Shown one piece after another: positions 1 to 64,000 of a DNA stretch of 64,000 nucleotides. The stretch is from Phycisphaerae bacterium (lineage in GTDB: Bacteria > Planctomycetota > Phycisphaerae > UBA1845 > Fen-1342). Both the position numbers and the translations under genes were made by a program. The notes under the pieces were generated by a model. It was not told the origin of the DNA. It saw nothing but the letters and a program-made list of their open reading frames with translations, and ran no database searches. Location: contig JANQNU010000070.1 of the NCBI GenBank assembly GCA_028279405.1, forward strand, positions 1 through 64,000. The letters are read 5' to 3'. Every line of letters starts with the position of its first letter. The stretch's first letter is position 1.

Positions 1-164
1 CCGCTATTCGGTTGCGGAACCGATGGCGACGGATTCGGGAACGGACCGGGTTGGAGCCCTGTAGCGTTGCTCTGGGGACCGTACCGCGGCATCCCCGACG
101 TACCCTGCGCCTGACGCCGCTGCTGGTACTTGTCATAGATCGGACCGGCCAGCGCCTGACTCAT
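1..164 (-). CDS. Partial phage late protein (C-terminus outside window)
   Basis: Reading leftwards from an ATG at 162-164, 54 codons are open to the window edge with no stop. The visible residues begin MSQALAGPIYDKYQQRRQ and become rich in Pro, Gly, Asn and Gln, as in small virion-associated or linker proteins. The start overlaps the TGA of the upstream gene as ATGA, so the two are probably translationally coupled in one late operon. I do not recognise the family. Confidence 0.6.
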   Translation of the reverse strand, partial: MSQALAGPIYDKYQQRRQAQGTSGMPRYGPQSNATGLQPGPFPNPSPSVPQPNS

Positions 165-445
165 GCTTGCTCCAATGTGCCGTTGACCACCCAACGCAAC
201 CGCTGACCGCGCGTGGTCAGCTGCAGATGGCCTTTGCCGGTCGCGGCCACGATCACCAGGTCGCCCGCCTCGGGCGGCGGGTTCAGGTTCGTAAGGTCGT
301 CCTCACGCGCCACAAGCCGCACACGCGTTGTCTGCCGCAACGCCTGGCTGACGTCGCCGAGGTTGTCGAGTACTTCGACCGGATCACGCGGCAAGCCACG
401 CGGTTCGAACCTTGCCGGACCCTCGATGGCGATCTCACGCGACAT
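161..445 (-). CDS. Small phage late protein, unknown function
   Basis: A 94-residue protein beginning MSREIAIEGPARFEPRG. The frame is open further upstream to 547, but that extension would run through the promoter/operator at 530-558. The internal ATG at 445 has a GGAG about eight bases ahead, so I place the start there. The middle (VRLVAREDDLTNLNPPPEAGDLVIVAATG) looks like a small beta-rich domain. It is the first gene after a promoter shared in design with the one at 10.72 kb and is coupled by ATGA to the next gene. Function unknown; a structural or tail role is inferred from its position. Confidence 0.6.
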   Translation of the reverse strand: MSREIAIEGPARFEPRGLPRDPVEVLDNLGDVSQALRQTTRVRLVAREDDLTNLNPPPEAGDLVIVAATGKGHLQLTTRGQRLRWVVNGTLEQA

Positions 446-529
446 CGCAGCTGCTCCAAACGGGGCAAGGGGATCGGGCGCCCCGGACTTCGCATCCCCG
501 AGGCGCCCATCCACCAACCCAGCGCACAA

Positions 530-559
530 ATCATAGCAACTGGTCACGTAACGGTCACG
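530..559 (-). promoter_or_regulatory. Late promoter with overlapping phage operator (site 1)
   Basis: On the minus strand a -35 GTGACC (553-558) and a -10 TATGAT (530-535) are separated by exactly 17 bp. The repeated phage motif TGGTCACGTAACGGTCACG (541-559, plus-strand reading) covers the -35 and most of the spacer. The same arrangement occurs at 10718-10747, which supports a shared regulator. No further gene lies in 446-812 apart from the divergent promoter at 724-752. Confidence 0.65.
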
Positions 560-723
560 CTCAATTTATCGTCACGCCCGGATTCCCCTATCCACGGCTC
601 GCGGCGGCCGCTAACCCCCAACGCACCAATCACTTAACGCCCCGCCCGGCAGGCGAAATCGTTCCGCACCGGGTAGGAGCCGGATAGGAGCGCTCCAATA
701 GCCCGAAGAATCCCGAAAAAAGC

Positions 724-752
724 TTGACAGATGTATCATATTTGGATACATT
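724..752 (+). promoter_or_regulatory. Cassette promoter with internal palindromic operator
   Basis: TTGACA (724-729), a 17-bp spacer and TACATT (747-752) form a good sigma70-like promoter. The perfect inverted repeat ATGTATC/GATACAT (731-737 and 745-751) fills the spacer and touches the -10. A regulator bound there would block RNA polymerase. The XRE protein encoded at the end of the same cassette is the obvious candidate, which would make the cassette autoregulated; that link is inference. Confidence 0.7.
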
Positions 753-812
753 ATGCTCACTGACCGGCCCGTAACACCGGTCACCCATTGTCCATCTGAT
801 AGGGAGTCCGAG

Positions 813-1577
813 ATGACCAGACGCGAACGACTTGAACGGAAGCTTGAGAGGCGAGAGCAATGGGCCGCGAGCGCCAGCGCTCGCAGTGACGAACGATACG
901 ACGCCGCACGTAGCGCGATCGAAGGCATCCCGCCCGGGCAACCAATACTCGTTGACCACTACAGCGCTCGCCGCCACCGCGCCGCCCTGGATCGACACGA
1001 CACGCGGATGCGGAAGAGCATTGAAGAGCGCGACAAGGCAGCTCATCACGCAGCCAAGGCCGAAGGGCTGGCGGACCAGTTGGCACATTCCATCTTCAGC
1101 GATGACCCGGACGCAATCGAGGCACTGACGGCGAAGATCCAGGCCGCGGAGCGCGACCATAAGCGAATGGTCGATGCGAACCGGATCATTCGCAGCCAGC
1201 CGAAGTACAAGCCGGCTCCGGAGAAGATTGCACGCCTCGTCGCGCTCGGAATGAGCGAGGCCGTCGCCAGCCGGTTATTCGTTCCAGATTGCTGCAACGA
1301 CATCGGCTTTCCGGCATACAAGCTCTCCAACAGCAACGCCAACATCCACCGCATGCGATTGCGCATCAAGGATATCGAGCGGCGCCAACAGCGCACCGCG
1401 GAAGCCGCCGCCAGTGATCGCGGATTCACAGTGCGAGGCGGCGAGACGTACGTGGTGGTCACCTTCGCTGAGAAGCCCGGACGCAGTATCCTGTCGGAGC
1501 TGAAGGCTGCCGGCTTCCGATGGGGCGGCGGAAGCTGGCACGGACGGCGCAACAGCCTTCCGGAATGCCTGCAATAG
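813..1577 (+). CDS. DUF3560 domain protein
   Basis: A 254-residue protein starting MTRRERLERKLERREQW; the ATG at 813 follows GGGAG, which is preferred over the ATG at 753 inside the promoter. Residues about 1-130 match the DUF3560 pattern known from phages and mobile elements, including the signature IPPGQPILVDHYSARRHR, and are strongly alpha-helical. The C-terminal 50 residues (FTVRGGETYVVVTFAEKP...GFRWGGGSWHGR) resemble the tail module often found on these proteins. It lies on the strand opposite to the flanking late genes and behind its own operator-containing promoter, as expected for a moron. Biochemical function is unknown. Confidence 0.8.
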   Translation: MTRRERLERKLERREQWAASASARSDERYDAARSAIEGIPPGQPILVDHYSARRHRAALDRHDTRMRKSIEERDKAAHHAAKAEGLADQLAHSIFSDDPDAIEALTAKIQAAERDHKRMVDANRIIRSQPKYKPAPEKIARLVALGMSEAVASRLFVPDCCNDIGFPAYKLSNSNANIHRMRLRIKDIERRQQRTAEAAASDRGFTVRGGETYVVVTFAEKPGRSILSELKAAGFRWGGGSWHGRRNSLPECLQ

Positions 1578-1585
1578 CTTCGGAT

Positions 1586-1626
1586 CATGTGCCCCCGGCG
1601 CGGTCGTAACCCCGCCCGGGGGCGTG
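1586..1626 (+). terminator. GC-rich hairpin between DUF3560 and XRE genes
   Basis: GCCCCCGG and CCGGGGGC form a stem just after the DUF3560 stop codon. There is no T tract, so it may attenuate transcription or stabilise the message rather than terminate it. The following leader repeats the element CTGATAGGGAG that also precedes the DUF3560 start. Confidence 0.35.
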
Positions 1627-1700
1627 GCCCCTACCTGATAGGGAGGTAAGAGCAAGCAGCAAGTCTAGTCGGCGATGAACTCGCGGAGCAACAAGCGCAA

Positions 1701-1970
1701 ATGACAGTTTCCCAATGCATCCGGGCCGCACGCCAGCGGCGCGGATGGTCTCAACAACGGCTGGCCGACGAATTGGGGGTTTCCCGCCTCACCATTACGC
1801 GCCTCGAAACGGGCGCACGGATGACAACACACGAGCGCTTAGCCAAGATCCAAGAACTACTCGGTTTCGACTTCGATATCCGACGGCGCCCCACTCGGAT
1901 CAAATCCGGCTCTGCGTCGGCTCGACGAAAAGCTCGATCTGCTGCAACTCCCAACGCTGGTTCGGATTGA
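1701..1970 (+). CDS. XRE-family helix-turn-helix regulator
   Basis: An 89-residue protein. Residues about 5-55 form a Cro/CI-type helix-turn-helix (IRAARQRRGWSQQRLADELG followed by VSRLTITRLETGAR), and the remainder is a basic tail. The start overlaps the stop of a nine-codon open frame (ATG at 1675) as AAATGA, so leader-coupled translation is possible. The 3' end overlaps the convergent 970-residue virion gene by 71 bp. It closes the cassette begun by the DUF3560 gene and is the only CI-like protein in the visible prophage. It may regulate only this cassette. Confidence 0.75.
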   Translation: MTVSQCIRAARQRRGWSQQRLADELGVSRLTITRLETGARMTTHERLAKIQELLGFDFDIRRRPTRIKSGSASARRKARSAATPNAGSD

Positions 1971-4812
1971 TGCCGCCCAGCTCGAACTGGTGCACATTCC
2001 CCCGCAGATTGATCTGGTAGCGCTGCTGCTCTAGCCCCTGGCCCACCGCCAACGGGCGCGAGAATTGCAGCGACCCAACACCGTCCCGGTCCGGCGCCCG
2101 ACTGCCGCGGATCGTGAGGTTCAACCCTGCCGGGCGCCCAAGGGTATGAACCACGATCTGCCGTAGCACCGCCGCTGCTGCGAGCCCTTCACCCAACTGC
2201 AACCAGCTCGACCGGAACCGGGCATCCATGCCCGCGATCGCGTACGCCAACTCTCCCGCCGGCGGTGAGTTGCCCAGCCAGACGACAGAGATCGCCGTAC
2301 CGGTGTTGTCGACGATCAGACCCGAGTAGCTCACGCCCTGAGAGTCACGAGCCGCAATCATGTTGCCCGCCAACTTGTACCCGGTCGTGGGGAACCCGGC
2401 GCCGCTCACAGTGATGTCCGCGGCACTCATGACCGGGAGGCTACGCGTCCCGGTTCCCACGCGGTCCACGTCAGCCACGCCGGTAACCCGCGTGTCGAAA
2501 TCCAGTCCCTCACCGTGCGCGTAGGGGTACTGGTAAAGCAGCCCGTCCGGGCCGGCGAGGATCACCGTCTCTTGCTCGACGGCGCTTCCGACCTCGGGCA
2601 GGTTCAGTACCAGGCCGCCTGTCGCCGGGATTCGGCGCAAGTGCCAACGCGGGCTGCCGCCGTTCTTGATTTCGTTGTAGTCGAGCACGATGCAGCGATC
2701 GCACCAGGTCCGCGTCCCGGTCGGCACGAAGAACCAAACCTGCTCCCTCTGGTACAGGTGCAACGCGAACGCCCACTTGATCTTGTCCCAGTTGATCGCC
2801 TCATTCGCTGGTGTCTCGGCGATCGTCACACTGCCGGCACTCTCCCACGCGTTCCAGTCGATGCCCCCGTTCGTGCTGGTGCGCAACCGCGCGTTGTACG
2901 TCGTGCCGGGCGTAAGACCGCTGGGGATAAACAGGCTGATACGCCGCGTCGCCCCGGCCGCGATCACCAGGCCCGCCTTCGGAATGGGTGCGTAGTTCGC
3001 CCGAAAGTGCCCGATATGAGCGTCGTTGGTCGTCACGTAGTCGGCGTCAATGCTCCCGAACCCGGAATCGTCGTCCAGCTGGATCTGAAATTCGTAGGTG
3101 GCGCTGCTACCGGTGTCGTTGCGTACGTTGTGGTCGATCCGCTCCGGCAATGCCTCTGCGTCCGCTCGTTCCCGATCGAACTCCGTGAACAAACCGCTCA
3201 ACGCGTCACTGATCAGAACCGGAGCGCTCCCCGGCTGCCCCAGTAGCGCGATACCCGCCGGCGACAGGTAGAGCACACCAATTGGTGTCTCCACGATCGT
3301 GCGGTGGGCGACACATCCGAGCCCTTCGGAATTCGGGACGGGGTACACCGTGAAGTTGTCCGGCGGTTCGCCGGCCAGGTACCAAACGCGCCTTCGCTTG
3401 AAGACCAGCAGGAAGCTACCCCAGCTCTTGAGCCCCGTACCCTCGTCGCCGTCGCTCGAATCGACACGCAGCTCGTTCTGCGCGCCCGTCAGGACGTCGT
3501 TGACGAAATTATACGGCCGCCCTGCCGACGACCAGCGGAGCAAGCTCGCATCCCCGTTGACCTCGTTCCAAACGAACAACAGGTTCTTGTGGGCTTCAAT
3601 GTGCTTGAAGCCTTGGGCCGCCCCGTAATCGAAGATGATCGGCTCGCCGAGGCTGTTGTCCGATGTGTCGTCCGTGTAGTTGGTCGCGGTCGTGGTCGCC
3701 ACGAACAGGAAGATGCTACCGCCATCCGTCGTCCGGTAGATATGCTTGGTGCCGGCGCCCAGCCCGTTGATCGGGTATTGCAGGTTGCTCCCGCTACCGG
3801 TGCTGATGATGTTGCTCGGCTGGCTGCGGATCCCCGTAGTCGTGTTCTCGACCTGCACGAGCCACTGATAGCCCGTCCCCGGCGAAAGCGACCCGATCGA
3901 CGGCGTGCCGAGGCTGATCGTCGGGGCGCTCGGCTGGCTCACCGGCTCAAAACCATTGTCGATGCTGACGGGCGTGGCGCCGCTGCTCGTGAAGGTGGCG
4001 ACGATCGAGTACAGGCCCGTCGAGAAACTCGGGACCGCTATCCAGATGACCCCGCCCAACAAAGCATGGTCGAGCGGCTGATCGAGCGTCGGCGTGATCG
4101 TGTCCGGTCGCTCGTGGAGGAATTCCCGGATCTCTTTCGGGTCGTGATCGTTGATCGCCTCGAGGAATGCCCAGTGAGCGGAGACCGTGCCCGTGGCGCC
4201 GTCCCGGGCGATGACCGACAGTCGATCGGTCGCCATGTCGAAGAACAGGAAATCCGCCAACACCGTCTGATCGAAATCGCCATGCACCAGCGGTTCGATT
4301 ACGTGCGGCGGATCCGCCACCGTCGCCCCGAGGCTGCCGTCGGTGGTGTTGTCCTCATAGTGCGTGTTGGCCGTAACGTCGATGCCGGTGGCTACGGTCT
4401 TGAACGTGCTGCCGTTGGCCTCGGTGCGGTAAATGTCCACCGTCCCCGCCGACGTCGGCCAGCCGGTGAACGTGATACCGTCGACGTACGCCGCAATGAT
4501 CGTCAGCGCGATGTAGCCGTACCACACCTTGCCCGCGCCGTCGGTGTACTTGTAGTACCAGCTGTAGCGATCGTTGACCGTGAACACGCCCGAGCCCGTG
4601 CCTTGGGCGGACGTGAGGAACGGTAGCATGCGCTGCCCGAACCGCCGGAAAAAACTCCGCGGCCGCATCCGCGATCCGTCGGCCGCGTGGAGCACGTCCA
4701 GATTGTTCTCATCGAGCAGCGCCAGCCCGTCGAGATCGGCCGTGTCCGATCGCAGGTCCACACCGGCGATGCCCGGCGCATTCCAGGTCCGTACAGCAAG
4801 CGGTTCGCTCAT
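1900..4812 (-). CDS. Large phage virion protein, probably tail-associated
   Basis: A 970-residue protein without signal or membrane segments, rich in beta-strand-forming sequence. Two stretches, around residues 290-370 and 610-660, read like fibronectin/Ig-type modules (for example SLSPGTGYQWLVQVENTTTG and LTPGTTYNARLRTSTNGG). The large central part could be a beta-propeller or tail-tube type fold. It starts by ATGA overlap with the adaptor-like gene upstream, placing it at the head-tail junction or tail of the virion. It is the longest late gene here and the last before the DUF3560/XRE cassette. Exact role is not recognisable from sequence. Confidence 0.7.
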   Translation of the reverse strand: MSEPLAVRTWNAPGIAGVDLRSDTADLDGLALLDENNLDVLHAADGSRMRPRSFFRRFGQRMLPFLTSAQGTGSGVFTVNDRYSWYYKYTDGAGKVWYGYIALTIIAAYVDGITFTGWPTSAGTVDIYRTEANGSTFKTVATGIDVTANTHYEDNTTDGSLGATVADPPHVIEPLVHGDFDQTVLADFLFFDMATDRLSVIARDGATGTVSAHWAFLEAINDHDPKEIREFLHERPDTITPTLDQPLDHALLGGVIWIAVPSFSTGLYSIVATFTSSGATPVSIDNGFEPVSQPSAPTISLGTPSIGSLSPGTGYQWLVQVENTTTGIRSQPSNIISTGSGSNLQYPINGLGAGTKHIYRTTDGGSIFLFVATTTATNYTDDTSDNSLGEPIIFDYGAAQGFKHIEAHKNLLFVWNEVNGDASLLRWSSAGRPYNFVNDVLTGAQNELRVDSSDGDEGTGLKSWGSFLLVFKRRRVWYLAGEPPDNFTVYPVPNSEGLGCVAHRTIVETPIGVLYLSPAGIALLGQPGSAPVLISDALSGLFTEFDRERADAEALPERIDHNVRNDTGSSATYEFQIQLDDDSGFGSIDADYVTTNDAHIGHFRANYAPIPKAGLVIAAGATRRISLFIPSGLTPGTTYNARLRTSTNGGIDWNAWESAGSVTIAETPANEAINWDKIKWAFALHLYQREQVWFFVPTGTRTWCDRCIVLDYNEIKNGGSPRWHLRRIPATGGLVLNLPEVGSAVEQETVILAGPDGLLYQYPYAHGEGLDFDTRVTGVADVDRVGTGTRSLPVMSAADITVSGAGFPTTGYKLAGNMIAARDSQGVSYSGLIVDNTGTAISVVWLGNSPPAGELAYAIAGMDARFRSSWLQLGEGLAAAAVLRQIVVHTLGRPAGLNLTIRGSRAPDRDGVGSLQFSRPLAVGQGLEQQRYQINLRGNVHQFELGGINPNQRWELQQIELFVEPTQSRI

Positions 4813-5567
4813 GACAACGGGAACCCGCCATTCTCGTCCAATTCACGCTGGAAACCGCGGGGGTAGCGCTCGTGCTCGGGGATCAGATCCTTGAGACGCG
4901 CCACCTCGCCAGGTGCGTCACTGAGTAACTGCCTCGCTACTTCGTCGATCCGTCGCTTGTAATACGCTTCCCAATCGGTCTCGACGCTCTGGTTGATCCG
5001 TTTCCGCGCCAACGATTCGACTACCTCGACCAGCACGTCCGCCAGGGCCACGGGTAGATCGGGCTTATCGTCCGCGTTCACCATCGCCGCCGGCAATCGT
5101 TGGTAGGTCACCCGCAGGTCACGGGCGGCCTCAGTCTTGGGCCATATCTCGAGATAGCGTCTCCCGAAGTCGTTGCTGGAACGATCGCTGACGGTCTCCC
5201 CGAACGCGAAGTACGCCGGGGGGCCCGTGGTCGTGAATGCCGCCCGTTGGGCCTGGATCTGGCCCAATGAACGGCGCTCGATGTAGCTATAGCCGCTGTC
5301 GATCGGATAGGTGATTCGGTCGTCGCGTTCGAACCGCAGGAAATCCGCGGGCAATAGCACCCGCTCGCTTTCCGCGACCAACGCGATCGTGAGCGACTTT
5401 CGGAGATGCTGCCAAACCCGCTCGCGCGCGACGATCAACTGCGAGACGTTGGGGATCGCGTCGATCACCGCCTGCGTGCTAGCGGAAACCTGCGCCAGGT
5501 CCTGCAAGCCGACGGCAGCGCCCGCGGCTTCCTTCAACTGCTGATAGGTCACGCTGTACAGCGCCAC
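4809..5567 (-). CDS. Phage head-tail adaptor-like protein
   Basis: A 252-residue protein with helical N-terminus (YSVTYQQLKEAAGAAVGLQD), a middle region of short strands (YIERRSLGQIQ, PPAYFAFGE, LEIWPKTEAARDLRVTYQR) and a helical C-terminus (DVLVEVVESLARKRINQSVETDWEA...). This arrangement and the position between decoration proteins and the big virion protein resemble adaptor/neck proteins of short-tailed phages. It couples to the next gene through ATGA. The assignment is by architecture and context, not by a diagnostic motif. Confidence 0.55.
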   Translation of the reverse strand: MALYSVTYQQLKEAAGAAVGLQDLAQVSASTQAVIDAIPNVSQLIVARERVWQHLRKSLTIALVAESERVLLPADFLRFERDDRITYPIDSGYSYIERRSLGQIQAQRAAFTTTGPPAYFAFGETVSDRSSNDFGRRYLEIWPKTEAARDLRVTYQRLPAAMVNADDKPDLPVALADVLVEVVESLARKRINQSVETDWEAYYKRRIDEVARQLLSDAPGEVARLKDLIPEHERYPRGFQRELDENGGFPLS

Positions 5568-5672
5568 GGCGTGTACCCCGTCGGTTCAGAAGAATAGGCG
5601 AGCGGGCTGCGGCCGCTGATCCCCTGGCGAGGACGTTCCCTCGCGACCGCATCCCGCTCCCAGCACCGATCG

Positions 5673-6629
5673 TCAGAAGTCCGACAGAACCCAAAACTCC
5701 ACCACCACGTCCGCCGCCTCGGTGTCGGGCGTCGTTCGCGTGATGTCCAGACTGAACCCGAGCCGATCGCCCGGCGCTACGCGCGTGTTCGCGGTGTTGA
5801 ACACCCCTTGGATCGCGTCGTCCCCGTCGTAGTTCAGCATGGGATCGAAACCCGCCGCGGGATCCTCGCCGGCCGTATCGCCGCCGAGCCGCGGATTCGT
5901 GCTGAACAGCTGGACGGGGTTGCCGTAGTCGTTCCGCGGATGCTTGGCGCCGCGCATGACGATGTTGAGCGGGTCGGTTGCATCGACGCCACTGATCCGG
6001 GCCCAGAACGTCCCGAAGATGACGCGCCCGTGGAACGGAACGGTGCCCAGCGGAACGAAGTTGGTCGCCGGCGTCGTCGGCAGGTCCGCGGCCAGGTTGC
6101 CTGTGATCACGGTGCTGTACCGCGTGATCCGCCGCGCTGCCGACTCGCCGAGGACCTCGACGTCGATAACCTTGACCTGCGCAGTCGACAGTGACGCGAC
6201 CGCCTCGCGTGCGATCGCGAACGGCAAAAGGCTGATCTTGCCGCGATCCACTCCCGCGACCGTTGCTTGCAGGTTGAACGGACGCAGGTACGTCTCGCCC
6301 GGAACATGCGTCAGCAGATCGCCGTCCGCGATCGCGACATTGGCCGGCGCCTGGACCCGGCAGCGGGCAATCCCGCGCGTTACCACCGTGCCGCCAGCAT
6401 CCGCCGGGATCGAAATCCCGTCGTTCGCTTGCGCGATGCCCAATAGCAGGTGCGCATTCGTCGTGCTCACCGTGGCGATGCCGTGCGCCTTCTCGATCGT
6501 CGTCGAGCGCGAGATATCCCGGGCAACCGGCGTACCTTCAGCGATCGCGGTCGTCCCGTAGTTCCAGCCACGCTGTCCGTCGCTGAACTGGTTGTATTCA
6601 GTGTTTGGACCGTAACTCGCAATGCTCAT
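5673..6629 (-). CDS. Capsid decoration/head fibre-like protein
   Basis: A 318-residue protein. The N-terminal 130 residues (GTPVARDISRSTTIEKAHGI, then LLGIAQANDGISIPADAGG and RCRVQAPANVAIADGDLL) show the pattern of small beta-barrel decoration proteins, with alternating hydrophobic strands and a recurrent 'property-of-state' layout. The C-terminal half (PLGTVPFHGRVIFGTFWARI...NIVMRGAKHPRNDYG) looks like a second beta domain and may be exposed on the virion. It follows the shorter related-looking protein at 6664-7152. No enzymatic motif is seen. Confidence 0.55.
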   Translation of the reverse strand: MSIASYGPNTEYNQFSDGQRGWNYGTTAIAEGTPVARDISRSTTIEKAHGIATVSTTNAHLLLGIAQANDGISIPADAGGTVVTRGIARCRVQAPANVAIADGDLLTHVPGETYLRPFNLQATVAGVDRGKISLLPFAIAREAVASLSTAQVKVIDVEVLGESAARRITRYSTVITGNLAADLPTTPATNFVPLGTVPFHGRVIFGTFWARISGVDATDPLNIVMRGAKHPRNDYGNPVQLFSTNPRLGGDTAGEDPAAGFDPMLNYDGDDAIQGVFNTANTRVAPGDRLGFSLDITRTTPDTEAADVVVEFWVLSDF

Positions 6630-6663
6630 TTGCTAACTTCCTTATCCAGATCGCGCCCTTCAC

Positions 6664-7152
6664 TCAGAACGCGAGAATGCCCGAGGGATCCGCCAGCCAG
6701 ACCGCGGCAACCGCGTCAGCCGTTTCGGCTTCGACGGCGCGCCCGGTCCGGTTCCCGTGATCGGTGGTCTTCACGAACTTGCCGCTCCCGTTCCCGGCCA
6801 GCATGTCGCCGGCTGCAACATTCACGCTGCTGCCGTCGACCTTGGCGTAGGGGTGGCGGCCATAGACCCAGACGTGCACGGTGCCGCCCGTAGCCACCGT
6901 CCCTGCATCCCAGTCGACGACGCCCAACACAGGGCCGTTCGCGGTCGCGGCCTTCTTGACCCGCGGCACGCTGCCGTCGACGTAGTTCGCAAAGTCGATC
7001 TCCACCACGTCGCTACCGGCGACCGCCCCGACCACTTCCGCCGACGCTACGCAACGGATCTTGACGAACGACGGCGCCAGGCGGGTCTTTTCAGTCGGTT
7101 GGGTGACGGGACCGCCCACCAACCGTTCCACCACAAACCCGTGCTTTGCCAT
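6664..7152 (-). CDS. Small capsid decoration-like protein
   Basis: A 162-residue protein with a beta-rich layout (VVGAVAGSDVVEIDFANY, GPVLGVVDWDAGTVATGGTV, SVNVAAGDMLAGNGSGKFVK, AVAAVWLADPSG) resembling DUF2190-type capsid decoration proteins that sit next to major capsid genes. It begins 32 bp after the capsid gene stop. I infer an outer-capsid cement role from this pattern and place. Confidence 0.55.
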   Translation of the reverse strand: MAKHGFVVERLVGGPVTQPTEKTRLAPSFVKIRCVASAEVVGAVAGSDVVEIDFANYVDGSVPRVKKAATANGPVLGVVDWDAGTVATGGTVHVWVYGRHPYAKVDGSSVNVAAGDMLAGNGSGKFVKTTDHGNRTGRAVEAETADAVAAVWLADPSGILAF

Positions 7153-7184
7153 GTCACACCTCCATCAACGCGCCGAACGCGGTA

Positions 7185-8390
7185 TCAGTTGTCCAGCGGG
7201 AAGAGCATGTAGCACAGCCCACGCTGTCGGCTGCGGCACATGGTGTTCACGTACATGTCACCCTCCATCGCGATGCCGAACATGCCTTCCGGCTCGAACG
7301 GCTTCTTGTTGTAGGGTGCGTGCTCAGGGTGCCCGACGCAGTGGAACATGCTCGTGTTCGTCAGGAAGCACTCGCCGTACCCGCCCCACTGTCCGCTGGC
7401 GTAGGTGCCGCCGCGATCGGTCCACAGATCCAGGTTGTCGTCGGACTTCCCGTAGCCGTGCTCGTTCATGTCGACGCGCGTGTCGTAGTCGAATTCGATC
7501 CCCTGATAGACCACGTGCGGCCGCGATTGGTCACGCCCGACGTTGTCTTCGCGATCGAAGATCACGCGCCGCAGCTTGCGGTGTGACTTGCGACCCAGCG
7601 TCCCGTGCAGGTCCTTCGGCCCCGCCTTGCGAGTCGGGTCGTAGACTGGCGCATCCTTGATGTCCTTGGAGATCTGCCCGTACCAGTCATACTTGTGCCA
7701 AGCGAGCGCTTGGAACGCAGCGTCGAACATCTCCCGGAACAGGTAGATGGACGTGAAGAGTTCATCATCGCCATCGCTGCGACCGGCCGGCGTGAAGTAC
7801 TGGTTCCGCCACAAGGGTTGCGTGAACGGGTTGATCCCGGCGATCGTTTTGCTCGTATCGCCCGTGATGTACAGCCCGTCGATCGTCGCCCAGTAGCGCA
7901 GCCCCTGGAACAACAGGTGGCCGGCACCTTGGCCGTCGTCCTGGTAGTTGCCCTTCCGGTCCCAGAACCAGCGGTTGAACTTGTTGCTGAAGTCGACCGC
8001 GACGGATTCGCGGGCCACCCTCATGAGGTCGAGCAGGACTTCCTTCAACCCCTTGTTGAGATGGATCTCAACGTAGGGCTTGTACCAGCTGTACGCCAAG
8101 AACCGACGCGCCACCTCGCCGAAGTCCGGCGCGGGCGTGCTGGTCGGCTGCAACTTGGTGTACGGCCCGACCGGGCGCCAGGTGTCCGCGCTCTTAAACT
8201 GCAGCGGGAATTTGAGTGTGGTACCTTCACCCTCGTCCAGGTGCATGCGGCGGAAGTACTTCCCCGCCACGTGGTCCTGGTCGATCACCTCGTTAATCAG
8301 GCTGAACTTCTCGCCCGGACGGCCGAAGACCTTCGGCAGCGTCGTCCGCGCGAGCGTCAGAATGTTCTCGTAGTTCGTCGTAATAGGCAC
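7185..8390 (-). CDS. Phage major capsid protein
   Basis: A 401-residue protein starting at GTG 8390 with GGGAGG ten bases upstream. Size, the position after a scaffold-like gene and before decoration-like genes, the N-terminal arm (MPITTNYENILTLARTTLPKVFG), the long helical region (VEIHLNKGLKEVLLDLMRVARESVAVDFSNKF) and the Gly/Asn-rich loops fit an HK97-fold coat subunit of the larger, scaffold-dependent type. The C-terminus is unusually Cys-, Met- and His-rich (SMFHCVGHPEHAPYN; NTMCRSRQRGLCYMLF). Identification is by context and architecture. Confidence 0.75.
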   Translation of the reverse strand: MPITTNYENILTLARTTLPKVFGRPGEKFSLINEVIDQDHVAGKYFRRMHLDEGEGTTLKFPLQFKSADTWRPVGPYTKLQPTSTPAPDFGEVARRFLAYSWYKPYVEIHLNKGLKEVLLDLMRVARESVAVDFSNKFNRWFWDRKGNYQDDGQGAGHLLFQGLRYWATIDGLYITGDTSKTIAGINPFTQPLWRNQYFTPAGRSDGDDELFTSIYLFREMFDAAFQALAWHKYDWYGQISKDIKDAPVYDPTRKAGPKDLHGTLGRKSHRKLRRVIFDREDNVGRDQSRPHVVYQGIEFDYDTRVDMNEHGYGKSDDNLDLWTDRGGTYASGQWGGYGECFLTNTSMFHCVGHPEHAPYNKKPFEPEGMFGIAMEGDMYVNTMCRSRQRGLCYMLFPLDN

Positions 8391-8461
8391 GTGCGAGACC
8401 TCCCGCGACGTGCCGTAGAATGTTCATTGGTTGCTTCGAGGGAACGAACGACTCTGGCTGG

Positions 8462-9679
8462 TTACCCCGCCAGAATCCCGCCGCGTTCAAATTCATCCAC
8501 GGCGTCGTCGACAATGCTCTCCATACTCTCGGGTTCCTGCGGAACAACGGCACGTTGCGTGACCGGTGGTGCTGCCCCGGCCCGCTGCTGCGCCATTCGC
8601 CGCTTGATCTCCGGGAAACCGACATACTTGAACGCTTCCCGGAACCACATTTGCAGCTGCTCGTCGGTCGGGCCCGTAGCCGCGGTACCGCGAACAACCG
8701 CGTCATGAGTCGCCGCTTTGACCTTGTCGAGGACGTACTGTTGCACTTGACGCCACTCCTCAGGTCGGGTGCGAACATCGAACCCGTAGTGTTGGCTGGC
8801 CGAGTTGGCCACGTTATCGATCCGGTGCCCGGCCCCCTGCCAAGCACGCTGGTCGGCCGCCTCTTGGGTCTGGCGGCGATAGTCGTCACTGGTCTGTTGG
8901 AACTCGTAGTGTTGCTGCCGCATCGCGCCCAGCTCGGCTTGCAACGCTTCGACCTGCTGCTGCGCGTACTGCGCGTGCTCGTATACTGCCCGCGTCTCTT
9001 CGTCGAGGTTATCGACGTTGACCATCGGCAATTGCGGCGTCTGCTCGCCCCCTTGCGGGTTCTGCATGTGCTCCAGGAACGCGTTAAACGCTTGCTGGTT
9101 CTCCGGCTGCTGCAACCAGGCCGCCCATTGGAATGTGGGCTGCTGCTGATACTGCTCGATTTGCTGGGCCCACTGCTGCTGCTCTTGGTGGACCCGCATG
9201 AGGTCGGTGACCGCCGGCACGTAGCTACCGTCGATCCAACTGCGCAAGGCGTTGCTGGCGATCTCCTGGGCGCGCGGATCGAGACTGGCCAGCGCTTCCT
9301 GGTCCACGCCGAGCCTCTGCAGGAAGTCCGCCGGCGTTACCCCGTCCGGCGGCGTCTGCAACGCCGGCTGCGGCGCTTGCGGCGGCGTTGGCGCTTTTTC
9401 GAAGTCCGCCACGGCGGCCGACGCCACATCCTCGAGCGATTGCGGTTCGGATGGCTCCAGATCGCTGGAAGGTTGAGCCGGCGCCGCCCCAGACGCTGGA
9501 ACGGAATCACCCTCGGCGGCCGGTTCGGATACGGGACCGTCCTCCGACGGGCCCGCCGCGTCGACTGCCTCCGACGCAAGATCCGCCATCGCGCCGTCAT
9601 CCGATCCGCCTCCCATCGGGGCATCGGCCATGTGCAAGACCGTGATCGCGATCGCCATCAATAACAACGCCGTCATCAT
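8462..9679 (-). CDS. Scaffold-like protein with hydrophobic N-terminus
   Basis: A 405-residue acidic protein: Ala/Pro/Glu-rich linker to about residue 130, then a long Gln/Glu-rich helical or coiled-coil core (QQWAQQIEQYQQQPTFQWA; YEHAQYAQQQVEALQAELGAMRQQ) and a short C-terminal segment (ESIVDDAVDEFERGGILAG). This is typical of scaffolds lying upstream of a capsid gene. The ATG at 9679 has AGGAGG ten bases upstream and overlaps the previous stop. This start adds a hydrophobic segment (MMTALLLMAIAITVLHM) unusual for scaffolds; an internal ATG at 9631 would remove it but lacks a ribosome site. Confidence 0.65.
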   Translation of the reverse strand: MMTALLLMAIAITVLHMADAPMGGGSDDGAMADLASEAVDAAGPSEDGPVSEPAAEGDSVPASGAAPAQPSSDLEPSEPQSLEDVASAAVADFEKAPTPPQAPQPALQTPPDGVTPADFLQRLGVDQEALASLDPRAQEIASNALRSWIDGSYVPAVTDLMRVHQEQQQWAQQIEQYQQQPTFQWAAWLQQPENQQAFNAFLEHMQNPQGGEQTPQLPMVNVDNLDEETRAVYEHAQYAQQQVEALQAELGAMRQQHYEFQQTSDDYRRQTQEAADQRAWQGAGHRIDNVANSASQHYGFDVRTRPEEWRQVQQYVLDKVKAATHDAVVRGTAATGPTDEQLQMWFREAFKYVGFPEIKRRMAQQRAGAAPPVTQRAVVPQEPESMESIVDDAVDEFERGGILAG

Positions 9680-10242
9680 GCGGTCACCGCCTCCTGTTGC
9701 CGTTGCTCATGCTCCTGCCGCGCCTGTTCGAAGCCTTCCATGTAGATCCGCGCGTACGCTTGCGTCGCTTCCGGTACTTCCGCGCCGTCTTCCTGCGTCC
9801 GCGGCACATAGGGGTTGTTCGGCTCCGTCGTCCGTGGATCGAATGCCACATACCCCTGCGCCCGAATCGCTTCGAGCATCTCCGGATCCGGCCGGTCCAC
9901 CTCTTCACGAACCTCGAGCGCTAGCCGCTTCTCGATTTCTTCTTGCGCCTGCCACCGCGGCCGCTCCACCGCTCGACGCGCGGGAACATGACGCCGGACG
10001 CGTTTCGTCGGTGCCATCCGACCAACGCCACGACGTAGCGCCTCCTCCTGCAACCCTTCAGCCAACCAGTCGCCGATGTGCTTCGCGTCGAATCGCACCT
10101 TCCCCGCCAACCGCAGAGCGTCCCACAACGCTGTCAGCTGCTCCAGATCAAGCCCGAGCAGGTCCGCCAACGACGCGTGCACGAACTCCAGCGAGTCGCG
10201 ATCGATCGTGGGCGGTTCCCTCTTTGTTCGCCTGCGGCTCAT
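9676..10242 (-). CDS. Phage late protein, unknown function
   Basis: A 188-residue charged, mainly helical protein (SRRRTKREPPTIDRDSLEF at the start, EEIEKRLALEVREEVDRPDPEMLEAIRAQGY in the middle and EGFEQARQEHEQRQQEAVTA at the end). It is coupled by ATGA overlaps to the zinc-ribbon gene upstream and the scaffold-like gene downstream, so it is made with assembly factors. No recognised domain. Confidence 0.6.
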   Translation of the reverse strand: MSRRRTKREPPTIDRDSLEFVHASLADLLGLDLEQLTALWDALRLAGKVRFDAKHIGDWLAEGLQEEALRRGVGRMAPTKRVRRHVPARRAVERPRWQAQEEIEKRLALEVREEVDRPDPEMLEAIRAQGYVAFDPRTTEPNNPYVPRTQEDGAEVPEATQAYARIYMEGFEQARQEHEQRQQEAVTA

Positions 10243-10664
10243 TCCTCGCGCATCTCCCGGTCAGTCGGTGGCCCGTACTCCGTAAGCCCGCGCTCCTTGA
10301 GCTGCCGCCGCTTCTCGTCCTGGTTGTTCACGACCAACCGCCCGTCGGGCGCTAAACGGTTGCCGAACGTCTCGATCGGGATCTTGCGGACGATGTGCCG
10401 GCCAGGTGCGACGGCCTCGCGAAAGTTCCGCACGTACCGCCCAGGCCCGACCTCCTCGACCTCGCGCATGACTGAGGGGGGGATGGCCATCGCGTCACTG
10501 AGATACGGCCGCTTCGCGATCGTGCCTTTTTGCTCCGCGCGCAAGCTACGATGGGTTTCCCCGGTGCAGACCGGACAGACCGGATTCGCGGCGTGCTCAG
10601 CCATCGGCCGCACATCCTCGAACGCGTGCCCGCACGCATCGCAAACTTGACAGTAAACCGGCAT
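10239..10664 (-). CDS. FmdB-like zinc-ribbon phage protein
   Basis: A 141-residue protein when started at the internal ATG 10664 (MPVYCQVCDACGHAFEDVRP). This start matches the FmdB/CxxC regulatory-domain pattern, in which a CxxC pair near the start is followed about 25 residues later by a second pair (PVCPVC). The frame is open upstream to 10718, but that would enter the promoter. The rest (PGRYVRNFREAVAPGRHIVRK; NRLAPDGRLVVNNQDEKRRQL) is unknown. It is the first gene behind the promoter at 10718-10747. Confidence 0.65.
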   Translation of the reverse strand: MPVYCQVCDACGHAFEDVRPMAEHAANPVCPVCTGETHRSLRAEQKGTIAKRPYLSDAMAIPPSVMREVEEVGPGRYVRNFREAVAPGRHIVRKIPIETFGNRLAPDGRLVVNNQDEKRRQLKERGLTEYGPPTDREMREE

Positions 10665-10717
10665 CGCACGCTCACAGTGCGAGCTGGCAACGCAGAGTGA
10701 CACCCCAGACGCGTGCA

Positions 10718-10747
10718 ATCATAGTCACTGGTCACGTGACGGTCACG
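10718..10747 (-). promoter_or_regulatory. Late promoter with overlapping phage operator (site 2)
   Basis: On the minus strand GTGACC (10741-10746) and TATGAT (10718-10723) are 17 bp apart. The motif TGGTCACGTGACGGTCACG (10729-10747) overlays the -35 and spacer, as at 530-559. Here the motif also contains the perfect palindrome GTCACGTGAC and is followed by a further GGTCA half-site. It would drive the zinc-ribbon to virion-protein operon down to 1.9 kb. Confidence 0.65.
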
Positions 10748-10885
10748 GTCAATCTAGAGGAAAAATCGGCGGCTGGAATAGGATTCGGAATAATCTGCAC
10801 CCGATTGTTGACTCCGGGCGGCCGAAAAATGCTCGAATCGTGCGCCGAGAAATGCAGGCCCGTGACCGCTTTCGAGGGCCTGATG

Positions 10886-11527
10886 TCAAGATGTCGTTGA
10901 CATCTTGACATCGTAGAACATCCGCGGACTGTCCTCCCCTCGCCACTTGTCCCCATCCTCGCAACGCCAGACCTGATCGATCGTCAGGTACTTCGGCGGA
11001 TCGTCGCCGGCGAACGGACGCACCCGGCTCGGCTCGAACCAGCACACCCGGTTGTTCGGCTGGGCCGCCAGCCGCCCGTCGTCCAGCTCGAGCACGTGAT
11101 GACACTTCCAACCGGCGTCGCCGGCGTTCTCCGCCGCTGCCGCGCCGTAGTAGTCCACCGTGAAACGATACGAGCCCGGGACCTGGCTGCGGTCCGCCAA
11201 CGCCACCCGTACCCGGCAATCCTGCAGATACGGGAACTCCACCACCGCCGCCCCGTACGCGAAGCAATCCCACAGCTGAACACGCCACGGCTGATCGGCC
11301 GGAACCTGCGGCGCCGTTCGTTTCGTCACCAGTGCGTGAATCGGCAACCGGCCAATCAGGGCCCCATTGTCCAGCAACACCCAAAAACACAGGCAGCGAC
11401 CGGGGATCGTCGCCACCGCAACCGCCATCCCCGCTTCGAAATCGCCGACGTACTGCCGCGCCATCCCGTGCAGGAACTCAGCACGTACGAAAACCGGGAA
11501 CTCGGGGATGGGTACGTTGAGCGTCAC
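10886..11527 (-). CDS. Phage late protein, unknown function
   Basis: A 213-residue protein (MTLNVPIPEFPVFVRAEFLHG) with several Cys and Trp residues and alternating strands (AVAVATIPGRCLCFWVLLDNG; YRFTVDYYGAAAAENAG; KCHHVLELDDGRL), suggesting a compact beta-rich fold. It begins by ATGA overlap with the coiled-coil gene. No family recognised; its position between portal and scaffold genes suggests a role in head assembly or DNA packaging. Confidence 0.6.
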   Translation of the reverse strand: MTLNVPIPEFPVFVRAEFLHGMARQYVGDFEAGMAVAVATIPGRCLCFWVLLDNGALIGRLPIHALVTKRTAPQVPADQPWRVQLWDCFAYGAAVVEFPYLQDCRVRVALADRSQVPGSYRFTVDYYGAAAAENAGDAGWKCHHVLELDDGRLAAQPNNRVCWFEPSRVRPFAGDDPPKYLTIDQVWRCEDGDKWRGEDSPRMFYDVKMSTTS

Positions 11528-12162
11528 TTCCGCGGCTTGTCCAGGTGCCCGAGTTGCCCCTGCAGGTCACGCCGACCCGCACTAAAGCTGCTCACCGTAT
11601 ACCCACTGGCTCCGACTGCCTCTTCCTGGTCCGCTTCGATCGCCTCCTGCACCAACCGGGCCTCGATCTCCTGTTGGCGATCGCTACGTTCGGACTGCGC
11701 CCGGAGTTGCCCCTCCAGCTCGGCAACTTGCGCACGCAGCGCCGCGACCTCGTCCAGATCGTCCATCACGCCCGCCACAGTCGGCGACGGCTCCAGAGGC
11801 TCATCGGGTTGGATCGGACGCATCGCCGGCTGCGATCGCTGCCGCCCTTTGTAGAGCCGCCATACGTGCTCCGTTTCCGCGTCCGTCAAGCTCGTCCTGC
11901 CGTTCGCCCGCATGTAGTGATTTACGAACGCGGGGTAGTCCAACGACTCTTCGGGCTCGGGTGCTGGTGCTGGTGCTGGCGCTGGTGGGGGAGCGGTTGG
12001 GATGGGTGACGCGGCCGCCGGCCGACTCGATTGCTCGACAGGGCCGCCTTGCAGCTTCCAGCGAAGCTCAAGCAACCCCTGCTTGCGCGCCGCCACCGCG
12101 GCCAACTCCTGATCGCATCGCAACAGCTCCGTCTGGATCATCGCCTCAACTCGATCCTGCAT
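11524..12162 (-). CDS. Coiled-coil phage protein with Pro/Ala linker
   Basis: A 212-residue protein. N-terminal helix (QDRVEAMIQTELLRCDQELAAV), then a Pro/Ala linker around residues 45-75, a helical segment with DYPAFVNHYMRANGR, and a C-terminal coiled coil (DLDEVAALRAQVAELEGQLRAQSERSDRQQEIE). It lies 11 bp after the portal stop and overlaps the next gene by ATGA. A scaffold-accessory or connector role is possible but not shown. Confidence 0.55.
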   Translation of the reverse strand: MQDRVEAMIQTELLRCDQELAAVAARKQGLLELRWKLQGGPVEQSSRPAAASPIPTAPPPAPAPAPAPEPEESLDYPAFVNHYMRANGRTSLTDAETEHVWRLYKGRQRSQPAMRPIQPDEPLEPSPTVAGVMDDLDEVAALRAQVAELEGQLRAQSERSDRQQEIEARLVQEAIEADQEEAVGASGYTVSSFSAGRRDLQGQLGHLDKPRK

Positions 12163-12173
12163 GTCGTACTCCT

Positions 12174-14189
12174 TTAAGCGGCTGCCCCGCCCATTGCGGC
12201 TTGTCCAAGCTCAGCCAAACGGGCAAGTATCTCGTCCTCTGTCGGATCACCGTCGGGTAGCTGGTCGAGATGCGCGACCAGCTGGTCAATCTCCGCCTGA
12301 ATCGGATCCTGCGGGCCGGCCTGCGCCTGCGGCGCTCCCGCCGGCCCCGGTTGTGCGGCCATGCCCGGCGCCATCGCTCCCTGCTGCTGGGCAGCGGCCA
12401 TCGGTGGCGGCGGAGGAAGCGGAACCAGGATGTGCTCATGGCCGGCCACCTCCATTTTTTGCAAGTAGGATCGAAGCAGCGGCACAAACTGCAACGTGTA
12501 CCCCTCGCGGTTCACCCACGCCTCATAGTTCGGCAGCTGGGCGAGCGCCTGGTTCATTCCATTGATCTCGTCCGCCGTCGTCATCGCACTACGGACCTTC
12601 ACCTCGAAACCGTAGTCCAGCATCTCCCCGATCACCGGCCGACTCGCATCCAACGTCACGAACGACAACCCCGGCGGGCCCATGTTCTCGATCGGGAGCT
12701 GCATCCCATGCAGAAGGTCGATCTTCTCGTAGGTGATCGCCACGATCCCGCTATACGTCGCCGACGCGAAGTCATTCGCCGGGCTCACCTTGTGGTTCAT
12801 CCGCGAAAGCGATGCGCCCTCCTGCTGTTGCAACTGCATGTTGGTCGGATCGCCGCGCCGCCCCAAGCCCAACTGCATCTCGTCGATGCCACTTGCCCGA
12901 TCGAACGCCTGTTGATCGCGGTCCATGATCTCGAAGTGCTCGGGGCGCGTGCCGCCGATATCGATCGCCTTCACAACCCCGTCCAGGTCCTGCACATCAT
13001 CAAGACCCACGATTCCATTGTCGTCCGCGTTCGCGATCTGCTCGGTTACCTTCGCGCCCTCGCCACCGGCCGCCCCATTGTTGACGAGTAACAGGTGTTT
13101 CAGCTGGCGCCCGGCCTTGCTCGCGACCTGGTGCTGATCGTTGCGGTCCTTGCTGACCCGGAAGACCCGCTTGAACGGCGGGATCGGGTACATCTGCTTT
13201 TTCGACCACTCGAAACCCAGAATCAGAAACGGCAGCCCCTCGACCCCCAACGCTATCGGTTCACGCTTCAACACGCGTTCGTGGTCCTGGCGTTCCATCG
13301 CCAGCGTGATCCGCTCCGACGGCGTGCGCGTGTAGATGTCCACCAACCCGATCAGGTTGGCCTGGCCCTCATGTTCCGCGGACTTGTCGTTCGTTTCCTC
13401 TTCGGGCCAAACGGGCGCCGTCGTGAAACGCGGCGTCAACGGCACGTCCTTACCAAAGATCGCGCGGCATTCCTGCTGCGTTCGGTAGTACTCGACCGCG
13501 ATCCACTCCGCGCGGCGAATGTCGTTGTACGTCGGATCGAAGAGTACGCGGGTCGGATCGAGCGCCCGGGCCCACGGCATCCCCGCGTCGTGCTGTTCGC
13601 GCCGATCGGCCATCGAAAAGTCGATGTCCACCAAACTCAGCTGGCCACTGTCATCGGGATCGTCCTCGTTGCGGCCCCCCTCCCCCATTCCGCGGCGCAC
13701 TTCGAACCCCAGTTGCATGATCCCGACCGACCACATCGAGTTCATGTACGCTTCCTGCAGCTCACCCGGCATCCCGTTCGCGCCCTTCTGCAACCCCACC
13801 GCGCGACCGAGCGCCGTTGCCTGCATCCCCAGCATCTGCGCGAACTGGGTTTTCTCGTACGGATCCTCCCCAGCGCTGGCCTTGATCGGCTTGACCACGA
13901 CCTCCAGATCCTCGCCCACCAGGTGCGGCATCAAGACCGAAACGTACTCCGCAAGCCCGTTGCTGAAATCGCCGTCGCCGCGGTCGATCCGCTGTCCCTC
14001 GTATGCTTCGAGTAGCCGTTTCCACTCCTTCTCAGCATCCGATCGCTTGCGACGCGCCGCCTTCAACCGCTGCTGCCAGAACCGATAGTCCTGGATGCTC
14101 CGCATCCGGTCCTGTTGCTGCTGTTGCTGCTGCGGGTTCGCACCCTGCACGATCCCCGGAGCCATCATCGTCGGTACTGCCGCACTCAT
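12174..14189 (-). CDS. Phage portal protein
   Basis: A 671-residue protein that starts by ATGA overlap with the TerL stop, the usual place for a portal. It has an N-terminal Gln-rich stretch (residues 19-26), helical wing-like segments (RQRLKAARRKRSDAEKEWKRLLEAYEG), the motif PYEKTQFAQMLGMQATALGRA and a C-terminal Pro/Ala-rich tail with an acidic helical end (DPIQAEIDQLVAHLDQLPDGD). Size and layout resemble the large portals of P22-like or other podoviruses. It would form the dodecameric DNA gate to which TerL docks. No catalytic motif is expected. Confidence 0.75.
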   Translation of the reverse strand: MSAAVPTMMAPGIVQGANPQQQQQQQDRMRSIQDYRFWQQRLKAARRKRSDAEKEWKRLLEAYEGQRIDRGDGDFSNGLAEYVSVLMPHLVGEDLEVVVKPIKASAGEDPYEKTQFAQMLGMQATALGRAVGLQKGANGMPGELQEAYMNSMWSVGIMQLGFEVRRGMGEGGRNEDDPDDSGQLSLVDIDFSMADRREQHDAGMPWARALDPTRVLFDPTYNDIRRAEWIAVEYYRTQQECRAIFGKDVPLTPRFTTAPVWPEEETNDKSAEHEGQANLIGLVDIYTRTPSERITLAMERQDHERVLKREPIALGVEGLPFLILGFEWSKKQMYPIPPFKRVFRVSKDRNDQHQVASKAGRQLKHLLLVNNGAAGGEGAKVTEQIANADDNGIVGLDDVQDLDGVVKAIDIGGTRPEHFEIMDRDQQAFDRASGIDEMQLGLGRRGDPTNMQLQQQEGASLSRMNHKVSPANDFASATYSGIVAITYEKIDLLHGMQLPIENMGPPGLSFVTLDASRPVIGEMLDYGFEVKVRSAMTTADEINGMNQALAQLPNYEAWVNREGYTLQFVPLLRSYLQKMEVAGHEHILVPLPPPPPMAAAQQQGAMAPGMAAQPGPAGAPQAQAGPQDPIQAEIDQLVAHLDQLPDGDPTEDEILARLAELGQAAMGGAAA

Positions 14190-15877
14190 GCCCGGTGCCT
14201 CCTTCGCTTCGCTTCCTGGGCCATCGCCGCCACCGTGCCCGACGGCGCCGCTCCGGCACCCAACGGCCGATGCTTCAGCTTGTGCGACGCGTAGTACTCG
14301 ATGCAGTTCAACGCGTGGTTGTGCCCGTCGACGACCGGCTCGGTCTTCCCCTTGTGCTCACCAAGCTCCGGATCCACCTCCTTGTAACGGTGGTGCCGGA
14401 ACTCCCACACCGTCCATTCGCACTGCTCCGTATCCACGTAAAGCCGGATCAGGCCGTTCATCGGCGTGAGCAGCTCGCGCACTGCAAACCGTTGCGTCCG
14501 CTTGTCCGCGTTGCTCGCGGGCTGGGCGTGGATCCGCATCTGGCGCATCAGCTGGAGCATCGAGAGCTGTTTGGCCTGGTCGTGCTGCTTGGCGTACTCG
14601 TCCATGAGCACAACCCGCGGGCGCAAGTCGCCTTTGACCTTCTTCCAACGGTCAATCGTCGCCTGAATCGACTTGTTGCTGGCAAAGACGGCATCGATTG
14701 TGCCCAGCCCCTCGCCGTCGCGCGAGCCCGCTTCGATCGCGTTCTCGTACTCCTCGATCTCCGCCGGCGTCATCACACCCCGCAAGGACCAGCGCTTCAG
14801 GAAGATTTCCGCGGCGAGCTGCCCAACCGTACGCTCCTGCCGGTAGATCTCGTCATAGATGACCGCCACGTCACCCGGACCGATGTACCCGAACAACACC
14901 GCGCAGTGGTTCGCCCAGCCGGGATCGATCAGCTCGAAGCGGTTCGACCATGCCTCGGGAGACAACGGCGCCTCCACCGCCCGATGGTGCCGCTCGACGC
15001 TGAACTCGCCGTAGACCAGTCCGCCGCGGATCGTCGGCAGACCCTCGATCCGCATCCGCCGGTCCTTGCGACTCATCACGCCGGCGACCAGCTCGATCTC
15101 AGACGCGGAAAGATGCGGGTTGTCCGACATCTGCCCCTGGACAAGCCCCACCTGGTCGGCCGGGATCACGTTCTTCATGTCCGGCGAGAACTCGCGGTGG
15201 TAGAACAGGTCCTCGATGAACGCGTGTTCCCACAGCGCCGTCCAGATGATCGGCGCCCGATAGTCCACCGTCCGCGGGAGAACCGCGAGGAAGAACGGCG
15301 GCTTGATCGCTTCGTCGATCCACGCCAGGTGGATCTTCGACCCCTCGAACGTGATCAGCTTCTGTTCTTCGGACTTGAAGACGAACGCCGTGTCGTTCTT
15401 CAGCTCGGCAACGTGGTTGTGGAAGCCGCTTTTCTTGTCCCAGCGCGTGCCACGCTTCCACAACGCCGGCGGGATCCGCTCCCAAATCTCCTTCTGCTGC
15501 ACGTCGCGGGATTTCTCGAACGTCGTCGTGATGCACCAGATCGTCCGCGGCGGCCCCAGCGCCCAGCTGGCCGGGTTGCGGGGAAGGTCCGGCCAGTCGG
15601 TCCGCAAGAGCCCCGTGGCGACCTGCGCGCAGACGCAGCCGGCCCAGAACGTCTTACCGAAGCGATTGGCGCCGACCATCCCGATCAACTTCTTCACCTC
15701 GTCGAAATGACCCCACGCCTCGAGCTGCTTCGGTGTGAATTGCAGTCGCTCAATGCGACCGTCCGGAAGCTCCGTCCAACGCAGCGGGTTGTTCCGGAGC
15801 CGGATCCGCATCTCCTGCGCGATCTTCTCGCGCATCGCGTCGGTGATGACCGGCATGCCGTTCCGCGGACGTGCCAC
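14186..15877 (-). CDS. Terminase large subunit (ATPase/nuclease)
   Basis: A 563-residue packaging motor. A variant Walker A, GANRFGKT, is at residues 69-76 and Walker B IHLAWIDEA at 182-190 (Asp188, Glu189). The C-terminal RNase H-like nuclease shows its first acidic residue in FELIDPGW (Asp318) and further acidic candidates at YDEIYRQ and DEYAKQHD. TerL cuts concatemeric DNA and pumps it through the portal. It follows the small-terminase-like gene by six bases and overlaps the portal start. The long open frame on the opposite strand is a GC-bias shadow. Confidence 0.92.
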   Translation of the reverse strand: MARPRNGMPVITDAMREKIAQEMRIRLRNNPLRWTELPDGRIERLQFTPKQLEAWGHFDEVKKLIGMVGANRFGKTFWAGCVCAQVATGLLRTDWPDLPRNPASWALGPPRTIWCITTTFEKSRDVQQKEIWERIPPALWKRGTRWDKKSGFHNHVAELKNDTAFVFKSEEQKLITFEGSKIHLAWIDEAIKPPFFLAVLPRTVDYRAPIIWTALWEHAFIEDLFYHREFSPDMKNVIPADQVGLVQGQMSDNPHLSASEIELVAGVMSRKDRRMRIEGLPTIRGGLVYGEFSVERHHRAVEAPLSPEAWSNRFELIDPGWANHCAVLFGYIGPGDVAVIYDEIYRQERTVGQLAAEIFLKRWSLRGVMTPAEIEEYENAIEAGSRDGEGLGTIDAVFASNKSIQATIDRWKKVKGDLRPRVVLMDEYAKQHDQAKQLSMLQLMRQMRIHAQPASNADKRTQRFAVRELLTPMNGLIRLYVDTEQCEWTVWEFRHHRYKEVDPELGEHKGKTEPVVDGHNHALNCIEYYASHKLKHRPLGAGAAPSGTVAAMAQEAKRRRHRA

Positions 15878-15883
15878 ACTGCC

Positions 15884-16441
15884 CTACTCCTGCAACATGC
15901 CGTAAAGCCGCTCCATCTCGTCGTCGCTCAGATCATCCAACGGCCCCTCGTCCTCCAGCTCGCGCGGCATCTTGGTCAATCCAAAGAGCTGCATCATCTG
16001 GTCCACCGCTTTCGCCTGCGCCTTCACGTCGTCGTCGACGCTCGTGGCATCAACGGGCGGTTTGCGCTTGGGGGCGGTATGCGTCTCGCTGTGCGTGACC
16101 AGCCCCCCCTCCCAATACACGCGGTTGTAGCGTTTCTGATCGAGCCGCCGCTTGATCGACAGGAGCATCCGATCGACGGTCAGCCCCAACTCGTCGGCGC
16201 GCTCGAGCAGTTGTCCTTGCGTGCGCAGCCGCTTCATGATCAAGCGACCCATCCGCGACAGGTTCTTCGCGCTCGACTCGCTGCCCGCCGCTTTGGCGAC
16301 CTGGCGCGCCGTTTTCCCGGCCGCCGCCGCCTTCATCGCCGCGCCGTAGTCCAGCTTTGTCCGCGAAGTCGTCGGCTCCGTCGCCTTCTTGCGGCCCGTG
16401 GCCTTGCGTTTCGCCTTCTTCTTGGTCTTCTTCGCCGCCAT
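15884..16441 (-). CDS. Probable terminase small subunit
   Basis: A 185-residue protein with a very basic N-terminal tail (KKTKKKAKRKATGRKKA), a helix-turn-helix-like region (YGAAMKAAAAGKTARQVAKAAG), a helical core (LERADELGLTVDRMLLSIKRRLDQK) and an acidic C-terminus. This DNA-binding plus helical-oligomerisation layout, directly upstream of TerL, is that of a small terminase recognising packaging sites. Family membership is inferred from context rather than a specific signature. Operator site 3 lies only 19 bp upstream. Confidence 0.7.
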   Translation of the reverse strand: MAAKKTKKKAKRKATGRKKATEPTTSRTKLDYGAAMKAAAAGKTARQVAKAAGSESSAKNLSRMGRLIMKRLRTQGQLLERADELGLTVDRMLLSIKRRLDQKRYNRVYWEGGLVTHSETHTAPKRKPPVDATSVDDDVKAQAKAVDQMMQLFGLTKMPRELEDEGPLDDLSDDEMERLYGMLQE

Positions 16442-16459
16442 CGCTCCGTCGCCGGCTGC

Positions 16460-16478
16460 TGGTCACGTAACGGTCATC
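16460..16478 (+). promoter_or_regulatory. Phage operator motif, site 3
   Basis: TGGTCACGTAACGGTCATC matches the motif at 541 and 10729 and lies 19 bp ahead of the small-terminase start. Unlike those sites there is no TATGAT at the equivalent distance. A possible -10 TATAGT (minus strand, about 16489-16494) sits on the other side, so the motif would cover the transcription start rather than the -35. Confidence 0.5.
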
Positions 16479-16592
16479 GTACCAACACTATAGCGACGTC
16501 CGGGCCGCAGGGGGAGCGCATTCCTGCACGCTGGGCCGCGTGCATAATCCGTGTGCATAAATTGCCCCCGAAAATAAGCGCCTGGGAGTGCG

Positions 16593-16799
16593 TCAGCGCG
16601 TGCGGGGATCGTTGTAGGCCCGCGTGCGGCAATAGCGGGTCGGGTAACGGTGCAGCTGGTCCACCAGCTCGTTCAGGCAATCCTCATCTAACCGCCGCGC
16701 CCAGTCGGCGACCAAACGCAGCTTCTCGTCCCGTCCCAATCGATGCAATCTGAGTGTTCGCTGAGTGATGCGCGCATCCGACTTGCGCTGTGTGTTCAT
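16593..16799 (-). CDS. Small basic phage protein, unknown
   Basis: A 68-residue protein (MNTQRKSDARITQRTLRLHRLGRDEKLRLVADWARRLDEDCLNELVDQL). The same frame stays open to 17048, but the upstream part looks like untranslated leader (Arg-rich, no ribosome site). The ATG at 16799 opens a coherent amphipathic helical domain, so I start there. It sits just before the packaging genes and may be DNA-binding. Confidence 0.5.
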   Translation of the reverse strand: MNTQRKSDARITQRTLRLHRLGRDEKLRLVADWARRLDEDCLNELVDQLHRYPTRYCRTRAYNDPRTR

Positions 16800-17124
16800 G
16801 GAGTGGCCCTTCGCTCGAGACGCCCTTCTCGGTTGCACCTCCGTGCGCTGAAGCCAGCCCGCGCGAGTCCGTGCGCGGCCCTCCGTGCGACCGTCAGGTC
16901 GCCAAAGCAAGGCCGATGGCCTTGGCTTCGCCCCCCTGAATTGTGTGGCGTGCTCGCTCGCAGGACTCCGCTGGTTTCCCCGAAGGAAAACGCGGGCACT
17001 CAACCTGCCACGCACATTCCCCATATCCCCATCCAGCGGCTTCCCCATCTTATATACGCAGTATGTGTCGGCGGGTTGGAAAGTTCAGGAATTTCAAAAT
17101 TTTGGAGAAGGATTGATAAAGCGA
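16800..17124 (-). other. Long intergenic leader with hairpins
   Basis: No convincing gene is seen in these 325 bases. On the minus strand a TATATAAG element near 17047-17055 could be a -10. The stretch between it and the gene at 16799 contains hairpins, including CAAGGCC-GAT-GGCCTTG near 16908-16924. An AT-rich patch lies at 17085-17115. It may be a structured 5' leader of the small basic gene. Confidence 0.35.
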
Positions 17125-17418
17125 CTACTCCATCAGTTGGCACGCCTCGAACACGCGACAACCGTCACCGCGACGGTAGAACACCTGCACCAATCCCACC
17201 GACAACGACCGGCAGTACGCCACGAACTCGCTCGTTCGCAACTCCGGCCACTCCACCGACACCAGCCCGTCCAGAGGCCCACCCGAAAGCCGAATCCCCA
17301 AAGAATCCCCCTTCGATACCCCTCTTGCCCCCCGAAGCTCCCCCCGCTGGCACGCCATATACGCCACCCGCAACGCCGCGCAGTCCGCGCGCGACAAGAC
17401 CACCTCGCGATGTCGCAT
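17125..17418 (-). CDS. Small phage protein, unknown
   Basis: A 97-residue protein (MRHREVVLSRADCAALRVAYMACQRGELRG...) preceded by AAGGGGG. It contains three Cys residues and a hydrophobic strand near the end (LSVGLVQVFYRRGDG). It lies in the minus-strand run of small genes between the early promoter region and the packaging genes. Codon usage resembles its neighbours. No family recognised. Confidence 0.5.
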   Translation of the reverse strand: MRHREVVLSRADCAALRVAYMACQRGELRGARGVSKGDSLGIRLSGGPLDGLVSVEWPELRTSEFVAYCRSLSVGLVQVFYRRGDGCRVFEACQLME

Positions 17419-17438
17419 GATTGAAACCCCCTTTTTGC

Positions 17439-17930
17439 CTAGATACGTCCCCTAGTTTCTTCCCTTCGGCGACGGCCCTCCTTGACTTGCCGCTTCTGCC
17501 TAGCCAATCGCCGGAACCGCTCGTACTGCGCCCAATCCTTCATCGAATCGGTCTGTTCGCGACCCCCGACAGTTTCACATCGCCACCGATGGAACTCCAT
17601 CATGACCTCATCGCGAGGCCAACGAACGCCAAACTCGTCAAATTCAGGCGCAACGACATGTTCCCCGTCCAGATACTGGATGGGGCCACCGCAAAGATGG
17701 CAGTAAAGTGCGTCGGGATCGTTCATCGCAACGCATTTCGCGTACGGACACGGCAAATCAGGACAATTCTGTGGGGGCGAAGTTCGTCGGATCTGGGCGT
17801 TCCTCTGATCTCTCTCCGCCACCTGCTCGCTAGCTTGGCCCCAGAGCCACAGCACAACTGCTCCGACAACCACTACGAGGGGCGTCGCCTGGCAAGCGGG
17901 TGCCCAGAACCACTCGAGCAGTTCGATCAT
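17439..17930 (-). CDS. Membrane-anchored zinc-ribbon phage protein
   Basis: A 163-residue protein. Residues about 12-31 (ACQATPLVVVVGAVVLWLWG) form one transmembrane segment. They are followed by a Cys-rich region (CPDLPCPYAKC...ALYCHLCGG) that looks like a zinc ribbon or knuckle, and a highly basic tail (KRQVKEGRRRREETRGR). The neighbour upstream is also a membrane protein. Position suggests a phage membrane function such as superinfection exclusion or lysis control; neither is demonstrated. Confidence 0.6.
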   Translation of the reverse strand: MIELLEWFWAPACQATPLVVVVGAVVLWLWGQASEQVAERDQRNAQIRRTSPPQNCPDLPCPYAKCVAMNDPDALYCHLCGGPIQYLDGEHVVAPEFDEFGVRWPRDEVMMEFHRWRCETVGGREQTDSMKDWAQYERFRRLARQKRQVKEGRRRREETRGRI

Positions 17931-17933
17931 CGG

Positions 17934-18359
17934 TCAACCCGACCTGCGCCAGCTCGCGAATGACTCGGCGTCGCCGTCATGCCGTGGCCGTACCAGATAC
18001 ACGGCGCCACTACCAACCATCACGATCGCAAGCCATTCGGCCAGCAGCATCGGAAGATCCAACGCCGCATGCTCATCCCGATCCCAGATTGGCCCCCAGT
18101 AGTGAGCGTGAACCTCGTACGGGGTCGCCCCGCGAACCACGCCTTTGTACTCGGTTCTTGCCCACGGCGGGAATAGGAACGTGAGAACGACCAACGCAAT
18201 CAACACAAGCACAATCGCCTTCGCAGGCCCGACTTGCCAATGGCCAGGCCTCTTCGGCGGCCGGTGCGCCTGCGCCTCCGCCACGCCCCGCCGAATCGCG
18301 TCACGCACCTCCACCGGTGTTGGTGGCAGCTTGTGGTCGCCTGCTTGGGAAGACGACAT
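17934..18359 (-). CDS. Small membrane protein of the prophage
   Basis: A 141-residue protein started at an ATG with AGAGGA upstream. A soluble N-terminus (about 45 residues) is followed by a transmembrane segment (AIVLVLIALVVLTFLFPPW), a loop with many His and acidic residues (YEVHAHYWGPIWDRDEHAALD) and a second hydrophobic segment (LLAEWLAIVMVGSGAVYLV). It is three bases from the membrane zinc-ribbon gene, so the two are probably co-expressed. Function unknown. Confidence 0.6.
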   Translation of the reverse strand: MSSSQAGDHKLPPTPVEVRDAIRRGVAEAQAHRPPKRPGHWQVGPAKAIVLVLIALVVLTFLFPPWARTEYKGVVRGATPYEVHAHYWGPIWDRDEHAALDLPMLLAEWLAIVMVGSGAVYLVRPRHDGDAESFASWRRSG

Positions 18360-18366
18360 GATTCCT

Positions 18367-18771
18367 CTACCCCGATCTGCCCGATTTGCCGCGGCCGCGG
18401 CTGCGGGCCTTCTTGCTGAGCGACTTCCCCTTCAGAATAAGCTCGATGTACTCGTCGGGCGACAGTTTTTCCGGTGCCGCTGCCTTGATCGCAGCCTCGA
18501 CCAAGGGCGGCAATTCTCCGTCACGTTCGGGCGCTCCGGCAAAGAATCGCTCTCCATCGATGTCGTGCATCGCCCGATACACCGCAGCCACCTCATAAAG
18601 CGTCTCGCGGTCCAACCACATAATCAGTTCTGCCACGGCGCACGAAAGGTAGCGCCCCAACCCCTTGCCTGAGCCAGTTCCGCGCAGCGAATTGACCTTT
18701 GATTTGTAGCCCTCGGACCATTTCTCCGGAAGCTCGACGCCTACATTCTTCCAACCTGGCCGTGTTGGCAC
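18367..18771 (-). CDS. Phage protein with helical core, unknown
   Basis: Started at GTG 18771, which lies seven bases after GGGAG, giving 134 residues (MPTRPGWKNVGVELPEKWSEGYKSKVNSLRG). The frame extends to a TTG at 18822 without a ribosome site. A hydrophobic helical region (LSCAVAELIMWLDRETLYEVAAVYRAM) is followed by a basic tail (KKARSRGRGKSGRSG). It is the first minus-strand gene next to the divergent early control region, so a regulatory role is possible but unproven. Confidence 0.55.
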   Translation of the reverse strand: MPTRPGWKNVGVELPEKWSEGYKSKVNSLRGTGSGKGLGRYLSCAVAELIMWLDRETLYEVAAVYRAMHDIDGERFFAGAPERDGELPPLVEAAIKAAAPEKLSPDEYIELILKGKSLSKKARSRGRGKSGRSG

Positions 18772-18824
18772 TGACACTCTCCCAATAAACCAGTTGAAGG
18801 ACGACCTAACTAGTACCCACAACA

Positions 18825-18912
18825 GGACTTACATGTAACTAACGCTGGACTTATTTTTATCTTGACTTATATGTGCCTTGTCCGTACACTCCCGAGACTT
18901 TTGGAGGACTTA
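18825..18912. repeat. GGACTTA direct repeats in divergent control region
   Basis: GGACTTA occurs at 18825-18831, 18847-18853 and 18906-18912, with a TGACTTA variant at 18863-18869 inside the -35 of the early promoter. They lie in the only stretch between the divergent minus and plus transcription units of the prophage. They look like half-sites for a regulator of the early switch. Confidence 0.5.
18862..18890 (+). promoter_or_regulatory. Early promoter
   Basis: TTGACT (18862-18867), a 17-bp spacer and TACACT (18885-18890) give a plausible sigma70-type promoter 28 bp before the first early gene. It reads into the plus-strand early genes up to the terminator at 19961-20003. Confidence 0.65.
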
Positions 18913-18917
18913 GGTCG

Positions 18918-19124
18918 ATGCCCCGAATTCTGATTGACAGCACAACGGACGCCGCAATTGAGAAGGAGTTGCCGGATCGCTTCGGCGGTCCGCGCAAAGC
19001 AAAACTGCGGATTATGGAGGTTGTGGCGCAGTGGTTGGCCAGCAATGGCGCTGCGAAGCATGACAAGCGTCCGGCGCGTCGGTCCGGTGGAGTCCGTGCC
19101 GGAGTCGGACGCGGCAAGGGGTAA
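18918..19124 (+). CDS. Small phage early protein, possible DNA-binding
   Basis: A 68-residue protein starting at ATG 18918 behind GGAGG (the earlier ATG at 18873 lies in the promoter). The N-terminal half (MPRILIDSTTDAAIEKELPDRFGGPRKAKLRIMEVVAQWLASNG) could be a small ribbon-helix-helix or winged fold; the tail is strongly basic (KRPARRSGGVRAGVGRGKG). As first gene of the early transcript beside the repeats it is a candidate for the switch regulator. This is inference. Confidence 0.55.
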   Translation: MPRILIDSTTDAAIEKELPDRFGGPRKAKLRIMEVVAQWLASNGAAKHDKRPARRSGGVRAGVGRGKG

Positions 19125-19214
19125 CGTTCAGCCGCGTCCATGCGGGAGCGGTTTCGATACTAACGTTTGGTGCCTGTTCGGGCCAGTGGAATTCAAGTAA
19201 TTCGGAGGCTTGGT

Positions 19215-19535
19215 ATGGGCTTGTACGCGGCTCAGGCGATCGACGCCATCCAACACTGGGAGAGCGACCGTCACATTTCGCCGACAACGTTCGGGACCGC
19301 TCTGGAACTGATTAACCTGATTAGCGCGATCCACAAGACAACGACCCCATTCACCGCGATTGCCCGGACTGAACCGCACGGCGAACCAGACAGCGGCTTC
19401 GTGGTCTTAGAGATCGCAGGCAATGGGATCACGCGCGTCCTTTGTATCGACCAGAGGAGCATTGAGTTGGTCGTTTGGCCGATCACTGCTCTGGGCACGA
19501 TCGGCGATCGGGTCGCGGGTGGGGTCTCCGGATGA
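19215..19535 (+). CDS. Phage early protein, unknown
   Basis: A 106-residue protein started at ATG 19215 with GGAGG upstream (MGLYAAQAIDAIQHWESDRHISPTTFGTALELINL). The second half is beta-rich (GFVVLEIAGNGITRVLCIDQRSIELVVWPI). Its stop overlaps the next start as ATGA. No domain recognised. Confidence 0.6.
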   Translation: MGLYAAQAIDAIQHWESDRHISPTTFGTALELINLISAIHKTTTPFTAIARTEPHGEPDSGFVVLEIAGNGITRVLCIDQRSIELVVWPITALGTIGDRVAGGVSG

Positions 19536-19927
19536 CTGAAATCCTCCCTGTCGACGATCTAACCCAAGAGGACAACCGCTGCGCTAGCTGCGGCGTCGTG
19601 GTGGACCTTTCGGGCCCGCATTCGTGGATGGGCGGCGACCTCTTCTGCCAAGCGTGCCGCATCCAACAGCACCTGACCGAAGCGCTGCTGGCCAACCAAC
19701 GGTTACAGGAACGGCTGCAGGTAGCGCAAGCTCAGATGGCCGACTATCAGCGGCAGCTCTCCCAACACGTAATCGATCGCGGCGAGATCCGCCGCTTAGC
19801 GCTGGAACTGATGCGCGATCATATCGATCCCGTTGACCTTCGCATGATCGCCAGCCAAATCGAGAACTATGCGCGGGAGCGCTCGACGCCCGAGCCGCTC
19901 CCCACGCTGGAGGTCGAAACCACATGA
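19532..19927 (+). CDS. Zinc-ribbon/coiled-coil phage early protein
   Basis: A 131-residue protein. Residues about 16-42 carry two Cys pairs (RCASCG and FCQAC) of a small zinc ribbon, followed by a coiled coil (NQRLQERLQVAQAQMADYQRQ) and a helical tail. It overlaps the previous gene by ATGA and is the last gene before a strong terminator. A DNA- or protein-binding early regulator is plausible. Confidence 0.65.
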   Translation: MTEILPVDDLTQEDNRCASCGVVVDLSGPHSWMGGDLFCQACRIQQHLTEALLANQRLQERLQVAQAQMADYQRQLSQHVIDRGEIRRLALELMRDHIDPVDLRMIASQIENYARERSTPEPLPTLEVETT

Positions 19928-19960
19928 CCCCAGCAATGACGATGCTTCTTTCCCCTCCGG

Positions 19961-20003
19961 ATGGTGCGCGGCGGTTATGCCGACCGCGCATCGTCTTTTT
20001 CTT
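19961..20003 (+). terminator. Rho-independent terminator after first early block
   Basis: Stem TGCGCGG-CGG (19965-19974), loop TTATG, returning strand CCG-A-CCGCGCA (19980-19990) with one bulged base, then TCGTCTTTTTCTT. This is a strong plus-strand terminator. The reading frame that begins at 19924 crosses it and is therefore probably not a gene. Confidence 0.8.
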
Positions 20004-20014
20004 GACCCAACCCA

Positions 20015-20104
20015 GGAGCGCGCGGGTACACCTGATCCCCCCCAATCGCGCGCTCCGTCCGCCCCGTGTCGGACGTTCTGCGGGTTCGATTCCCGCGCGG
20101 GGCA
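20015..20104 (+). ncRNA. tRNA-like structured segment A
   Basis: Three hairpins in series: GGAGCGCGCG/CGCGCGCTCC (20015-20024 with 20047-20056), GTCCG/CGGAC (20057-20061 with 20070-20074, loop eight bases) and a perfect tRNA-type T arm, GCGGG-TTCGATT-CCCGC (20080-20096). GCCCCGT at 20061-20067 could instead pair with GCGGGGC (20097-20103) as an acceptor stem followed by discriminator A104. No D arm or normal seven-base anticodon loop is present, so it is not a standard tRNA. Whether it is transcribed is unknown. Confidence 0.4.
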
Positions 20105-20108
20105 TTCA

Positions 20109-20324
20109 GCGTCGGAAGGTCGTCGGTCGGTGCTTTGCCATATCACGCCGACAGCTTCGCTTTCAAGCCGCGGCGTGCGTTGCGCCGCGCTTCCGACGCG
20201 GAGCCTTACTTCACCAACTCCCAGCGTCGGAAGGTCGTCGGCCGGGAGCCGCACTCCAGCGGCCGGCTTCGCCATCCACCGTGACGAACGGGCCGCGCCG
20301 CGCGTTGCGGCGCGCTTCCGACGC
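20109..20324. repeat. Two tandem units closed by 10-bp inverted repeats
   Basis: Unit A spans 20109-20199 and unit B 20224-20324. Each begins GCGTCGGAAGGTCGTCGG and ends CTTCCGACGC GGAGCCTT. GCGTCGGAAG and CTTCCGACGC are exact reverse complements, so each unit can fold back on itself. The interiors differ more than the ends. They lie in the noncoding stretch 19,928-20,442 between the terminator and the next gene. Confidence 0.6.
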
Positions 20325-20343
20325 GGAGCCTTTTCGGTCGGGC

Positions 20344-20423
20344 GGTCGGGGTCGGGTTTAGGAATGGGAGTCCTTGTCCCGACCTGTGGGTCGACGACGC
20401 GGGTTCGAGTCCCGCCCCGACCA
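20344..20423 (+). ncRNA. tRNA-like structured segment B
   Basis: An acceptor-like 7-bp helix GGTCGGG/CCCGACC (20344-20350 with 20416-20422), discriminator A423 and a perfect T arm GCGGG-TTCGAGT-CCCGC (20399-20415). The 48 bases between have no D arm. They can form AGGA-ATGGGAG-TCCT, a seven-base loop with U at position 33 and GGG in the anticodon place, plus a CGACC/GGTCG variable-arm-like hairpin. Alternatively GTCGGG (20351) can pair with CCCGAC (20378). It ends about 20 bp before a gene. Confidence 0.4.
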
Positions 20424-20442
20424 GTTGCATAAGGAGGACGAA

Positions 20443-20784
20443 ATGCCACAGACGCATATGGACGGCGATTTCTTCGACAGAAGCCGAAAAGCCCAATTCG
20501 ACTGGGAGCGGATGAAGCAACGCGCCGCACTCGCAAAGAAGAACAAGCTGTCGGCAATCACCATGGGGGCCGCCGACGAGAATCCGCTCGCCAAGTGGGA
20601 TGCTGAGGGAATGACCGTGCGGAAGTTTCAGGACGACGAGCAAGACGTCCTGCGAATCAGCGTGGGCGGCGGGGTCGACGGAGAAGATATCGACTACTGC
20701 ACGTACCGAGGCAACCGTCAGCGCTGCCTGAACCTGCTCTACCAAGCGTGCCGGGCACTCGAATCCCGCCCGGACGCACAATAG
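20443..20784 (+). CDS. Phage early protein, unknown
   Basis: A 113-residue protein starting at ATG 20443 behind AAGGAGG (MPQTHMDGDFFDRSRKAQFDWERMKQRAALAKK). The C-terminal half (VLRISVGGGVDGEDIDYCTYRGNRQRCLNLLYQACRALES) has three Cys residues and a helical end. It is the first gene of the second early block. No family recognised. Confidence 0.6.
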   Translation: MPQTHMDGDFFDRSRKAQFDWERMKQRAALAKKNKLSAITMGAADENPLAKWDAEGMTVRKFQDDEQDVLRISVGGGVDGEDIDYCTYRGNRQRCLNLLYQACRALESRPDAQ

Positions 20785-20828
20785 CCGTTACTCGATGACT
20801 GAACTTCGCAAAAACAAGGACTCCCATC

Positions 20829-21284
20829 ATGAGCGAGCTGTACCAGCGCGCGCTTCGGAAACTGCGTACGCACCATGAACGTTTGGGATATCGACCGGTA
20901 GCGACCCAGCTTAGCAACCTGCGTGTGTTGCTCTGGCGCGGTTGGGACGAGTTGGCAGACGAGTTGACGATCGTGCGGTTCTCGATGCCGCACCCGTTCC
21001 TTGACGACGCCGATCGCTTTGCCCGCGTGCTACTCGTCAGAGAAGAAATGAGGGCTTTTCGATGGATCGAAGAGGGACCACCCAGAACGGACGGACGGGC
21101 AAGGTGGTGGGCCGTTTGGTACGCCCTTCCGCTCGCGAACGACTTACGGCTTGCGTGCGCGCCGCGCGTCGAGATACCGCCGGGCGCGCGGCACTTCGAC
21201 GCCCACCAGCTGGGACAGACGATCGGCGCGCACGACGGGCAGTGGCGCCCGCGCCGCGGCCAACGCTTGATCCGCTGCGAGTAG
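20829..21284 (+). CDS. Phage early protein, unknown
   Basis: A 151-residue protein with AAGGA ahead of its ATG. It is basic and Trp-rich (RVLLWRGWDELADELTIVRF; RARWWAVWYALPLANDLRLA) and probably a mixed alpha/beta globular protein. It follows the preceding gene by 44 bp. No motif allows a functional call. Confidence 0.55.
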   Translation: MSELYQRALRKLRTHHERLGYRPVATQLSNLRVLLWRGWDELADELTIVRFSMPHPFLDDADRFARVLLVREEMRAFRWIEEGPPRTDGRARWWAVWYALPLANDLRLACAPRVEIPPGARHFDAHQLGQTIGAHDGQWRPRRGQRLIRCE

Positions 21285-21511
21285 CGCCGCGCTACATCCA
21301 ACGAACCGCTGTTTTCATCCGGCGGCCCGACGACCGCCCTACCACGCCGCAGATAGATCAAACGGTCGTCGACTGCCCGCACGCCGAAGAGATCGCGGCC
21401 GCCTTCGACGAAATCCCCCGCTTCCTCCCCTGGCCCTTCCTGCTGCCGATACTCGCCACGCTCGGCGGCGCGCTCGCGCTCCTGACCTGGCTCTGCGGGG
21501 GCTGCCAATGA
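21275..21511 (+). CDS. Small membrane protein, start uncertain
   Basis: The frame ends at 21511 in a clear transmembrane segment (WPFLLPILATLGGALALLTWL) followed by CGGCQ. It is coupled by ATGA to the next gene, which supports translation. The only ATG in frame (21062) would overlap the previous gene by over 200 bp, so I suggest a non-ATG start near 21275; the N-terminus is unsettled. A phage membrane effector such as a holin/spanin-like protein is possible but unproven. Confidence 0.4.
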   Translation: MRVAPRYIQRTAVFIRRPDDRPTTPQIDQTVVDCPHAEEIAAAFDEIPRFLPWPFLLPILATLGGALALLTWLCGGCQ

Positions 21512-21777
21512 CGTCCCTGACCAAGGAACAGCGCCGCGCGCTCACGCTCGTGAACCGACGCTGGGGCGTTGATCAGAGCTTCACGCCGCGCGAGTTTGCC
21601 CATGAGGTTTGGGGGCGCCCTGACAAACGACAGGGAAGCGCCTGGCTCTCGAAGCTTCGCCAGCGCGGATTGGTGCTCGCGAACGGTTCGCGACGCGGAG
21701 TCCACCGCCGAATCGTCTCGCATTATCGACTCTCAAACTACGCACGCGATCTACTCAAGGAGGCGTTCGTCTCGTGA
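21508..21777 (+). CDS. Small winged-helix-like phage protein
   Basis: An 89-residue protein (MTSLTKEQRRALTLVNRRWGVDQSFTPREFAHEVWGRPDKRQGSAWLSKLRQRGLV). The layout FTPREFAHEVWG / GSAWLSKLRQRGLVLANGSRRGVHRRIVSHYRLS reads as a winged helix with a recognition helix and a basic wing. It is overlapped at both ends by its neighbours and lies immediately before the replication-initiator-like gene. A DNA-binding accessory role is inferred. Confidence 0.6.
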   Translation: MTSLTKEQRRALTLVNRRWGVDQSFTPREFAHEVWGRPDKRQGSAWLSKLRQRGLVLANGSRRGVHRRIVSHYRLSNYARDLLKEAFVS

Positions 21778-22874
21778 GCCTGCGCGTGTCCTACTTCAAA
21801 GAGGAGCCCGAGAAGCCCCGAAGGCCGGAGCTGCCGGCGGCGATCGCCGCGTCAGCGGCCTTTCTGGCGCTGCCTGCGGGCCAACAGGAGACGCTACGCA
21901 AGATCGCAGCCCAGATGACCAAGGAGGATGGCGGATCGCTCCACGGGCGTGTCAGCGGTCGAGAGATCGCAACGCTATTCGAGCCGAATCGTGCGGCAAC
22001 GACGATCCGCAACCACATTGGCAACCTGATAGTGGCGGGCCTTCTCATTCCAACAGGGACGCGCCTCAAACAAGGAGGCACGTGCCGGACTTACCGCATC
22101 CCGGGTAAGCCGCACCCAGCAGCGGCGCCGGGTTCACATTGCAGCGACGTGTCCGGTCCGATTGGCCAGCAGCAGCGACCGCGCGCCGGGCCACCCCCGG
22201 ACACAACCCGCGCTACCCGGGTTACCCGCGCACCTTACCCGGGTAACCCGGGTTACCCGCGCACATCGGCCGCTGGCGCTGCCGAGAGCGGGGATTCTGC
22301 GCCGCTCGCACGCGGCCATGATCATGATCATGACTTTTTTAGCGCAAAAACTCATGACATGAAGCCAGGAAACGTCCTTGGCAAGAAGACGGGAGCGACT
22401 GACTACGGCGCGCCTGGGGAACCGGAAGCGGATCGGGAGTTCTACCGACGGCAGGCCGGGGCTCAGGCGGAGCGCGACCGTCGCTGGTCGGATCAACCGA
22501 CCCCGCGGCGGCAAAAGAGCGGCCGCGGCTGCCCCATTCTGGGGCACATCAAGCGGGCGGATCTGCTCAATGACGAACGACTCACCGCGCTGTTCCAGCG
22601 AGCGAAGCAGGCGGGCCTGGTGGGTTCGGGCGACGGATCCTGGTTCAACTTCGTAGCGTTTGCCGAGCACTGTCTGATCGTGCCAGCCGTCAAGAACGCA
22701 CCCGCTCTCTTCGCGGACACGATCCGCAAGAACAAGGACAGGCAGATGATCCTCGTGTGCAACGAGGCAGAAGAGAGCGCCAGCCTGCGGCTGACCGACA
22801 CGCCGCTACGCCGTGACAAACGCGGCCGCCTACACCGCCCCGACGACGACTACGACCCCTACGACGAGGAGTGA
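21774..22874 (+). CDS. Winged-helix replication initiator-like protein
   Basis: A 366-residue protein started at GTG 21774 (GTGA overlap). The N-terminal ~95 residues form a winged helix (QETLRKIAAQMTKEDGG...SGREIATLFEPNRAATTIRNHIGNLIVAGLLIPTG) as in phage initiators and transcription regulators. A low-complexity linker follows (about 110-215), and a helical C-terminal domain (KRADLLNDERLTALFQRAKQAG...). The linker DNA carries 19-bp direct repeats and an AT-rich patch, an arrangement like the lambda O gene with its internal origin. I infer initiation of phage replication; a regulator is the main alternative. Confidence 0.6.
   Translation: MSLRVSYFKEEPEKPRRPELPAAIAASAAFLALPAGQQETLRKIAAQMTKEDGGSLHGRVSGREIATLFEPNRAATTIRNHIGNLIVAGLLIPTGTRLKQGGTCRTYRIPGKPHPAAAPGSHCSDVSGPIGQQQRPRAGPPPDTTRATRVTRAPYPGNPGYPRTSAAGAAESGDSAPLARGHDHDHDFFSAKTHDMKPGNVLGKKTGATDYGAPGEPEADREFYRRQAGAQAERDRRWSDQPTPRRQKSGRGCPILGHIKRADLLNDERLTALFQRAKQAGLVGSGDGSWFNFVAFAEHCLIVPAVKNAPALFADTIRKNKDRQMILVCNEAEESASLRLTDTPLRRDKRGRLHRPDDDYDPYDEE
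22215..22264. repeat. Candidate origin iterons inside the initiator gene
   Basis: ACCCGGGTTACCCGCGCAC occurs twice as exact direct repeats (22215-22233 and 22246-22264), 31 bp apart, with the palindrome TTACCCGGGTAA (22235-22246) between them. The encoded peptide is low complexity, suggesting that selection may act on the DNA. Confidence 0.55.
22317..22366. other. AT-rich patch beside iterons, candidate unwinding element
   Basis: A local AT-rich run in an otherwise GC-rich gene: CATGATCATGATCATGAC followed by a T6 run, A5 run and CATGACATG. It lies about 50 bp after the iterons and contains repeated TGATCA. The encoded peptide is the odd HDHDHDFFSAK. Confidence 0.45.
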
Positions 22875-22879
22875 ACGAG

Positions 22880-23185
22880 ATGCCCGGACGCGGCAGCGAA
22901 TTCTACGATCCGACCGCCAATCCTCGCGTATACCGCGAGCGATGGAAACGCCAGATGCGCGGACTGGAGTGCAAGTACTTCGTGCTCAAGGCGGACGAGT
23001 TCCTCGACACATTGAGCCCGGAGCAGCTCGCCAGCTTCAACGAAATGCTGATCGCCTACAACAGCGCGCGATCCGAGCGCGGCAAACCCGTCAACAAGTA
23101 CTACGTCGTCAACCGGGACGAACCATACGCCGACCAGGTCCGCGCTCTGATAGGCCTCGACGATCCGAAGCAGGGGGCCGGCTGA
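22880..23185 (+). CDS. Phage early protein, unknown
   Basis: A 101-residue protein. ATG 22880 is preferred because GAGGAG lies eight bases upstream; an in-frame GTG at 22871 overlaps the preceding stop. Sequence MPGRGSEFYDPTANPRVYRERWKRQMRGLECKYF, then a helical centre (DEFLDTLSPEQLASFNEMLIAYNSARSE). It sits directly after the initiator-like gene and overlaps the next start. No family recognised. Confidence 0.6.
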   Translation: MPGRGSEFYDPTANPRVYRERWKRQMRGLECKYFVLKADEFLDTLSPEQLASFNEMLIAYNSARSERGKPVNKYYVVNRDEPYADQVRALIGLDDPKQGAG

Positions 23186-23364
23186 TGCACGGCGACCACG
23201 AATCGTTGCTCGACGAGTTGCTGGAGTGCGAGGACTGCAACTTCACACCCTGGGAGATCGACTTCCTGGAGAGCTTGCATCGCCAACGCGATCGCGACTT
23301 GTCCGAGAGGCAGCTCGACAAACTGCACGCCATCGCCCGAAAAGCCGGACTGATCGAGAGGTAG
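23185..23364 (+). CDS. Very small acidic phage protein
   Basis: A 59-residue protein (MHGDHESLLDELLECEDCNFTPWEIDFLESLHRQRDR) whose ATG overlaps the previous stop as TGATG. CEDC and the helical remainder (LSERQLDKLHAIARKAGL) suggest a compact helical fold. It resembles the short RepB-like or DNA-metabolism accessory proteins found in phage early regions only in general character; function unknown. Confidence 0.6.
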   Translation: MHGDHESLLDELLECEDCNFTPWEIDFLESLHRQRDRDLSERQLDKLHAIARKAGLIER

Positions 23365-23368
23365 CCGA

Positions 23369-23776
23369 ATGCCGCGCCGCTTCGCAAATGGAACGACGAT
23401 CACTGCGACCAAAACGGCCGGCGACATCGCCGCCCTACTGGCCCGCCACGGGATCGACGACTACGCGCACGGACGCTCCGATGGCGCCGTCCAACTGTGC
23501 TTCATGCACAACAAAATCCCCTATCGCTTCGACGTGCCGATGCCCGACATCACGGACGAACGGAAACGCGATCGGGAAACCAACCGCCGGTGGCGCGTCC
23601 TGTACGCGCTCGTGAAAGCGAAGCTGGTCGCGATCGAGGAGGGGCTAGAAACGTTCGAAGAAGCGTTCGCCATGACGATCGTGACCCCGAACGGCGACAG
23701 GCTACGCGATCGACTCCTGCCTGAGATCGCGAACGGCAAGGCCCAACAACCAAACCTGAAACTGCTCGGAGGGTGA
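23369..23776 (+). CDS. Phage early protein, unknown
   Basis: A 135-residue protein (MPRRFANGTTITATKTAGDIAALLARHGIDDYAHG) with a beta-rich start, a helical centre (RVLYALVKAKLVAIEEGLETFEEAFAMTIVTPNGD) and a conserved-looking AMTIV segment. This resembles small uncharacterised phage proteins lying beside DNA-metabolism genes. It precedes the Mini-A-like gene by nine bases and is probably in the same transcript. Confidence 0.6.
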   Translation: MPRRFANGTTITATKTAGDIAALLARHGIDDYAHGRSDGAVQLCFMHNKIPYRFDVPMPDITDERKRDRETNRRWRVLYALVKAKLVAIEEGLETFEEAFAMTIVTPNGDRLRDRLLPEIANGKAQQPNLKLLGG

Positions 23777-23785
23777 CACGAAGAG

Positions 23786-24679
23786 ATGCCATTTATCACC
23801 TACACCAAGCGACGGTTCGCAGACAAGACGCTACAAGTAATCTCGCAGGCCAACGGCATTCTTGAAGAGTACGCGTCGCAGGGGTTCACAATCACGTTGC
23901 GCCAGCTCTACTATCAGTTCGTCGCAAGGGGGCTGATACCGAACACCGACAAGAGCTACAACCGACTGGGGTCGATTATCAATGGTGCGCGGCTCGCTGG
24001 CCTCATCGACTGGAACCATTTAATCGATCGCACGAGGAACGTTCAGTCCCGCCAGCATTTCGAGGGCGCCGAGCACGCGTTACGTCGACTCGCCGCATGG
24101 TATCACGTCGATCTATGGAAGCGACAAAGGGTACGCCCCGAAGTCTGGATCGAAAAAGATGCGCTGGTCGGCGTAATTGAGGGCGTGTGCCAAGAACTGG
24201 ACGTGCCCTTCTTTTCCTGCCGCGGGTACACGAGCCAAAGCGAAATGTGGGCCGCGGGGCAGCGTCTCTTACAACACCAAGATGACGGGTACCACACCTA
24301 CATCGTCCACCTTGGCGACCACGACCCAAGCGGTATCGATATGAGCCGCGACATATTCGACCGCCTCGCTCTGTTCATGGGCGGGACTGATTTCGTTCGC
24401 ATCGCTTTGAACATGAATCAAGTGGAACGTTACCGGCCCCCGCCCAATCCGGCGAAGGTCACCGACAGTAGAGCGGCCACGTACATTCGACAATATGGGC
24501 GCGAAAGCTGGGAGCTAGACGCGCTCGACCCAGCAACGATGGCCGATCTCATTCGCTCGACAATCGAGCCGCTCCGGGACGACGACACCTACCAAGAGGA
24601 TCTAGCTCACAAAGAGGACGTCAAGCAAAAGCTTGCGCGACTTGCTCAAGAATGGGACGAATCGGAGGAAGCAGGATGA
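23786..24679 (+). CDS. Spo11/topoisomerase VI-A-like 'Mini-A' protein
   Basis: A 297-residue protein with the two hallmarks of the Spo11/TopoVI-A family. A 5Y-CAP-like segment TITLRQLYYQFVARG has candidate catalytic Tyr42/Tyr43. A TOPRIM domain has the acidic residue in VWIEKDAL (Glu123), the block FFSCRGYTSQSE and the DxD motif LGDHDPSGID (Asp178, Asp180). TopoVI-A makes paired DNA breaks through a 5'-phosphotyrosine link, with metal held by the TOPRIM acids. No ATPase B subunit is nearby, as in the known stand-alone Mini-A proteins of plasmids and phages. Its likely task is phage DNA topology, replication or recombination. Confidence 0.75.
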   Translation: MPFITYTKRRFADKTLQVISQANGILEEYASQGFTITLRQLYYQFVARGLIPNTDKSYNRLGSIINGARLAGLIDWNHLIDRTRNVQSRQHFEGAEHALRRLAAWYHVDLWKRQRVRPEVWIEKDALVGVIEGVCQELDVPFFSCRGYTSQSEMWAAGQRLLQHQDDGYHTYIVHLGDHDPSGIDMSRDIFDRLALFMGGTDFVRIALNMNQVERYRPPPNPAKVTDSRAATYIRQYGRESWELDALDPATMADLIRSTIEPLRDDDTYQEDLAHKEDVKQKLARLAQEWDESEEAG

Positions 24680-25038
24680 CAACGACCGCCGTCACCAACA
24701 TGACTCACGAAGAATGGCTCGCCGAAGCCGAACGCCGCTTCGGCAAAGATCCGGCCGACTGGAAATTCGTATGCCCCGTCTGCGAGAACGTGGCCGCCGC
24801 GCGGGACTTCTTCCCGTTCTTCGACGAAAAGGGCCAAGCCGCGCAGGCCGCAACAAACGAGTGCATCGGACGCCATGTCAAACCGCGGCGTGGGGCCTTC
24901 GACCAGAGCAAAGGCGAACCGGACAAACCGTGCAACTACGCAGGCTACGGACTCATTCGGCTCTCGCCGATCCGTGTCATCTTTGAGGGCGAGGAAGTTC
25001 ACTCGTTCGCGTTCGCCGATGAGGGATCCAATGGCTAA
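24676..25038 (+). CDS. VVA0879-family Cys-rich phage protein
   Basis: A 120-residue protein started at ATG 24676, overlapping the Mini-A stop as ATGA and preceded by GGAGGAAG. It has FVCPVCENVAAARDFF, a later single Cys in NECIGRH and a final DKPCNYAGYGLI. This is the pattern of the VVA0879 family found in phage and mobile-element genomes. The four Cys probably bind zinc. Biochemical role unknown. Confidence 0.7.
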   Translation: MTTTAVTNMTHEEWLAEAERRFGKDPADWKFVCPVCENVAAARDFFPFFDEKGQAAQAATNECIGRHVKPRRGAFDQSKGEPDKPCNYAGYGLIRLSPIRVIFEGEEVHSFAFADEGSNG

Positions 25039-25240
25039 GCGGACACCGAAGAAACGCCCAGCCGCGCGCTATCGGTTGCGACAGGTCGTCAATCGGCACG
25101 TCAACCAGGCCGGATTGCTCATCGAGGCGCTGGAGTGCGGACACACACGCATCGCATCCAACCGCGCACTACGCGAAGGATGGAACGTCCGACGGCGATG
25201 CGAAGCCTGCGCCCAGGGACTGGAGGACAACACCGTATGA
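25031..25240 (+). CDS. Small basic Cys-containing phage protein
   Basis: A 69-residue protein (MAKRTPKKRPAARYRLRQVVNRHVNQAGLLIEALECGHTRIASNRALREGWNVRRRCEACAQG). It has a basic N-terminal tail, then CGH and CEAC, a compact probable zinc site as in small phage 'ALECGH...RRCxxC' proteins. It overlaps the genes on both sides by a few bases. Nucleic-acid binding is inferred. Confidence 0.6.
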   Translation: MAKRTPKKRPAARYRLRQVVNRHVNQAGLLIEALECGHTRIASNRALREGWNVRRRCEACAQGLEDNTV

Positions 25241-25599
25241 GCGATCGTGTTGTGACTATCAGCGACGAGGCGGCCGAAGCGGCCATCGAGCTACTGAGCA
25301 CGATGCGAGCCTCATATCCCGAGCATCAGGACGTCAGTCGCTGGGAATTGGCCATCTTCGCGCTAAGCCACCCCGATCGGTCTATCCCGAGACTCCACTC
25401 CATTGTGATGATGAGAGCGCGCCTGCGACGGTTCGGCATCTCGATCAAGTGGCTTGAAGATGAGGCCCAAGCGGGACGCATACCGAGCCTACGAATCCGG
25501 GCAGGAAAACGAGACCGTTTCGTGTTCGACCCCGAAGCCGTCGAAACCGCACTGCTGCGCAGAGCAGCGGGCGCGACGCAACAGGAGTCCGGCAAATGA
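25237..25599 (+). CDS. Phage DNA-binding-like protein
   Basis: A 120-residue protein started at ATG 25237 (ATGA overlap). The C-terminal half, FGISIKWLEDEAQAGRIPSLRIRAGKRDRFVFDPEAVETALLRRA, is laid out like an excisionase/MerR-type winged helix that reads a helix-turn-helix, a wing (RDRFVF) and a final helix. The N-terminal half is helical. It could be a regulator or recombination directionality factor; the gene at 26553 is a second candidate. Confidence 0.6.
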   Translation: MSDRVVTISDEAAEAAIELLSTMRASYPEHQDVSRWELAIFALSHPDRSIPRLHSIVMMRARLRRFGISIKWLEDEAQAGRIPSLRIRAGKRDRFVFDPEAVETALLRRAAGATQQESGK

Positions 25600-25847
25600 A
25601 GAGGAAGCCTGATGCGCAGAGCGCTACCGTCCAGTGCAAATCCTGCAAGGGCAACACCGAGTACCCCCGGGAACTGTGCAAGGCGTGCGAGGACGGCGAG
25701 TCGCCCCTAGAGATCGCGGAGCGCGCAATAAGGCTCGTTCATAACGCCTGCCGTCATCGCGGAACGGCCGACTACCGTTGTGCAATGGAGCACCTGCACG
25801 GACTCGTCGAGGCGCTCCTCTGGGACGAAGACGACGAGGTACTGTGA
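25596..25847 (+). CDS. Small zinc-ribbon phage protein
   Basis: An 83-residue protein with CKSCKG and CKACEDG (residues about 14-33) forming a likely zinc ribbon. The helical rest has HNACRHRGTADYRCAMEHLHGLVEALLWDEDDE. It overlaps both neighbours by a few bases. Function unknown. Confidence 0.6.
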   Translation: MKRKPDAQSATVQCKSCKGNTEYPRELCKACEDGESPLEIAERAIRLVHNACRHRGTADYRCAMEHLHGLVEALLWDEDDEVL

Positions 25848-26560
25848 TGCCTGACCACGTGAAGCGCGCGGCAGACCTATCATCCGACGGTCTGTACCGG
25901 TATCGCCTCGAGCGACGATGGGGCCCGGAGGGCCAGGTGGCCTTCATCGGGCTAAATCCGTCGACGGCTGACGCCGAAATCGACGATCAGACCGTTCGGA
26001 GGTGCATGTCTTTCGCGAGGTCGTGGGGTTACGACGGGATCCAGATCGGAAACCTGTTCGCGCTGCGATCCACCGACCCACTCGCGGTGAAGCGCCGTAT
26101 GGTCGACTCGGCTGTCGGGCCAAAAAACGACTTCTACTTGGACACAATCGCGCAGTTCGCTAGTCGCATCATCGCCTGCTGGGGCGCATTCGATTGGGCT
26201 GACTGGCGAGCGAAGGACGTACTTCGCATGCTACAGCGACGGGGGCCTATCTACTGCCTCGGTAAGAACAAGGACGGTTCGCCAAAACACCCTCTTTACC
26301 TTCCATCCGACACCGAGCCAACAATGTTCCAGGACGGATACACGGAGTTGGCGATCGGGAGCTTTCGGGAGTTTAAGCTCTATCGACATCGCACGAGTTC
26401 TAGTCCTCGGTTCGTTGCGAACCCGACGGATCTTGAAGGGTGGTCTCTGGATCAGGTCGTCATCGTGCTGTTGCGCGACTACTACGAGTCTGCCGTTTGT
26501 CGGTCAGTTCAGTATCGTCGTCTGCTCGCCGAAGAAGGAGTTCACTTCAAGCATGTCTGA
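25847..26560 (+). CDS. DUF1643 family protein
   Basis: A 237-residue protein started at ATG 25847 overlapping the previous stop. It has the DUF1643 signature: YRYRLERRWGPEGQVAFIGLNPSTADAEIDDQTVRRCMSFA, then YDGIQIGNLFALRSTDP and IIACWGAFD...KDGSPKHPLYLPSD. The family is common in phages and has no established reaction. About 60 residues after the domain (from RTSSSPRF) are extra and may be a separate small module. It precedes the excisionase-like gene, whose ATG lies inside its 3' end. Confidence 0.75.
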   Translation: MPDHVKRAADLSSDGLYRYRLERRWGPEGQVAFIGLNPSTADAEIDDQTVRRCMSFARSWGYDGIQIGNLFALRSTDPLAVKRRMVDSAVGPKNDFYLDTIAQFASRIIACWGAFDWADWRAKDVLRMLQRRGPIYCLGKNKDGSPKHPLYLPSDTEPTMFQDGYTELAIGSFREFKLYRHRTSSSPRFVANPTDLEGWSLDQVVIVLLRDYYESAVCRSVQYRRLLAEEGVHFKHV

Positions 26561-26981
26561 CCCTGTCTACTACGAATGGCAGGAGGTTGCGGAGCTGCTC
26601 GGTCCGCCTGGCCGGCCGCTGACGGCGAAGACGCTGCGCGCATGGGCCAAGGCGGGCAAGGGGCCGCAGCGCGTCAAGATCGGCCGCCGGCCCGTTTACT
26701 TACGCGACGAGGTGGACGAGTGGCTCGTACACGGAGGGGACGATCATCCGGACCTAGCTCCAACGTCGGCAGCGGCGGAAGCGCTGGCATCGGGAACTCC
26801 TGCGCAACCCGCCGCGCCAGCGGCACCGTCTGCACGTAATGGTCCGTGGTCACCCGCGGTGACGAATGGTCCAGCGCGTGCTGGGCAGCCTGAATGGCTT
26901 GATCTATCGCGACACCCATCCCGCAGCCGCCGCGGAGGTCGTGGAAAGTCCGGTTCACGTTCGCGGCGGAGCAAATCTTAG
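26553..26981 (+). CDS. Excisionase-like HTH protein overlapping integrase gene
   Basis: A 142-residue protein. Residues 1-62 (YEWQEVAELLG, LTAKTLRAWAKAGKGPQRVKIGRRPVYLRDEVDEWL) are an AlpA/excisionase-type helix-turn-helix. The remaining ~80 residues are Ala/Pro/Ser/Arg-rich and encoded antisense to the integrase C-terminal domain: 308 bp overlap with no earlier in-frame stop. The tail probably has little structure. As small winged-helix proteins next to integrases commonly act in excision, Xis is the likely role. Confidence 0.65.
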   Translation: MSDPVYYEWQEVAELLGPPGRPLTAKTLRAWAKAGKGPQRVKIGRRPVYLRDEVDEWLVHGGDDHPDLAPTSAAAEALASGTPAQPAAPAAPSARNGPWSPAVTNGPARAGQPEWLDLSRHPSRSRRGGRGKSGSRSRRSKS

Positions 26982-28131
26982 CCCACTGGAGCTTCTGAAA
27001 ATGCTCCCAGAAAAACAGGTACTGCATACCGGCCGGAAGGTATGAGATCCGTTGCTCGATGCAGTCGTTCGCGAGGGGCGGAAGGCCGATCGGCTTCTCT
27101 TTGAAGGTCTTCGCGGTGTAGCTGAACAGCAGCCCCGCCCCCTTGTCCTCCGGTTCCTGCGCCAACTGCACAATACCGAACGCCTCCGGCTCCCGGACCG
27201 CCGGCGGAAGGTGTTGGGTCTGGCCGATGCGGGTCACGTTGCGCCGCGTGACCTGGATTCCGAAGTGCGTGCGCAGCAACACGGATTGGCGCACACCCGT
27301 TAGCCAAGCGAGCAGGATCAGCAGATACCAGCCCTGCGGATCTTCGACGTTGAGACCTCGCTTCTCGCGTTCATCATCGCCGAGCACCTCGAGCAGTCGC
27401 ATGATCTCGCGCGTTTCGGCTGACAGCTCCACACGCGTGACCGGAGGCGGCTTGCGGATCGTAGCCGCCGGGCTCTTGTCAATGTACGAGCGCTCCAGGC
27501 ACCAGTTGAAGAACGCCTTGACCGCGGCGATCTCCTTGCGGACGGTCATCTGTCCCGGGATGAAGGGGTTCCCCTCGACGTCGAGCGGCAGCCCCGCCTT
27601 GCGGTCCACGAGCCAGCGGTCGCAATGCGCCGGCGCGATCTCGTCGAGCCCGAGTAGATGATCGCTGCGGGCCTGGAGCAGCTGGTAGAACGTCGCGAGG
27701 ATACGGCGGTTCTCGGTGCGGGTCTTGGCCTTGAGCGCAGCCAGGTGGTTCTGATCGTACTCGTCGAGAACGTCGGCGAGGGATCGGCTGGTGAATGGTG
27801 AGGCCCACGGGTTAAGCATGTTCTCGAGCTCGGCGATCGCCGCGTCGCGCATTTTCTTGGTCGCATAAAGCTTGCGGCACGGCTTCCCGGTCGTGGGGTC
27901 GTTCCAGTTGGCGGCGTACTTTCGTTTGCGGTGGACGATCTGGACGGAACGTGCGGTGGGCTCGACCTTCTTCACCATGCGGTCGGCCTCAGCGCGCGTC
28001 TTGAAGCTCTCTTGGTGACGTTTGCCGGCTCGGCTGATCCAGATCACTTCGAAGCGCGGTTGTCGGGTCGTGGGCCACACCTTGCGGTTGGTGACACGAT
28101 GGTAACGGGTGTTCGCGTGGGGATGCGTCAC
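26674..28131 (-). CDS. int: Phage tyrosine integrase
   Basis: A 485-residue tyrosine recombinase. Catalytic residues visible: Arg281 in LTGVRQSVLLR, His397 and Arg400 in HDLR, His422 in LDHSS and the nucleophile Tyr432 in TTDHYVQ. Residues about 110-225 form the core-binding SAM-like domain (ADVLDEYDQNHLAALKAKTRTENRRIL). The N-terminus has an AP2-like arm-binding segment (PRFEVIWISRAGKRHQESFKTRAEAD). It reads away from the tRNA-Thr attachment site 570 bp to its right, as is usual for tRNA-targeting phages. A long Pro/Arg-rich tail (50 residues after Tyr432) lies opposite the excisionase-like gene. Confidence 0.92.
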   Translation of the reverse strand: MTHPHANTRYHRVTNRKVWPTTRQPRFEVIWISRAGKRHQESFKTRAEADRMVKKVEPTARSVQIVHRKRKYAANWNDPTTGKPCRKLYATKKMRDAAIAELENMLNPWASPFTSRSLADVLDEYDQNHLAALKAKTRTENRRILATFYQLLQARSDHLLGLDEIAPAHCDRWLVDRKAGLPLDVEGNPFIPGQMTVRKEIAAVKAFFNWCLERSYIDKSPAATIRKPPPVTRVELSAETREIMRLLEVLGDDEREKRGLNVEDPQGWYLLILLAWLTGVRQSVLLRTHFGIQVTRRNVTRIGQTQHLPPAVREPEAFGIVQLAQEPEDKGAGLLFSYTAKTFKEKPIGLPPLANDCIEQRISYLPAGMQYLFFWEHFQKLQWAKICSAANVNRTFHDLRGGCGMGVAIDQAIQAAQHALDHSSPRVTTDHYVQTVPLARRVAQEFPMPALPPLPTLELGPDDRPLRVRATRPPRRVSKRAGGRS

Positions 28132-28157
28132 GCGGGGCCGTCCCTTCTAGGATGAAA

Positions 28158-28484
28158 CTAGGTCAGTTCCTTCTCCAAACAACTGTCACAAATCCACGCC
28201 TGCGGGCCATCAAGCGGTAACTCTCGTACACCACGCCCGCAGCCTGAGCAAGCAGCGCTCTTCGGGCCGCGGATAAGTTCCAACGCCGCTCGTGCCGAGC
28301 GCGCAGCGTCGACCATCTCACGGAGCGCCGCTTGGAGTGCGAGCGTCGCCCGCCCGCCCAGGGACGAACCTCGACGGTCTGGGTGAACGATTTGATTCGC
28401 CCACGCCGTTCCCTTCGCGACGATCTCCTCTATCTGATCGACATCGATGTGCTGAACGGCCTTCGCGAATTGCTCAGATGGCAT
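28158..28484 (-). CDS. Small zinc-finger phage protein near integrase
   Basis: A 108-residue protein started at ATG 28484 (MPSEQFAKAVQHIDVDQIEEIVAKGTAWANQIVHPD) with AGGAGC upstream; the frame is open further but crosses operator site 4. The helical N-terminus is followed by a C-terminal Cys-rich zinc site (CSGCGRGVREL...WICDSCLEKELT). The family is not recognised. It lies 26 bp upstream of the integrase start and may be co-transcribed. Confidence 0.6.
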   Translation of the reverse strand: MPSEQFAKAVQHIDVDQIEEIVAKGTAWANQIVHPDRRGSSLGGRATLALQAALREMVDAARSARAALELIRGPKSAACSGCGRGVRELPLDGPQAWICDSCLEKELT

Positions 28485-28519
28485 GCTCGGCTCCTGCTGG
28501 GCTGCGATCATCGTACCGG

Positions 28520-28538
28520 CGTGACCGTCCAATGACCA
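28520..28538 (-). promoter_or_regulatory. Phage operator motif, site 4
   Basis: On the minus strand the sequence is TGGTCATTGGACGGTCACG, matching TGGTCA-N4-ACGGTCA. It lies 36 bp ahead of the small zinc-finger gene. It is oriented oppositely to sites 1-3 relative to its gene, so its effect may differ. A GGTACGATGA element follows it, as near site 3. Confidence 0.5.
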
Positions 28539-28575
28539 TCGGTTCGCAAGACCGATGCTCGCCAAACGGGGCCCA

Positions 28576-28594
28576 TGTGACCGTCGCATGACCA
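28576..28594 (-). promoter_or_regulatory. Phage operator motif, site 5
   Basis: On the minus strand TGGTCATGCGACGGTCACA, 56 bp from site 4 and same orientation. Paired with site 4 this may bind a regulator cooperatively near the integration end of the prophage. No obvious -10 element is placed for plus-strand transcription. Confidence 0.5.
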
Positions 28595-28697
28595 GTTAGG
28601 TGAATGGTAACCTGAATAATTGCGCACCGATTTGCGCAAGCCGCATTCATGCAACGACTTAGAGCCCGTCCGCGAACCCCCGCTGAACTGCTCTCTC

Positions 28698-28744
28698 TCG
28701 GTTTTGTAAACCGCAGGTTGTCGGTTCGAGTCCGACCGGTGGCT
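28698..28744 (+). tRNA. tRNA-Thr(TGT) 3' half, attachment site remnant
   Basis: Contains the anticodon arm from 28698 with loop TTTGTAA (anticodon TGT, 28705-28707), T arm GTCGG-TTCGAGT-CCGAC (28720-28736), the 3' acceptor strand CGGTGGC and discriminator T744. Upstream there is no matching GCCACCG, D arm or TAGCTCAG, so only the 3' half exists. The first anticodon-stem pair is already mismatched (T698-C714), which marks the crossover side. This is the attR-type duplicated core; the intact tRNA-Thr should lie left of the window. Confidence 0.85.
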
Positions 28745-28795
28745 TTCTCGTCGCCCCGCAAGACCGGGCAAACGTCGGGGCTCCGTTGGGATCGT

Positions 28796-28812
28796 CATAC
28801 ATGTAATGTATG
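28796..28812. repeat. CATACAT/ATGTATG inverted repeat
   Basis: CATACAT-GTA-ATGTATG, a short perfect palindrome just outside the prophage end and 27 bp downstream of the KTSC gene stop. It is reminiscent of ATGTATC/GATACAT in the DUF3560 promoter. It may be a weak terminator or a protein site. Confidence 0.35.
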
Positions 28813-28838
28813 AGCGCCAAACCCCAGCCCGACGGAAA

Positions 28839-29057
28839 TCATCGATCCTCTAGCCGGACGAACGGGTAGGCATTCCTGATGTTCACGTTGAAGTAGTGAC
28901 CGTGCGATTCGGCACTCATCAACGAGTCAAACTCCTCCACGGGCACTTCCGTATACTGGTATACAGCGCCACTATGGAACTCGATCTCGAGGATCGCCGA
29001 CTCGATATCGAAACCGATGGAGCAGATGCTGGCCGAATTGACGGGAATACGCTCCAT
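28839..29057 (-). CDS. KTSC domain protein
   Basis: A 72-residue protein started at ATG 29057 (MERIPVNSASICSIGFDIESAILEIEFHSGAVYQYTEVPVEEFDSLMSAESHGHYFNVNIRNAYPFVRL). It follows the KTSC pattern, a small beta domain ending in the S..G.YFN..IR..YP motif. KTSC domains occur alone or attached to RNA/DNA-associated proteins. It lies just outside the prophage attachment site, so it may belong to an accessory hotspot. Function unknown. Confidence 0.75.
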   Translation of the reverse strand: MERIPVNSASICSIGFDIESAILEIEFHSGAVYQYTEVPVEEFDSLMSAESHGHYFNVNIRNAYPFVRLEDR

Positions 29058-29294
29058 ATCGCCCAAACACGTCAACAACCACGAGCTCACCCACCACGGC
29101 AACGATCACCGAACGCCGCACGCGCGATCTCAGCCGCCGACGGCACAGTACCCCGCCGTCAGCGCGCCGTCGATGGCCACCCATAGCCAGTCGAAGCGAC
29201 GACATCCACGCCCTCTCAACGACCCAAGCAAGCCAAACTCGACTATGATCAGGGCGCCCGAGGTGGTCAATGATGCTCAAGAAAGGAGAGATCC

Positions 29295-29795
29295 ATGCCA
29301 TCGATCACGTTTCGTACGGCGCGTGCCGTCGTGGCAACGCCGACCCGGGCACGGCTCGGCCATCGAGCCCAACGTAGACAACTCATCGCCTGGCTCGCGC
29401 CGCTGCTGCTCGTCCCGCTGTCAGGATGTCCGATCCCCACACCCATCGCGTCCGTGCTGGAAGGCACCTGGGAGCTGACCGGCGATGTCGTTTCGCCCGA
29501 GTTGTCGAACTTCCTGATCACGTTCGATCGGAACGGGGAGATCACGCGACTGCAGTATCAGGTAGACGCCTTTACCGTCACAGCGGACGATCCCGGATTC
29601 ATCGACGGCAACAGTTCTGTCAACAGTACCGACATTAACATCGTCGTCACGTGGCTGGCCGTGAACAACCTCGTGTTCGACGGTTTGCTGAACGATGCCC
29701 AAACGCAGATCGTCGGCACCGCATCGTATCAGCTCAGGCTTGGAAGCATTACCGTCGAGGCCCCCGCGGGCAACGCCGTGCTAACCAAGCGCTAG
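29295..29795 (+). CDS. Small lipoprotein, unknown
   Basis: A 166-residue protein preceded by AAAGGAGAG. After a long basic start the signal ends in a lipobox, PLSGC with Cys45, so it is predicted to be lipid-anchored. The mature part is beta-rich (GTWELTGDVVSPELSNFLITFDRNGEITRLQYQVDAFTVTADD) resembling small lipocalin-like or beta-sandwich secreted domains of planctomycetes. No partner gene is evident. Confidence 0.65.
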   Translation: MPSITFRTARAVVATPTRARLGHRAQRRQLIAWLAPLLLVPLSGCPIPTPIASVLEGTWELTGDVVSPELSNFLITFDRNGEITRLQYQVDAFTVTADDPGFIDGNSSVNSTDINIVVTWLAVNNLVFDGLLNDAQTQIVGTASYQLRLGSITVEAPAGNAVLTKR

Positions 29796-29879
29796 CGGAC
29801 CATCGCGACAGCGCCGCGGGGCGCGTGCCCCGCGGCTCGATCACCCGCTCATCATCCGTTCCGTCACGGTCGGCACGAG

Positions 29880-30626
29880 CTACGGCCGCACCAGCCGACG
29901 CTCCTCCTTGAACGGAAGCCCTTCGGCGAACGGCTTCATCGGCTCATCGATCGGGGTTAGGGCGATCTGGTTCGCATAGTTGCTCATCACCTTGGCGGCA
30001 ATGTTCGCTACCACGTCCAACGCCTGACGTCGCGAGTAGCCCGCTTCGTAAAACGCGCGAAGCTGACGCTCGGTCACACGCCCCTGACGCTCGTGCACGG
30101 CGATGGCGAACGTGCGCAACGCATCGAGCTTGGCCTGCGGCAGCTTCGAACGCGTACGGAGCGCGTGGAGCTCCTGCTCCGTATTGCCGAAATACGATCC
30201 CGCGACCATCGAGTGCCCTGCGACACAGTACTGACAGCGGTTCTCGACGGCGATCGCCAACTGAATCACGTTGTCCTCGGCAGGCGTCAACGAGCCGTGC
30301 TGTTTCAGATTCTCCTGCAACTGCCAGTATGAACGAATGAGCGCCGGCGAATCCGCCATGATCCCGGCCAGGTGCGGGACGAACTCCAAGTGCTCCCGGT
30401 ACCAACCCAGCACCTCTTTCGTTTCCGCGGGAGCCGATTCCTGCGTGTGAATCACGAATCCGCGCTCGGTCGTGCCCGCCGGCGCGCCTGCTTTCACCGA
30501 GCCGGCCTCCGATCCGCGGGCAAAGACGTGATCCGACGCGACATAGATCGCGACCAGCGACGCAACGCCGATCGTTGCCGCCATTGTCAATTTCGACACT
30601 TCGAATCTCCTTTTCTGAGTCACCAC
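29880..30626 (-). CDS. Exported AhpD-like (carboxymuconolactone decarboxylase family) protein
   Basis: A 248-residue protein. Residues about 140-230 fall in the AhpD/CMD family, with the redox motif CQYCVAGH (Cys131, Cys134, His138) preceded by acidic Glu117 and Glu128. The family comprises hydroperoxide-related and other peroxide or alkyl-quinone-related enzymes. Unusually, the N-terminus (KLTMAATIGVASLVAIYVASDHVFA) is a signal or membrane anchor, so the enzyme is likely exported. Start is GTG with GAGGA upstream. It shares an operator with the neighbouring TetR gene and is probably its regulated partner. Confidence 0.75.
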   Translation of the reverse strand: MVTQKRRFEVSKLTMAATIGVASLVAIYVASDHVFARGSEAGSVKAGAPAGTTERGFVIHTQESAPAETKEVLGWYREHLEFVPHLAGIMADSPALIRSYWQLQENLKQHGSLTPAEDNVIQLAIAVENRCQYCVAGHSMVAGSYFGNTEQELHALRTRSKLPQAKLDALRTFAIAVHERQGRVTERQLRAFYEAGYSRRQALDVVANIAAKVMSNYANQIALTPIDEPMKPFAEGLPFKEERRLVRP

Positions 30627-30696
30627 AGAATCCTCGACGAACGGCTACCCCGTACACCCAGGGCAACGACCACCGCTCGTCATCATCTCTATTTTT

Positions 30697-30713
30697 GGAC
30701 CGATCGGTCCGTA
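30697..30713. promoter_or_regulatory. TetR operator, AhpD-side
   Basis: GGACCGATCGGTCCGTA; the first 14 bases are a perfect palindrome (GGACCGATCGGTCC). It lies 71 bp upstream of the AhpD-like GTG start, between the two minus-strand genes. Its reverse complement matches the site at 31365-31381 in 15 of 17 positions. Confidence 0.7.
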
Positions 30714-30746
30714 TTTTAGCGCAGCAATGTCTACTGCGGGCATCGC

Positions 30747-31346
30747 TTAACCCGTCTTGAGCATCCGTTCCACCATCAGCAGGGTTTGATCGATCGACTC
30801 CGAAGATTGTCCGGCGCGCCCCGCGACCATTAGTCCGTTGCGAATCACGCTGATCGCCGACGCCATCGCGCTGCAGTCGGCGTGTGCGGGTAGCTCCCCG
30901 GCGGCTTTGGCCCGTTCGAGCACATCGCGGAACGCCTCGACAATGTACGCCTCGACCCGTGCGGTCAGCGCGCCGACTTCCTCATCGGTTGTTCCGAACT
31001 CGCTACGAGCGTTCGTCAACAGACACCCCAAACACTCCGGCGATTTCGCATACTCCGCCATGGCCCCCAGGCAATGTCGAAGGTTCGCCAACGGAGACCC
31101 CGGGGCGCGCAGATGGTCACCCAAGCCGCACACCCGGCTCTGGTAATAGCGCTCGATCACGAGCAAGTAGAGCCCGCGCTTGTCGCCGACCCAGTCGTAC
31201 ATGCTCTGCTTCGCAATCCCCATCGCATCGCAAAGCTGAGCAACGCCGGTCGCTTCATAGCCGTGCTCCCAGAAGACGAGCATCGCCGCCTCCAGTGCTT
31301 CATCCGTCTCAAACTCGCGGGGTCTTCCGCGTGATGCAGCGCTCAT
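30747..31346 (-). CDS. TetR-family transcriptional regulator
   Basis: A 199-residue protein when started at ATG 31346 (MSAASRGRPREFETDEALEAAMLVFWEHGYEATGVAQLCDAMGIAKQSMYDWVGDKRGLY). The track start at 31382 would encode residues from the operator itself, so I reject it. The N-terminal HTH is canonical TetR (GVAQLCDAMGIAKQSMYDWVGDK). The C-terminal ligand domain contains CLGCLLTNARSEF. It sits next to two matching palindromes and is probably autoregulated. The Cys pair could sense oxidants, fitting the AhpD-like neighbour; this is inference. Confidence 0.85.
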   Translation of the reverse strand: MSAASRGRPREFETDEALEAAMLVFWEHGYEATGVAQLCDAMGIAKQSMYDWVGDKRGLYLLVIERYYQSRVCGLGDHLRAPGSPLANLRHCLGAMAEYAKSPECLGCLLTNARSEFGTTDEEVGALTARVEAYIVEAFRDVLERAKAAGELPAHADCSAMASAISVIRNGLMVAGRAGQSSESIDQTLLMVERMLKTG

Positions 31347-31364
31347 ACGTCCGACTGTAGCACT

Positions 31365-31381
31365 TACGGAACGATCGGTCA
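31365..31381. promoter_or_regulatory. TetR operator, own promoter
   Basis: TACGGAACGATCGGTCA, 19 bp upstream of the TetR start codon (31346). It matches the reverse complement of the site at 30697-30713 in 15 of 17 bases. Binding here would repress the regulator's own gene. Confidence 0.65.
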
Positions 31382-31439
31382 ATTAATTCTCGCATTTCTC
31401 ACGATGGATGAACGGAACGTGCCATTCGTCGCCGGCACG

Positions 31440-31594
31440 CTGATCGTCGTGGGCGCGAGTCCTCCTAAGGAAAGATGTTTTTTCTTCCCCATCGAGCCGC
31501 GTTTTCGGGTGATCCCTTCTGTACCCCAATCTCGGCAAGCAGCCGCGCGGCGGCTGCACACGGATGGGCTCCCCTGGTTAGAGGAAAGAGACTC
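31440..31594 (+). promoter_or_regulatory. Conserved 5' leader of CSLREA copy 1
   Basis: Shares with the leader of copy 2 (33650-33813) the ordered blocks AAGGAA-...-TTTTTCTTCCCC, TTTTCGGGTGATCCCTT, a GCCGCGCG hairpin region and CGGATGGGCTCCCC just before the ribosome site. Conservation of spaced blocks in a leader is more than expected for untranslated DNA and suggests a shared regulatory RNA or protein site. I do not recognise a known riboswitch class. Confidence 0.4.
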
Positions 31595-33631
31595 GTGAAA
31601 CGAACCATGTTTGTAGTACTGACCGCGTTGACCGCGTCCATGACGTTCACGGCAGTCGCCGCGGATACCTGTCTGCCACAGCAGATCCACGTCGTCGACA
31701 CGCTGGTCGACGAACTTGACGGCCCCGGCGCCGGCACCGGCTTTTCACTGCGTGAAGCGATCGCCGAGAGCCAGACCGGCGACCTGATCGTATTCGACGA
31801 GGCGCTGGCTGGCGGCGTGATCGTCCTCACACTCGACCAACTGGAAATCACGACATCCCTGACCATCGACGGCGACGTCAACGGCGACGGCTCGGCCGAC
31901 ATCACACTGGACGGACAGAACAACACGCACATGATCGACTACACCGGCGCCCCAGACACCCACCTGCGCATCCAGCACATCAACTTCCGCAACGGGTTCG
32001 CCGAGGTCGGCTCCGCAATCTTCCACGAGAGCGGCTGGCTCGAATTGGCGCGCTGCGGCGTCTTCGACAACGAAGCCCTCACCGGCGGTACGATTCAAGG
32101 CAACGTCACCACCCTGCGAATCATGAGCTGTGTATTCGAACGTAACGTCGGCGGCTCAGGCGCCATCACCGTAATCGATCCAGTGCAGCCGATCGTCGTT
32201 CCGATCGTGATCGACAACTGCGTATTCGAGGACAACTACGGTGTCAGTAACGGCGGCGCGGTCTTCGTCGCCGGATACGGACGTCAGGACCAGGGGCTCC
32301 GCGTTTCAAACTCGGTCTTTCGACACAACACAGCCGAGTTCGGCGGAGCGATGTTCACCGCCCATATCGGCTATTCGATCGACCGCTGCCTTTTCGTAGA
32401 GAACGGCCTACCCAACGCGATCAGCACGACTTCCGCAAAATTCGGCGGGGCCATCGTCCAGTTCGGCGGCGGCGCGACAATTCGTTTTTCCCGGTTCGAA
32501 CGAAACGCGTCCACCGACAGCGGAGGCGCTCTCTTCAACGCCACCTCCGGCGAAGGACACTATGCTGACATGCAACACGTGACGTTCGTTGCAAACGACG
32601 CCGACTACGGCGGCGCGGTGCAGCTGGCATCCAACCTCGACGGCGAGGTGCAATTCGCGCACTGCACGCTGTTGAACAACACTGCAGCGTTCGGCGCCAG
32701 TATCCAGGCGGACGGCCACGGAAGTAATATTGGCCGGCTCGTAATCGATCACACGGTCGTCGGAGACACCGGTCTGCCACACGAGCCTCCGGCGCCGCAC
32801 CTGACTAGCTCCTTCGATGGCGGCCACAACCTGTTCACGGAGTTATCGGTTTCGAGGCTGCCCAACACGCCGAACATCGTGGGCGGCTTCTATAACGACG
32901 CAACCGATCCAACCGACGACCGGCCCGCGTCGAACAGTGATAGCCGCGACGCGGGCGACGCGGGTCTTGTCGCCGGCCAGGACGGTGTTGCGTTCGTCGA
33001 CCTCGACGGCAACCAGCGCGTCGCCGGCCCGGGAATCGATATCGGCGCTTACGAACTCGACGCTACGGGCGTCGCCGGCCCGACCGTTACGTCCGTCACC
33101 CGACTCGACGCCGACCCGACAACCGACAACTGCGTTCGGTTCCAGGTGACGTTCAGTGCGCCCATCGACGGTGCGTCGACGGAAGATTTCGTTGCCGTGC
33201 CGAGCTGTGAACTCGAGAACGTCATCGTCAAGGAAGTGAACGCGGCCGCAGCCGACACACTCACGGTGACCGTCACGACCGGTACGGGTGACGGTACGCT
33301 TCGCCTCGACGTGCGCGACGATGATTCGATCGTCGACGCAGTCACGCGCGTCCCGCTCGGCGGCTTCGGCGACGGCAACGGCGACTTCACCGAAGGCGAG
33401 ATCTACAGCGTCCGTGCTGGCGAGGCCCCCTGCTTGCCCGACCTGGCCGGCGACCTCGACCACGACCAGGACATCGACATGGACGACTACAACCAGTTCC
33501 TTGCCACCTACGGCAAGGGTCTCGGCGACGCCGACTACAACCCCGACGCCGACTTCGACGGCGACGACTTCGTCGGAATGACCGATTTCGGCATCTGGTA
33601 CAGCCACTATCTGGCCTTCGCCAGCAGCTAG
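31595..33631 (+). CDS. Secreted CSLREA/beta-helix protein with dockerin-like tail (copy 1)
   Basis: A 678-residue protein from GTG 31595 (MKRTMFVVLTALTASMTFTAVAAD), behind GAGGAAAG. After the signal peptide, residues about 30-75 carry the CSLREA-type motif GFSLREAIAES and then LTIDGDVNGDGSADITLDG. A right-handed beta-helix follows to about residue 480 (repeats such as CVFERNVGGSGAI, CVFEDNYGVSNGGAVF, SVFRHNTAEFGGAMF). Next comes a beta domain (VTSVTRLDADPTTDNCVRFQVTF) and a dockerin-like end (DLDHDQDIDMDDYNQFLATYGKGLGDADYNPDADFDGDD). It is 96% the length of, and tandem to, the paralogue at 33814. Confidence 0.75.
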   Translation: MKRTMFVVLTALTASMTFTAVAADTCLPQQIHVVDTLVDELDGPGAGTGFSLREAIAESQTGDLIVFDEALAGGVIVLTLDQLEITTSLTIDGDVNGDGSADITLDGQNNTHMIDYTGAPDTHLRIQHINFRNGFAEVGSAIFHESGWLELARCGVFDNEALTGGTIQGNVTTLRIMSCVFERNVGGSGAITVIDPVQPIVVPIVIDNCVFEDNYGVSNGGAVFVAGYGRQDQGLRVSNSVFRHNTAEFGGAMFTAHIGYSIDRCLFVENGLPNAISTTSAKFGGAIVQFGGGATIRFSRFERNASTDSGGALFNATSGEGHYADMQHVTFVANDADYGGAVQLASNLDGEVQFAHCTLLNNTAAFGASIQADGHGSNIGRLVIDHTVVGDTGLPHEPPAPHLTSSFDGGHNLFTELSVSRLPNTPNIVGGFYNDATDPTDDRPASNSDSRDAGDAGLVAGQDGVAFVDLDGNQRVAGPGIDIGAYELDATGVAGPTVTSVTRLDADPTTDNCVRFQVTFSAPIDGASTEDFVAVPSCELENVIVKEVNAAAADTLTVTVTTGTGDGTLRLDVRDDDSIVDAVTRVPLGGFGDGNGDFTEGEIYSVRAGEAPCLPDLAGDLDHDQDIDMDDYNQFLATYGKGLGDADYNPDADFDGDDFVGMTDFGIWYSHYLAFASS

Positions 33632-33649
33632 CTAGCCGGGCGCCTCGGG

Positions 33650-33813
33650 TCGGCGTCGACAAAGGAAGCAACTTTTCTTCCCCTGTCGGCGCCGATTTCG
33701 GGTGATTCCTTACGTACGGCCGACTCATCGCGAGCAACCGCGCGTCGGCCGAGGTGCGGCATCGCCGCTGACGCATACGGATGGGCTCCCCACCAATCGG
33801 AGGAAAGAAACTC
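33650..33813 (+). promoter_or_regulatory. Conserved 5' leader of CSLREA copy 2
   Basis: Contains the same ordered blocks as 31440-31594: AAGGAAGC-...-TTTTCTTCCCC, ATTTCGGGTGATTCCTT, AACCGCGCGTCGG and CATACGGATGGGCTCCCC before GGAGGAAAG. The spacer between the blocks differs in length. Confidence 0.4.
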
Positions 33814-35844
33814 GTGAAACGAACCACGTTTGTTGTACTGACCGCGCTGACCGCTTACATGACGTTCTCGGCGGCAATCGCCGCGGATATCTGTCCGCCA
33901 CAACAGATCCACATCGTCGACACGCTGATCGACGAGCTTGACGGTCCCGACCAAGGTACCGGCCTGTCGCTACGGGAGGCGGTTGCGGCCGCCGGTCCCG
34001 ACGACGTGATCCTGTTCGATCCGGCGCTCGCCGACGGCACGATCTTCTTCACGCTCGGGCCGATCGATGTTACGACGTCGCTCACCATCGACGGTGACGT
34101 CAACAACGACGGCTCGGCCGACATCACCCTTGATGGCCAGAGCGCCACCCGCATGATCGAATACGCCGGCGCTCCGGACGATCGCCTGCGAATCCAGCAC
34201 GTGGACTTCCGCCACGGTCGCGCCAACCGTGAACCGGACGAATCCGGGGGCGCAGTCCGCCACGCAAGCGGCTGGCTCGAGCTGCACCGCTGCGGGTTCT
34301 ACGACAACTTCGCCTTGCGCCAAGGCGGCGCAGTGAGTAGCCACGTCCCCACGGTTCAGGTGGTCAAGTGCGTCTTCGAGCGAAACAAGGCGAATAGAGG
34401 CGGAGCGTTCCGCACGCTCCAGTCGTCCGTTACGACGCCGATCATCATCGACGGCTGCCGGTTCGAGCAAAACGTGTCTCGTTTTTTTGGAGGAGCGTTG
34501 ATTTTAGATGATCCTGGAACAACTTCCGCGCTGCGGCTCACCGACTCGACATTCCGAGGAAACGTCACCGAAGACGAGTTAAGTGGAGGTGGCGCCATAT
34601 ACGCAACAAACGCGGAGATCGCGCGCTGCATGTTTGTCGCAAATCGCAGTCCGGGGATCTTTGGGGGTGGCGCGACGCTGCTCGACGGCAACTGCACGAT
34701 CCGAAACACGCGTTTTGAAGACAACTGGGCAGACCAGGCGGGCGGCGCAATCGCCCACGGACTAATAAGCGGAGATACGCTCGATATCGATCACGTTGCA
34801 TTTGTCGCCAACGCGGCGACGTTCGGCGCTGTCTTGCAAATAACCACAACCACGGAGGTCCACTTCAAGCATTGCACGCTGCTGAACAATACTGCGGTAG
34901 GCCTCGCGAACGAAATCTATGTGTTTGCACTTGACCCTAGATTGGTATTCGACCACACGGTTGTCGGGCAAAGTGGGCCACCCCACGACCCACCCTTGGC
35001 TATGATTGACGGGTTTGACTTCGAATTCGTCAGCGCTGGGCACAACCTGTTCACCAGGCTGACCATGGATGACCTCGGCCCCACCGACATCCTCGGCGGC
35101 TTCTACAACGACGCAGTCGACCCAACCGACGACCGGCCCGCGTCGAACAGTGATAGCCGTGACGCCGGCGATGCAAGCCTCGTCGCTGGTCAGGGTGGTG
35201 TCGCTTTCTTTGACCTCGACCGCAACCAGCGCGTCGCCGGCCCGGGGATCGACATCGGCGCCTACGAACGCGACGCCCCGTCGACCCTCGTCAGCCCGTC
35301 CGTTACGTCCGTCACCCGACTCGACCCGAACCCCACGACCGACGGCTGTGTCCGCTTTCAGGTGACGTTCAGCGCTCCGATCGACGGCGGATCGCCCGAG
35401 GACTTCGTCGCCGTGACGAGTTGTGAACTCGCGGGCCCGGTGGTCAAGGATGTAGCCGCGTCCGGCCCCGACACGCTCACCGTCACCGTCACGACCGGCG
35501 TCGGCGACGGCACACTGGGGCTCGACGTGCGCGACGATGATTCGATCATCGACGCGATCACGCGCGTCCCGCTTGGCGGTTTCGGCAATGGCAACGGCGA
35601 CTTCACCGGAGGCGAGACCTACAGCGTCCGGGCCGGCGACGCGCCGTGTACGCCGAACCCGGCTGACCTGGATCACGACCAGGACGTCGACATGGACGAC
35701 TACAACCTGTTCCTCGCCACCTACGGCAAGGGTGTCGGCGACGCCGGCTACAACGCTGATGCCGACTATGACGGCGATGACTTCGTCGGAATGATCGATT
35801 TCGGTATCTGGTACGACCACTATCTCGGGTTCGCAAACAGCTGA
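33814..35844 (+). CDS. Secreted CSLREA/beta-helix protein with dockerin-like tail (copy 2)
   Basis: A 676-residue paralogue of the preceding gene from GTG 33814 (GGAGGAAAG upstream). It shares signal region (KRTTFVVLTALTAYMTFSAAIAAD), motif GLSLREAVAAAG, LTIDGDVNNDGSADITLDG, beta-helix (residues about 120-420) and the tail DLDHDQDVDMDDYNLFLATYGKGVGDAGYNADADYDGDD. Nucleotide identity is highest at the 5' end and in the C-terminal third and drops in the beta-helix, suggesting duplication with later divergence there. Both are predicted cell-surface or extracellular, with calcium-binding loops at the end. Confidence 0.75.
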   Translation: MKRTTFVVLTALTAYMTFSAAIAADICPPQQIHIVDTLIDELDGPDQGTGLSLREAVAAAGPDDVILFDPALADGTIFFTLGPIDVTTSLTIDGDVNNDGSADITLDGQSATRMIEYAGAPDDRLRIQHVDFRHGRANREPDESGGAVRHASGWLELHRCGFYDNFALRQGGAVSSHVPTVQVVKCVFERNKANRGGAFRTLQSSVTTPIIIDGCRFEQNVSRFFGGALILDDPGTTSALRLTDSTFRGNVTEDELSGGGAIYATNAEIARCMFVANRSPGIFGGGATLLDGNCTIRNTRFEDNWADQAGGAIAHGLISGDTLDIDHVAFVANAATFGAVLQITTTTEVHFKHCTLLNNTAVGLANEIYVFALDPRLVFDHTVVGQSGPPHDPPLAMIDGFDFEFVSAGHNLFTRLTMDDLGPTDILGGFYNDAVDPTDDRPASNSDSRDAGDASLVAGQGGVAFFDLDRNQRVAGPGIDIGAYERDAPSTLVSPSVTSVTRLDPNPTTDGCVRFQVTFSAPIDGGSPEDFVAVTSCELAGPVVKDVAASGPDTLTVTVTTGVGDGTLGLDVRDDDSIIDAITRVPLGGFGNGNGDFTGGETYSVRAGDAPCTPNPADLDHDQDVDMDDYNLFLATYGKGVGDAGYNADADYDGDDFVGMIDFGIWYDHYLGFANS

Positions 35845-35885
35845 CCCGTCCCTTTTTTTCTTGACCGCTACTTGGAGGAATGACG

Positions 35886-36455
35886 ATGAACCGCAGCACA
35901 ACCATCTGGAGCCTGACGCTGGCGACGCTAATGTTGTCCGTCAGCTCGGCGAACGCCGCCATCTCGGTCTCGGTCGAGCCGAACAACACGCTCGTGAACG
36001 TCGGCGACACATTCACGGTCGATATTCTGGCCGACATCACCAGCATCGACGCGATCGTCGGCTGGGGCATGGACCTCTCGTTCGACTCGCTGATCCTGAG
36101 CCATAACCCGCTGACCGATGTGCTCATCGGCCCGAGCTTCAACGCCGCCCCGACGCTCGACGGCGACGGCCTGGCCGGTCTATTGCCGTTCGCACCGCCG
36201 CCGGTAACGGGCGTGAGCGGGAACGACGTTCTTCTGGCGACATTGACCTTCGAAGCGACCCAGGCGGGAACCACTTCGCTGCTCGGCGGGTTCACGGTCG
36301 GCGACCTGACCGAAGGTTTCGTCCAGCTCGGCGGCGGGCCGGTCGACGTTACATTCAACGGCGGCCTGGTCCAGGTCATTCCCGCACCGACTGCCGCCAT
36401 GCTCGGCTTGATCGGCCTCGGCGCCCTCTCGTGGATGAATCGCCGAAGCGCTTAG
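35886..36455 (+). CDS. Cohesin-like protein with PEP-CTERM-type anchor
   Basis: A 189-residue protein from ATG 35886 (GGAGGAA upstream). Signal peptide about 1-25 (WSLTLATLMLSVSSANAA). Residues 27-155 form a cohesin-like beta-sandwich (ISVSVEPNNTLVNVGDTFTVDILADI..IDAIVGWGMDLSFDSLILSHNP). It ends with PAPTAAMLGLIGLGALSWMNRR, the PEP-CTERM-type sorting signal common in this phylum. It is the only cohesin-like protein here and directly follows two dockerin-tailed proteins, which is suggestive but not proof of interaction. Confidence 0.7.
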   Translation: MNRSTTIWSLTLATLMLSVSSANAAISVSVEPNNTLVNVGDTFTVDILADITSIDAIVGWGMDLSFDSLILSHNPLTDVLIGPSFNAAPTLDGDGLAGLLPFAPPPVTGVSGNDVLLATLTFEATQAGTTSLLGGFTVGDLTEGFVQLGGGPVDVTFNGGLVQVIPAPTAAMLGLIGLGALSWMNRRSA

Positions 36456-36512
36456 CGCGGCATGCGCACGCCACGCAGGCTGGTTAGCCCCCGACAATCC
36501 AGCCAACGCATG

Positions 36513-36547
36513 GATCGCGCGCCGTCTAGCCGACGCGGCGCGCGATC
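36513..36547. terminator. Strong hairpin after the cohesin-like gene
   Basis: GATCGCGCGCCG and CGGCGCGCGATC form a perfect 12-bp stem with an 11-base loop. It lies between the plus-strand cohesin-like gene (ends 36455) and the convergent minus-strand gene (ends 36675), so it can stop both directions. No T tract. Confidence 0.6.
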
Positions 36548-36674
36548 GAAATAGCATAACTCCGTTCGGGGCGGGAACGGGATTGAATCCCGACCCGCCG
36601 CCGACGGAGCACCCGCGCCCGACAAGGACACCCAAAGACGGTCAAGCGCGGCTTACAGAGGAGCACATTCGTCG

Positions 36675-37517
36675 CTAACCGTTCGTCACCAGTTCGACGA
36701 AGCAGTTGATGTCGCCGACAGTCAGCGTGCCGTCCTGCGTGCAGTCGCCATTGAGCGGGTCGCAGTCCGGGAACTGGTCGGCGTACCCCGTCGGGTTGGT
36801 CAGTGCCAGCACGAATGGGTTGATATCACCGACCGACACCGCGCCATCGCAGTTCATGTCGCCCGGTAACGCTTCCGCCCGCACCTCGAACGTCAACGGG
36901 TCGGCGTCCACGATCGTCGCCGACGCCGCACGCGAAACCACGGCGACCGCACCGATCGTCGTCAGGACGTTGGCCTTGACGTTCGCTAGCGTGAAGGTAT
37001 GCGTGCCGGCCGTGCTCGGCACGACGAACGTACCGCTGGCAATGGTCACGGGGCCACCGTGCCCGACGCCCGTAACGACTTCGGCGCTCTCGCCGACACC
37101 TGTACCGGCCGGCATCGGCTGACCGAAGTTATTCTGGCCGCCGCCGATCTGCAGCAGGTCGCGCGCACCGTCCGGACCCTGCGCGATTCCGACATAGCCA
37201 TCCGTGCCGCCGGGGCCCGGGTTCGAGATCCCGAGCGGTCGGGCAAAGTTCGCCATCTCCGCAGGCACGCCGCCAGCCGGCGACAAATCAAGCGTCGCCG
37301 GATTGTTCGGCGATTGAACCAGATCAGTATGAAACAACGCCAATCCTTCGTTGTGGTCGGCTGAGACCGCGACGGTGATCTCCCACTCGACGACGCTCGC
37401 AGGCTCTACGGTCTGGCCACGCTGGGGCGAGTCGAGGCTTACGGTAACGGTCTGGGCAGATGCAACGGCCACGCTCGCCATGATCAAGAGACTCGAGATG
37501 AGTGTGTTGCGTTTCAT
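36675..37517 (-). CDS. Secreted protein with GDIN dockerin-like tail
   Basis: A 280-residue protein (MKRNTLISSLLIMASVAVASAQ signal) from ATG 37517 behind AAAGGAG. The mature domain (residues 25-210) is a beta-sandwich resembling the cohesin-like/choice-of-anchor class (VEPASVVEWEITVAVSADHNEGLALFHTDL; IASGTFVVPSTAGTHTFTLANV). It ends with two calcium-loop repeats, GDMNCDGAVSVGDINPFVLAL and GDCTQDGTLTVGDINCFVELV. The same tail pattern recurs at 57090-58490. No enzyme motif. Confidence 0.65.
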   Translation of the reverse strand: MKRNTLISSLLIMASVAVASAQTVTVSLDSPQRGQTVEPASVVEWEITVAVSADHNEGLALFHTDLVQSPNNPATLDLSPAGGVPAEMANFARPLGISNPGPGGTDGYVGIAQGPDGARDLLQIGGGQNNFGQPMPAGTGVGESAEVVTGVGHGGPVTIASGTFVVPSTAGTHTFTLANVKANVLTTIGAVAVVSRAASATIVDADPLTFEVRAEALPGDMNCDGAVSVGDINPFVLALTNPTGYADQFPDCDPLNGDCTQDGTLTVGDINCFVELVTNG

Positions 37518-37584
37518 GATGTACGCTCCTTTCGGAAGACGACCGGCAGCGGTGAGGCCGCCGGTCGCGGTTGGGTCCAGTTCG

Positions 37585-40500
37585 TCAGTTCACCAGGTCG
37601 ATCGAGCCGGTCATCACGACGGTGTTGAAGCCGCCGAGCGGGAATTCTCCCGTCTCGCCAGAAGGCCACGGCGTCGGCACGCCGCCATCGTCGCGGCCGA
37701 TGTCGACACTGACCTGAGCGTCGATCACCGGGCCCACCTCAGCCGTTTGCGGCGGACAACAGAGGTTGATCGGGAACGCGGTAACGTGCACGTATCCCAT
37801 CGTGAGCATCGGGGTGATCACGCCAACGTAGTCGCTGAAGTTCGAGAAGGTCGTATCGATGTCGAAACGCACTTCGAAGTCGACGCGACCGTCATCGTTC
37901 GTATCCGCATCCAGCGGCAGCGTGATCGCCGTCGCACCGTGGAGGTTGAGCGGTCGCGAGTCGCCGTTCTCGAAGACGATAACGGCCTCGTAACCGTCGA
38001 TCTCCAGGCTCAATTCCTGGTCGAGCCGCAGGGCGCCGGCAATCTCGATCGTCCAGACGATGTAATCGATCGCGAGGTTGAAGCCGAAGACGTCGAGAAC
38101 GTCGAACGAACCCTCGTTACTCGGGATATTGGCGATCTCCAGGAAGTTGAGCATGTACGAGTCCCAGTCGATCGCGTTCAGCAAGATCAGGTCGGTCGAG
38201 AACGGGCCGGTCGCGAGCGAGCCGTCCGGCTGAAGTGTCGCTTCCCAAGGCTCCGGCACGCTCGACACGAGGTGGTCATCGGACGAGTTGCTGCCATTCC
38301 ACGGTCCGAAGTTGCGGAAGTTCGTCAGCATCTCGAACTGATCGAGCTCGATCAGGAAGTCCATGTCGGCGTGAGGCGTCATGCCCGAGAGCGTCGGCGC
38401 CGCAGGTTCCGGCAAAGCAAGATCGATCACGAACGGCTGTCCGAGTGCGATCTCGTCGTCGATCGACAACACCACCTCGAAGGGGATGTTTGCGTCGACG
38501 CGACCGGGCCCGGTCGTGATCTCCGACGAGTAGTCGAACACGCCTTCGACATCGACCGAAAGTTCGATGCCGACAAGTTCCACGCTCCGGGCACCGCTAT
38601 CGGCGCCGTCGATGCGACGCTCGAACATCAACGTCGAAGGAAGAACAGCGCCGTCCGTATCCCACATGCTCGCACCGGTCGTGACGAAGGCGGTGGAGAG
38701 CGGGATCTCCCACATCTGCACGTCGTCGAGCGTGATCGACACCAGGATCGCCTCCGACCGCAGGCCTTCGGTATCCCGGGCGTAGACGAGCAGCTCCTGC
38801 AACGCACTCTCCTCACGATCCAGCAGTGAACCATCCCCGACGGTCAGCTCGCCGTTCGCATCGATTGCGAACGCACCCGGCAGGGCCGGAGCCGTCAGCG
38901 ACGCGTCCTCGACGTCGATGAGGTACGTCACCGAGTCGCCGGCGTCCGGATCGACCGCGGTGAACGAACCCACCGACGTTCCGACCGGTGCATGCTCGGC
39001 GAGCGTCGAGACGAAGTTCTGTGCGGTCCAGATCGGCGTCTCGTTCACGCCGGTGACGTCGATCGTGATCGTGCGGATACCGGTATCGCCACTGTTGTCG
39101 GTCGCGCCCACCTCGAGCGTGAGACTCGGAGTGGCCTCGAAGTCGATCGCGCCCGCCACGGTGATTTCGCCGGTATCGGGATCGATCGCGAACACGTCCT
39201 GGCCATCACCGCCGACGATCGCGTAGCTGGCGATCGTGTCGCCGTCCGGATCGACCGCAATGACGGTTCCGACGAACGTGTCCGCCGCGCTGTTCTCAGC
39301 GACGCTAAACGCCGTCGTCATGATCGTCGGCGAGAACCGCAGCGCCATTTGTTCGTCGACGAACAGCTCGGCGCGGCCATCGGTGAACCGGATGAAGGTT
39401 CCGCCGCCGGTCGCGACGTTTGTTTCGCGGATCCAGTTGTCGCCAATTGCGACGAGCTGATCTTCACCGGTCCCGATGATGGTCAGGTCGTTACTGGTTG
39501 GGTTCATGTTGAGTACATCGATCCTGCGGACCGACACGATGTCGGCACCCGCGCCGTTCAGCTGGATCTGCTCAAAGCCTTCGATACGGCCGCGCTTGGC
39601 TTCGAGATCGAGCGTCACGCCGCCGGCGAGACGAATGGTGTCGAGGCCCGGGCCGCCGCGGAGTCGACGGAAATCGGCATCGAGCACGGTGATGGCGTCG
39701 TCGCCGGCGCCGCCGTAGAAAGTGTCGGCGCCGCCGTTGCCGTTGACGACATCGCTTCCGCGACCGCCGACGATATTGTCGGCACCGGTGGTTCCGGTGA
39801 TGACGTCGTGGTCATCCGTACCGTGGTGCGTGATCGCGCCGTTGAAGTCGGCACCGTAGATCAGGTAGGCGCCGCCGGCATGGACGTCGATGGTGTCATC
39901 CTTCGGCGCACCGATCAGGATATCGCTGATGCCGTCGCCGTTGACGTCGCCGGCAGCCGTCACCGACCAGCCTTGATCGTCGTTGCGCTCGGACCCGTCG
40001 ATGAGCAAACCCTGCTCGCCGTCGAGCGCGGTGCGGAGATCGATGATCTCGGACTCCGCCTGACCGAACACGACGACGGTGCGGTTTCTCACGCCGACCA
40101 CGATGTCGTCGAAGCCGTCGCCATTGACGTCGCCGACCGGACTGACCTCCCAGCGCCAATTTTCGTTAAAAAAGAGGACGTCCGTCAACAGCACGTTGAC
40201 GCCGCGATCCGGGATCGGGAACGGATCGTCGTACGGCCCGAAACGATCGTCGAGATTGATGATGGTATCGGCGTCGTCGCCGGTTCCGAAGATCACGAAG
40301 ATCCCCTGGCCGCTCTGATTCTGCCGAAACATACCAGCCGTCAGCACCAGGTCCGTGTGACCGTCGCCGTTGAAGTCGCCCACGCATTCTGCCGGCAAGC
40401 CAAGGAACGGTCGACCAAGAATGCCGTCACCTCCATCTCCCGTTAGCCCAGGATCGAGTACGGTGACGTTTGGCGTCGAGGGGAGCAGATCGACTGCGGA

Positions 40501-43233
40501 TCCCTCGGCACGGCCGTGCGTCAGAAACCCCTGGAGCTGTAGCGTGCCGCGGGGATGGACGAGCACGTCGGCCAATCCGTCACCCGTGAAGTCGCCCGTA
40601 GAAACCCGACCTCCGAACCGGTCATGACGCGTGGGGTCTTCGGAGCTACTGATCGCAAAGCCGAACAAGTCATCTTCCACGCTCGCGAGGGAGATGGTCG
40701 CGGTGTTCGGCGTGCCCCAGACGACGTAGCCGGCGCCACGATCACCCGGGCCACGGAGCGGGGCACCGACGATCACGTCGGCAAGACCGTCGCCGTTGAC
40801 GTCACTTCCGCCGCCGACCGCCCAGCCGGCGAGGTCGCCGCTGCTGCTGCTGCCGAGGGACGCGGCACATGCCGCGTTCTGCGAGCAGCGTCCGCGTCTG
40901 CCCTCAACGATGAACCCGCCACCGGCACCGGGCGCGGTGATGTCGCCCAGGTTGAGCGGGAACGGACTGGCGAGGTTGTCGTTGCCGAACACGACGTACG
41001 TACGTCCACCCCAGGGCTCATTGTTGTTGACTGGCGCATAGGGCGCGGAGATCAACATGTCCGCGACCCCGTCGCCGTTGACGTCGCCGGCGGAAGCCAC
41101 CGAGAACCCGGCGCCTTCACCGTCAGGTCCTTCGCTCTGGGCCCACTCTTCGCCGATCTCCGCGAGCAGGTATTCGTGAAGGATGCGACCGAACTCGCCC
41201 TCGAGCGCGAATCCGCCGATCCCCGCCGCCACGTCGGAGAGCACGATGGTCTGAAAGTCGGTCCGTCCGTAGACGACGTACGCACGACCCGCAGTTCGGC
41301 GTTCGCCGGTACCCCACGAGGGAGCGCCGATGAGCATCTCACTGAGGCCGTCGCCGTTGAGATCGCCGATCATCGCGACGGAGTAGCCGGCGAAGTCGTT
41401 CGCGTTCTCACCGAGGATCGCGAAGCCCTTGTCGCTGACGCCGTTGATCATGTTCTCGATACTGATTTCGCCCGGCCCCTCGGCGATGACGCCGCTGCCG
41501 CTGGCAGCAGCCTGAAGAATCGCGTAGTCGGCCAGCGTGACCGCCCCGTCACCGTCGGCGTCGAAACAGTTGCAGGCGCCGTCGGCGAGTACGCCGGGGC
41601 CGGTGAGGCAGGTGTCGAAGCCGGCCAGGTCATCGAAATCGATGTCACGGTCGCCGTCGATGTCGCCGGTTTCAGTGCTGGCGCAGAAGTCGCAGGCGTC
41701 AGGAACGCCGTCGCCGTCAGCGTCCGGGCCGGCATCGTCGGCACCAGGGCAGATGTCTTCCGAATCGCAGATGCCGTCGTTGTCGCTGTCGCCACTGGCG
41801 TCGTCGCCGAGGCAACTATCGCAATCATTGGGGACGCCGTCGCCGTCATCATCGAGCGCGTCATCGCCGCCCGGACAGAGATCACAGTTGTTGGGGATCC
41901 CGTCGTCGTCGTTGTCCTGTTCGCATAGATCGGGAATACCGTTGCTGTTGCAGTCTTCGCCAAGTTCATTGCAGATCCGCAAGACGATACGGTTGCGGGA
42001 GCTGTCGTGGATGACGTACCAGCCTTGATCGTCGGGGAAAGTGATCCCTGCGATCGTGGACAGCAAATCGGTGCCGGCCTCCGCGATCACGAATTCGTCG
42101 CCGGGCGCAGCAGTAAATCCATTGACGTAGGTAACGACGAAGTTAGCGTCACGTAGAAAGATCTCGGTCCCCGCGTATAGGGAGTCATAGTCGACGCCGC
42201 GCGTCGTGCCCCCCAGCTCGATCTGAATGACGGACCCGGCAACATAGTCCAGGTCCCAGACAGCGCTCAGCGTTCCCAGGGGGCTTCCCGGCGCCAGCGT
42301 ACCCGCTGTGACAATTCTGGCGGCTGTGCCGACACCGGTCACCGTACCACCGGCATCCACGATGAGATCATCGCGGGACCGTCGCCCGAGCTGACCGTCG
42401 AGTTGCAGCGTTCCGTCCTGTACCCGGACGGTGCGGAGGTAGCCCGAGTTGTCGGCGGTCACGACCCACGTGCCGGTTCCAACTTTCGTGAGGTTCTCGC
42501 TACCGCTCAACACGCCCGAATAGGTCGCGTCTTCATTGTTGCCGCCGAGGGTCATCTCAGTCGTGCTCGTGTCATAGTCGCCACTGCCGGCCAGGTTGCC
42601 GATCACGCCGTTCGGCGCGGTCGCCGAGAAGCTCAGCTGATCCGGCCCGGTCAACTCGATCGTGTTGTTCTGTAGCGCGTTGTTGCTCCCCAGTTCGAGC
42701 GCACCGGTTGTGACCTTCACCCGGCCGGTCAGCGTGTTGTCGGCGTTGAGGATCAGCCGGCTGTTGCCGCGCTTGTCGATGCCGAAGCTCCCCCCGGTCT
42801 CGCTAATGACGCCGTTGACCACGAGTTGCGACACACCGGAGACAATCCAGCGGTTCGAAGCGCCCAGTACCACGGGACAGTTGATCGTGTGCGTCGCTCC
42901 GCCAGCGTCAACGATCACCTCCCCCGACTCCAGGGTCAACGTGTTGTTGCCATTGATCGTGTAGTTCTGGGCACCGTTGTTGTCGAAATGGATGGAATCC
43001 ACCACGCGATGACCGTTGAGGTTGATGTTGACTCGGCTCGCGCCATCCGGAAACACCGCGGTGTCCCCGCTCCCGGGAATCTGCGGCGGCGACCAGTTCG
43101 AGGCAGTCCCCCAACTACTATTGGTGTTTCCGAGCCAGGTGATCGTTTCGGCCCTTGCCGTCGTGGCGAATGTGGCGATCCCCGCCAGCAACGCCATCAG
43201 TGCGATGCGATTGGGTCGTCTTTCTCGAATCAT
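37585..43233 (-). CDS. 1,882-residue mosaic surface protein (PATR, TSP3, FG-GAP, RTX, cadherin)
   Basis: Signal peptide 1-28. Residues about 30-430 are autotransporter-associated beta repeats (WLGNTNSSWGTASNWSPPQIPGSGDTAVF). About 440-520 are thrombospondin-type-3 calcium repeats (DNDDDGIPNNCDLCPGGDD). A dockerin-like unit follows near 535-580. Then come at least seven FG-GAP/integrin-alpha repeats (GDLNGDGLSEMLIGAP) with interspersed YVVYG/YVVFG strands, an RTX nonapeptide stretch (GGRGSDVVNGNGGADTFYGGAGDD) and two cadherin-like domains near 1350-1560. The C-terminal ~320 residues are unrecognised. No sortase or PEP-CTERM end is seen, so attachment is unclear. Confidence 0.8.
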   Translation of the reverse strand: MIRERRPNRIALMALLAGIATFATTARAETITWLGNTNSSWGTASNWSPPQIPGSGDTAVFPDGASRVNINLNGHRVVDSIHFDNNGAQNYTINGNNTLTLESGEVIVDAGGATHTINCPVVLGASNRWIVSGVSQLVVNGVISETGGSFGIDKRGNSRLILNADNTLTGRVKVTTGALELGSNNALQNNTIELTGPDQLSFSATAPNGVIGNLAGSGDYDTSTTEMTLGGNNEDATYSGVLSGSENLTKVGTGTWVVTADNSGYLRTVRVQDGTLQLDGQLGRRSRDDLIVDAGGTVTGVGTAARIVTAGTLAPGSPLGTLSAVWDLDYVAGSVIQIELGGTTRGVDYDSLYAGTEIFLRDANFVVTYVNGFTAAPGDEFVIAEAGTDLLSTIAGITFPDDQGWYVIHDSSRNRIVLRICNELGEDCNSNGIPDLCEQDNDDDGIPNNCDLCPGGDDALDDDGDGVPNDCDSCLGDDASGDSDNDGICDSEDICPGADDAGPDADGDGVPDACDFCASTETGDIDGDRDIDFDDLAGFDTCLTGPGVLADGACNCFDADGDGAVTLADYAILQAAASGSGVIAEGPGEISIENMINGVSDKGFAILGENANDFAGYSVAMIGDLNGDGLSEMLIGAPSWGTGERRTAGRAYVVYGRTDFQTIVLSDVAAGIGGFALEGEFGRILHEYLLAEIGEEWAQSEGPDGEGAGFSVASAGDVNGDGVADMLISAPYAPVNNNEPWGGRTYVVFGNDNLASPFPLNLGDITAPGAGGGFIVEGRRGRCSQNAACAASLGSSSSGDLAGWAVGGGSDVNGDGLADVIVGAPLRGPGDRGAGYVVWGTPNTATISLASVEDDLFGFAISSSEDPTRHDRFGGRVSTGDFTGDGLADVLVHPRGTLQLQGFLTHGRAEGSAVDLLPSTPNVTVLDPGLTGDGGDGILGRPFLGLPAECVGDFNGDGHTDLVLTAGMFRQNQSGQGIFVIFGTGDDADTIINLDDRFGPYDDPFPIPDRGVNVLLTDVLFFNENWRWEVSPVGDVNGDGFDDIVVGVRNRTVVVFGQAESEIIDLRTALDGEQGLLIDGSERNDDQGWSVTAAGDVNGDGISDILIGAPKDDTIDVHAGGAYLIYGADFNGAITHHGTDDHDVITGTTGADNIVGGRGSDVVNGNGGADTFYGGAGDDAITVLDADFRRLRGGPGLDTIRLAGGVTLDLEAKRGRIEGFEQIQLNGAGADIVSVRRIDVLNMNPTSNDLTIIGTGEDQLVAIGDNWIRETNVATGGGTFIRFTDGRAELFVDEQMALRFSPTIMTTAFSVAENSAADTFVGTVIAVDPDGDTIASYAIVGGDGQDVFAIDPDTGEITVAGAIDFEATPSLTLEVGATDNSGDTGIRTITIDVTGVNETPIWTAQNFVSTLAEHAPVGTSVGSFTAVDPDAGDSVTYLIDVEDASLTAPALPGAFAIDANGELTVGDGSLLDREESALQELLVYARDTEGLRSEAILVSITLDDVQMWEIPLSTAFVTTGASMWDTDGAVLPSTLMFERRIDGADSGARSVELVGIELSVDVEGVFDYSSEITTGPGRVDANIPFEVVLSIDDEIALGQPFVIDLALPEPAAPTLSGMTPHADMDFLIELDQFEMLTNFRNFGPWNGSNSSDDHLVSSVPEPWEATLQPDGSLATGPFSTDLILLNAIDWDSYMLNFLEIANIPSNEGSFDVLDVFGFNLAIDYIVWTIEIAGALRLDQELSLEIDGYEAVIVFENGDSRPLNLHGATAITLPLDADTNDDGRVDFEVRFDIDTTFSNFSDYVGVITPMLTMGYVHVTAFPINLCCPPQTAEVGPVIDAQVSVDIGRDDGGVPTPWPSGETGEFPLGGFNTVVMTGSIDLVN

Positions 43234-43644
43234 GATGTGGTCCTCTTGTCGGGTTCTTCTTGATCGTTCGAAGCTGTCCAGACGGCCAAAGCGCTACGCC
43301 GACCGCCTTCAAACTCGAAAACACCCGACCACCCGAAAGCCCGTAACAAAATCTCAGGGGAATCTCACGCACCCACCGATCGCCGCCCTATCGCTCCTCT
43401 GACCGCGGAAAGTCATTAGTTATAGGACGTTATAATGAGGCGGTTGTCGCAACCGCTTCCGGGCCTGGGAGGTGCTGAAGTCACGCGTCTGGGAATCAAC
43501 TGCGACGGCGACCGATCCGTCGTTCCGCGCGCAATGTGCTCCCGTTCGAACAAGGCCGCGTTACCATAGCGCCGGGTATCAGACCCGAAGCAAGCTTGGA
43601 TGGGCCATCTTGCGACAACGGCAGTACCGACAGGAGGACGCGCC
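43234..43644 (+). promoter_or_regulatory. Divergent intergenic region with -10 and hairpin
   Basis: No gene is supported in these 411 bases. TATAAT (43428-43433) is a consensus -10 for plus transcription; no good -35 is placed at 17 bp. A perfect hairpin GCGGTTG-TCG-CAACCGC (43437-43453) lies immediately after it, i.e. at the very 5' end of the predicted message for the glycoside-hydrolase-like gene. Confidence 0.4.
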
Positions 43645-46600
43645 ATGCGAGTTCATGCGCTCTGCGCCCTGATTACGATCGCTTTGACCGTGCCGGTGAC
43701 GAACGCTGCCGAAGTGGTCGAGTTAGCGTTGATCAACGCCGACACTGACGCACCAGTCGCGGGCTACGACCCGTTGCTCGACGGTGCGGTGATCGACTTG
43801 CGCGCCCTGCCGACGCGCAACTTGAACGTGGTCGCGCGCACCGCCCCGGCCGTCGTCGGCAGCGTGCGTTTTGCGTACGACGCAACGCCCAACTTCCAAA
43901 CCGAGAACGTGGCACCATACGCCCTGGCCGGGGACTCCAACGGCGATTTCAACGCCTGGACGCCGACGCCCCGACCGCACACGCTGACCGCCACCGCCTA
44001 TACCGGATCCAACGCTGGCGGATCGCCAGGGCCTGGTCTCACCATTGAGTTCACCGTGCTCGACGACGGGCCGTCCGACCCGACGGGCGCCGTACGACGT
44101 GTCCTCTACGTATACGGCAGCGTTCCACCCGCCGACGCCGGCAACCTGCTGCGTCTTGACGACACCGGCGGGCGCGGCTACTCGGAGTTCAACCAGACCC
44201 TGGCGGAGATCGGCTTTGTCGCCACTGAGCTGCCGGACACGAGCGTCACACTCGATGCCGTTACGCTCTCAGGCTACGACGTCTTGATTCTCAGCTCGAA
44301 CAATCGACGATTCAGCGCAGACGAGCAGAACGCGGTCGTCGACTGGGTCGATGCCGGCGGTGGCCTGCTGGCGTTTTCCGACAGCCAGTTCGGCTTCGAC
44401 GAAGGGCGCGCGAGCGACAATGACATCCTGCTGCACTTCAACATGTTCGTGCACCACGACAACTTCGCCGGCGTGTTCACGATCGATACATACCTCGAGC
44501 AGCACTACCTGACGGACGGCATCACTTTCAAGGGTGAAGGCGTGAGTCTGGTGCGCGTGTTGGGCCCGCCGGCCCGCAGTCTGGCCGATTGCCAGGGCGG
44601 CAACTGCGTGTTGAATGCGGTCGACGGTCCGCTGCAACCCAACGACGCGGCCCTCGCCGTCGCCGAAGTCGGGCAGGGACGGGTCGTCGCCACATTCGAC
44701 CGCAACACCTTCTTCAATCCACCCGGTGCGGGCACCAACATCACTGAAGTCGACAACCGCGAGTACGCTCGGCGTTTGGTGATCTGGCTGGCCGGGCTCG
44801 ATCCGGTGGACCCCAATGGCGCGGTGGGCGGCACGCTACAGGAATGGCACGACGTCACCGTCACGTTCTCCGGACCGTGGACCCACGAACAAGCGACGCC
44901 CAACCCCTTTACGGACTTCCGCTTGGACGTCACGTTCACCCACCTGGCCAGCGACCGAACATTCGTCGCTCCGGGTTACTACGCGGCCGACGGCGACGCG
45001 GACGAGACCAGCGCCGTCGGAGGTGACCGCTGGCGCGTCCACTTCCGACCGGACGCGCCGGGTACGTGGACCTACGTCGCGAGCTTTCACACCGGCGCGG
45101 ACATCGCGGTCGATCCCGATCCTGACGCCGGCACGTCGACCGCATTCGATGGCGCGACCGGCAGCTTCGACATCGCACCGACTGACAAACAGGGGCGCGA
45201 CTTCCGGGCGCACGGCTGGCTCGAGTACACCAACGAGCGTTACCTGCGCTTCAAGGGTACCGGCGAGCGGTTCCTGAAGGGCGGCGCCGACAGTCCGGAG
45301 AACTTCCTGGCCTACGACGAGTTCGACGGCACGCGCACCGACCGTCACCGTTATCAGCCACACGCCGGCGACGCCGAGCCGGACGACCCGACCTGGCAGA
45401 ACGAGCGCGGGGCCAACATCCTCGGCGCCATCAACTACCTTGCGAACAAGGGCATGAACTCGGTCTACTTCCTGACCATGAACGTCAACGGCGATGGCAA
45501 TGACGTCTGGCCCTGGACGACAGAGAACGAACGATTTCGCTTCGACTGCTCCAAACTCGACCAGTGGGCGCGCGTCTTCAGCCACATGGAACGCCGCGGC
45601 GTCATGCTGCACATCCTGACGCAGGAAACCGAGAACGACCAACTGCTCGACGGTGGCGCGCTCGGCACACAGCGCCGACTCTACTACCGTGAACTCATCG
45701 CCCGCTTCGGCCACTACCTGGCAATCACCTGGAACCTCGGCGAAGAGAACACCAACACCAACGCGCAACGCAGGGCGTTCGCGAGCTTCTTCAAAACGTA
45801 CGACCCTTACCAACACTATGTCGTCGTCCACACGTTCCCGGGTGCCAAAGAGGCAGTCTACGCGCCACTGCTCGGCTACCCCGACTTCGACGGCCCCTCG
45901 CTGCAAGTCGCGTCGAACGCTGTCGTCCGCGAGTGGATCGACCGTTCTGCGGCCGCCGGCCGGCCGTGGGTGGTGTGCTACGACGAGCAGGCGCCCGCGA
46001 CCGCGGGAGTCGTGCCCGACGCGAACGACTTCTGGCACGACGATATCCGCAAGGAGGTCCTCTGGGGAACGCTGGTCGCCGGCGGCGGAGGTGTTGAATA
46101 CTACTTTGGGTACGACTTCCCGAACGACGATCTCGATTGCGAAGACTGGCGGTCGCGCGACAACATGTGGACGATGACCAACCACGCACTGACGTTCTTC
46201 ACCGATCACTTGCCGTTCTGGAACATGCAAGCCGATAACGGACTCACAACCGCTTCCGACGACTACTGCCTCGCACAACCCGGCGAAATCTACGTCGTCT
46301 ACCTTCCCGATGGTGGCACGACCAGCCTCGACGTCGGTCCGAACACGGCCACGTATGACATCCGCTGGTTCGATCCGCGCTTGGGTGGCGCGCTCCAGGG
46401 GGGCAGCGAAGCGCTGGCCAACGGGCCCGGCCTTGTTCCGCTTGGGACGGCTCCCGGCGGCGCACAGGACTGGGCCATCCTGATACGCCGTCGCTCGTTC
46501 GCGCCCGCCGAATTCGAGTCACTACTGAGCTGCCTGAAGGGCCCCGGGAACTCGCTGGAAGGCGCGTGCACCGACCCGACGCAAGCGAACCGCGACCAAG

Positions 46601-46674
46601 ATGACGACGTGGATCTGCACGATGTCCAGGATTGGCAGCAACGCGGGTACCTGACCCTGCCGGAGCGCAACTGA
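43645..46674 (+). CDS. Secreted multidomain glycoside hydrolase-like protein
   Basis: A 1,009-residue protein from ATG 43645 (AGGAGG upstream; signal MRVHALCALITIALTVPVTNA). Order: an Ig-like module (20-150), a GATase1/ThuA-like domain (150-390, VLYVYGSVPPADAGN...YDVLILSSNNRRFS), DUF5060 (about 405-510, QEWHDVTVTFSGPWTHEQA), a TIM-barrel region of the DUF4038 type (from about 520) with candidate acid/base Glu in ITWNLGEEN and nucleophile-side Glu in WVVCYDEQ, and a dockerin-like end. The fold is that of clan GH-A enzymes acting on plant or algal polysaccharide; the substrate is unknown. The GATase-like domain fused ahead of DUF5060 is unusual. Confidence 0.7.
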   Translation: MRVHALCALITIALTVPVTNAAEVVELALINADTDAPVAGYDPLLDGAVIDLRALPTRNLNVVARTAPAVVGSVRFAYDATPNFQTENVAPYALAGDSNGDFNAWTPTPRPHTLTATAYTGSNAGGSPGPGLTIEFTVLDDGPSDPTGAVRRVLYVYGSVPPADAGNLLRLDDTGGRGYSEFNQTLAEIGFVATELPDTSVTLDAVTLSGYDVLILSSNNRRFSADEQNAVVDWVDAGGGLLAFSDSQFGFDEGRASDNDILLHFNMFVHHDNFAGVFTIDTYLEQHYLTDGITFKGEGVSLVRVLGPPARSLADCQGGNCVLNAVDGPLQPNDAALAVAEVGQGRVVATFDRNTFFNPPGAGTNITEVDNREYARRLVIWLAGLDPVDPNGAVGGTLQEWHDVTVTFSGPWTHEQATPNPFTDFRLDVTFTHLASDRTFVAPGYYAADGDADETSAVGGDRWRVHFRPDAPGTWTYVASFHTGADIAVDPDPDAGTSTAFDGATGSFDIAPTDKQGRDFRAHGWLEYTNERYLRFKGTGERFLKGGADSPENFLAYDEFDGTRTDRHRYQPHAGDAEPDDPTWQNERGANILGAINYLANKGMNSVYFLTMNVNGDGNDVWPWTTENERFRFDCSKLDQWARVFSHMERRGVMLHILTQETENDQLLDGGALGTQRRLYYRELIARFGHYLAITWNLGEENTNTNAQRRAFASFFKTYDPYQHYVVVHTFPGAKEAVYAPLLGYPDFDGPSLQVASNAVVREWIDRSAAAGRPWVVCYDEQAPATAGVVPDANDFWHDDIRKEVLWGTLVAGGGGVEYYFGYDFPNDDLDCEDWRSRDNMWTMTNHALTFFTDHLPFWNMQADNGLTTASDDYCLAQPGEIYVVYLPDGGTTSLDVGPNTATYDIRWFDPRLGGALQGGSEALANGPGLVPLGTAPGGAQDWAILIRRRSFAPAEFESLLSCLKGPGNSLEGACTDPTQANRDQDDDVDLHDVQDWQQRGYLTLPERN

Positions 46675-46738
46675 GAGCGCGCATGCTCCCGAGCAATCGA
46701 CCGCGGCCGCTTTTTGCGCCTAGAACAGCCCGCAGTCC

Positions 46739-46804
46739 GCGCGGTGCGCTGATTTACGAGGGATACCCCCAAGGGGGCTCGAACCCCTGTCTTTACGATG
46801 AGAC
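46739..46804 (-). pseudogene. Degenerate tRNA-Glu 3' end (duplicated)
   Basis: On the minus strand the T arm and 3' acceptor of tRNA-Glu (GGGGTTCGAGCCCCCTTGGG) and the following 25 bp are about 88% identical to the intact tRNA-Glu end at 49346-49411. The anticodon and 5' half are lost. It is the distal copy of an apparent tRNA-targeted duplication. Nothing else is recognised between 46675 and 47062. Confidence 0.7.
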
Positions 46805-47062
46805 CTGGAGAGCCGGACGTCGTCGGATGGACCTGTTGGTTGCCGGTGCGCGGCCAATCGTCGGTAGGCGTCAGGTCAGGCCATTTCCAAGGGCCGTTTC
46901 CCAGCCGCGCAGAAAGAAGGCCCGCGGACAATACTGCTCTTCCGCGGGCCGCCGACTGAGTCTCGTAAGCCGGCTGGAGCGTTCGGCTCCGGTCCCCTAC
47001 GGACCGACGAAAGCCGCCTGTAACTCGACGAAGTCGAGCAGGTCGTTGCACGATCACATGAC

Positions 47063-48931
47063 TCAGCGCTCGCTTAGCCGCTTGACGAGGGATTCGAGCT
47101 TCCCAAGGCGTCCACGCAGTTCGTCGCGCTCGGCCCGGAGGCTCTTGTTGGCGTCCCGCAGCGCCGTGAGCTCACGCTCATGTCGCTTGACGACCTCGAG
47201 CGTGTAGATCGGGATCCGGCTGTACTTGAGGCTGTCGACCTGCCCCTCGCTGTCGTACACCACGAGCTGCTCGAGTCCGAGCGCATCGATTTCCTCGGCA
47301 ATATACCCGACGCCGATCCGGCCTGAAGGATCGTTCGTGCCGGTCCACTGCATGGGCTGGGCATCAAGGATTCGATCGAAGTCCTCGACGAACGGCTCGA
47401 TGTTCTCCTTATACCGGCGGCTCGATAAGCCTCTCCGAAGGAAACCGTCACTACCCATCACCACGTCGTAATCGCCGACGGTCGTTTGACGGATGCGCGG
47501 CATGGCGACATTGCCGCTTGTATCGACCTGGAGGTTCATGTTCCCACTCGAGTCGCGCAATCCAAACCTGCCGGTGCTTGTGACCTGAAGGAGCTCATTG
47601 TCGTCCGCGTCTTGCAGAATGAAGAGGTCGTCGTTTCCCACGCGATTCCTAACCACGACGTCGCAACCAGCGGTTAGGTTGGTACCGACGCCGAGGCTCC
47701 CGTAGATCCTCGCCTTCCCCCACGCGGTCACCCCGGTACTTGTCCAAGACAAGGCCACGGAATTGCCAAACTTCGTGGTGCCCAACGCGCCGCCATTGTC
47801 ACCGTACAGCACAGGCCCACCGGGGTTTCCTCCTGGAGGGCCGAAATGCCTACCATTATTATTCCCGTACCAGCCGAGCCCGCTTGAGTTGACCGAGCGG
47901 GGGCCGTCGAAGTAGAGATCCGCCAATCCGGAGATGCGGATATCCCCCGCGACATCCAGCATCGCGCTCGGCGAGTTGGTCCCGATGCCCACGCCGTTTT
48001 GTGCGTTGATCAGGAACTGGTCGGCGTCGGTGGATTGAAACGGTCCACCCCGAGAGTCGGACCAGACGAAGGTGCCGTGGTGCAACGCCTCGGCCCCATA
48101 GCCGGCCGCGAGCGCGTAATTGCCGGCAGCCTCGTTCCGGAACCCGCCCGGGACCGTGGCGAGTTGTCCCGATGCGATGTTAAACTGCCCGCCTGCGACG
48201 GTGGACTTGCGCCCGGAGGCGGCGTTCGATTCGCCGCCGCCAACGAAGCCCCATGCGTCGCTGACGACGTTGCCGGAGCCGCCAGTGATGGCTCCGCTGT
48301 TTCCGGAGACTGTGTTCCCGGAACCGCCGGCAACGGTCGAGGCGTACTCCTGCGCTGTGTTGCCGAGCCCACCTCCGACTGTGGCCAGTCTTCCGACCGT
48401 GTTCAGCTGCCCGCCGCCGATCGTCGCTTGGTTTCCTGTCACCACGTGCGCGCGGCCGCCGCTGACGGTTGAGGCCGTCACGCCGGACACCGAGTTCTGG
48501 TCCGGCACGGTGATCACGTTGTCGTTGCCATCGACGACGAGCCCGCGGGTCTGCAGGGCGTAGGGCGCTGCGGACAGCGGCTGGCGCGGGTCGAGCGTCG
48601 TGATCGCGCCGCTGCCCGCGGGGCTGCGAACCGCGATCTCGAGCCAACGCGCGTCGCCATTCAGGGCGTCCATACCGAAATCGAGGTCGACGGTGAAGAA
48701 CCCATCGACAACCTGAAGGTCGTTGACAGCCAGCGTCGATCCGATCTGATTTCCGCCCGCCGCCGCGTCCCACAGCGTGAACTCGAAGTCCGCCGAATCA
48801 CTGAAGGGGCTGCCAGCAAGGCTCAGCTTGCCCTGGTAGGTCCATTGGCTGGTCAGCGGGCTCTGGGCCAACGCGAGGGTCGCCATTCCACACAGAAGCG
48901 ACACGTTGAGTAGCGTACGCATTGAGTACAT
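47063..48931 (-). CDS. Secreted YadA-like/S74 intramolecular chaperone protein
   Basis: A 622-residue protein. Signal peptide about 1-22; residues 25-135 form a beta domain (TYQGKLSLAGSPFSDSADFEF); residues about 150-280 are YadA-head-like repeats (STVSGGRAHVVTGNQATIGGG). From residue 503 there is a peptidase S74/intramolecular chaperone domain (SSRRYKENIEPFVEDFDRILDAQPMQWTG...GYIAEEIDALG) and a final coiled coil (about 580-622). This layout, with the chaperone domain that assembles trimers, is recurrent in planctomycete secreted proteins. It lies alone between the two tRNA-Glu ends. Confidence 0.8.
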   Translation of the reverse strand: MYSMRTLLNVSLLCGMATLALAQSPLTSQWTYQGKLSLAGSPFSDSADFEFTLWDAAAGGNQIGSTLAVNDLQVVDGFFTVDLDFGMDALNGDARWLEIAVRSPAGSGAITTLDPRQPLSAAPYALQTRGLVVDGNDNVITVPDQNSVSGVTASTVSGGRAHVVTGNQATIGGGQLNTVGRLATVGGGLGNTAQEYASTVAGGSGNTVSGNSGAITGGSGNVVSDAWGFVGGGESNAASGRKSTVAGGQFNIASGQLATVPGGFRNEAAGNYALAAGYGAEALHHGTFVWSDSRGGPFQSTDADQFLINAQNGVGIGTNSPSAMLDVAGDIRISGLADLYFDGPRSVNSSGLGWYGNNNGRHFGPPGGNPGGPVLYGDNGGALGTTKFGNSVALSWTSTGVTAWGKARIYGSLGVGTNLTAGCDVVVRNRVGNDDLFILQDADDNELLQVTSTGRFGLRDSSGNMNLQVDTSGNVAMPRIRQTTVGDYDVVMGSDGFLRRGLSSRRYKENIEPFVEDFDRILDAQPMQWTGTNDPSGRIGVGYIAEEIDALGLEQLVVYDSEGQVDSLKYSRIPIYTLEVVKRHERELTALRDANKSLRAERDELRGRLGKLESLVKRLSER

Positions 48932-49370
48932 GTCCTGCGCTCCATCTTTGTTGATCAGTGAGACTCCGCGGCACGACGCCGCCTGCGAATGGGGATGCGC
49001 ATTCCACGGGCTGAAAGCTCGGACTTAGCTCCAGAATTTTCGGGACTGGACCGACCGGGCGCATCGAGGCGAATCCGCTCACGACAATCGCCAAACTCGA
49101 CGTGGAGCGTGCGCCGCGTTCGCCGAGCACTGACACAAAACGCACTCTCCTCTCATCGCAGTTGCGGAGCTAAGAGACCGGGCCGCGTGATACCTCACGG
49201 CGGCGCTGGCCGGACTTCGAAGGGGCGACCTTCAGCGACTGCGCTGAGCAGACGGCGCAATCGGGTGCGAGACGGGCACAGCGGAAGCTGGTGGGTTAGA
49301 TGCGCGTAAATCCTTAGCGGGTGCGAAGAAGCGCGGCGGTGTGCCGCGCGGCGTGCTGATTTGCGAGGGA
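48932..49370. other. Intergenic stretch upstream of the S74 gene
   Basis: No coding region, repeat or RNA is supported apart from the start of the 66-bp tRNA-end repeat at 49346. The short open frames on both strands lack ribosome sites and codon bias. Confidence 0.4.
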
Positions 49371-49443
49371 TACCCCCAAGGGGACTCGAACCCCTGTCTT
49401 CAGGATGAGAACCTGATATCCTAGGCCACTAGACGATGGGGGC
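49371..49443 (-). tRNA. tRNA-Glu (anticodon CTC)
   Basis: A 73-base cloverleaf. Acceptor GCCCCCA/TGGGGGT with the G1-U72 pair, D arm TCGTCTAGTGGCCTAGGA, anticodon stem TCAGG/CCTGA with loop TTCTCAT (anticodon CTC), and T arm AGGGG-TTCGAGT-CCCCT with discriminator A. CCA is not encoded. The 3' end and 25 bp beyond it recur at 46739-46804. Confidence 0.93.
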
Positions 49444-49455
49444 GTCAGTTCGAAG

Positions 49456-49484
49456 ATCGTATGGAACGCGCCAGGCGCTGTCAA
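49456..49484 (-). promoter_or_regulatory. tRNA-Glu promoter
   Basis: Minus-strand TTGACA (49479-49484), exactly 17 bp, then TACGAT (49456-49461), 12 bp before the first tRNA base. A near-consensus sigma70 promoter. Confidence 0.75.
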
Positions 49485-49523
49485 CTTCGAAACAGCAATG
49501 CGGGCCCCTGTCCCGCCGAGCGC

Positions 49524-50141
49524 TCATACCCCCGAAGGCTGCTCGCGAACGACCGCCTCGACCGCGGCGTCGTCGTCCAACAGGATGAACTCGCATTCAA
49601 GAAAGTTGCGACCGAACTGGATGCAGTCGTCACAAGACGGCAGGAACAGGTCGACCGTGCTCCGTCGGAATCGGCGATGGGTCCGGTCCGTCACGACGAA
49701 GGTGCGATCCAACGCCGGGATGTAGACCAGCGTGCCGAAGGGGATGTCGCCGGGAGCCGCACACTGCCCCAGCCCGGACTGCACGCCGGCCGCTGTCGTA
49801 CCCCGATCGCAGTAAGCGGTCACGCGGCAGACCCGAAGCACTCGGTCGATCTCGCGCCCCGTCGTGCGCGGCGCGTCGACATCGGCGAACCACTCGTCCG
49901 CGCCGTCCATGATCGGCGTCGCGTCTCCCGCCGTCGGCTGGACCTCCACGGCATTCGCCGATTCATCCGCTCGGCTCGTTGCGATCAATGCCGACTCGAT
50001 ATCGGATCGATCCCCCAACCGGGTCGGCAACAACGCCGCCGACGTCTCCCGGCTACGAACAATACCCACACACAACACGAGCACGGTGACTGCGCTCAGC
50101 CACCACTTCCACGAGTGGTCGCGCATCATAGCGTTCTCCAC
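49524..50141 (-). CDS. 3D (RlpA-like beta-barrel) domain protein
   Basis: A 205-residue protein with one N-terminal transmembrane helix (about 13-28) and a linker, then a C-terminal 3D domain: VTAYCDRGTTAAGVQSGLGQCAAPGDIPFGTLVYIPALDRTFVVTDRTHRR with the acidic residues of the double-psi barrel (Asp152 and Asp164 among them). 3D domains occur in lytic transglycosylases and spore/peptidoglycan factors. Anchoring by the helix puts the domain outside the membrane, where it would act on the cell wall. Start uncertain between several ATGs. Confidence 0.75.
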   Translation of the reverse strand: MENAMMRDHSWKWWLSAVTVLVLCVGIVRSRETSAALLPTRLGDRSDIESALIATSRADESANAVEVQPTAGDATPIMDGADEWFADVDAPRTTGREIDRVLRVCRVTAYCDRGTTAAGVQSGLGQCAAPGDIPFGTLVYIPALDRTFVVTDRTHRRFRRSTVDLFLPSCDDCIQFGRNFLECEFILLDDDAAVEAVVREQPSGV

Positions 50142-50382
50142 ACTCTCCCCCCGTTTCCGTTCCCTACACGTTCCCTAGTCGCTTATGGGCGCAAGACTTG
50201 CGCGACCGCGACGAGTCGATTCGGGGCATTCTATTCACCCGAACGCACGCGCCAACCCGATTTCGATCAAGCCTCTTCACTTTTTTGCTTTCAGAATATT
50301 GTGAAAATCCGAACGCGTCCCGTAATCTCGCGACGCGTCGGTTACCCTTTCCAGCGATCTGTCAAACACGGGAGGACCGTAC

Positions 50383-51147
50383 ATGCGCCTGCCACTGGTA
50401 GCCGGCAACTGGAAAATGAACCTCGACCTACCGAAGGCCCGAGAACTGGTCGCGAACATCCGCGCCGACCTGCCTGCCGGTCCGATCGAACTCGCTGTCT
50501 GCCCACCGAGCATCTACCTGTTCCCAATGGCCAAGGCCATCGCCGACACGGATCTCCGCCTCGGCGCTCAGGACCTGTATCACGAGCCCAACGGGGCCTT
50601 CACCGGCGAGATCTCCGCCAACATGGTCCGAGAAACAAATGCCACATACGCCATTATCGGACACAGTGAGCGTCGACATGTAATCGGACATCACGAAGAC
50701 GACCGGATGATCAATCTCAAGGTTCGCGCCGCCCAGCAAGCCGAACTGGTTCCGATTCTGTGTGTCGGCGAGACGCTGGCCGAGCGGCAGGCGGAACAGA
50801 CGCTCGACGTCCTTACCTATCAGCTGGGTGCAGGACTTATCGGGTGTGAGCTGGCCGGGTCGGCGCTCGTTATCGCCTACGAGCCGGTTTGGGCGATCGG
50901 CACCGGCCAGGTGGCGACCCCGGAGCAGGCCCAGGAAGCACATGCCCACATTCGACGGGAGTTGGCTCGACTCAACGGGCAGGCGGCGGCGGTCCGAATA
51001 CTCTACGGCGGCAGCGTCAAGCCGGACAATGCGCGGGAGATCATGGCCCAGTCGGACGTCGACGGCGGACTGGTCGGCGGCGCGAGCCTCAAGGCCGACT
51101 CCTTCCTCGCGATCGCCCGTGAAACACTGGCCGCGAAGTCACAATAG
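50383..51147 (+). CDS. tpiA: Triosephosphate isomerase
   Basis: A 254-residue protein with all TIM signatures: N-terminal AGNWKMN (Lys11), catalytic His region IIGHSERR, the catalytic Glu motif AYEPVWAIGTG and the phosphate-binding GGSVKPDN and GGASLK. It interconverts dihydroxyacetone phosphate and glyceraldehyde-3-phosphate in glycolysis. It is followed by secG, a common pairing in planctomycetes and many other bacteria. GGGAGG precedes the ATG. Confidence 0.97.
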   Translation: MRLPLVAGNWKMNLDLPKARELVANIRADLPAGPIELAVCPPSIYLFPMAKAIADTDLRLGAQDLYHEPNGAFTGEISANMVRETNATYAIIGHSERRHVIGHHEDDRMINLKVRAAQQAELVPILCVGETLAERQAEQTLDVLTYQLGAGLIGCELAGSALVIAYEPVWAIGTGQVATPEQAQEAHAHIRRELARLNGQAAAVRILYGGSVKPDNAREIMAQSDVDGGLVGGASLKADSFLAIARETLAAKSQ

Positions 51148-51221
51148 AGGTATAGTGTTCGGTTCGCCCGCCGGAAGGACCGGGAGCGGCCAATAATCGA
51201 GACATCCGAGGTAAGTGCACG

Positions 51222-51668
51222 ATGTTGTTAGCAGCGGGATTCTGGCACGCGGTCGCGGCCATCTTCTTCACGGCGTTTGCGATACTGTTGATGCTGGTCA
51301 TTCTGTTGCAGCGTGGACGCGGGGTCGGCCTCGCCGGCGCCTTCGGCGGTGCAGGGCCGACGGCTGCCTTCGGCGCCAAGACCGGCGACGTCCTCACACT
51401 GGTCACGATTGTCGGCTTTGGCATCTTCGTGCTCTTTGCCGTGTTGCTCAATTTCGCGTTCCGTCCGTCGGGGCCGAGCCTGGGGATCCCGGCGGTGATT
51501 GACGGAACATCCACCGGCACCGGTACACCCACTGGCACCGGTACATCGACCGGCGAATCGGAGACATCGCCGGCGAGCGATGAGGCTCCGGAGGGCGCCT
51601 TGCGCATCATCACCGAACGGCCGGCGTTGGCGCGCGGTGTGCATATTTTCGGCGAGTCGTTCGCTTGA
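51222..51668 (+). CDS. secG: Preprotein translocase subunit SecG
   Basis: A 148-residue protein with two membrane segments (about 5-28 and 57-80) linked by the SecG signature [18 protein letters not shown]. The C-terminal ~65 residues are a Thr/Gly/Ser/Glu-rich extension ([19 protein letters not shown]), longer than in most bacteria. SecG joins SecY and SecE in the protein-export channel. Confidence 0.92.
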
Positions 51669-51725
51669 TCTGACTGATCGGGCGGAGCGCAGAGGGGCGA
51701 GATTGCACCACGTCGGAGTTGATCC

Positions 51726-52607
51726 GTGATTCACTCGATGACCGGTTTCGGCAACGCGCAGCTCGAAGACGACCGCCACGCCTATCACGTCGAGATCCGG
51801 ACCGTCAACAATCGATACTACAAAGCCGCGATCCACTTGCCCGACCGGTTCTCTTCCCTCGAAAGCGATGTCGACAAACTGCTCCGGGCAAAGATCACGC
51901 GCGGTAGTGTCGTCCTTCGGATTCACATTAAGGACCTCAGCGCTCAAGCTGCCAGTGACCTGAACGTCGAGGCCATTCAACGATACGTCGATCAGTTGCG
52001 TGGCGTGGCCGCCGGCAACGAACAGGTGCAGATCGACCTGGCAACGCTGGCATTGCTTCCGGGGGTGTGTCAGCCGACCGATCTATCTGAGGCGGAACGT
52101 GAGGCGGCGTGGAAATCCGTTTCCGGCCTCATCCACGGGGCATTGGAGCAGTTGCTCGGCATGCGTGCAGCGGAGGGCGAGGCATTGGCAGCGGACCTGA
52201 CTGCCCAATGCGATCAGATCCGCGCGAGCCTGGAGGTGGTTCGGACGCGCGCACCGCAGGTTCTCCGGGAATATCACACCCGGGTAACGACCCGCGTCAA
52301 CGAACTGCTGGCGGCGACCAACGTAACAATTGCTGGCGAAGAGTTGGCGCGTGAGATCGCCGTGTATGCCGATCGCAGTGACATCAACGAGGAGATCAGC
52401 CGGCTGACCGGGCACCTCGTACAATTCGACAAGTTCGCGCGCTCCGGCGATCCGGTCGGTCGCAAGCTCGAGTTCATTGCGCAGGAAATGCTGCGCGAAG
52501 CCAACACGATGGGCTCCAAGACCGGCGATCCTGAGATCGCACGTGAGATCATCGAGATCAAGAGTGCGGTCGATCGGCTCAAGGAACAGGTCCAGAACGT
52601 AGAGTAG
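51726..52607 (+). CDS. yicC: YicC family protein
   Basis: A 293-residue protein from GTG 51726. N-terminal MIHSMTGFGNAQ and the C-terminal block EEISRLTGHLVQFDKFARSG...GRKLEFIAQEMLREANTMGSKTGDPEIAREIIEIKSAVDRLKEQVQNVE are diagnostic of YicC/YloC, a family with endoribonuclease activity reported in other bacteria. It is followed closely by tatD. Confidence 0.9.
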   Translation: MIHSMTGFGNAQLEDDRHAYHVEIRTVNNRYYKAAIHLPDRFSSLESDVDKLLRAKITRGSVVLRIHIKDLSAQAASDLNVEAIQRYVDQLRGVAAGNEQVQIDLATLALLPGVCQPTDLSEAEREAAWKSVSGLIHGALEQLLGMRAAEGEALAADLTAQCDQIRASLEVVRTRAPQVLREYHTRVTTRVNELLAATNVTIAGEELAREIAVYADRSDINEEISRLTGHLVQFDKFARSGDPVGRKLEFIAQEMLREANTMGSKTGDPEIAREIIEIKSAVDRLKEQVQNVE

Positions 52608-52640
52608 ATGCCGACCGTGTGCCGATAGAATTGGCCTCCC

Positions 52641-53444
52641 ATGCTGATCGACACTCATTGCCACCTGACCTTCGATGCGTTCGCCCACGATTTGGACGGC
52701 GTGTTGCAGCGTGCGATGGAGGCCGACGTTACGCGGATGGTCACCATCGCCACTCAACCGCGTGACGCGTATCTCGCCGCCGACCGACTCGGCACCCGCG
52801 CCAACGTGTTCTTTGCCGCGGGGATCCATCCGCACGAAGCGGCACGGGCGGACCGCGACATGCTGGATGCGCTCGCCGCGATCCATCACGGCCGCGAGTT
52901 GGCTGGCATAAACGACCGGCTCGTGGCGGTAGGTGAGACCGGATTGGACTTTCATTACGATTTCGCAACCCCGCAGCAGCAGGAAACGGTGTTTCGCTTT
53001 CAGCTGGAACTCGCGTGCGCCGTCGGCCGACCGGTCGTGATCCACGCCCGCGAGGCGGAGGCCCGGGTCTGCGACATTCTGGCTGAGTATCCGGCCTTGT
53101 CCGACCGGGTGGTGTTCCATTGTTTTTCGGGGTCGGCGGAGGTCGCGACGCGGATTCTGGAGATGGGACTGTGGCTATCGTTCACGGGTGTTGTAACATT
53201 CCGGAATGCGGAGGCGCTACGGCAGGTCGCTCGGTCAGCGCCCGCGGACCGGATCATGATTGAGACCGATGCCCCGTACATGACTCCGGAGCCGCACCGT
53301 AAGGTGAGGCCGAACGAACCGCGATTCGTATCGGAAATCGCGGCTCAGCTGGCGGCGCTGCGCGGCGTGTCGTTGGAGGAGTTCGCCCGTCAGACGACCC
53401 GGAACGCGGAGCGTTTCTTCAAACTACCGAAGGAGACCACATGA
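52641..53444 (+). CDS. tatD: TatD-family metal-dependent hydrolase
   Basis: A 267-residue protein with the TatD metal ligands visible: DTHCHL (His6, His8), the Glu in VAVGETGLDFHYD, VVIHAREAE, VVFHCFSGS and the late Asp in IMIETDAPYMTP. Family members are DNA 3'-5' exonuclease or phosphodiesterase-like. Its stop overlaps the epimerase start as ATGA. Confidence 0.93.
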   Translation: MLIDTHCHLTFDAFAHDLDGVLQRAMEADVTRMVTIATQPRDAYLAADRLGTRANVFFAAGIHPHEAARADRDMLDALAAIHHGRELAGINDRLVAVGETGLDFHYDFATPQQQETVFRFQLELACAVGRPVVIHAREAEARVCDILAEYPALSDRVVFHCFSGSAEVATRILEMGLWLSFTGVVTFRNAEALRQVARSAPADRIMIETDAPYMTPEPHRKVRPNEPRFVSEIAAQLAALRGVSLEEFARQTTRNAERFFKLPKETT

Positions 53445-54388
53445 GCCGCTGTCTAATCACCGGCGGAGCAGGATTCATCGGCTGCAACCTCACTCGCCGA
53501 CTGTTGCAGGACGGCCATAGCGTGCGCGTACTGGACGACCTGAGCACGGGGCGACCGGAGAATCTGGCGGACGTGGAGTCCGACGTCGAGCTGATCGTCG
53601 GCGACATCTGCGATGGCGCCACCTGCCAACGCGCCGCGGCCGGTACTGACGTCGTCTTTCACATCGCTGCCCGTGCGAGCGTGCCCCGAAGCATCGAGCA
53701 CCCGTTCGAGGCGAATGAGGTCAACGTCACCGGCACGCTCAATATCCTGTTGGCAGCGCGTGACGCCGGCGTGCCGAAGGTGGTCTACTCTGCCAGCAGC
53801 AGCGCCTACGGCGATACCCCCACGTTGCCGAAGCGCGAAGACATGAAGCCGACGCCGAAGAGCCCCTACGCGGTCAGCAAACTTGCCGGCGAGCAGTACT
53901 GTTCCGCCTTCGCATGCGTTTACGGAATGCAGACCATCTCGCTGCGGTACTTCAACGTCTTTGGCCCTCGACAGGACCCGCATAGCGCCTACGCCGCGGT
54001 GATTCCTGCGTTCGTCACGCGCATGGTGCGGAACGAGTCGCCGGTTATCTTCGGTGACGGCGAACAGTCGCGGGACTTTTGCTACATCGATAACGTCGTC
54101 AGTGCCAACATCAACGCCTGGCAAGCCGACGGACTTTCCGGAGAGGCGGTCAACATCGGCTGTGGCGAGCGCACGACGCTTAACGAGATCGTCACTGCGA
54201 TCAACGAAGCGCTCGGCACCAGCATCGCGGCAACGCACGAGCCGCCGCGCGCCGGCGATGTCCGCGACAGTCTGGCGGATATCGAAGCTGCAAGACGTAT
54301 CATCGGGTACGAGCCGACGATTCGATTTCCCGAAGGGCTCGCGCGCTCGATCGAATGGTATCGCCGTCAGGCCGAGGTGAGCGTCTGA
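53441..54388 (+). CDS. NAD-dependent sugar epimerase/dehydratase
   Basis: A 315-residue extended short-chain dehydrogenase. GGAGFIG (residues 8-14) binds NAD; catalytic Ser119-Ser121 and Tyr143-xxx-Lys147 (SPYAVSK). DICDGATCQ and the SSSAYGD segments are of the UDP-glucose 4-epimerase-like type; FNVFGPRQDP and GDGEQSRDFCYIDN are shared with UDP-sugar/GlcNAc 4-epimerases. It probably supplies nucleotide sugars for surface polysaccharide. The exact substrate cannot be told from sequence alone. Confidence 0.9.
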   Translation: MSRCLITGGAGFIGCNLTRRLLQDGHSVRVLDDLSTGRPENLADVESDVELIVGDICDGATCQRAAAGTDVVFHIAARASVPRSIEHPFEANEVNVTGTLNILLAARDAGVPKVVYSASSSAYGDTPTLPKREDMKPTPKSPYAVSKLAGEQYCSAFACVYGMQTISLRYFNVFGPRQDPHSAYAAVIPAFVTRMVRNESPVIFGDGEQSRDFCYIDNVVSANINAWQADGLSGEAVNIGCGERTTLNEIVTAINEALGTSIAATHEPPRAGDVRDSLADIEAARRIIGYEPTIRFPEGLARSIEWYRRQAEVSV

Positions 54389-54468
54389 CAGTCGACACGC
54401 GTCGGCCCGTCGCGGCACCGCTCGGATCATGTGTCGCACGATCGCCCCACGCACTGGGGGGAGGACCC

Positions 54469-55416
54469 ATGGTTGTCGCCCAAGAAGCCCAACTGACGAT
54501 AGAGGACGTACACGTCCAGTACGGTACGTTCCTCGCGCTGCGTGGGTTCTCGCTCACCCTGCGCAGCGGAGATCTGCTGGGACTCGTGGGCCCTAACGGG
54601 GCCGGTAAGTCGACGGCCATGCGCGCGGCAGCGGGGTTGCAGCCGATCAGTGCCGGACGAATCCGCGTCGCGGGCTTCGACATCACGCGCCACCCGGTTG
54701 AAGTCGGACATTACCTCGGGTTCACGCCCGACACGCCCAATCTTTACGAATCGCTCCGTGTCGCGGACTTCCTGGAGTTTGTCGGCGATTGCTACGGGCT
54801 CCCGCGTACCGAAACGCGCGAACGCATCGACCACTGGCTGGAGAAGCTCTGGCTCAAGGAGAAACGCGACAGCCGCATCCAGGAACTCTCGCGCGGAATG
54901 CGGCAGCGGCTGGCCGTCGCACGCACCCTGCTGCCTGATCCGTGGATCATTCTGCTCGACGAGCCGGCCGGCGGCCTCGATCCCGGCGGGCGTATCCAGT
55001 TTCGCCGACTGCTGGCGGACCTGCGCGACGCGGGCAAGGTGATTATCGTCTCGTCGCACATTCTGTCGGACCTGGCTGAATACTGTACGCATATCGCGAT
55101 CATGGAGCATGGCCAGCTCCGGCATTTCGGGACCGTCAGCGAGGTAGAACGCGGCGAGCGCACCGATACCTGCGCCTATCGTGTCGGCATCGCTAGTCGA
55201 CTCGGCGATCTGGAGTCGCGATTGCGATCCGCTGAAGTCACGCGGTTCACGCAGGACGGCGACGTCCTGACGATCGAGTGGGGACATGGCAAGGAGGAGG
55301 CGGCCAAGCTGCTGAAAATCCTGATCGCAGCGGAGGTCCCGGTGACCGAGTTCGTGGCGATCCGTCCCGATCTGGAACAGGTATACCTCCGTAGCGGCAT
55401 TTCGCAGGTGGACTGA
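54469..55416 (+). CDS. ABC transporter ATP-binding protein
   Basis: A 315-residue protein from ATG 54469 (GGGGGGAGG upstream; the earlier ATG at 54355 overlaps the epimerase). Walker A GPNGAGKST (41-49), signature LSRGMRQRL, Walker B and D-loop LLDEPAGGLDPGG, and switch SSHILSDLAEY. The C-terminal ~90 residues are an extra regulatory region typical of ABC-2-type exporters. It pairs with the permease six bases downstream. Confidence 0.93.
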   Translation: MVVAQEAQLTIEDVHVQYGTFLALRGFSLTLRSGDLLGLVGPNGAGKSTAMRAAAGLQPISAGRIRVAGFDITRHPVEVGHYLGFTPDTPNLYESLRVADFLEFVGDCYGLPRTETRERIDHWLEKLWLKEKRDSRIQELSRGMRQRLAVARTLLPDPWIILLDEPAGGLDPGGRIQFRRLLADLRDAGKVIIVSSHILSDLAEYCTHIAIMEHGQLRHFGTVSEVERGERTDTCAYRVGIASRLGDLESRLRSAEVTRFTQDGDVLTIEWGHGKEEAAKLLKILIAAEVPVTEFVAIRPDLEQVYLRSGISQVD

Positions 55417-55422
55417 GCGACG

Positions 55423-56955
55423 ATGGCCTACAACCCCTTGTTCGGACTTCACGTTCGTCTGTCGACGCCCCGCCGACTGATCACGATCCCGATCATCGTC
55501 ATCATGCTCTGCGTCCTCGGAACGGGATCCGTCGCCCGGATGTCCGGCAAGACAATCGCCGATATCGCCGCCGGCACGCTGGCGTTCATCCTATTGGGCC
55601 AGGCAATCTTCATCGCATTCCAGGCCTCCGGACTGATCCGCAAGGCGTTGCTCACCGACTTCACCAGCGGCATGATCGAGTCACACCGACTGTCCCCAGT
55701 CAGCGGCTGGCGGCTCGCACTGGGTTACCTGACCGGGGCCACCTTGCCGGCGACAACGCTGTTTGCGACCGGCGCGATCCTTGGGCTGGGCTATCTGGCA
55801 CCGGCGGCCGGCGGTATCGGCGTGAGCTACGAGACGCTCGCCATCCCCTGGCTCAGCCTGCAGGTCGGAATGCTCAGCGTCGGGTTGATGATCGGCGCGC
55901 TGGCACTGCTGGCCGGCGTATCGAGCGCCGGCAAAGCCAACGTCATCGGCTGGCTGGTCGTCGGCGGTTTTGTGGGCGGATATGGCGCGCTGATATTCGT
56001 CCCCGGTCTGGGGCTGGCTTCCGGTGGCTATCTGGCAGAGACAATCTTCGCGTCTTTCCGCGGCGGAGCCCTGATCGGAACCGCGCAGCCGCTGTTCGAA
56101 GTCGCCTTGATGATGATGCTCCAGTTGACGCTCGCGGCGTTGTTCATCGCAGCAGCAGCGCGCAAGATCCGAGCACCCGAGTCGCCCGCCTTCGCATGGT
56201 GGAATGCGGTCGCGATCCTGTTAGTGGCCGGCGCGGCGCTCGTGATCGGGGGACACACGCACCCTTATGATGGTGCCAGCAGAGAAGCCGTGTTCGAGAC
56301 GCTCGACGGCCTGAAGATGCAACTGCTCTGCAGTACGGTCGTCTGGCAACTCGTATCCTTGCTGCTCACCAACGCCGCGGTTGGCATCCAGCTTCGTCGA
56401 GACGTGGCGTCGATGCTCGTCACGCAGCGCCGCTCCCGCCTTCCGGTGTATGTCGTGGTCCCGGTCGGACTGACCGTCCTCGCCTGCATTCTCTTCTCTT
56501 TCTGCCTGCGATGGGATCCGGAGATCGCCAAGCCGCTCAACACTGACGGCTTCCTTTATACGGCGCTTCCCGCCGTGTTTCTGATCGGTTTCGTGCTCGA
56601 CTTTGTGTTCCTCTATCTCACCCGGCTGCTCAACTGGAGCATCACACTAGCAATCATGCTGTTGTGGATTGTCCTGCGCGGACTACCGCTCATTCTCGAG
56701 GGCGCGCGCGTTGCTTACCTGGAGGTCCAGGAGATTGGTCTTGATGACGAGGGACCAGCTATGGTCCTCAGCGGCGGCTCGCCGATCGGCACGCTCTACT
56801 ACGGCCTCTTCGCAGCCGGGAATCCGTGGCCGGGTCTGATCGTCCAGGCAGGACTCGCAGCCGCAATCGGCGGACTTGCCGCCTGGCGGCTCCGACACAC
56901 GCGAAATGCATATGCCGCCCAGACCGCACGCCCGCCAGGGCTTTCGACGCAATAG
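55423..56955 (+). CDS. ABC transporter permease (multi-spanning)
   Basis: A 510-residue membrane protein with about 12 hydrophobic segments. It starts six bases after the ATPase stop, so the two form one exporter. No periplasmic binding protein is present, consistent with export. The substrate is unknown. Confidence 0.8.
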   Translation: MAYNPLFGLHVRLSTPRRLITIPIIVIMLCVLGTGSVARMSGKTIADIAAGTLAFILLGQAIFIAFQASGLIRKALLTDFTSGMIESHRLSPVSGWRLALGYLTGATLPATTLFATGAILGLGYLAPAAGGIGVSYETLAIPWLSLQVGMLSVGLMIGALALLAGVSSAGKANVIGWLVVGGFVGGYGALIFVPGLGLASGGYLAETIFASFRGGALIGTAQPLFEVALMMMLQLTLAALFIAAAARKIRAPESPAFAWWNAVAILLVAGAALVIGGHTHPYDGASREAVFETLDGLKMQLLCSTVVWQLVSLLLTNAAVGIQLRRDVASMLVTQRRSRLPVYVVVPVGLTVLACILFSFCLRWDPEIAKPLNTDGFLYTALPAVFLIGFVLDFVFLYLTRLLNWSITLAIMLLWIVLRGLPLILEGARVAYLEVQEIGLDDEGPAMVLSGGSPIGTLYYGLFAAGNPWPGLIVQAGLAAAIGGLAAWRLRHTRNAYAAQTARPPGLSTQ

Positions 56956-57011
56956 CTTCCTCGATACCGCACCCCCTGTGGTTGTCTGACTCCCGCATTT
57001 TCGGGAACGTC

Positions 57012-57041
57012 TTGGATACGCCGCAAGCGATCAAGTACAAT
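57012..57041 (+). promoter_or_regulatory. Promoter of dockerin-tailed gene
   Basis: TTGGAT (57012-57017), an 18-bp spacer and TACAAT (57036-57041), 48 bp before the ATG at 57090. Confidence 0.5.
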
Positions 57042-57089
57042 GCTGTTTTGAGCGGGTAAGGTGTGATATTGTTCAGGAGGAGCGGGAAA

Positions 57090-58490
57090 ATGAAGAGAAT
57101 CATTGCGTCGACGGTTCTGGGAATGGGCGGCGTCGCCGCGGTCGCTGCGGTCGTCCCCGGGTCGATTGTGCTTCAGGAAGGCGATCTGATCGACGGCAGC
57201 GCCGTTACTTCCTGCAACGCCCCGTTCACGGACGGGAACGGCAAGGTCGGCATGGTCGTCCCGTTGGCGGACGGCCGGCGCGCCATCTGGTACGAAGCCG
57301 ATGCCGTCTTCCTCAGCTCGGACGCCGCCCCCGATTCACTCACCGGCGGCGAGACAACGATGGGTGTCAGCAACACCGGCGGCTTCATCTACAGTCCATC
57401 GGTCAACGGCGAAGACGCCGTCTACACGCACGAGGGCCTGTTGCTGCGCGCCGACGACGCGGCACCCGGTATTCGTGCTCAGTTCATCACGTTCTGCAGT
57501 CGACCACGCATGCTTCCGGACGGGACCGCGTTCTGGGTCTCGGGGCTCAGCGACACGAAAGGCGGCGGCACCAACGGCCGCGCCCTTTACAAGAGCAGCG
57601 ATGTCGGGAACCCTTCCGGCAGCGCCCCGGTCATCATGGGAGGCGACATCATCGAAGGCTCGCTCGTCGCTTCGACAGGGATCGAGTTCACCTACGAAGT
57701 CTCCGACAACGGCAGTCACCTGGCTACCGAGGTTCGGTTCGACGATGGTGACAACGCTGTAGTCGTCAATGGCGCGATCGTCGCCCGCGAAGAGGACCCG
57801 ACCGGCCAAGGCGACAACTGGGACAACTTCGACACCAGCAGCATCAACAACAACGGAATCTACGTCCTCTCTGGCGACACCGACGGCTCCGCCGCAACCG
57901 ACGAGTTCATCACCGTCAATGACGAGATCGTCCTCCGCCAAGGCGATGCCGTGGATTCCCTGACGCTCGGAAGTTCCGTCGACGCGGTGAGCATCAACAA
58001 CCTCGACCAGGTCGCCTTCGTCTGGGACTCGACCTTGGGCGAAACCCTGTTCCTCGGCGACGCGGACAACCTCGCAGACTCCAGAGCGCTTCTTTCGGTC
58101 AACGACGAGTTGGACGTCGACGGCGACGAGGCCGGCGACTGGCTAATCACCGACTTCAACGCATCCGGCGTCGTCGGCCCCGGACTCGACCTGGGTGATG
58201 ACGGTGCGGTCTACGTCGAAGTCGACATGGAACCCGTTGGCGGCGGCGCGAACATCGAAGCGGTCGTGCGCCTCACGCTGCCCGGAGGCCCGGTTCTGCT
58301 CGGCGACCTCAACTGCGACGGCAACGTCTCCGTCGGCGATATCAATGCGTTCGTCCTGGCCCTGACCGATCCGGATGGCTACGCCGCCATGTTCCCCGAC
58401 TGCGACATCCTCGCCGGCGACTGCTCGAACGATGGGCAGGTCACGGTCGGCGATATCAACTGTTTCGTCGCACTCGTCACCGGCGGCTAA
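57090..58490 (+). CDS. Secreted protein with GDIN dockerin-like tail
   Basis: A 466-residue protein (MKRIIASTVLGMGGVAAVAAVVPG signal) from ATG 57090 behind AGGAGG. The mature part is a repeat-rich beta protein with recurring VVNGAIVAREEDPTG and VLRQGDAVD units, of the kind seen in choice-of-anchor and beta-propeller proteins. It ends with two calcium loops, GDLNCDGNVSVGDINAFVLAL and GDCSNDGQVTVGDINCFVALV, closely matching the protein at 36675. Confidence 0.7.
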   Translation: MKRIIASTVLGMGGVAAVAAVVPGSIVLQEGDLIDGSAVTSCNAPFTDGNGKVGMVVPLADGRRAIWYEADAVFLSSDAAPDSLTGGETTMGVSNTGGFIYSPSVNGEDAVYTHEGLLLRADDAAPGIRAQFITFCSRPRMLPDGTAFWVSGLSDTKGGGTNGRALYKSSDVGNPSGSAPVIMGGDIIEGSLVASTGIEFTYEVSDNGSHLATEVRFDDGDNAVVVNGAIVAREEDPTGQGDNWDNFDTSSINNNGIYVLSGDTDGSAATDEFITVNDEIVLRQGDAVDSLTLGSSVDAVSINNLDQVAFVWDSTLGETLFLGDADNLADSRALLSVNDELDVDGDEAGDWLITDFNASGVVGPGLDLGDDGAVYVEVDMEPVGGGANIEAVVRLTLPGGPVLLGDLNCDGNVSVGDINAFVLALTDPDGYAAMFPDCDILAGDCSNDGQVTVGDINCFVALVTGG

Positions 58491-58630
58491 GGCCCCGGCT
58501 CCAACCGGCTGGTTAACCGGCAATCCGCGCGAGTCTCACCGTCTGGCGCAGTGCGTTCCCTGTGGAACGCACCGCGTCGACGGTTTCTTCAACGACAGAT
58601 TGCCGCGGCAACCCGCCTCCAACAACATTC

Positions 58631-59692
58631 TCATTCCGGAAAGAGCGGTAGCTGCGTCGTGCTGGCGTCACGCGGCGCCTTTCGCGAAGTCGCTCGCCGG
58701 GCCGGGGGCTTGGGGGGAGCGCTCCCGACCTGCACGCCGAAACGCCGGGCCGATATTGCGAAGAGTCGACGAATACTCTCCCAGTAGTTTCCGTCCCCGC
58801 GCATGCGATGACCAAACCGACTGTCCGTCCATTGACCGCCGCGCATCTCCTGGATCCGCGCCTCGACCCGCCGAGCGGCGTCGGGCATCGCGTCCGCCAA
58901 CTGAGCGCGGAAGTACTCCTGCACGCTGCCTGGCAGTCGCAGCGCCGTAAACGTCGCCGCGCGCGCACCGCACGCTGCCGCCCGCTCGAGCACTGCCGGA
59001 ATCTCTCGATCGTTCAGCCCCGGAATCACCGGCGACAGCATCAACCCGACGGGGACGCCCGCGTCGTGTAGTTGCCGCATTGCCTCGAACCGCCGACTCG
59101 GCGGTGGCGCACCGACGTCCACCGCACGCGCCGTCGCATCGTCCGCAAACGCGATGCTCATGTACACCATGGCACCTGCCTGTCGCGCCAACGTCGCCAG
59201 CAACTCGCAATCCCGCACGATCAGGTATCCCTTGGTCACGATCCCGATCGGCGTGTCGTGACGCAGGCAAACCTCGAGGCACCGCCGGGTCAGCTCATAG
59301 ACCGCCTCATACGGTTGATAGCAATCCGTGACGCCCGAGAAAACGACCTCGTCCCGCGGCCAGGATGACCGCGCTAGCGCGCGCTCGAGCAGTTCGGGCG
59401 CGTTGACCTTCACCGTGATCTTGCTTTCGAAATCCGTACCGGCCCCCAGCCCAAGGTACTCGTGCGTCGGACGAGCATAGCAATAGGTGCACGCGTGCTG
59501 GCAGCCGCGATACGGATTTACGCTCCAACGAAACGGAATGTCCGGACTGTCATTCGACACCAGGATCGACTTAGCCCGCTCCTCGTAAACCTCCGTCGCC
59601 ACTTTCGGCGCGGGCCCCAGCCACTCGCTGTGCGTCGATAGAAACGGATTCCTCGGGTTGCGTACGCGGCGCATCGCTCCACCTCGGCCCAC
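58631..59692 (-). CDS. PA0069-family radical SAM protein
   Basis: A 353-residue protein. The iron-sulfur cluster motif GCQHACTYCYA (Cys64, Cys68, Cys71) follows SVNPYRGC, typical of the SPL/PA0069 radical SAM family. VVFSGVTDCYQPYEAVYELTRRCLE and VTKGYLIVRD are further family blocks. The C-terminus has a variable basic tail (PPARRATSRKAPRD). The substrate is not established. Start could also be the ATG at 59674. Confidence 0.88.
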   Translation of the reverse strand: MGRGGAMRRVRNPRNPFLSTHSEWLGPAPKVATEVYEERAKSILVSNDSPDIPFRWSVNPYRGCQHACTYCYARPTHEYLGLGAGTDFESKITVKVNAPELLERALARSSWPRDEVVFSGVTDCYQPYEAVYELTRRCLEVCLRHDTPIGIVTKGYLIVRDCELLATLARQAGAMVYMSIAFADDATARAVDVGAPPPSRRFEAMRQLHDAGVPVGLMLSPVIPGLNDREIPAVLERAAACGARAATFTALRLPGSVQEYFRAQLADAMPDAARRVEARIQEMRGGQWTDSRFGHRMRGDGNYWESIRRLFAISARRFGVQVGSAPPKPPARRATSRKAPRDASTTQLPLFPE

Positions 59693-59825
59693 AGGATATC
59701 ATATTTGGTTTTTGTTAGGAAACAGTCGGCCTGAAAATCCAGCGCCGCGCGACAGATTCCGCGATTCGGCCGCCAAGTTCGCTTGAATGCAATGAGGCTC
59801 CCACTCATCGCACCAGGAGCAATCG

Positions 59826-60110
59826 ATGAAACGCTGGATGAATCAGGTCCGCCGCTCGTTGCTGATCACGGCCGCCACCTGCCCGCTGATGCTGGCTCAG
59901 AACGATGGCTGCTTCCGCTTGTTGCAGCTTGCCGAGGAACTAGCGGCCTTCAACGAGTCGTTCGACAGCTACGACAACGGTTCCGATTCGAACAACAATG
60001 GCAGCGGAAAAGGCCACGACAGCTCGACCGATCCGTGGGACGACGACTGGAGCCACGGCGACGACCACGACGACTTCCCATTGCCTCCCGGCTACTACGA
60101 GGGGTTCTAA
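59826..60110 (+). CDS. Small acidic secreted protein
   Basis: A 94-residue protein with CAGGAG upstream. A short basic start and hydrophobic segment (RRSLLITAATCPLMLA) form a signal peptide. Then comes an Asn/Ser/Asp-rich stretch (SYDNGSDSNNNGSGKGHDS), a His/Asp cluster (DDDWSHGDDHDDFPLPPGYYEGF) and no recognised domain. The clustered acids could bind calcium or other metals. A similar Asp-rich end recurs in secreted planctomycete proteins. Confidence 0.6.
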   Translation: MKRWMNQVRRSLLITAATCPLMLAQNDGCFRLLQLAEELAAFNESFDSYDNGSDSNNNGSGKGHDSSTDPWDDDWSHGDDHDDFPLPPGYYEGF

Positions 60111-60188
60111 CTCCCCGTTGCACGAGTCGCATGCAGGCCCCGTCGCCTTCCTCTCTGCCGGCGGCGGGGCCGTCTCCTTTCGATCGGA

Positions 60189-61508
60189 TTACCACCAACC
60201 CCGCGTCAGTTTGCGCAACTCCACCTGTTCCGGCCAGCGACCGATCCAGACCGCTCGGATGATTCCATCGCGATCGACGAGCCGAAACGCAGGACGTTGA
60301 CGAATCGGCTCGACGCTCAAGAGCGGGGTAGCGCCGACGTGCGTCATTCCGGCGCCGAAGCGGGCCGTGATCTCGCGCAACAGTGCTTCGTCCCGATCGA
60401 GACTGAACGCGATCACCGACAAATGGCGGTGATCGTCGAGGACAACCAGGCGTCGCAGCCGATCCAATTGCGCAATGCCGAGTGATTCCTCGACCGACCA
60501 GAAGCACTCCAGGCGTGCCTTGCCGTCCCACTCCTCGCTCGTCCGCGAATTGCCGGCAAAGTCGAGCAGCGTCCACGCGCCAACGGGCTTCCCCTGCCAA
60601 CGATCGGCCAGCAGCGCGCGGGTCAACAGCGCGTCGCGGTCGCTGCGAACGCGCATGAGCTGCGAGAGGCCGAGGGGCTCGAAAGGTGAATCGACATCGC
60701 GCTCGACGTCGCGCGCGAAGCCCGACCAGAGCCGCTGCAGGCGATCGTAGAGCCGATCAAAATCCGCCGGCTGCCGCGTCATCTCCACCAGAATTCGCTC
60801 ATGTGATTGGAGCGCCTGCATGTAGCGCCGCGCCTCCGCTCGACGTCGTTGCGTCCACTCCGCGTCATAGCGCCGAACCGAATGAAACGTCACCCGTGTT
60901 CGGGTCACCCGATTGCGTCGAGCGTCGGTCTGTTGCAGCGACAGCGTCTGCATGCGTCCTCGCTGCGCGTCGAAGCGGAACGATCCCTGGACCGTCACTT
61001 GCAATGCATCGAGCGCGCCACGCTCGTCATGTAACGCAAGTGCGATATCACCGGTGTCCGCTCCCTGTCGACACTGCCAGCGTTCGCCACGCGGATCGGG
61101 AGCGCCGCGCCATTGTCGGCCGCCGGTCGCCGCGGTCGGCATCGGCGGCAACATCGCCAGCACGTCGCGCCATGCCGGCCACCGCTCGGACATGAACCCT
61201 TCAGGCGTGAGCTTTCCGTTCGCCGTGATGCGGAACAGAATCGCGTCGGTCGGATGGCGGCGCCCTTGCTGGACGCGGGTGCGGTCGAGCAGGATCAGCC
61301 ATCCCGCCCGATCCTCCTGCAGACACCACAATTGCACCTGCTCGGTTCGGAGCGGTCCCGCAGCCTCACCGTCTGGTCCCGCGGTCTGCACCCGACGTTC
61401 GTAGATCAGGCGCTCCCCTTCCGCGAACCGATAGCGCAACGGCACTGCGGCCAGTCCGATCGGTACTGCCGAACTCGCGCACAATAGCGTCAGCAGCCAA
61501 ATCCTCAT
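60189..61508 (-). CDS. Exported protein with thioredoxin-like end lacking Cys pair
   Basis: A 439-residue protein when started at ATG 61508 (MRIWLLTLLCASSAVPIGLAAV signal). The N-terminal two-thirds is a beta-rich unknown domain (VPLRYRFAEGERLIYERRVQ; TRTRVTFHSVRRYDAEW). The last ~150 residues read as a thioredoxin-like fold (GKPVGAWTLLDFAGNSRTSEEWDGKARLECFWSVEESLGIAQLDRLRRLVV...ATPLLSVEPIRQRPAFRLVDRDGIIRAVW). In that region the usual CxxC is replaced by WSVEES, so it cannot act as a simple disulfide reductase. Function unknown. Confidence 0.6.
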   Translation of the reverse strand: MRIWLLTLLCASSAVPIGLAAVPLRYRFAEGERLIYERRVQTAGPDGEAAGPLRTEQVQLWCLQEDRAGWLILLDRTRVQQGRRHPTDAILFRITANGKLTPEGFMSERWPAWRDVLAMLPPMPTAATGGRQWRGAPDPRGERWQCRQGADTGDIALALHDERGALDALQVTVQGSFRFDAQRGRMQTLSLQQTDARRNRVTRTRVTFHSVRRYDAEWTQRRRAEARRYMQALQSHERILVEMTRQPADFDRLYDRLQRLWSGFARDVERDVDSPFEPLGLSQLMRVRSDRDALLTRALLADRWQGKPVGAWTLLDFAGNSRTSEEWDGKARLECFWSVEESLGIAQLDRLRRLVVLDDHRHLSVIAFSLDRDEALLREITARFGAGMTHVGATPLLSVEPIRQRPAFRLVDRDGIIRAVWIGRWPEQVELRKLTRGWW

Positions 61509-61795
61509 CCCGGCTATCGTCTGAGATCCGCGCCTGTTCGGCAAGCGACGGTGCGCTTCGCATCTCGCCTGACGCATCTCGGTGGCACGCTGCAATACGG
61601 TCCTCGTCGTCTCGCGGACGGTGCGCCGCCGATACCGTTGATCCCGCGCAACCCTGTATTTTTTCGTCAGTTTTCGCCGGCAGGCGATCTCGACTTGACG
61701 GACACGCCGGCCCCCTGGACATCTCCGAGAAATATTGACGACAACTGTACCATCCTGATGGCCAAGTTAACTTCGTTGAGATGGGAGAGCCGATC

Positions 61796-62917
61796 ATGAG
61801 ATATCGATACCGGTCGTTGGCGATGGTGCCGACCACGTTGCTTGCACTGCTGACGTGCACGGGTTGTCCGGAGCAGGGCTCGCGTGATGCCGTTGATCCG
61901 ATCGTATCCGCGCCGCTGTTCGGGCGCGGGAGTGACAACCTCAGCGCCGAAGAGAAGGAAAATGTCGAGGAACTTCTGGCGCTGCTTCGACGAAGCAGTC
62001 ACATGTTGCAGTTGACCGGATCCCGTACCCGGGTTTTCCCGTCGGACCTCGAGCCGATCCCGCTCCCGGTCGCCGGGATCAGCCCATCGGGCCGGATCGC
62101 GCGCGACGCGCCAGGCTTCCCGCGCCGGCCTGCTGAAGTGTTGGAGTGGAACGGAGAATCGTACGTCGTCACGAAACAGTACGAGGCGCCGGCCGAGTTG
62201 GTCAACTGCGAAACCAACGAAGGAACGACGTTCCTGTTTCCGGGCACCCTGGTGATTCGTTGGCTGGACGACACGCTGTTGCTGCTCGGCCGCTGCTTCC
62301 CGCTCGTCGTCGACACGGAAACCGATGAAGAAGAGCCGTTGGAAGATGCGCGATTCGTCGGGCTCGGTACGGACGGTCTGTATGTGTTCCGCGACGGTGC
62401 GATTTTCACGCCGGAGAGTGACCGGTTCGATCTGCCGACGAGCGCCGGTCGAACGGTGAACGGCTTGAATGAGCGCTACGTCGTCACCGAAGTCGGAATC
62501 TACGATTATCGCGCCGCGGAGCAGGTGCTCACACTCCCCGAAGACGGGAACGCAGCGGAGCTGGTCGCGAGCCCGGACGGCGACGCCGCGGTGACGGTTA
62601 CGAAGGACCCGCCGGCGATCGCCATCTACGACCTGGACCCGACCCTCGCCGAGCTTGGCGTGCGACCGATCCTGTTGCCGGAGTTTGACGAGCTGTCCAG
62701 GCTGCGATGGTCTCCCGACTCGGGCGCCTTGCTCGCGGCGATCCGCTATCCGGACCAAGCGGTGATCTACGCGCTCCCGGCGGTGTTCCCGGGCCCGATC
62801 GGTCAACCGATCTACGTCGACTTGACGGATGGGATCGTCTACCAGTTCTCGCGCGAATGGACGGACGGGTCGCCGACGCTGCTGGTACCGGTCCCGGCAC
62901 AATTGGCAGCCGACTGA
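61796..62917 (+). CDS. Lipoprotein, beta-propeller-like, unknown
   Basis: A 373-residue protein from ATG 61796 (GGGAG upstream). The signal ends in LLTCTGC (Cys24), a lipobox. The mature protein has regular strands and turns (FVGLGTDGLYVFRDGAIF; NERYVVTEVGIYDYRAAEQ; LRWSPDSGALLAAIRYPDQ), consistent with a WD40/beta-propeller-like fold. It is probably lipid-anchored. The divergent gap 61509-61795 separates it from the thioredoxin-like gene. Confidence 0.65.
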   Translation: MRYRYRSLAMVPTTLLALLTCTGCPEQGSRDAVDPIVSAPLFGRGSDNLSAEEKENVEELLALLRRSSHMLQLTGSRTRVFPSDLEPIPLPVAGISPSGRIARDAPGFPRRPAEVLEWNGESYVVTKQYEAPAELVNCETNEGTTFLFPGTLVIRWLDDTLLLLGRCFPLVVDTETDEEEPLEDARFVGLGTDGLYVFRDGAIFTPESDRFDLPTSAGRTVNGLNERYVVTEVGIYDYRAAEQVLTLPEDGNAAELVASPDGDAAVTVTKDPPAIAIYDLDPTLAELGVRPILLPEFDELSRLRWSPDSGALLAAIRYPDQAVIYALPAVFPGPIGQPIYVDLTDGIVYQFSREWTDGSPTLLVPVPAQLAAD

Positions 62918-62986
62918 CGACGATCGATCGATCGCGGTCCAGCGAATGTCCTTGACGTCGGGCGCTGAAGCTGGCAGCGCCGGCCC

Positions 62987-63016
62987 GGTACCCCACCCGT
63001 CCCAGGGTGGGGTACC
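62987..63016. terminator. Bidirectional GC-rich hairpin
   Basis: GGTACCCCACCC and GGGTGGGGTACC form a perfect 12-bp stem with a six-base loop between convergent genes ending at 62917 and 63062. No T tract, but the stem is very stable. Confidence 0.65.
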
Positions 63017-63061
63017 GCACGCGGCGAACGCGGCGCCAGACTAGCCTGAACGACTGTCGCA

Positions 63062-64000
63062 TTAGCCGCCGCGTGGTACCCGTCCGAAATCGAACTGCAT
63101 CATGTAGTAGGCGCGCCAGACAGGGTACGCAACCTCGCAACGGAATCCGACGAACTCGTCCAGGGCCCAGCCTTCGGCGTCCGCAACGTAGCGCGTAACG
63201 GCTTGGGCAACCGGGTGCTCGTCCGCCGGCTCCGCATGCGATCCGAGTACTTGCAGACGCGGCCCGTGCGGCAACTGGGTCGGCCAGGTATCGCGCCACA
63301 CGTCCAAGTGCATGCCCAGCATGTGCGGCGATAGTGACGGAATACAGTTCCGCGCCAACTCCTCATGCAGATAGACGTCGAACACGAATTGCCGCGATGG
63401 ATACTCAGCCTGGTTGAGCGATACATGGACCGGTACATCGCTGGTCCGCGGGTGCGGGATTCGATCAACCGCTTTTTGACCGACAACAAAGTCGAACGGC
63501 TTGTTGCGGTGAACTCCATCGGCGTCGATGAGGTAGCTCAACACATAAGTGCCGTGGCGTGGGGTCGCGGTCGGTATCGGCTTGCTGCAGAACGGCTCGA
63601 GGATACCAGGGCTATCCAGCGCGGCCGGGTTGGTACCGGCGATGGCCTCGAATCGAACGCCTCGACGCGCAGCCTCGCCCGTCACGCCGGTGTACAGCGC
63701 GAGCGGCATGGCGCCGTCATGGGCCTGGTGCTCGAGGTAGCCCCGGATGCTAATGAGCTCCATCCAATTCGCGTCTCCGGGAACCGGACGCAGCAATTGA
63801 ACACCCAGGTGCGTTTCCGACCAGCGACCGGCAATGATCGTCGACGCATGAAAATGGTCCTCGCGGGCCCGCGCGACGGCACTCGGCGAAACCGGACCGG
63901 GAACCGACCGACGAGATTGCGATGCAGCAGCCCGCACAACAAGTGCCAATTCGCTCTTGCTACGCGCAACCGCCGATACGAATCGGTCAAAGTCGCGGAC
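63062..64000 (-). CDS. Unknown protein, N-terminus outside window
   Basis: 312 codons are open to the right edge with no stop, so the protein is longer than shown. The visible part has a long helical beginning (RDFDRFVSAVARSKSELALVVRAAASQSRR), then beta-rich sequence (WMELISIRGYLEHQAHDG; YVLSYLIDADGVHRNKPFDF; YPSRQFVFDVYLHEELARN) and an ending with Trp-rich strands (DVWRDTWPTQLPHGPRL). I do not recognise the family. Confidence 0.65.
   Translation of the reverse strand, partial: VRDFDRFVSAVARSKSELALVVRAAASQSRRSVPGPVSPSAVARAREDHFHASTIIAGRWSETHLGVQLLRPVPGDANWMELISIRGYLEHQAHDGAMPLALYTGVTGEAARRGVRFEAIAGTNPAALDSPGILEPFCSKPIPTATPRHGTYVLSYLIDADGVHRNKPFDFVVGQKAVDRIPHPRTSDVPVHVSLNQAEYPSRQFVFDVYLHEELARNCIPSLSPHMLGMHLDVWRDTWPTQLPHGPRLQVLGSHAEPADEHPVAQAVTRYVADAEGWALDEFVGFRCEVAYPVWRAYYMMQFDFGRVPRGG

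Follow-up and report, generated by a model that had tools for sequence, protein, structure and literature searches.

Mini-A gene and its prophage

The window, the whole 64,000-nucleotide stretch of Phycisphaerae DNA that we analyzed, begins at base 1 of contig C38. Its left part carries terminase, head, and tail genes on the minus strand. Positions 23786-24679 on the plus strand hold an intact open reading frame of 297 residues, with an ATG start and no internal stops, that encodes a stand-alone relative of the Topo VI A subunit (Top6A) and Spo11, here called Mini-A. We re-read this frame and its translation, and the coordinates, strand, and motifs reported for it in a first-pass annotation of the DNA are correct. 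TLRQLYYQ (residues 37-44) is followed by VWIEKDAL (120-127) and LGDHDPSG (176-183). An MPxIxY start is common to relatives and fits the chosen start codon. The features of the locus are listed below.

14186..15877, minus strand: prophage terminase large subunit (phrog_2, E = 5.6e-14)
21774..22874, plus strand: candidate replication protein, very weakly assigned (phrog_391, replication initiation O-like, E = 0.068, sub-significant)
23369..23776, plus strand: phage protein phrog_17260, no assigned function, upstream neighbor ending 9 bp before Mini-A
23786..24679, plus strand: Mini-A, stand-alone Top6A/Spo11-like protein, 297 aa (PHROG 6247, homology to phage NP1, AlphaFold2 fold)
24676..25038, plus strand: phage protein phrog_32023, no assigned function, downstream neighbor with a 4-bp overlap with the Mini-A stop
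26674..28131, minus strand: prophage integrase (phrog_1, E = 1.6e-27)
28697..28742, plus strand: right attachment repeat, 46 bp, 3' half of tRNA-Thr (UGU), by repeat identity
540-557, 10728-10745, 16459-16476, minus strand, and 28578-28595, plus strand: window copies of the repeat TGACCGTNACRTGACCAG
84854, plus strand, and 88320, minus strand, of contig C29 (G000:C29), beyond the tRNA: further copies of TGACCGTNACRTGACCAG

The integrase, the terminase, the tRNA-Thr attachment repeat, and a set of phage-only 18-bp repeats all agree with the earlier reading of the region as a prophage. The repeat at 28697-28742 is identical to the last 46 bp of an intact tRNA-Thr on contig C29 (G000:C29:84742-84778 and flanks), the left end. 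With at most one mismatch allowed, the 5.6 Mb genome has the asymmetric 18-bp repeat at six sites, all of which lie in the inferred prophage. Together, the attachment repeat and the prophage-only 18-bp repeats point to a prophage of about 46 kb that is split over two contigs. Its extent is most likely from 84.8 kb of C29 to the end of that contig (102.0 kb) plus positions 1 to 28.7 kb of the window, and we infer that C29 joins C38. Each 18-bp repeat has two TGACC half-sites 11 bp apart. The copies lie near gene starts, mostly in the orientation of the late genes, and two of them sit 4 bp upstream of TATGAT. They are possible dispersed operators or phage promoters, and their layout resembles the stoperators of mycobacteriophage L5.

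The first-pass annotation had also placed the gene beside a replication initiator. This is not established, as the frame at 21774-22874 has only the phrog_391 match, with no Pfam match and no phage relative. Elsewhere in the prophage, a tRNA-Pro (GGG) at 20336-20423 has an Rfam score of 28.9 against a gathering score of 29, and is adjoined by direct repeats of 41 bp and 24 bp at 20107-20332. A gene of the phage late region, at 10886-11527, matches phrog_3704, annotated as ferredoxin and host takeover (E = 1e-39). Just past the prophage, two large host proteins are tandem paralogs (31607-33631 and 33814-35844) whose DNA is 76-90% identical in stretches.

Family, fold, and catalytic residues of the window protein

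The first-pass annotation had read the protein as TopoVI-A-like and had suggested profile search and structure prediction as checks, and both agree with that reading. PHROG 6247, "DNA topoisomerase," matches residues 5-295, the whole length of the protein, at an E value of 4.6e-107, though the Pfam profile TP6A_N stays below its curated cut-off (12 bits against 26). Pfam by itself would therefore have missed the kinship. An NCBIfam search with the window protein gave no match, and sequence-profile searches against the PDB found no related chain. A tblastn search shows 46% identity to gp49 of Pseudomonas phage NP1 at 96% coverage (E = 3e-74); a review takes NP1 as its Mini-A example (PMC7614492, Figure 4). 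A protein annotated "Topo Mini-A" on the archaeal circular plasmid LC711082 is 27.3% identical (E = 7e-23).

In all, tblastn matched 76 phage records, 75 of them at 80% coverage or more, and 48 plasmid records, mostly from Streptomyces. Scanning viral and genome contigs with the single sequence found almost nothing. An alignment-guided scan found hundreds, with at least 552 confirmed relatives on viral contigs and 182 on genome contigs; the closest among the viral-contig matches listed (L036) is 67% identical. Given the PHROG 6247 match and these phage, plasmid, and viral-contig relatives, the resemblance is not due to chance. The window protein is almost certainly a member of Mini-A, a family known from earlier work and frequent in phages, and it adds one to many hundred. 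We also considered an OLD nuclease or a DnaG-type primase and rejected both, as there is no ABC ATPase or primase Pfam match and PHROG 6247 covers the whole length.

Pairwise comparison of the window family with Top6A by hhalign gave a weak sequence signal (P = 0.0062). The profile alignment to Top6A scores 28.6, above all 60 column-shuffled decoys (maximum 23.7). In motif terms, hhalign pairs TLRQLYYQ, IEKDA, and DHDPSG of the window protein with SIRDLFYN, IEKGA, and DNDPWG of the host Top6A. An AlphaFold2 model built from an 84-sequence alignment has a mean pLDDT of 87.6 and a pTM of 0.77. A Foldseek search of the PDB places Methanosarcina mazei Topo VI-A on top (E = 5.9e-4, prob 1.00, 290 columns), and it is the sole match under an E value of 0.001. 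VIA-align ranks 1d3y first, with a Z score of 10.1 over 216 residues at 4.7 Å (model residues 11-263), and five further Topo VI-A entries align over 216-225 residues with Z scores of 8.1-9.0. The Topo VI-A chains cover model residues 8-264, which comprise the CAP (winged helix) and TOPRIM domains. Unrelated Rossmann-like chains reach Z scores of up to 9.3, yet they align with the TOPRIM part alone, over about 100 residues. It is thus the CAP-TOPRIM pairing that sets the Topo VI-A matches apart. About 40 residues of the N-terminal part of Top6A are absent, as model residue 7 aligns to residue 42 of 2zbk_A.

The candidate active site is formed by three segments.

23894..23917, plus strand: CAP motif TLRQLYYQ, residues 37-44, with Arg39 and Tyr43 invariant; Tyr43 codon at 23912-23914
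24152..24154, plus strand: Glu123 codon, TOPRIM glutamate of WIEKDA, 84/84, aligned to IEK of the host Top6A
24317..24325, plus strand: Asp178-His179-Asp180 codons, TOPRIM acid pair of GDHDPSG, 84/84, aligned to DNDPWG of the host Top6A

Arg39, Tyr43, Glu123, Lys124, Asp178, Asp180, Ser182, and Gly183 are invariant in all 84 relatives. Position 42 is Tyr in 79 of them and Phe in five. When archaeal, Streptomyces, and Rubrobacter plasmid members are added, Tyr43, Glu123, Asp178, and Asp180 are still invariant, and Trp or Phe appears at position 42. The last Tyr of SIRDLFYN in the host Top6A aligns with Tyr106 of M. mazei in an alignment to PDB sequences, and Tyr106 is the catalytic tyrosine of Topo VI-A (PMC11302465). 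The first-pass annotation had put forward Tyr42 or Tyr43. Of the pair, Tyr43 is most likely the nucleophile, judging by its invariance, its register with Tyr106, and the replacement of Tyr42 by Phe or Trp.

Partner genes and the host Topo VI

Profiles PF02518, PF13589, and PF09239 were searched over the genome, and neither prophage stretch contains a match; all matches lie elsewhere. The remark that no GHKL partner is visible in the window is thus right for the prophage. The host chromosome encodes both Topo VI subunits on different contigs: a Top6B frame of 667 aa (G000:C81:19706-23194, L196; PF09239, E = 2.8e-59) and a Top6A frame of 427 aa (G000:C57:150230-153454, L197). A B subunit missing from the window is therefore not missing from the cell. 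Of 199 genomes sampled from the phylum, 91 have Top6A. A phmmer search of the flanks of 195 Mini-A loci found no Top6B-like frame. Three planctomycete chromosomes (L016, L017, and L018) carry distant homologs that are 24-27% identical, in open frames of 478-573 aa that are longer than Mini-A, and these may represent a chromosomal branch carrying an additional domain.

We clustered the open reading frames within 6 kb of the 195 loci and found no conserved partner gene among them. The best real shared neighbor is an SNF2 helicase, at 18 of the 195 loci at most; larger clusters were rejected as overlapping-frame artefacts within Mini-A or its fragments. Comparing the Pfam content of near (≤1.5 kb) and far (5-9.5 kb) genes gave no clear enrichment, recombination genes included. 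In named phages, Mini-A often lies among genes of nucleic-acid metabolism. The NP1 gene order is ligase, Mini-A, Sak4, and Cas4 exonuclease; Cas4 and recombinase genes lie near Mini-A in Fizzles, a DNA polymerase gene in RDJL2, and polymerase and helicase genes in Phobos. In some named phages, a ThyX gene is also among the surroundings. A 15-kb plasmid of Paenibacillus durus (L028) encodes a Mini-A with 51% identity to that of the window, along with a zonular-occludens-toxin-type ATPase, and no replication gene is recognized in its annotation.

Possible roles and comparison with known systems

Topo VI cleaves the two DNA strands with a dimer of its A subunits, using tyrosine for the transesterification and Mg2+ held by the TOPRIM acids, and cutting normally requires the ATP-bound B subunit (PMC5922973). 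According to a review, no archaeal Topo VIII or Mini-A had been characterized (PMC8185306). We picture Mini-A as the cleavage core of a type IIB topoisomerase, CAP plus TOPRIM, that would work with neither the N-terminal part of Top6A nor an ATPase subunit. If it is analogous to Topo VI-A and Spo11, it would form a dimer in which Tyr43 of one protomer is expected to meet the metal site across the interface. With Mg2+ on Glu123, Asp178, and Asp180, both strands of the duplex would be cut, and Mini-A would stay bound to the 5' ends. The chemistry would be that of Topo VI, at Tyr43, but free of ATP control. Such reversible or controlled cleavage might untangle or open replicating phage DNA. Family, fold, and the conservation of all catalytic residues are shown above; dimerization, cleavage chemistry, and biological role we infer from this analogy. 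A role as an ATP-independent, reversible or controlled double-strand cutter of phage DNA in replication and recombination seems to us the likeliest reading, and somewhat probable. The nucleic-acid genes around Mini-A in named phages speak for it, and the lack of a conserved neighbor across the 195 loci speaks against it. Since Topo VI needs its B-subunit ATPase to cut, Mini-A may also be silent or need another partner.

That partner could be the chromosomal Top6B, borrowed in trans by a phage-encoded alternative A subunit. The host has the required Top6B, and the phylum often has Top6A, as described above. However, the first ~40 residues of Top6A are missing from Mini-A, and relatives occur in phages of Pseudomonas, Salmonella, Listeria, and Curtobacterium, hosts not known for Topo VI. 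Given this truncation and the spread over phages of many hosts, borrowing is possible, not favored, and we consider it very unlikely. Loss of activity is less likely still. The annotation of some relatives goes no further than "DNA binding protein," which would suit a degenerate or non-catalytic DNA-binding relic, but every catalytic residue is invariant over very divergent hosts. This conservation implies selection for catalysis and makes a relic extremely unlikely.

If Mini-A is an enzyme, its cuts could also be irreversible. One such reading makes Mini-A a metal-dependent nuclease with a TOPRIM domain, like JetD and MksG, which would form no covalent tyrosine link and might target DNA of the host or of competitors. 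In 4 of 16 relatives, DUF2399 leads the Pfam matches (best E = 1.6e-4), and MksG (8b7f, Z score 7.9) and JetD (7til, Z score 7.2) do match the TOPRIM part of the model. Their matches are limited to that part (residues 108-262), however, the CAP-like domain of MksG lacks a candidate tyrosine (PMC10123090) whereas Tyr43 is invariant in Mini-A, and no SMC-like operon adjoins the window gene. We regard this nuclease as unlikely. A one-way break maker like Spo11, starting recombination-dependent replication or circularization of the phage genome, has more in its favor, as recombinase, ligase, and Cas4 exonuclease genes adjoin Mini-A in several phages. This association is not general across the 195 loci, though, and the window gene has no recognizable recombinase next to it, which leaves the one-way reading possible yet doubtful. 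Its boldest form, in which Mini-A is a viral, ATPase-free Spo11 whose programmed, tyrosine-linked double-strand breaks launch recombination-dependent phage replication, appears to us rather unlikely.

In human cells, Spo11 initiates meiotic recombination, and Mini-A is among its widest-spread relatives. A B-type partner is believed to be required before Topo VI or Spo11 can cut. A conserved, catalytically intact, and partner-less Mini-A would thus reveal what a minimal break-making core can do, and the present lysogen, with a complete Topo VI in its host, offers a place to ask if Mini-A borrows the host B subunit. If true, an ATPase-free viral Spo11 would give prokaryotes a counterpart to meiotic break formation, one that needs no B subunit.

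Among known systems, MksG and JetD (Wadjet nuclease) have a similar TOPRIM domain, but MksG lacks the catalytic CAP tyrosine (PMC10123090) and the pair work with an SMC complex that is absent here. Topo VIII, which is also borne by mobile elements, shares the cleavage core of type IIB (PMC7614492), but has a fused ATPase part, whereas the 297-residue Mini-A has none and no GHKL gene lies beside it. Top6A (1d3y, 2zbk, and 2q2e) and Spo11 share the order of CAP then TOPRIM, and the motifs RxxYY, (V/I)EK, and DxDPxG align. Unlike Top6A, the window protein lacks the N-terminal part and a B partner gene and falls under Pfam cut-offs, and its family has a C-terminal region of its own (PPPNPAK...SWELDAL). 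NP1 gp49 differs in its setting, between ligase and Sak4 rather than between two phage genes of no assigned function, but at 46% identity it is of the same length class, has the same CAP and TOPRIM motifs, and is likewise phage-borne with no B subunit.
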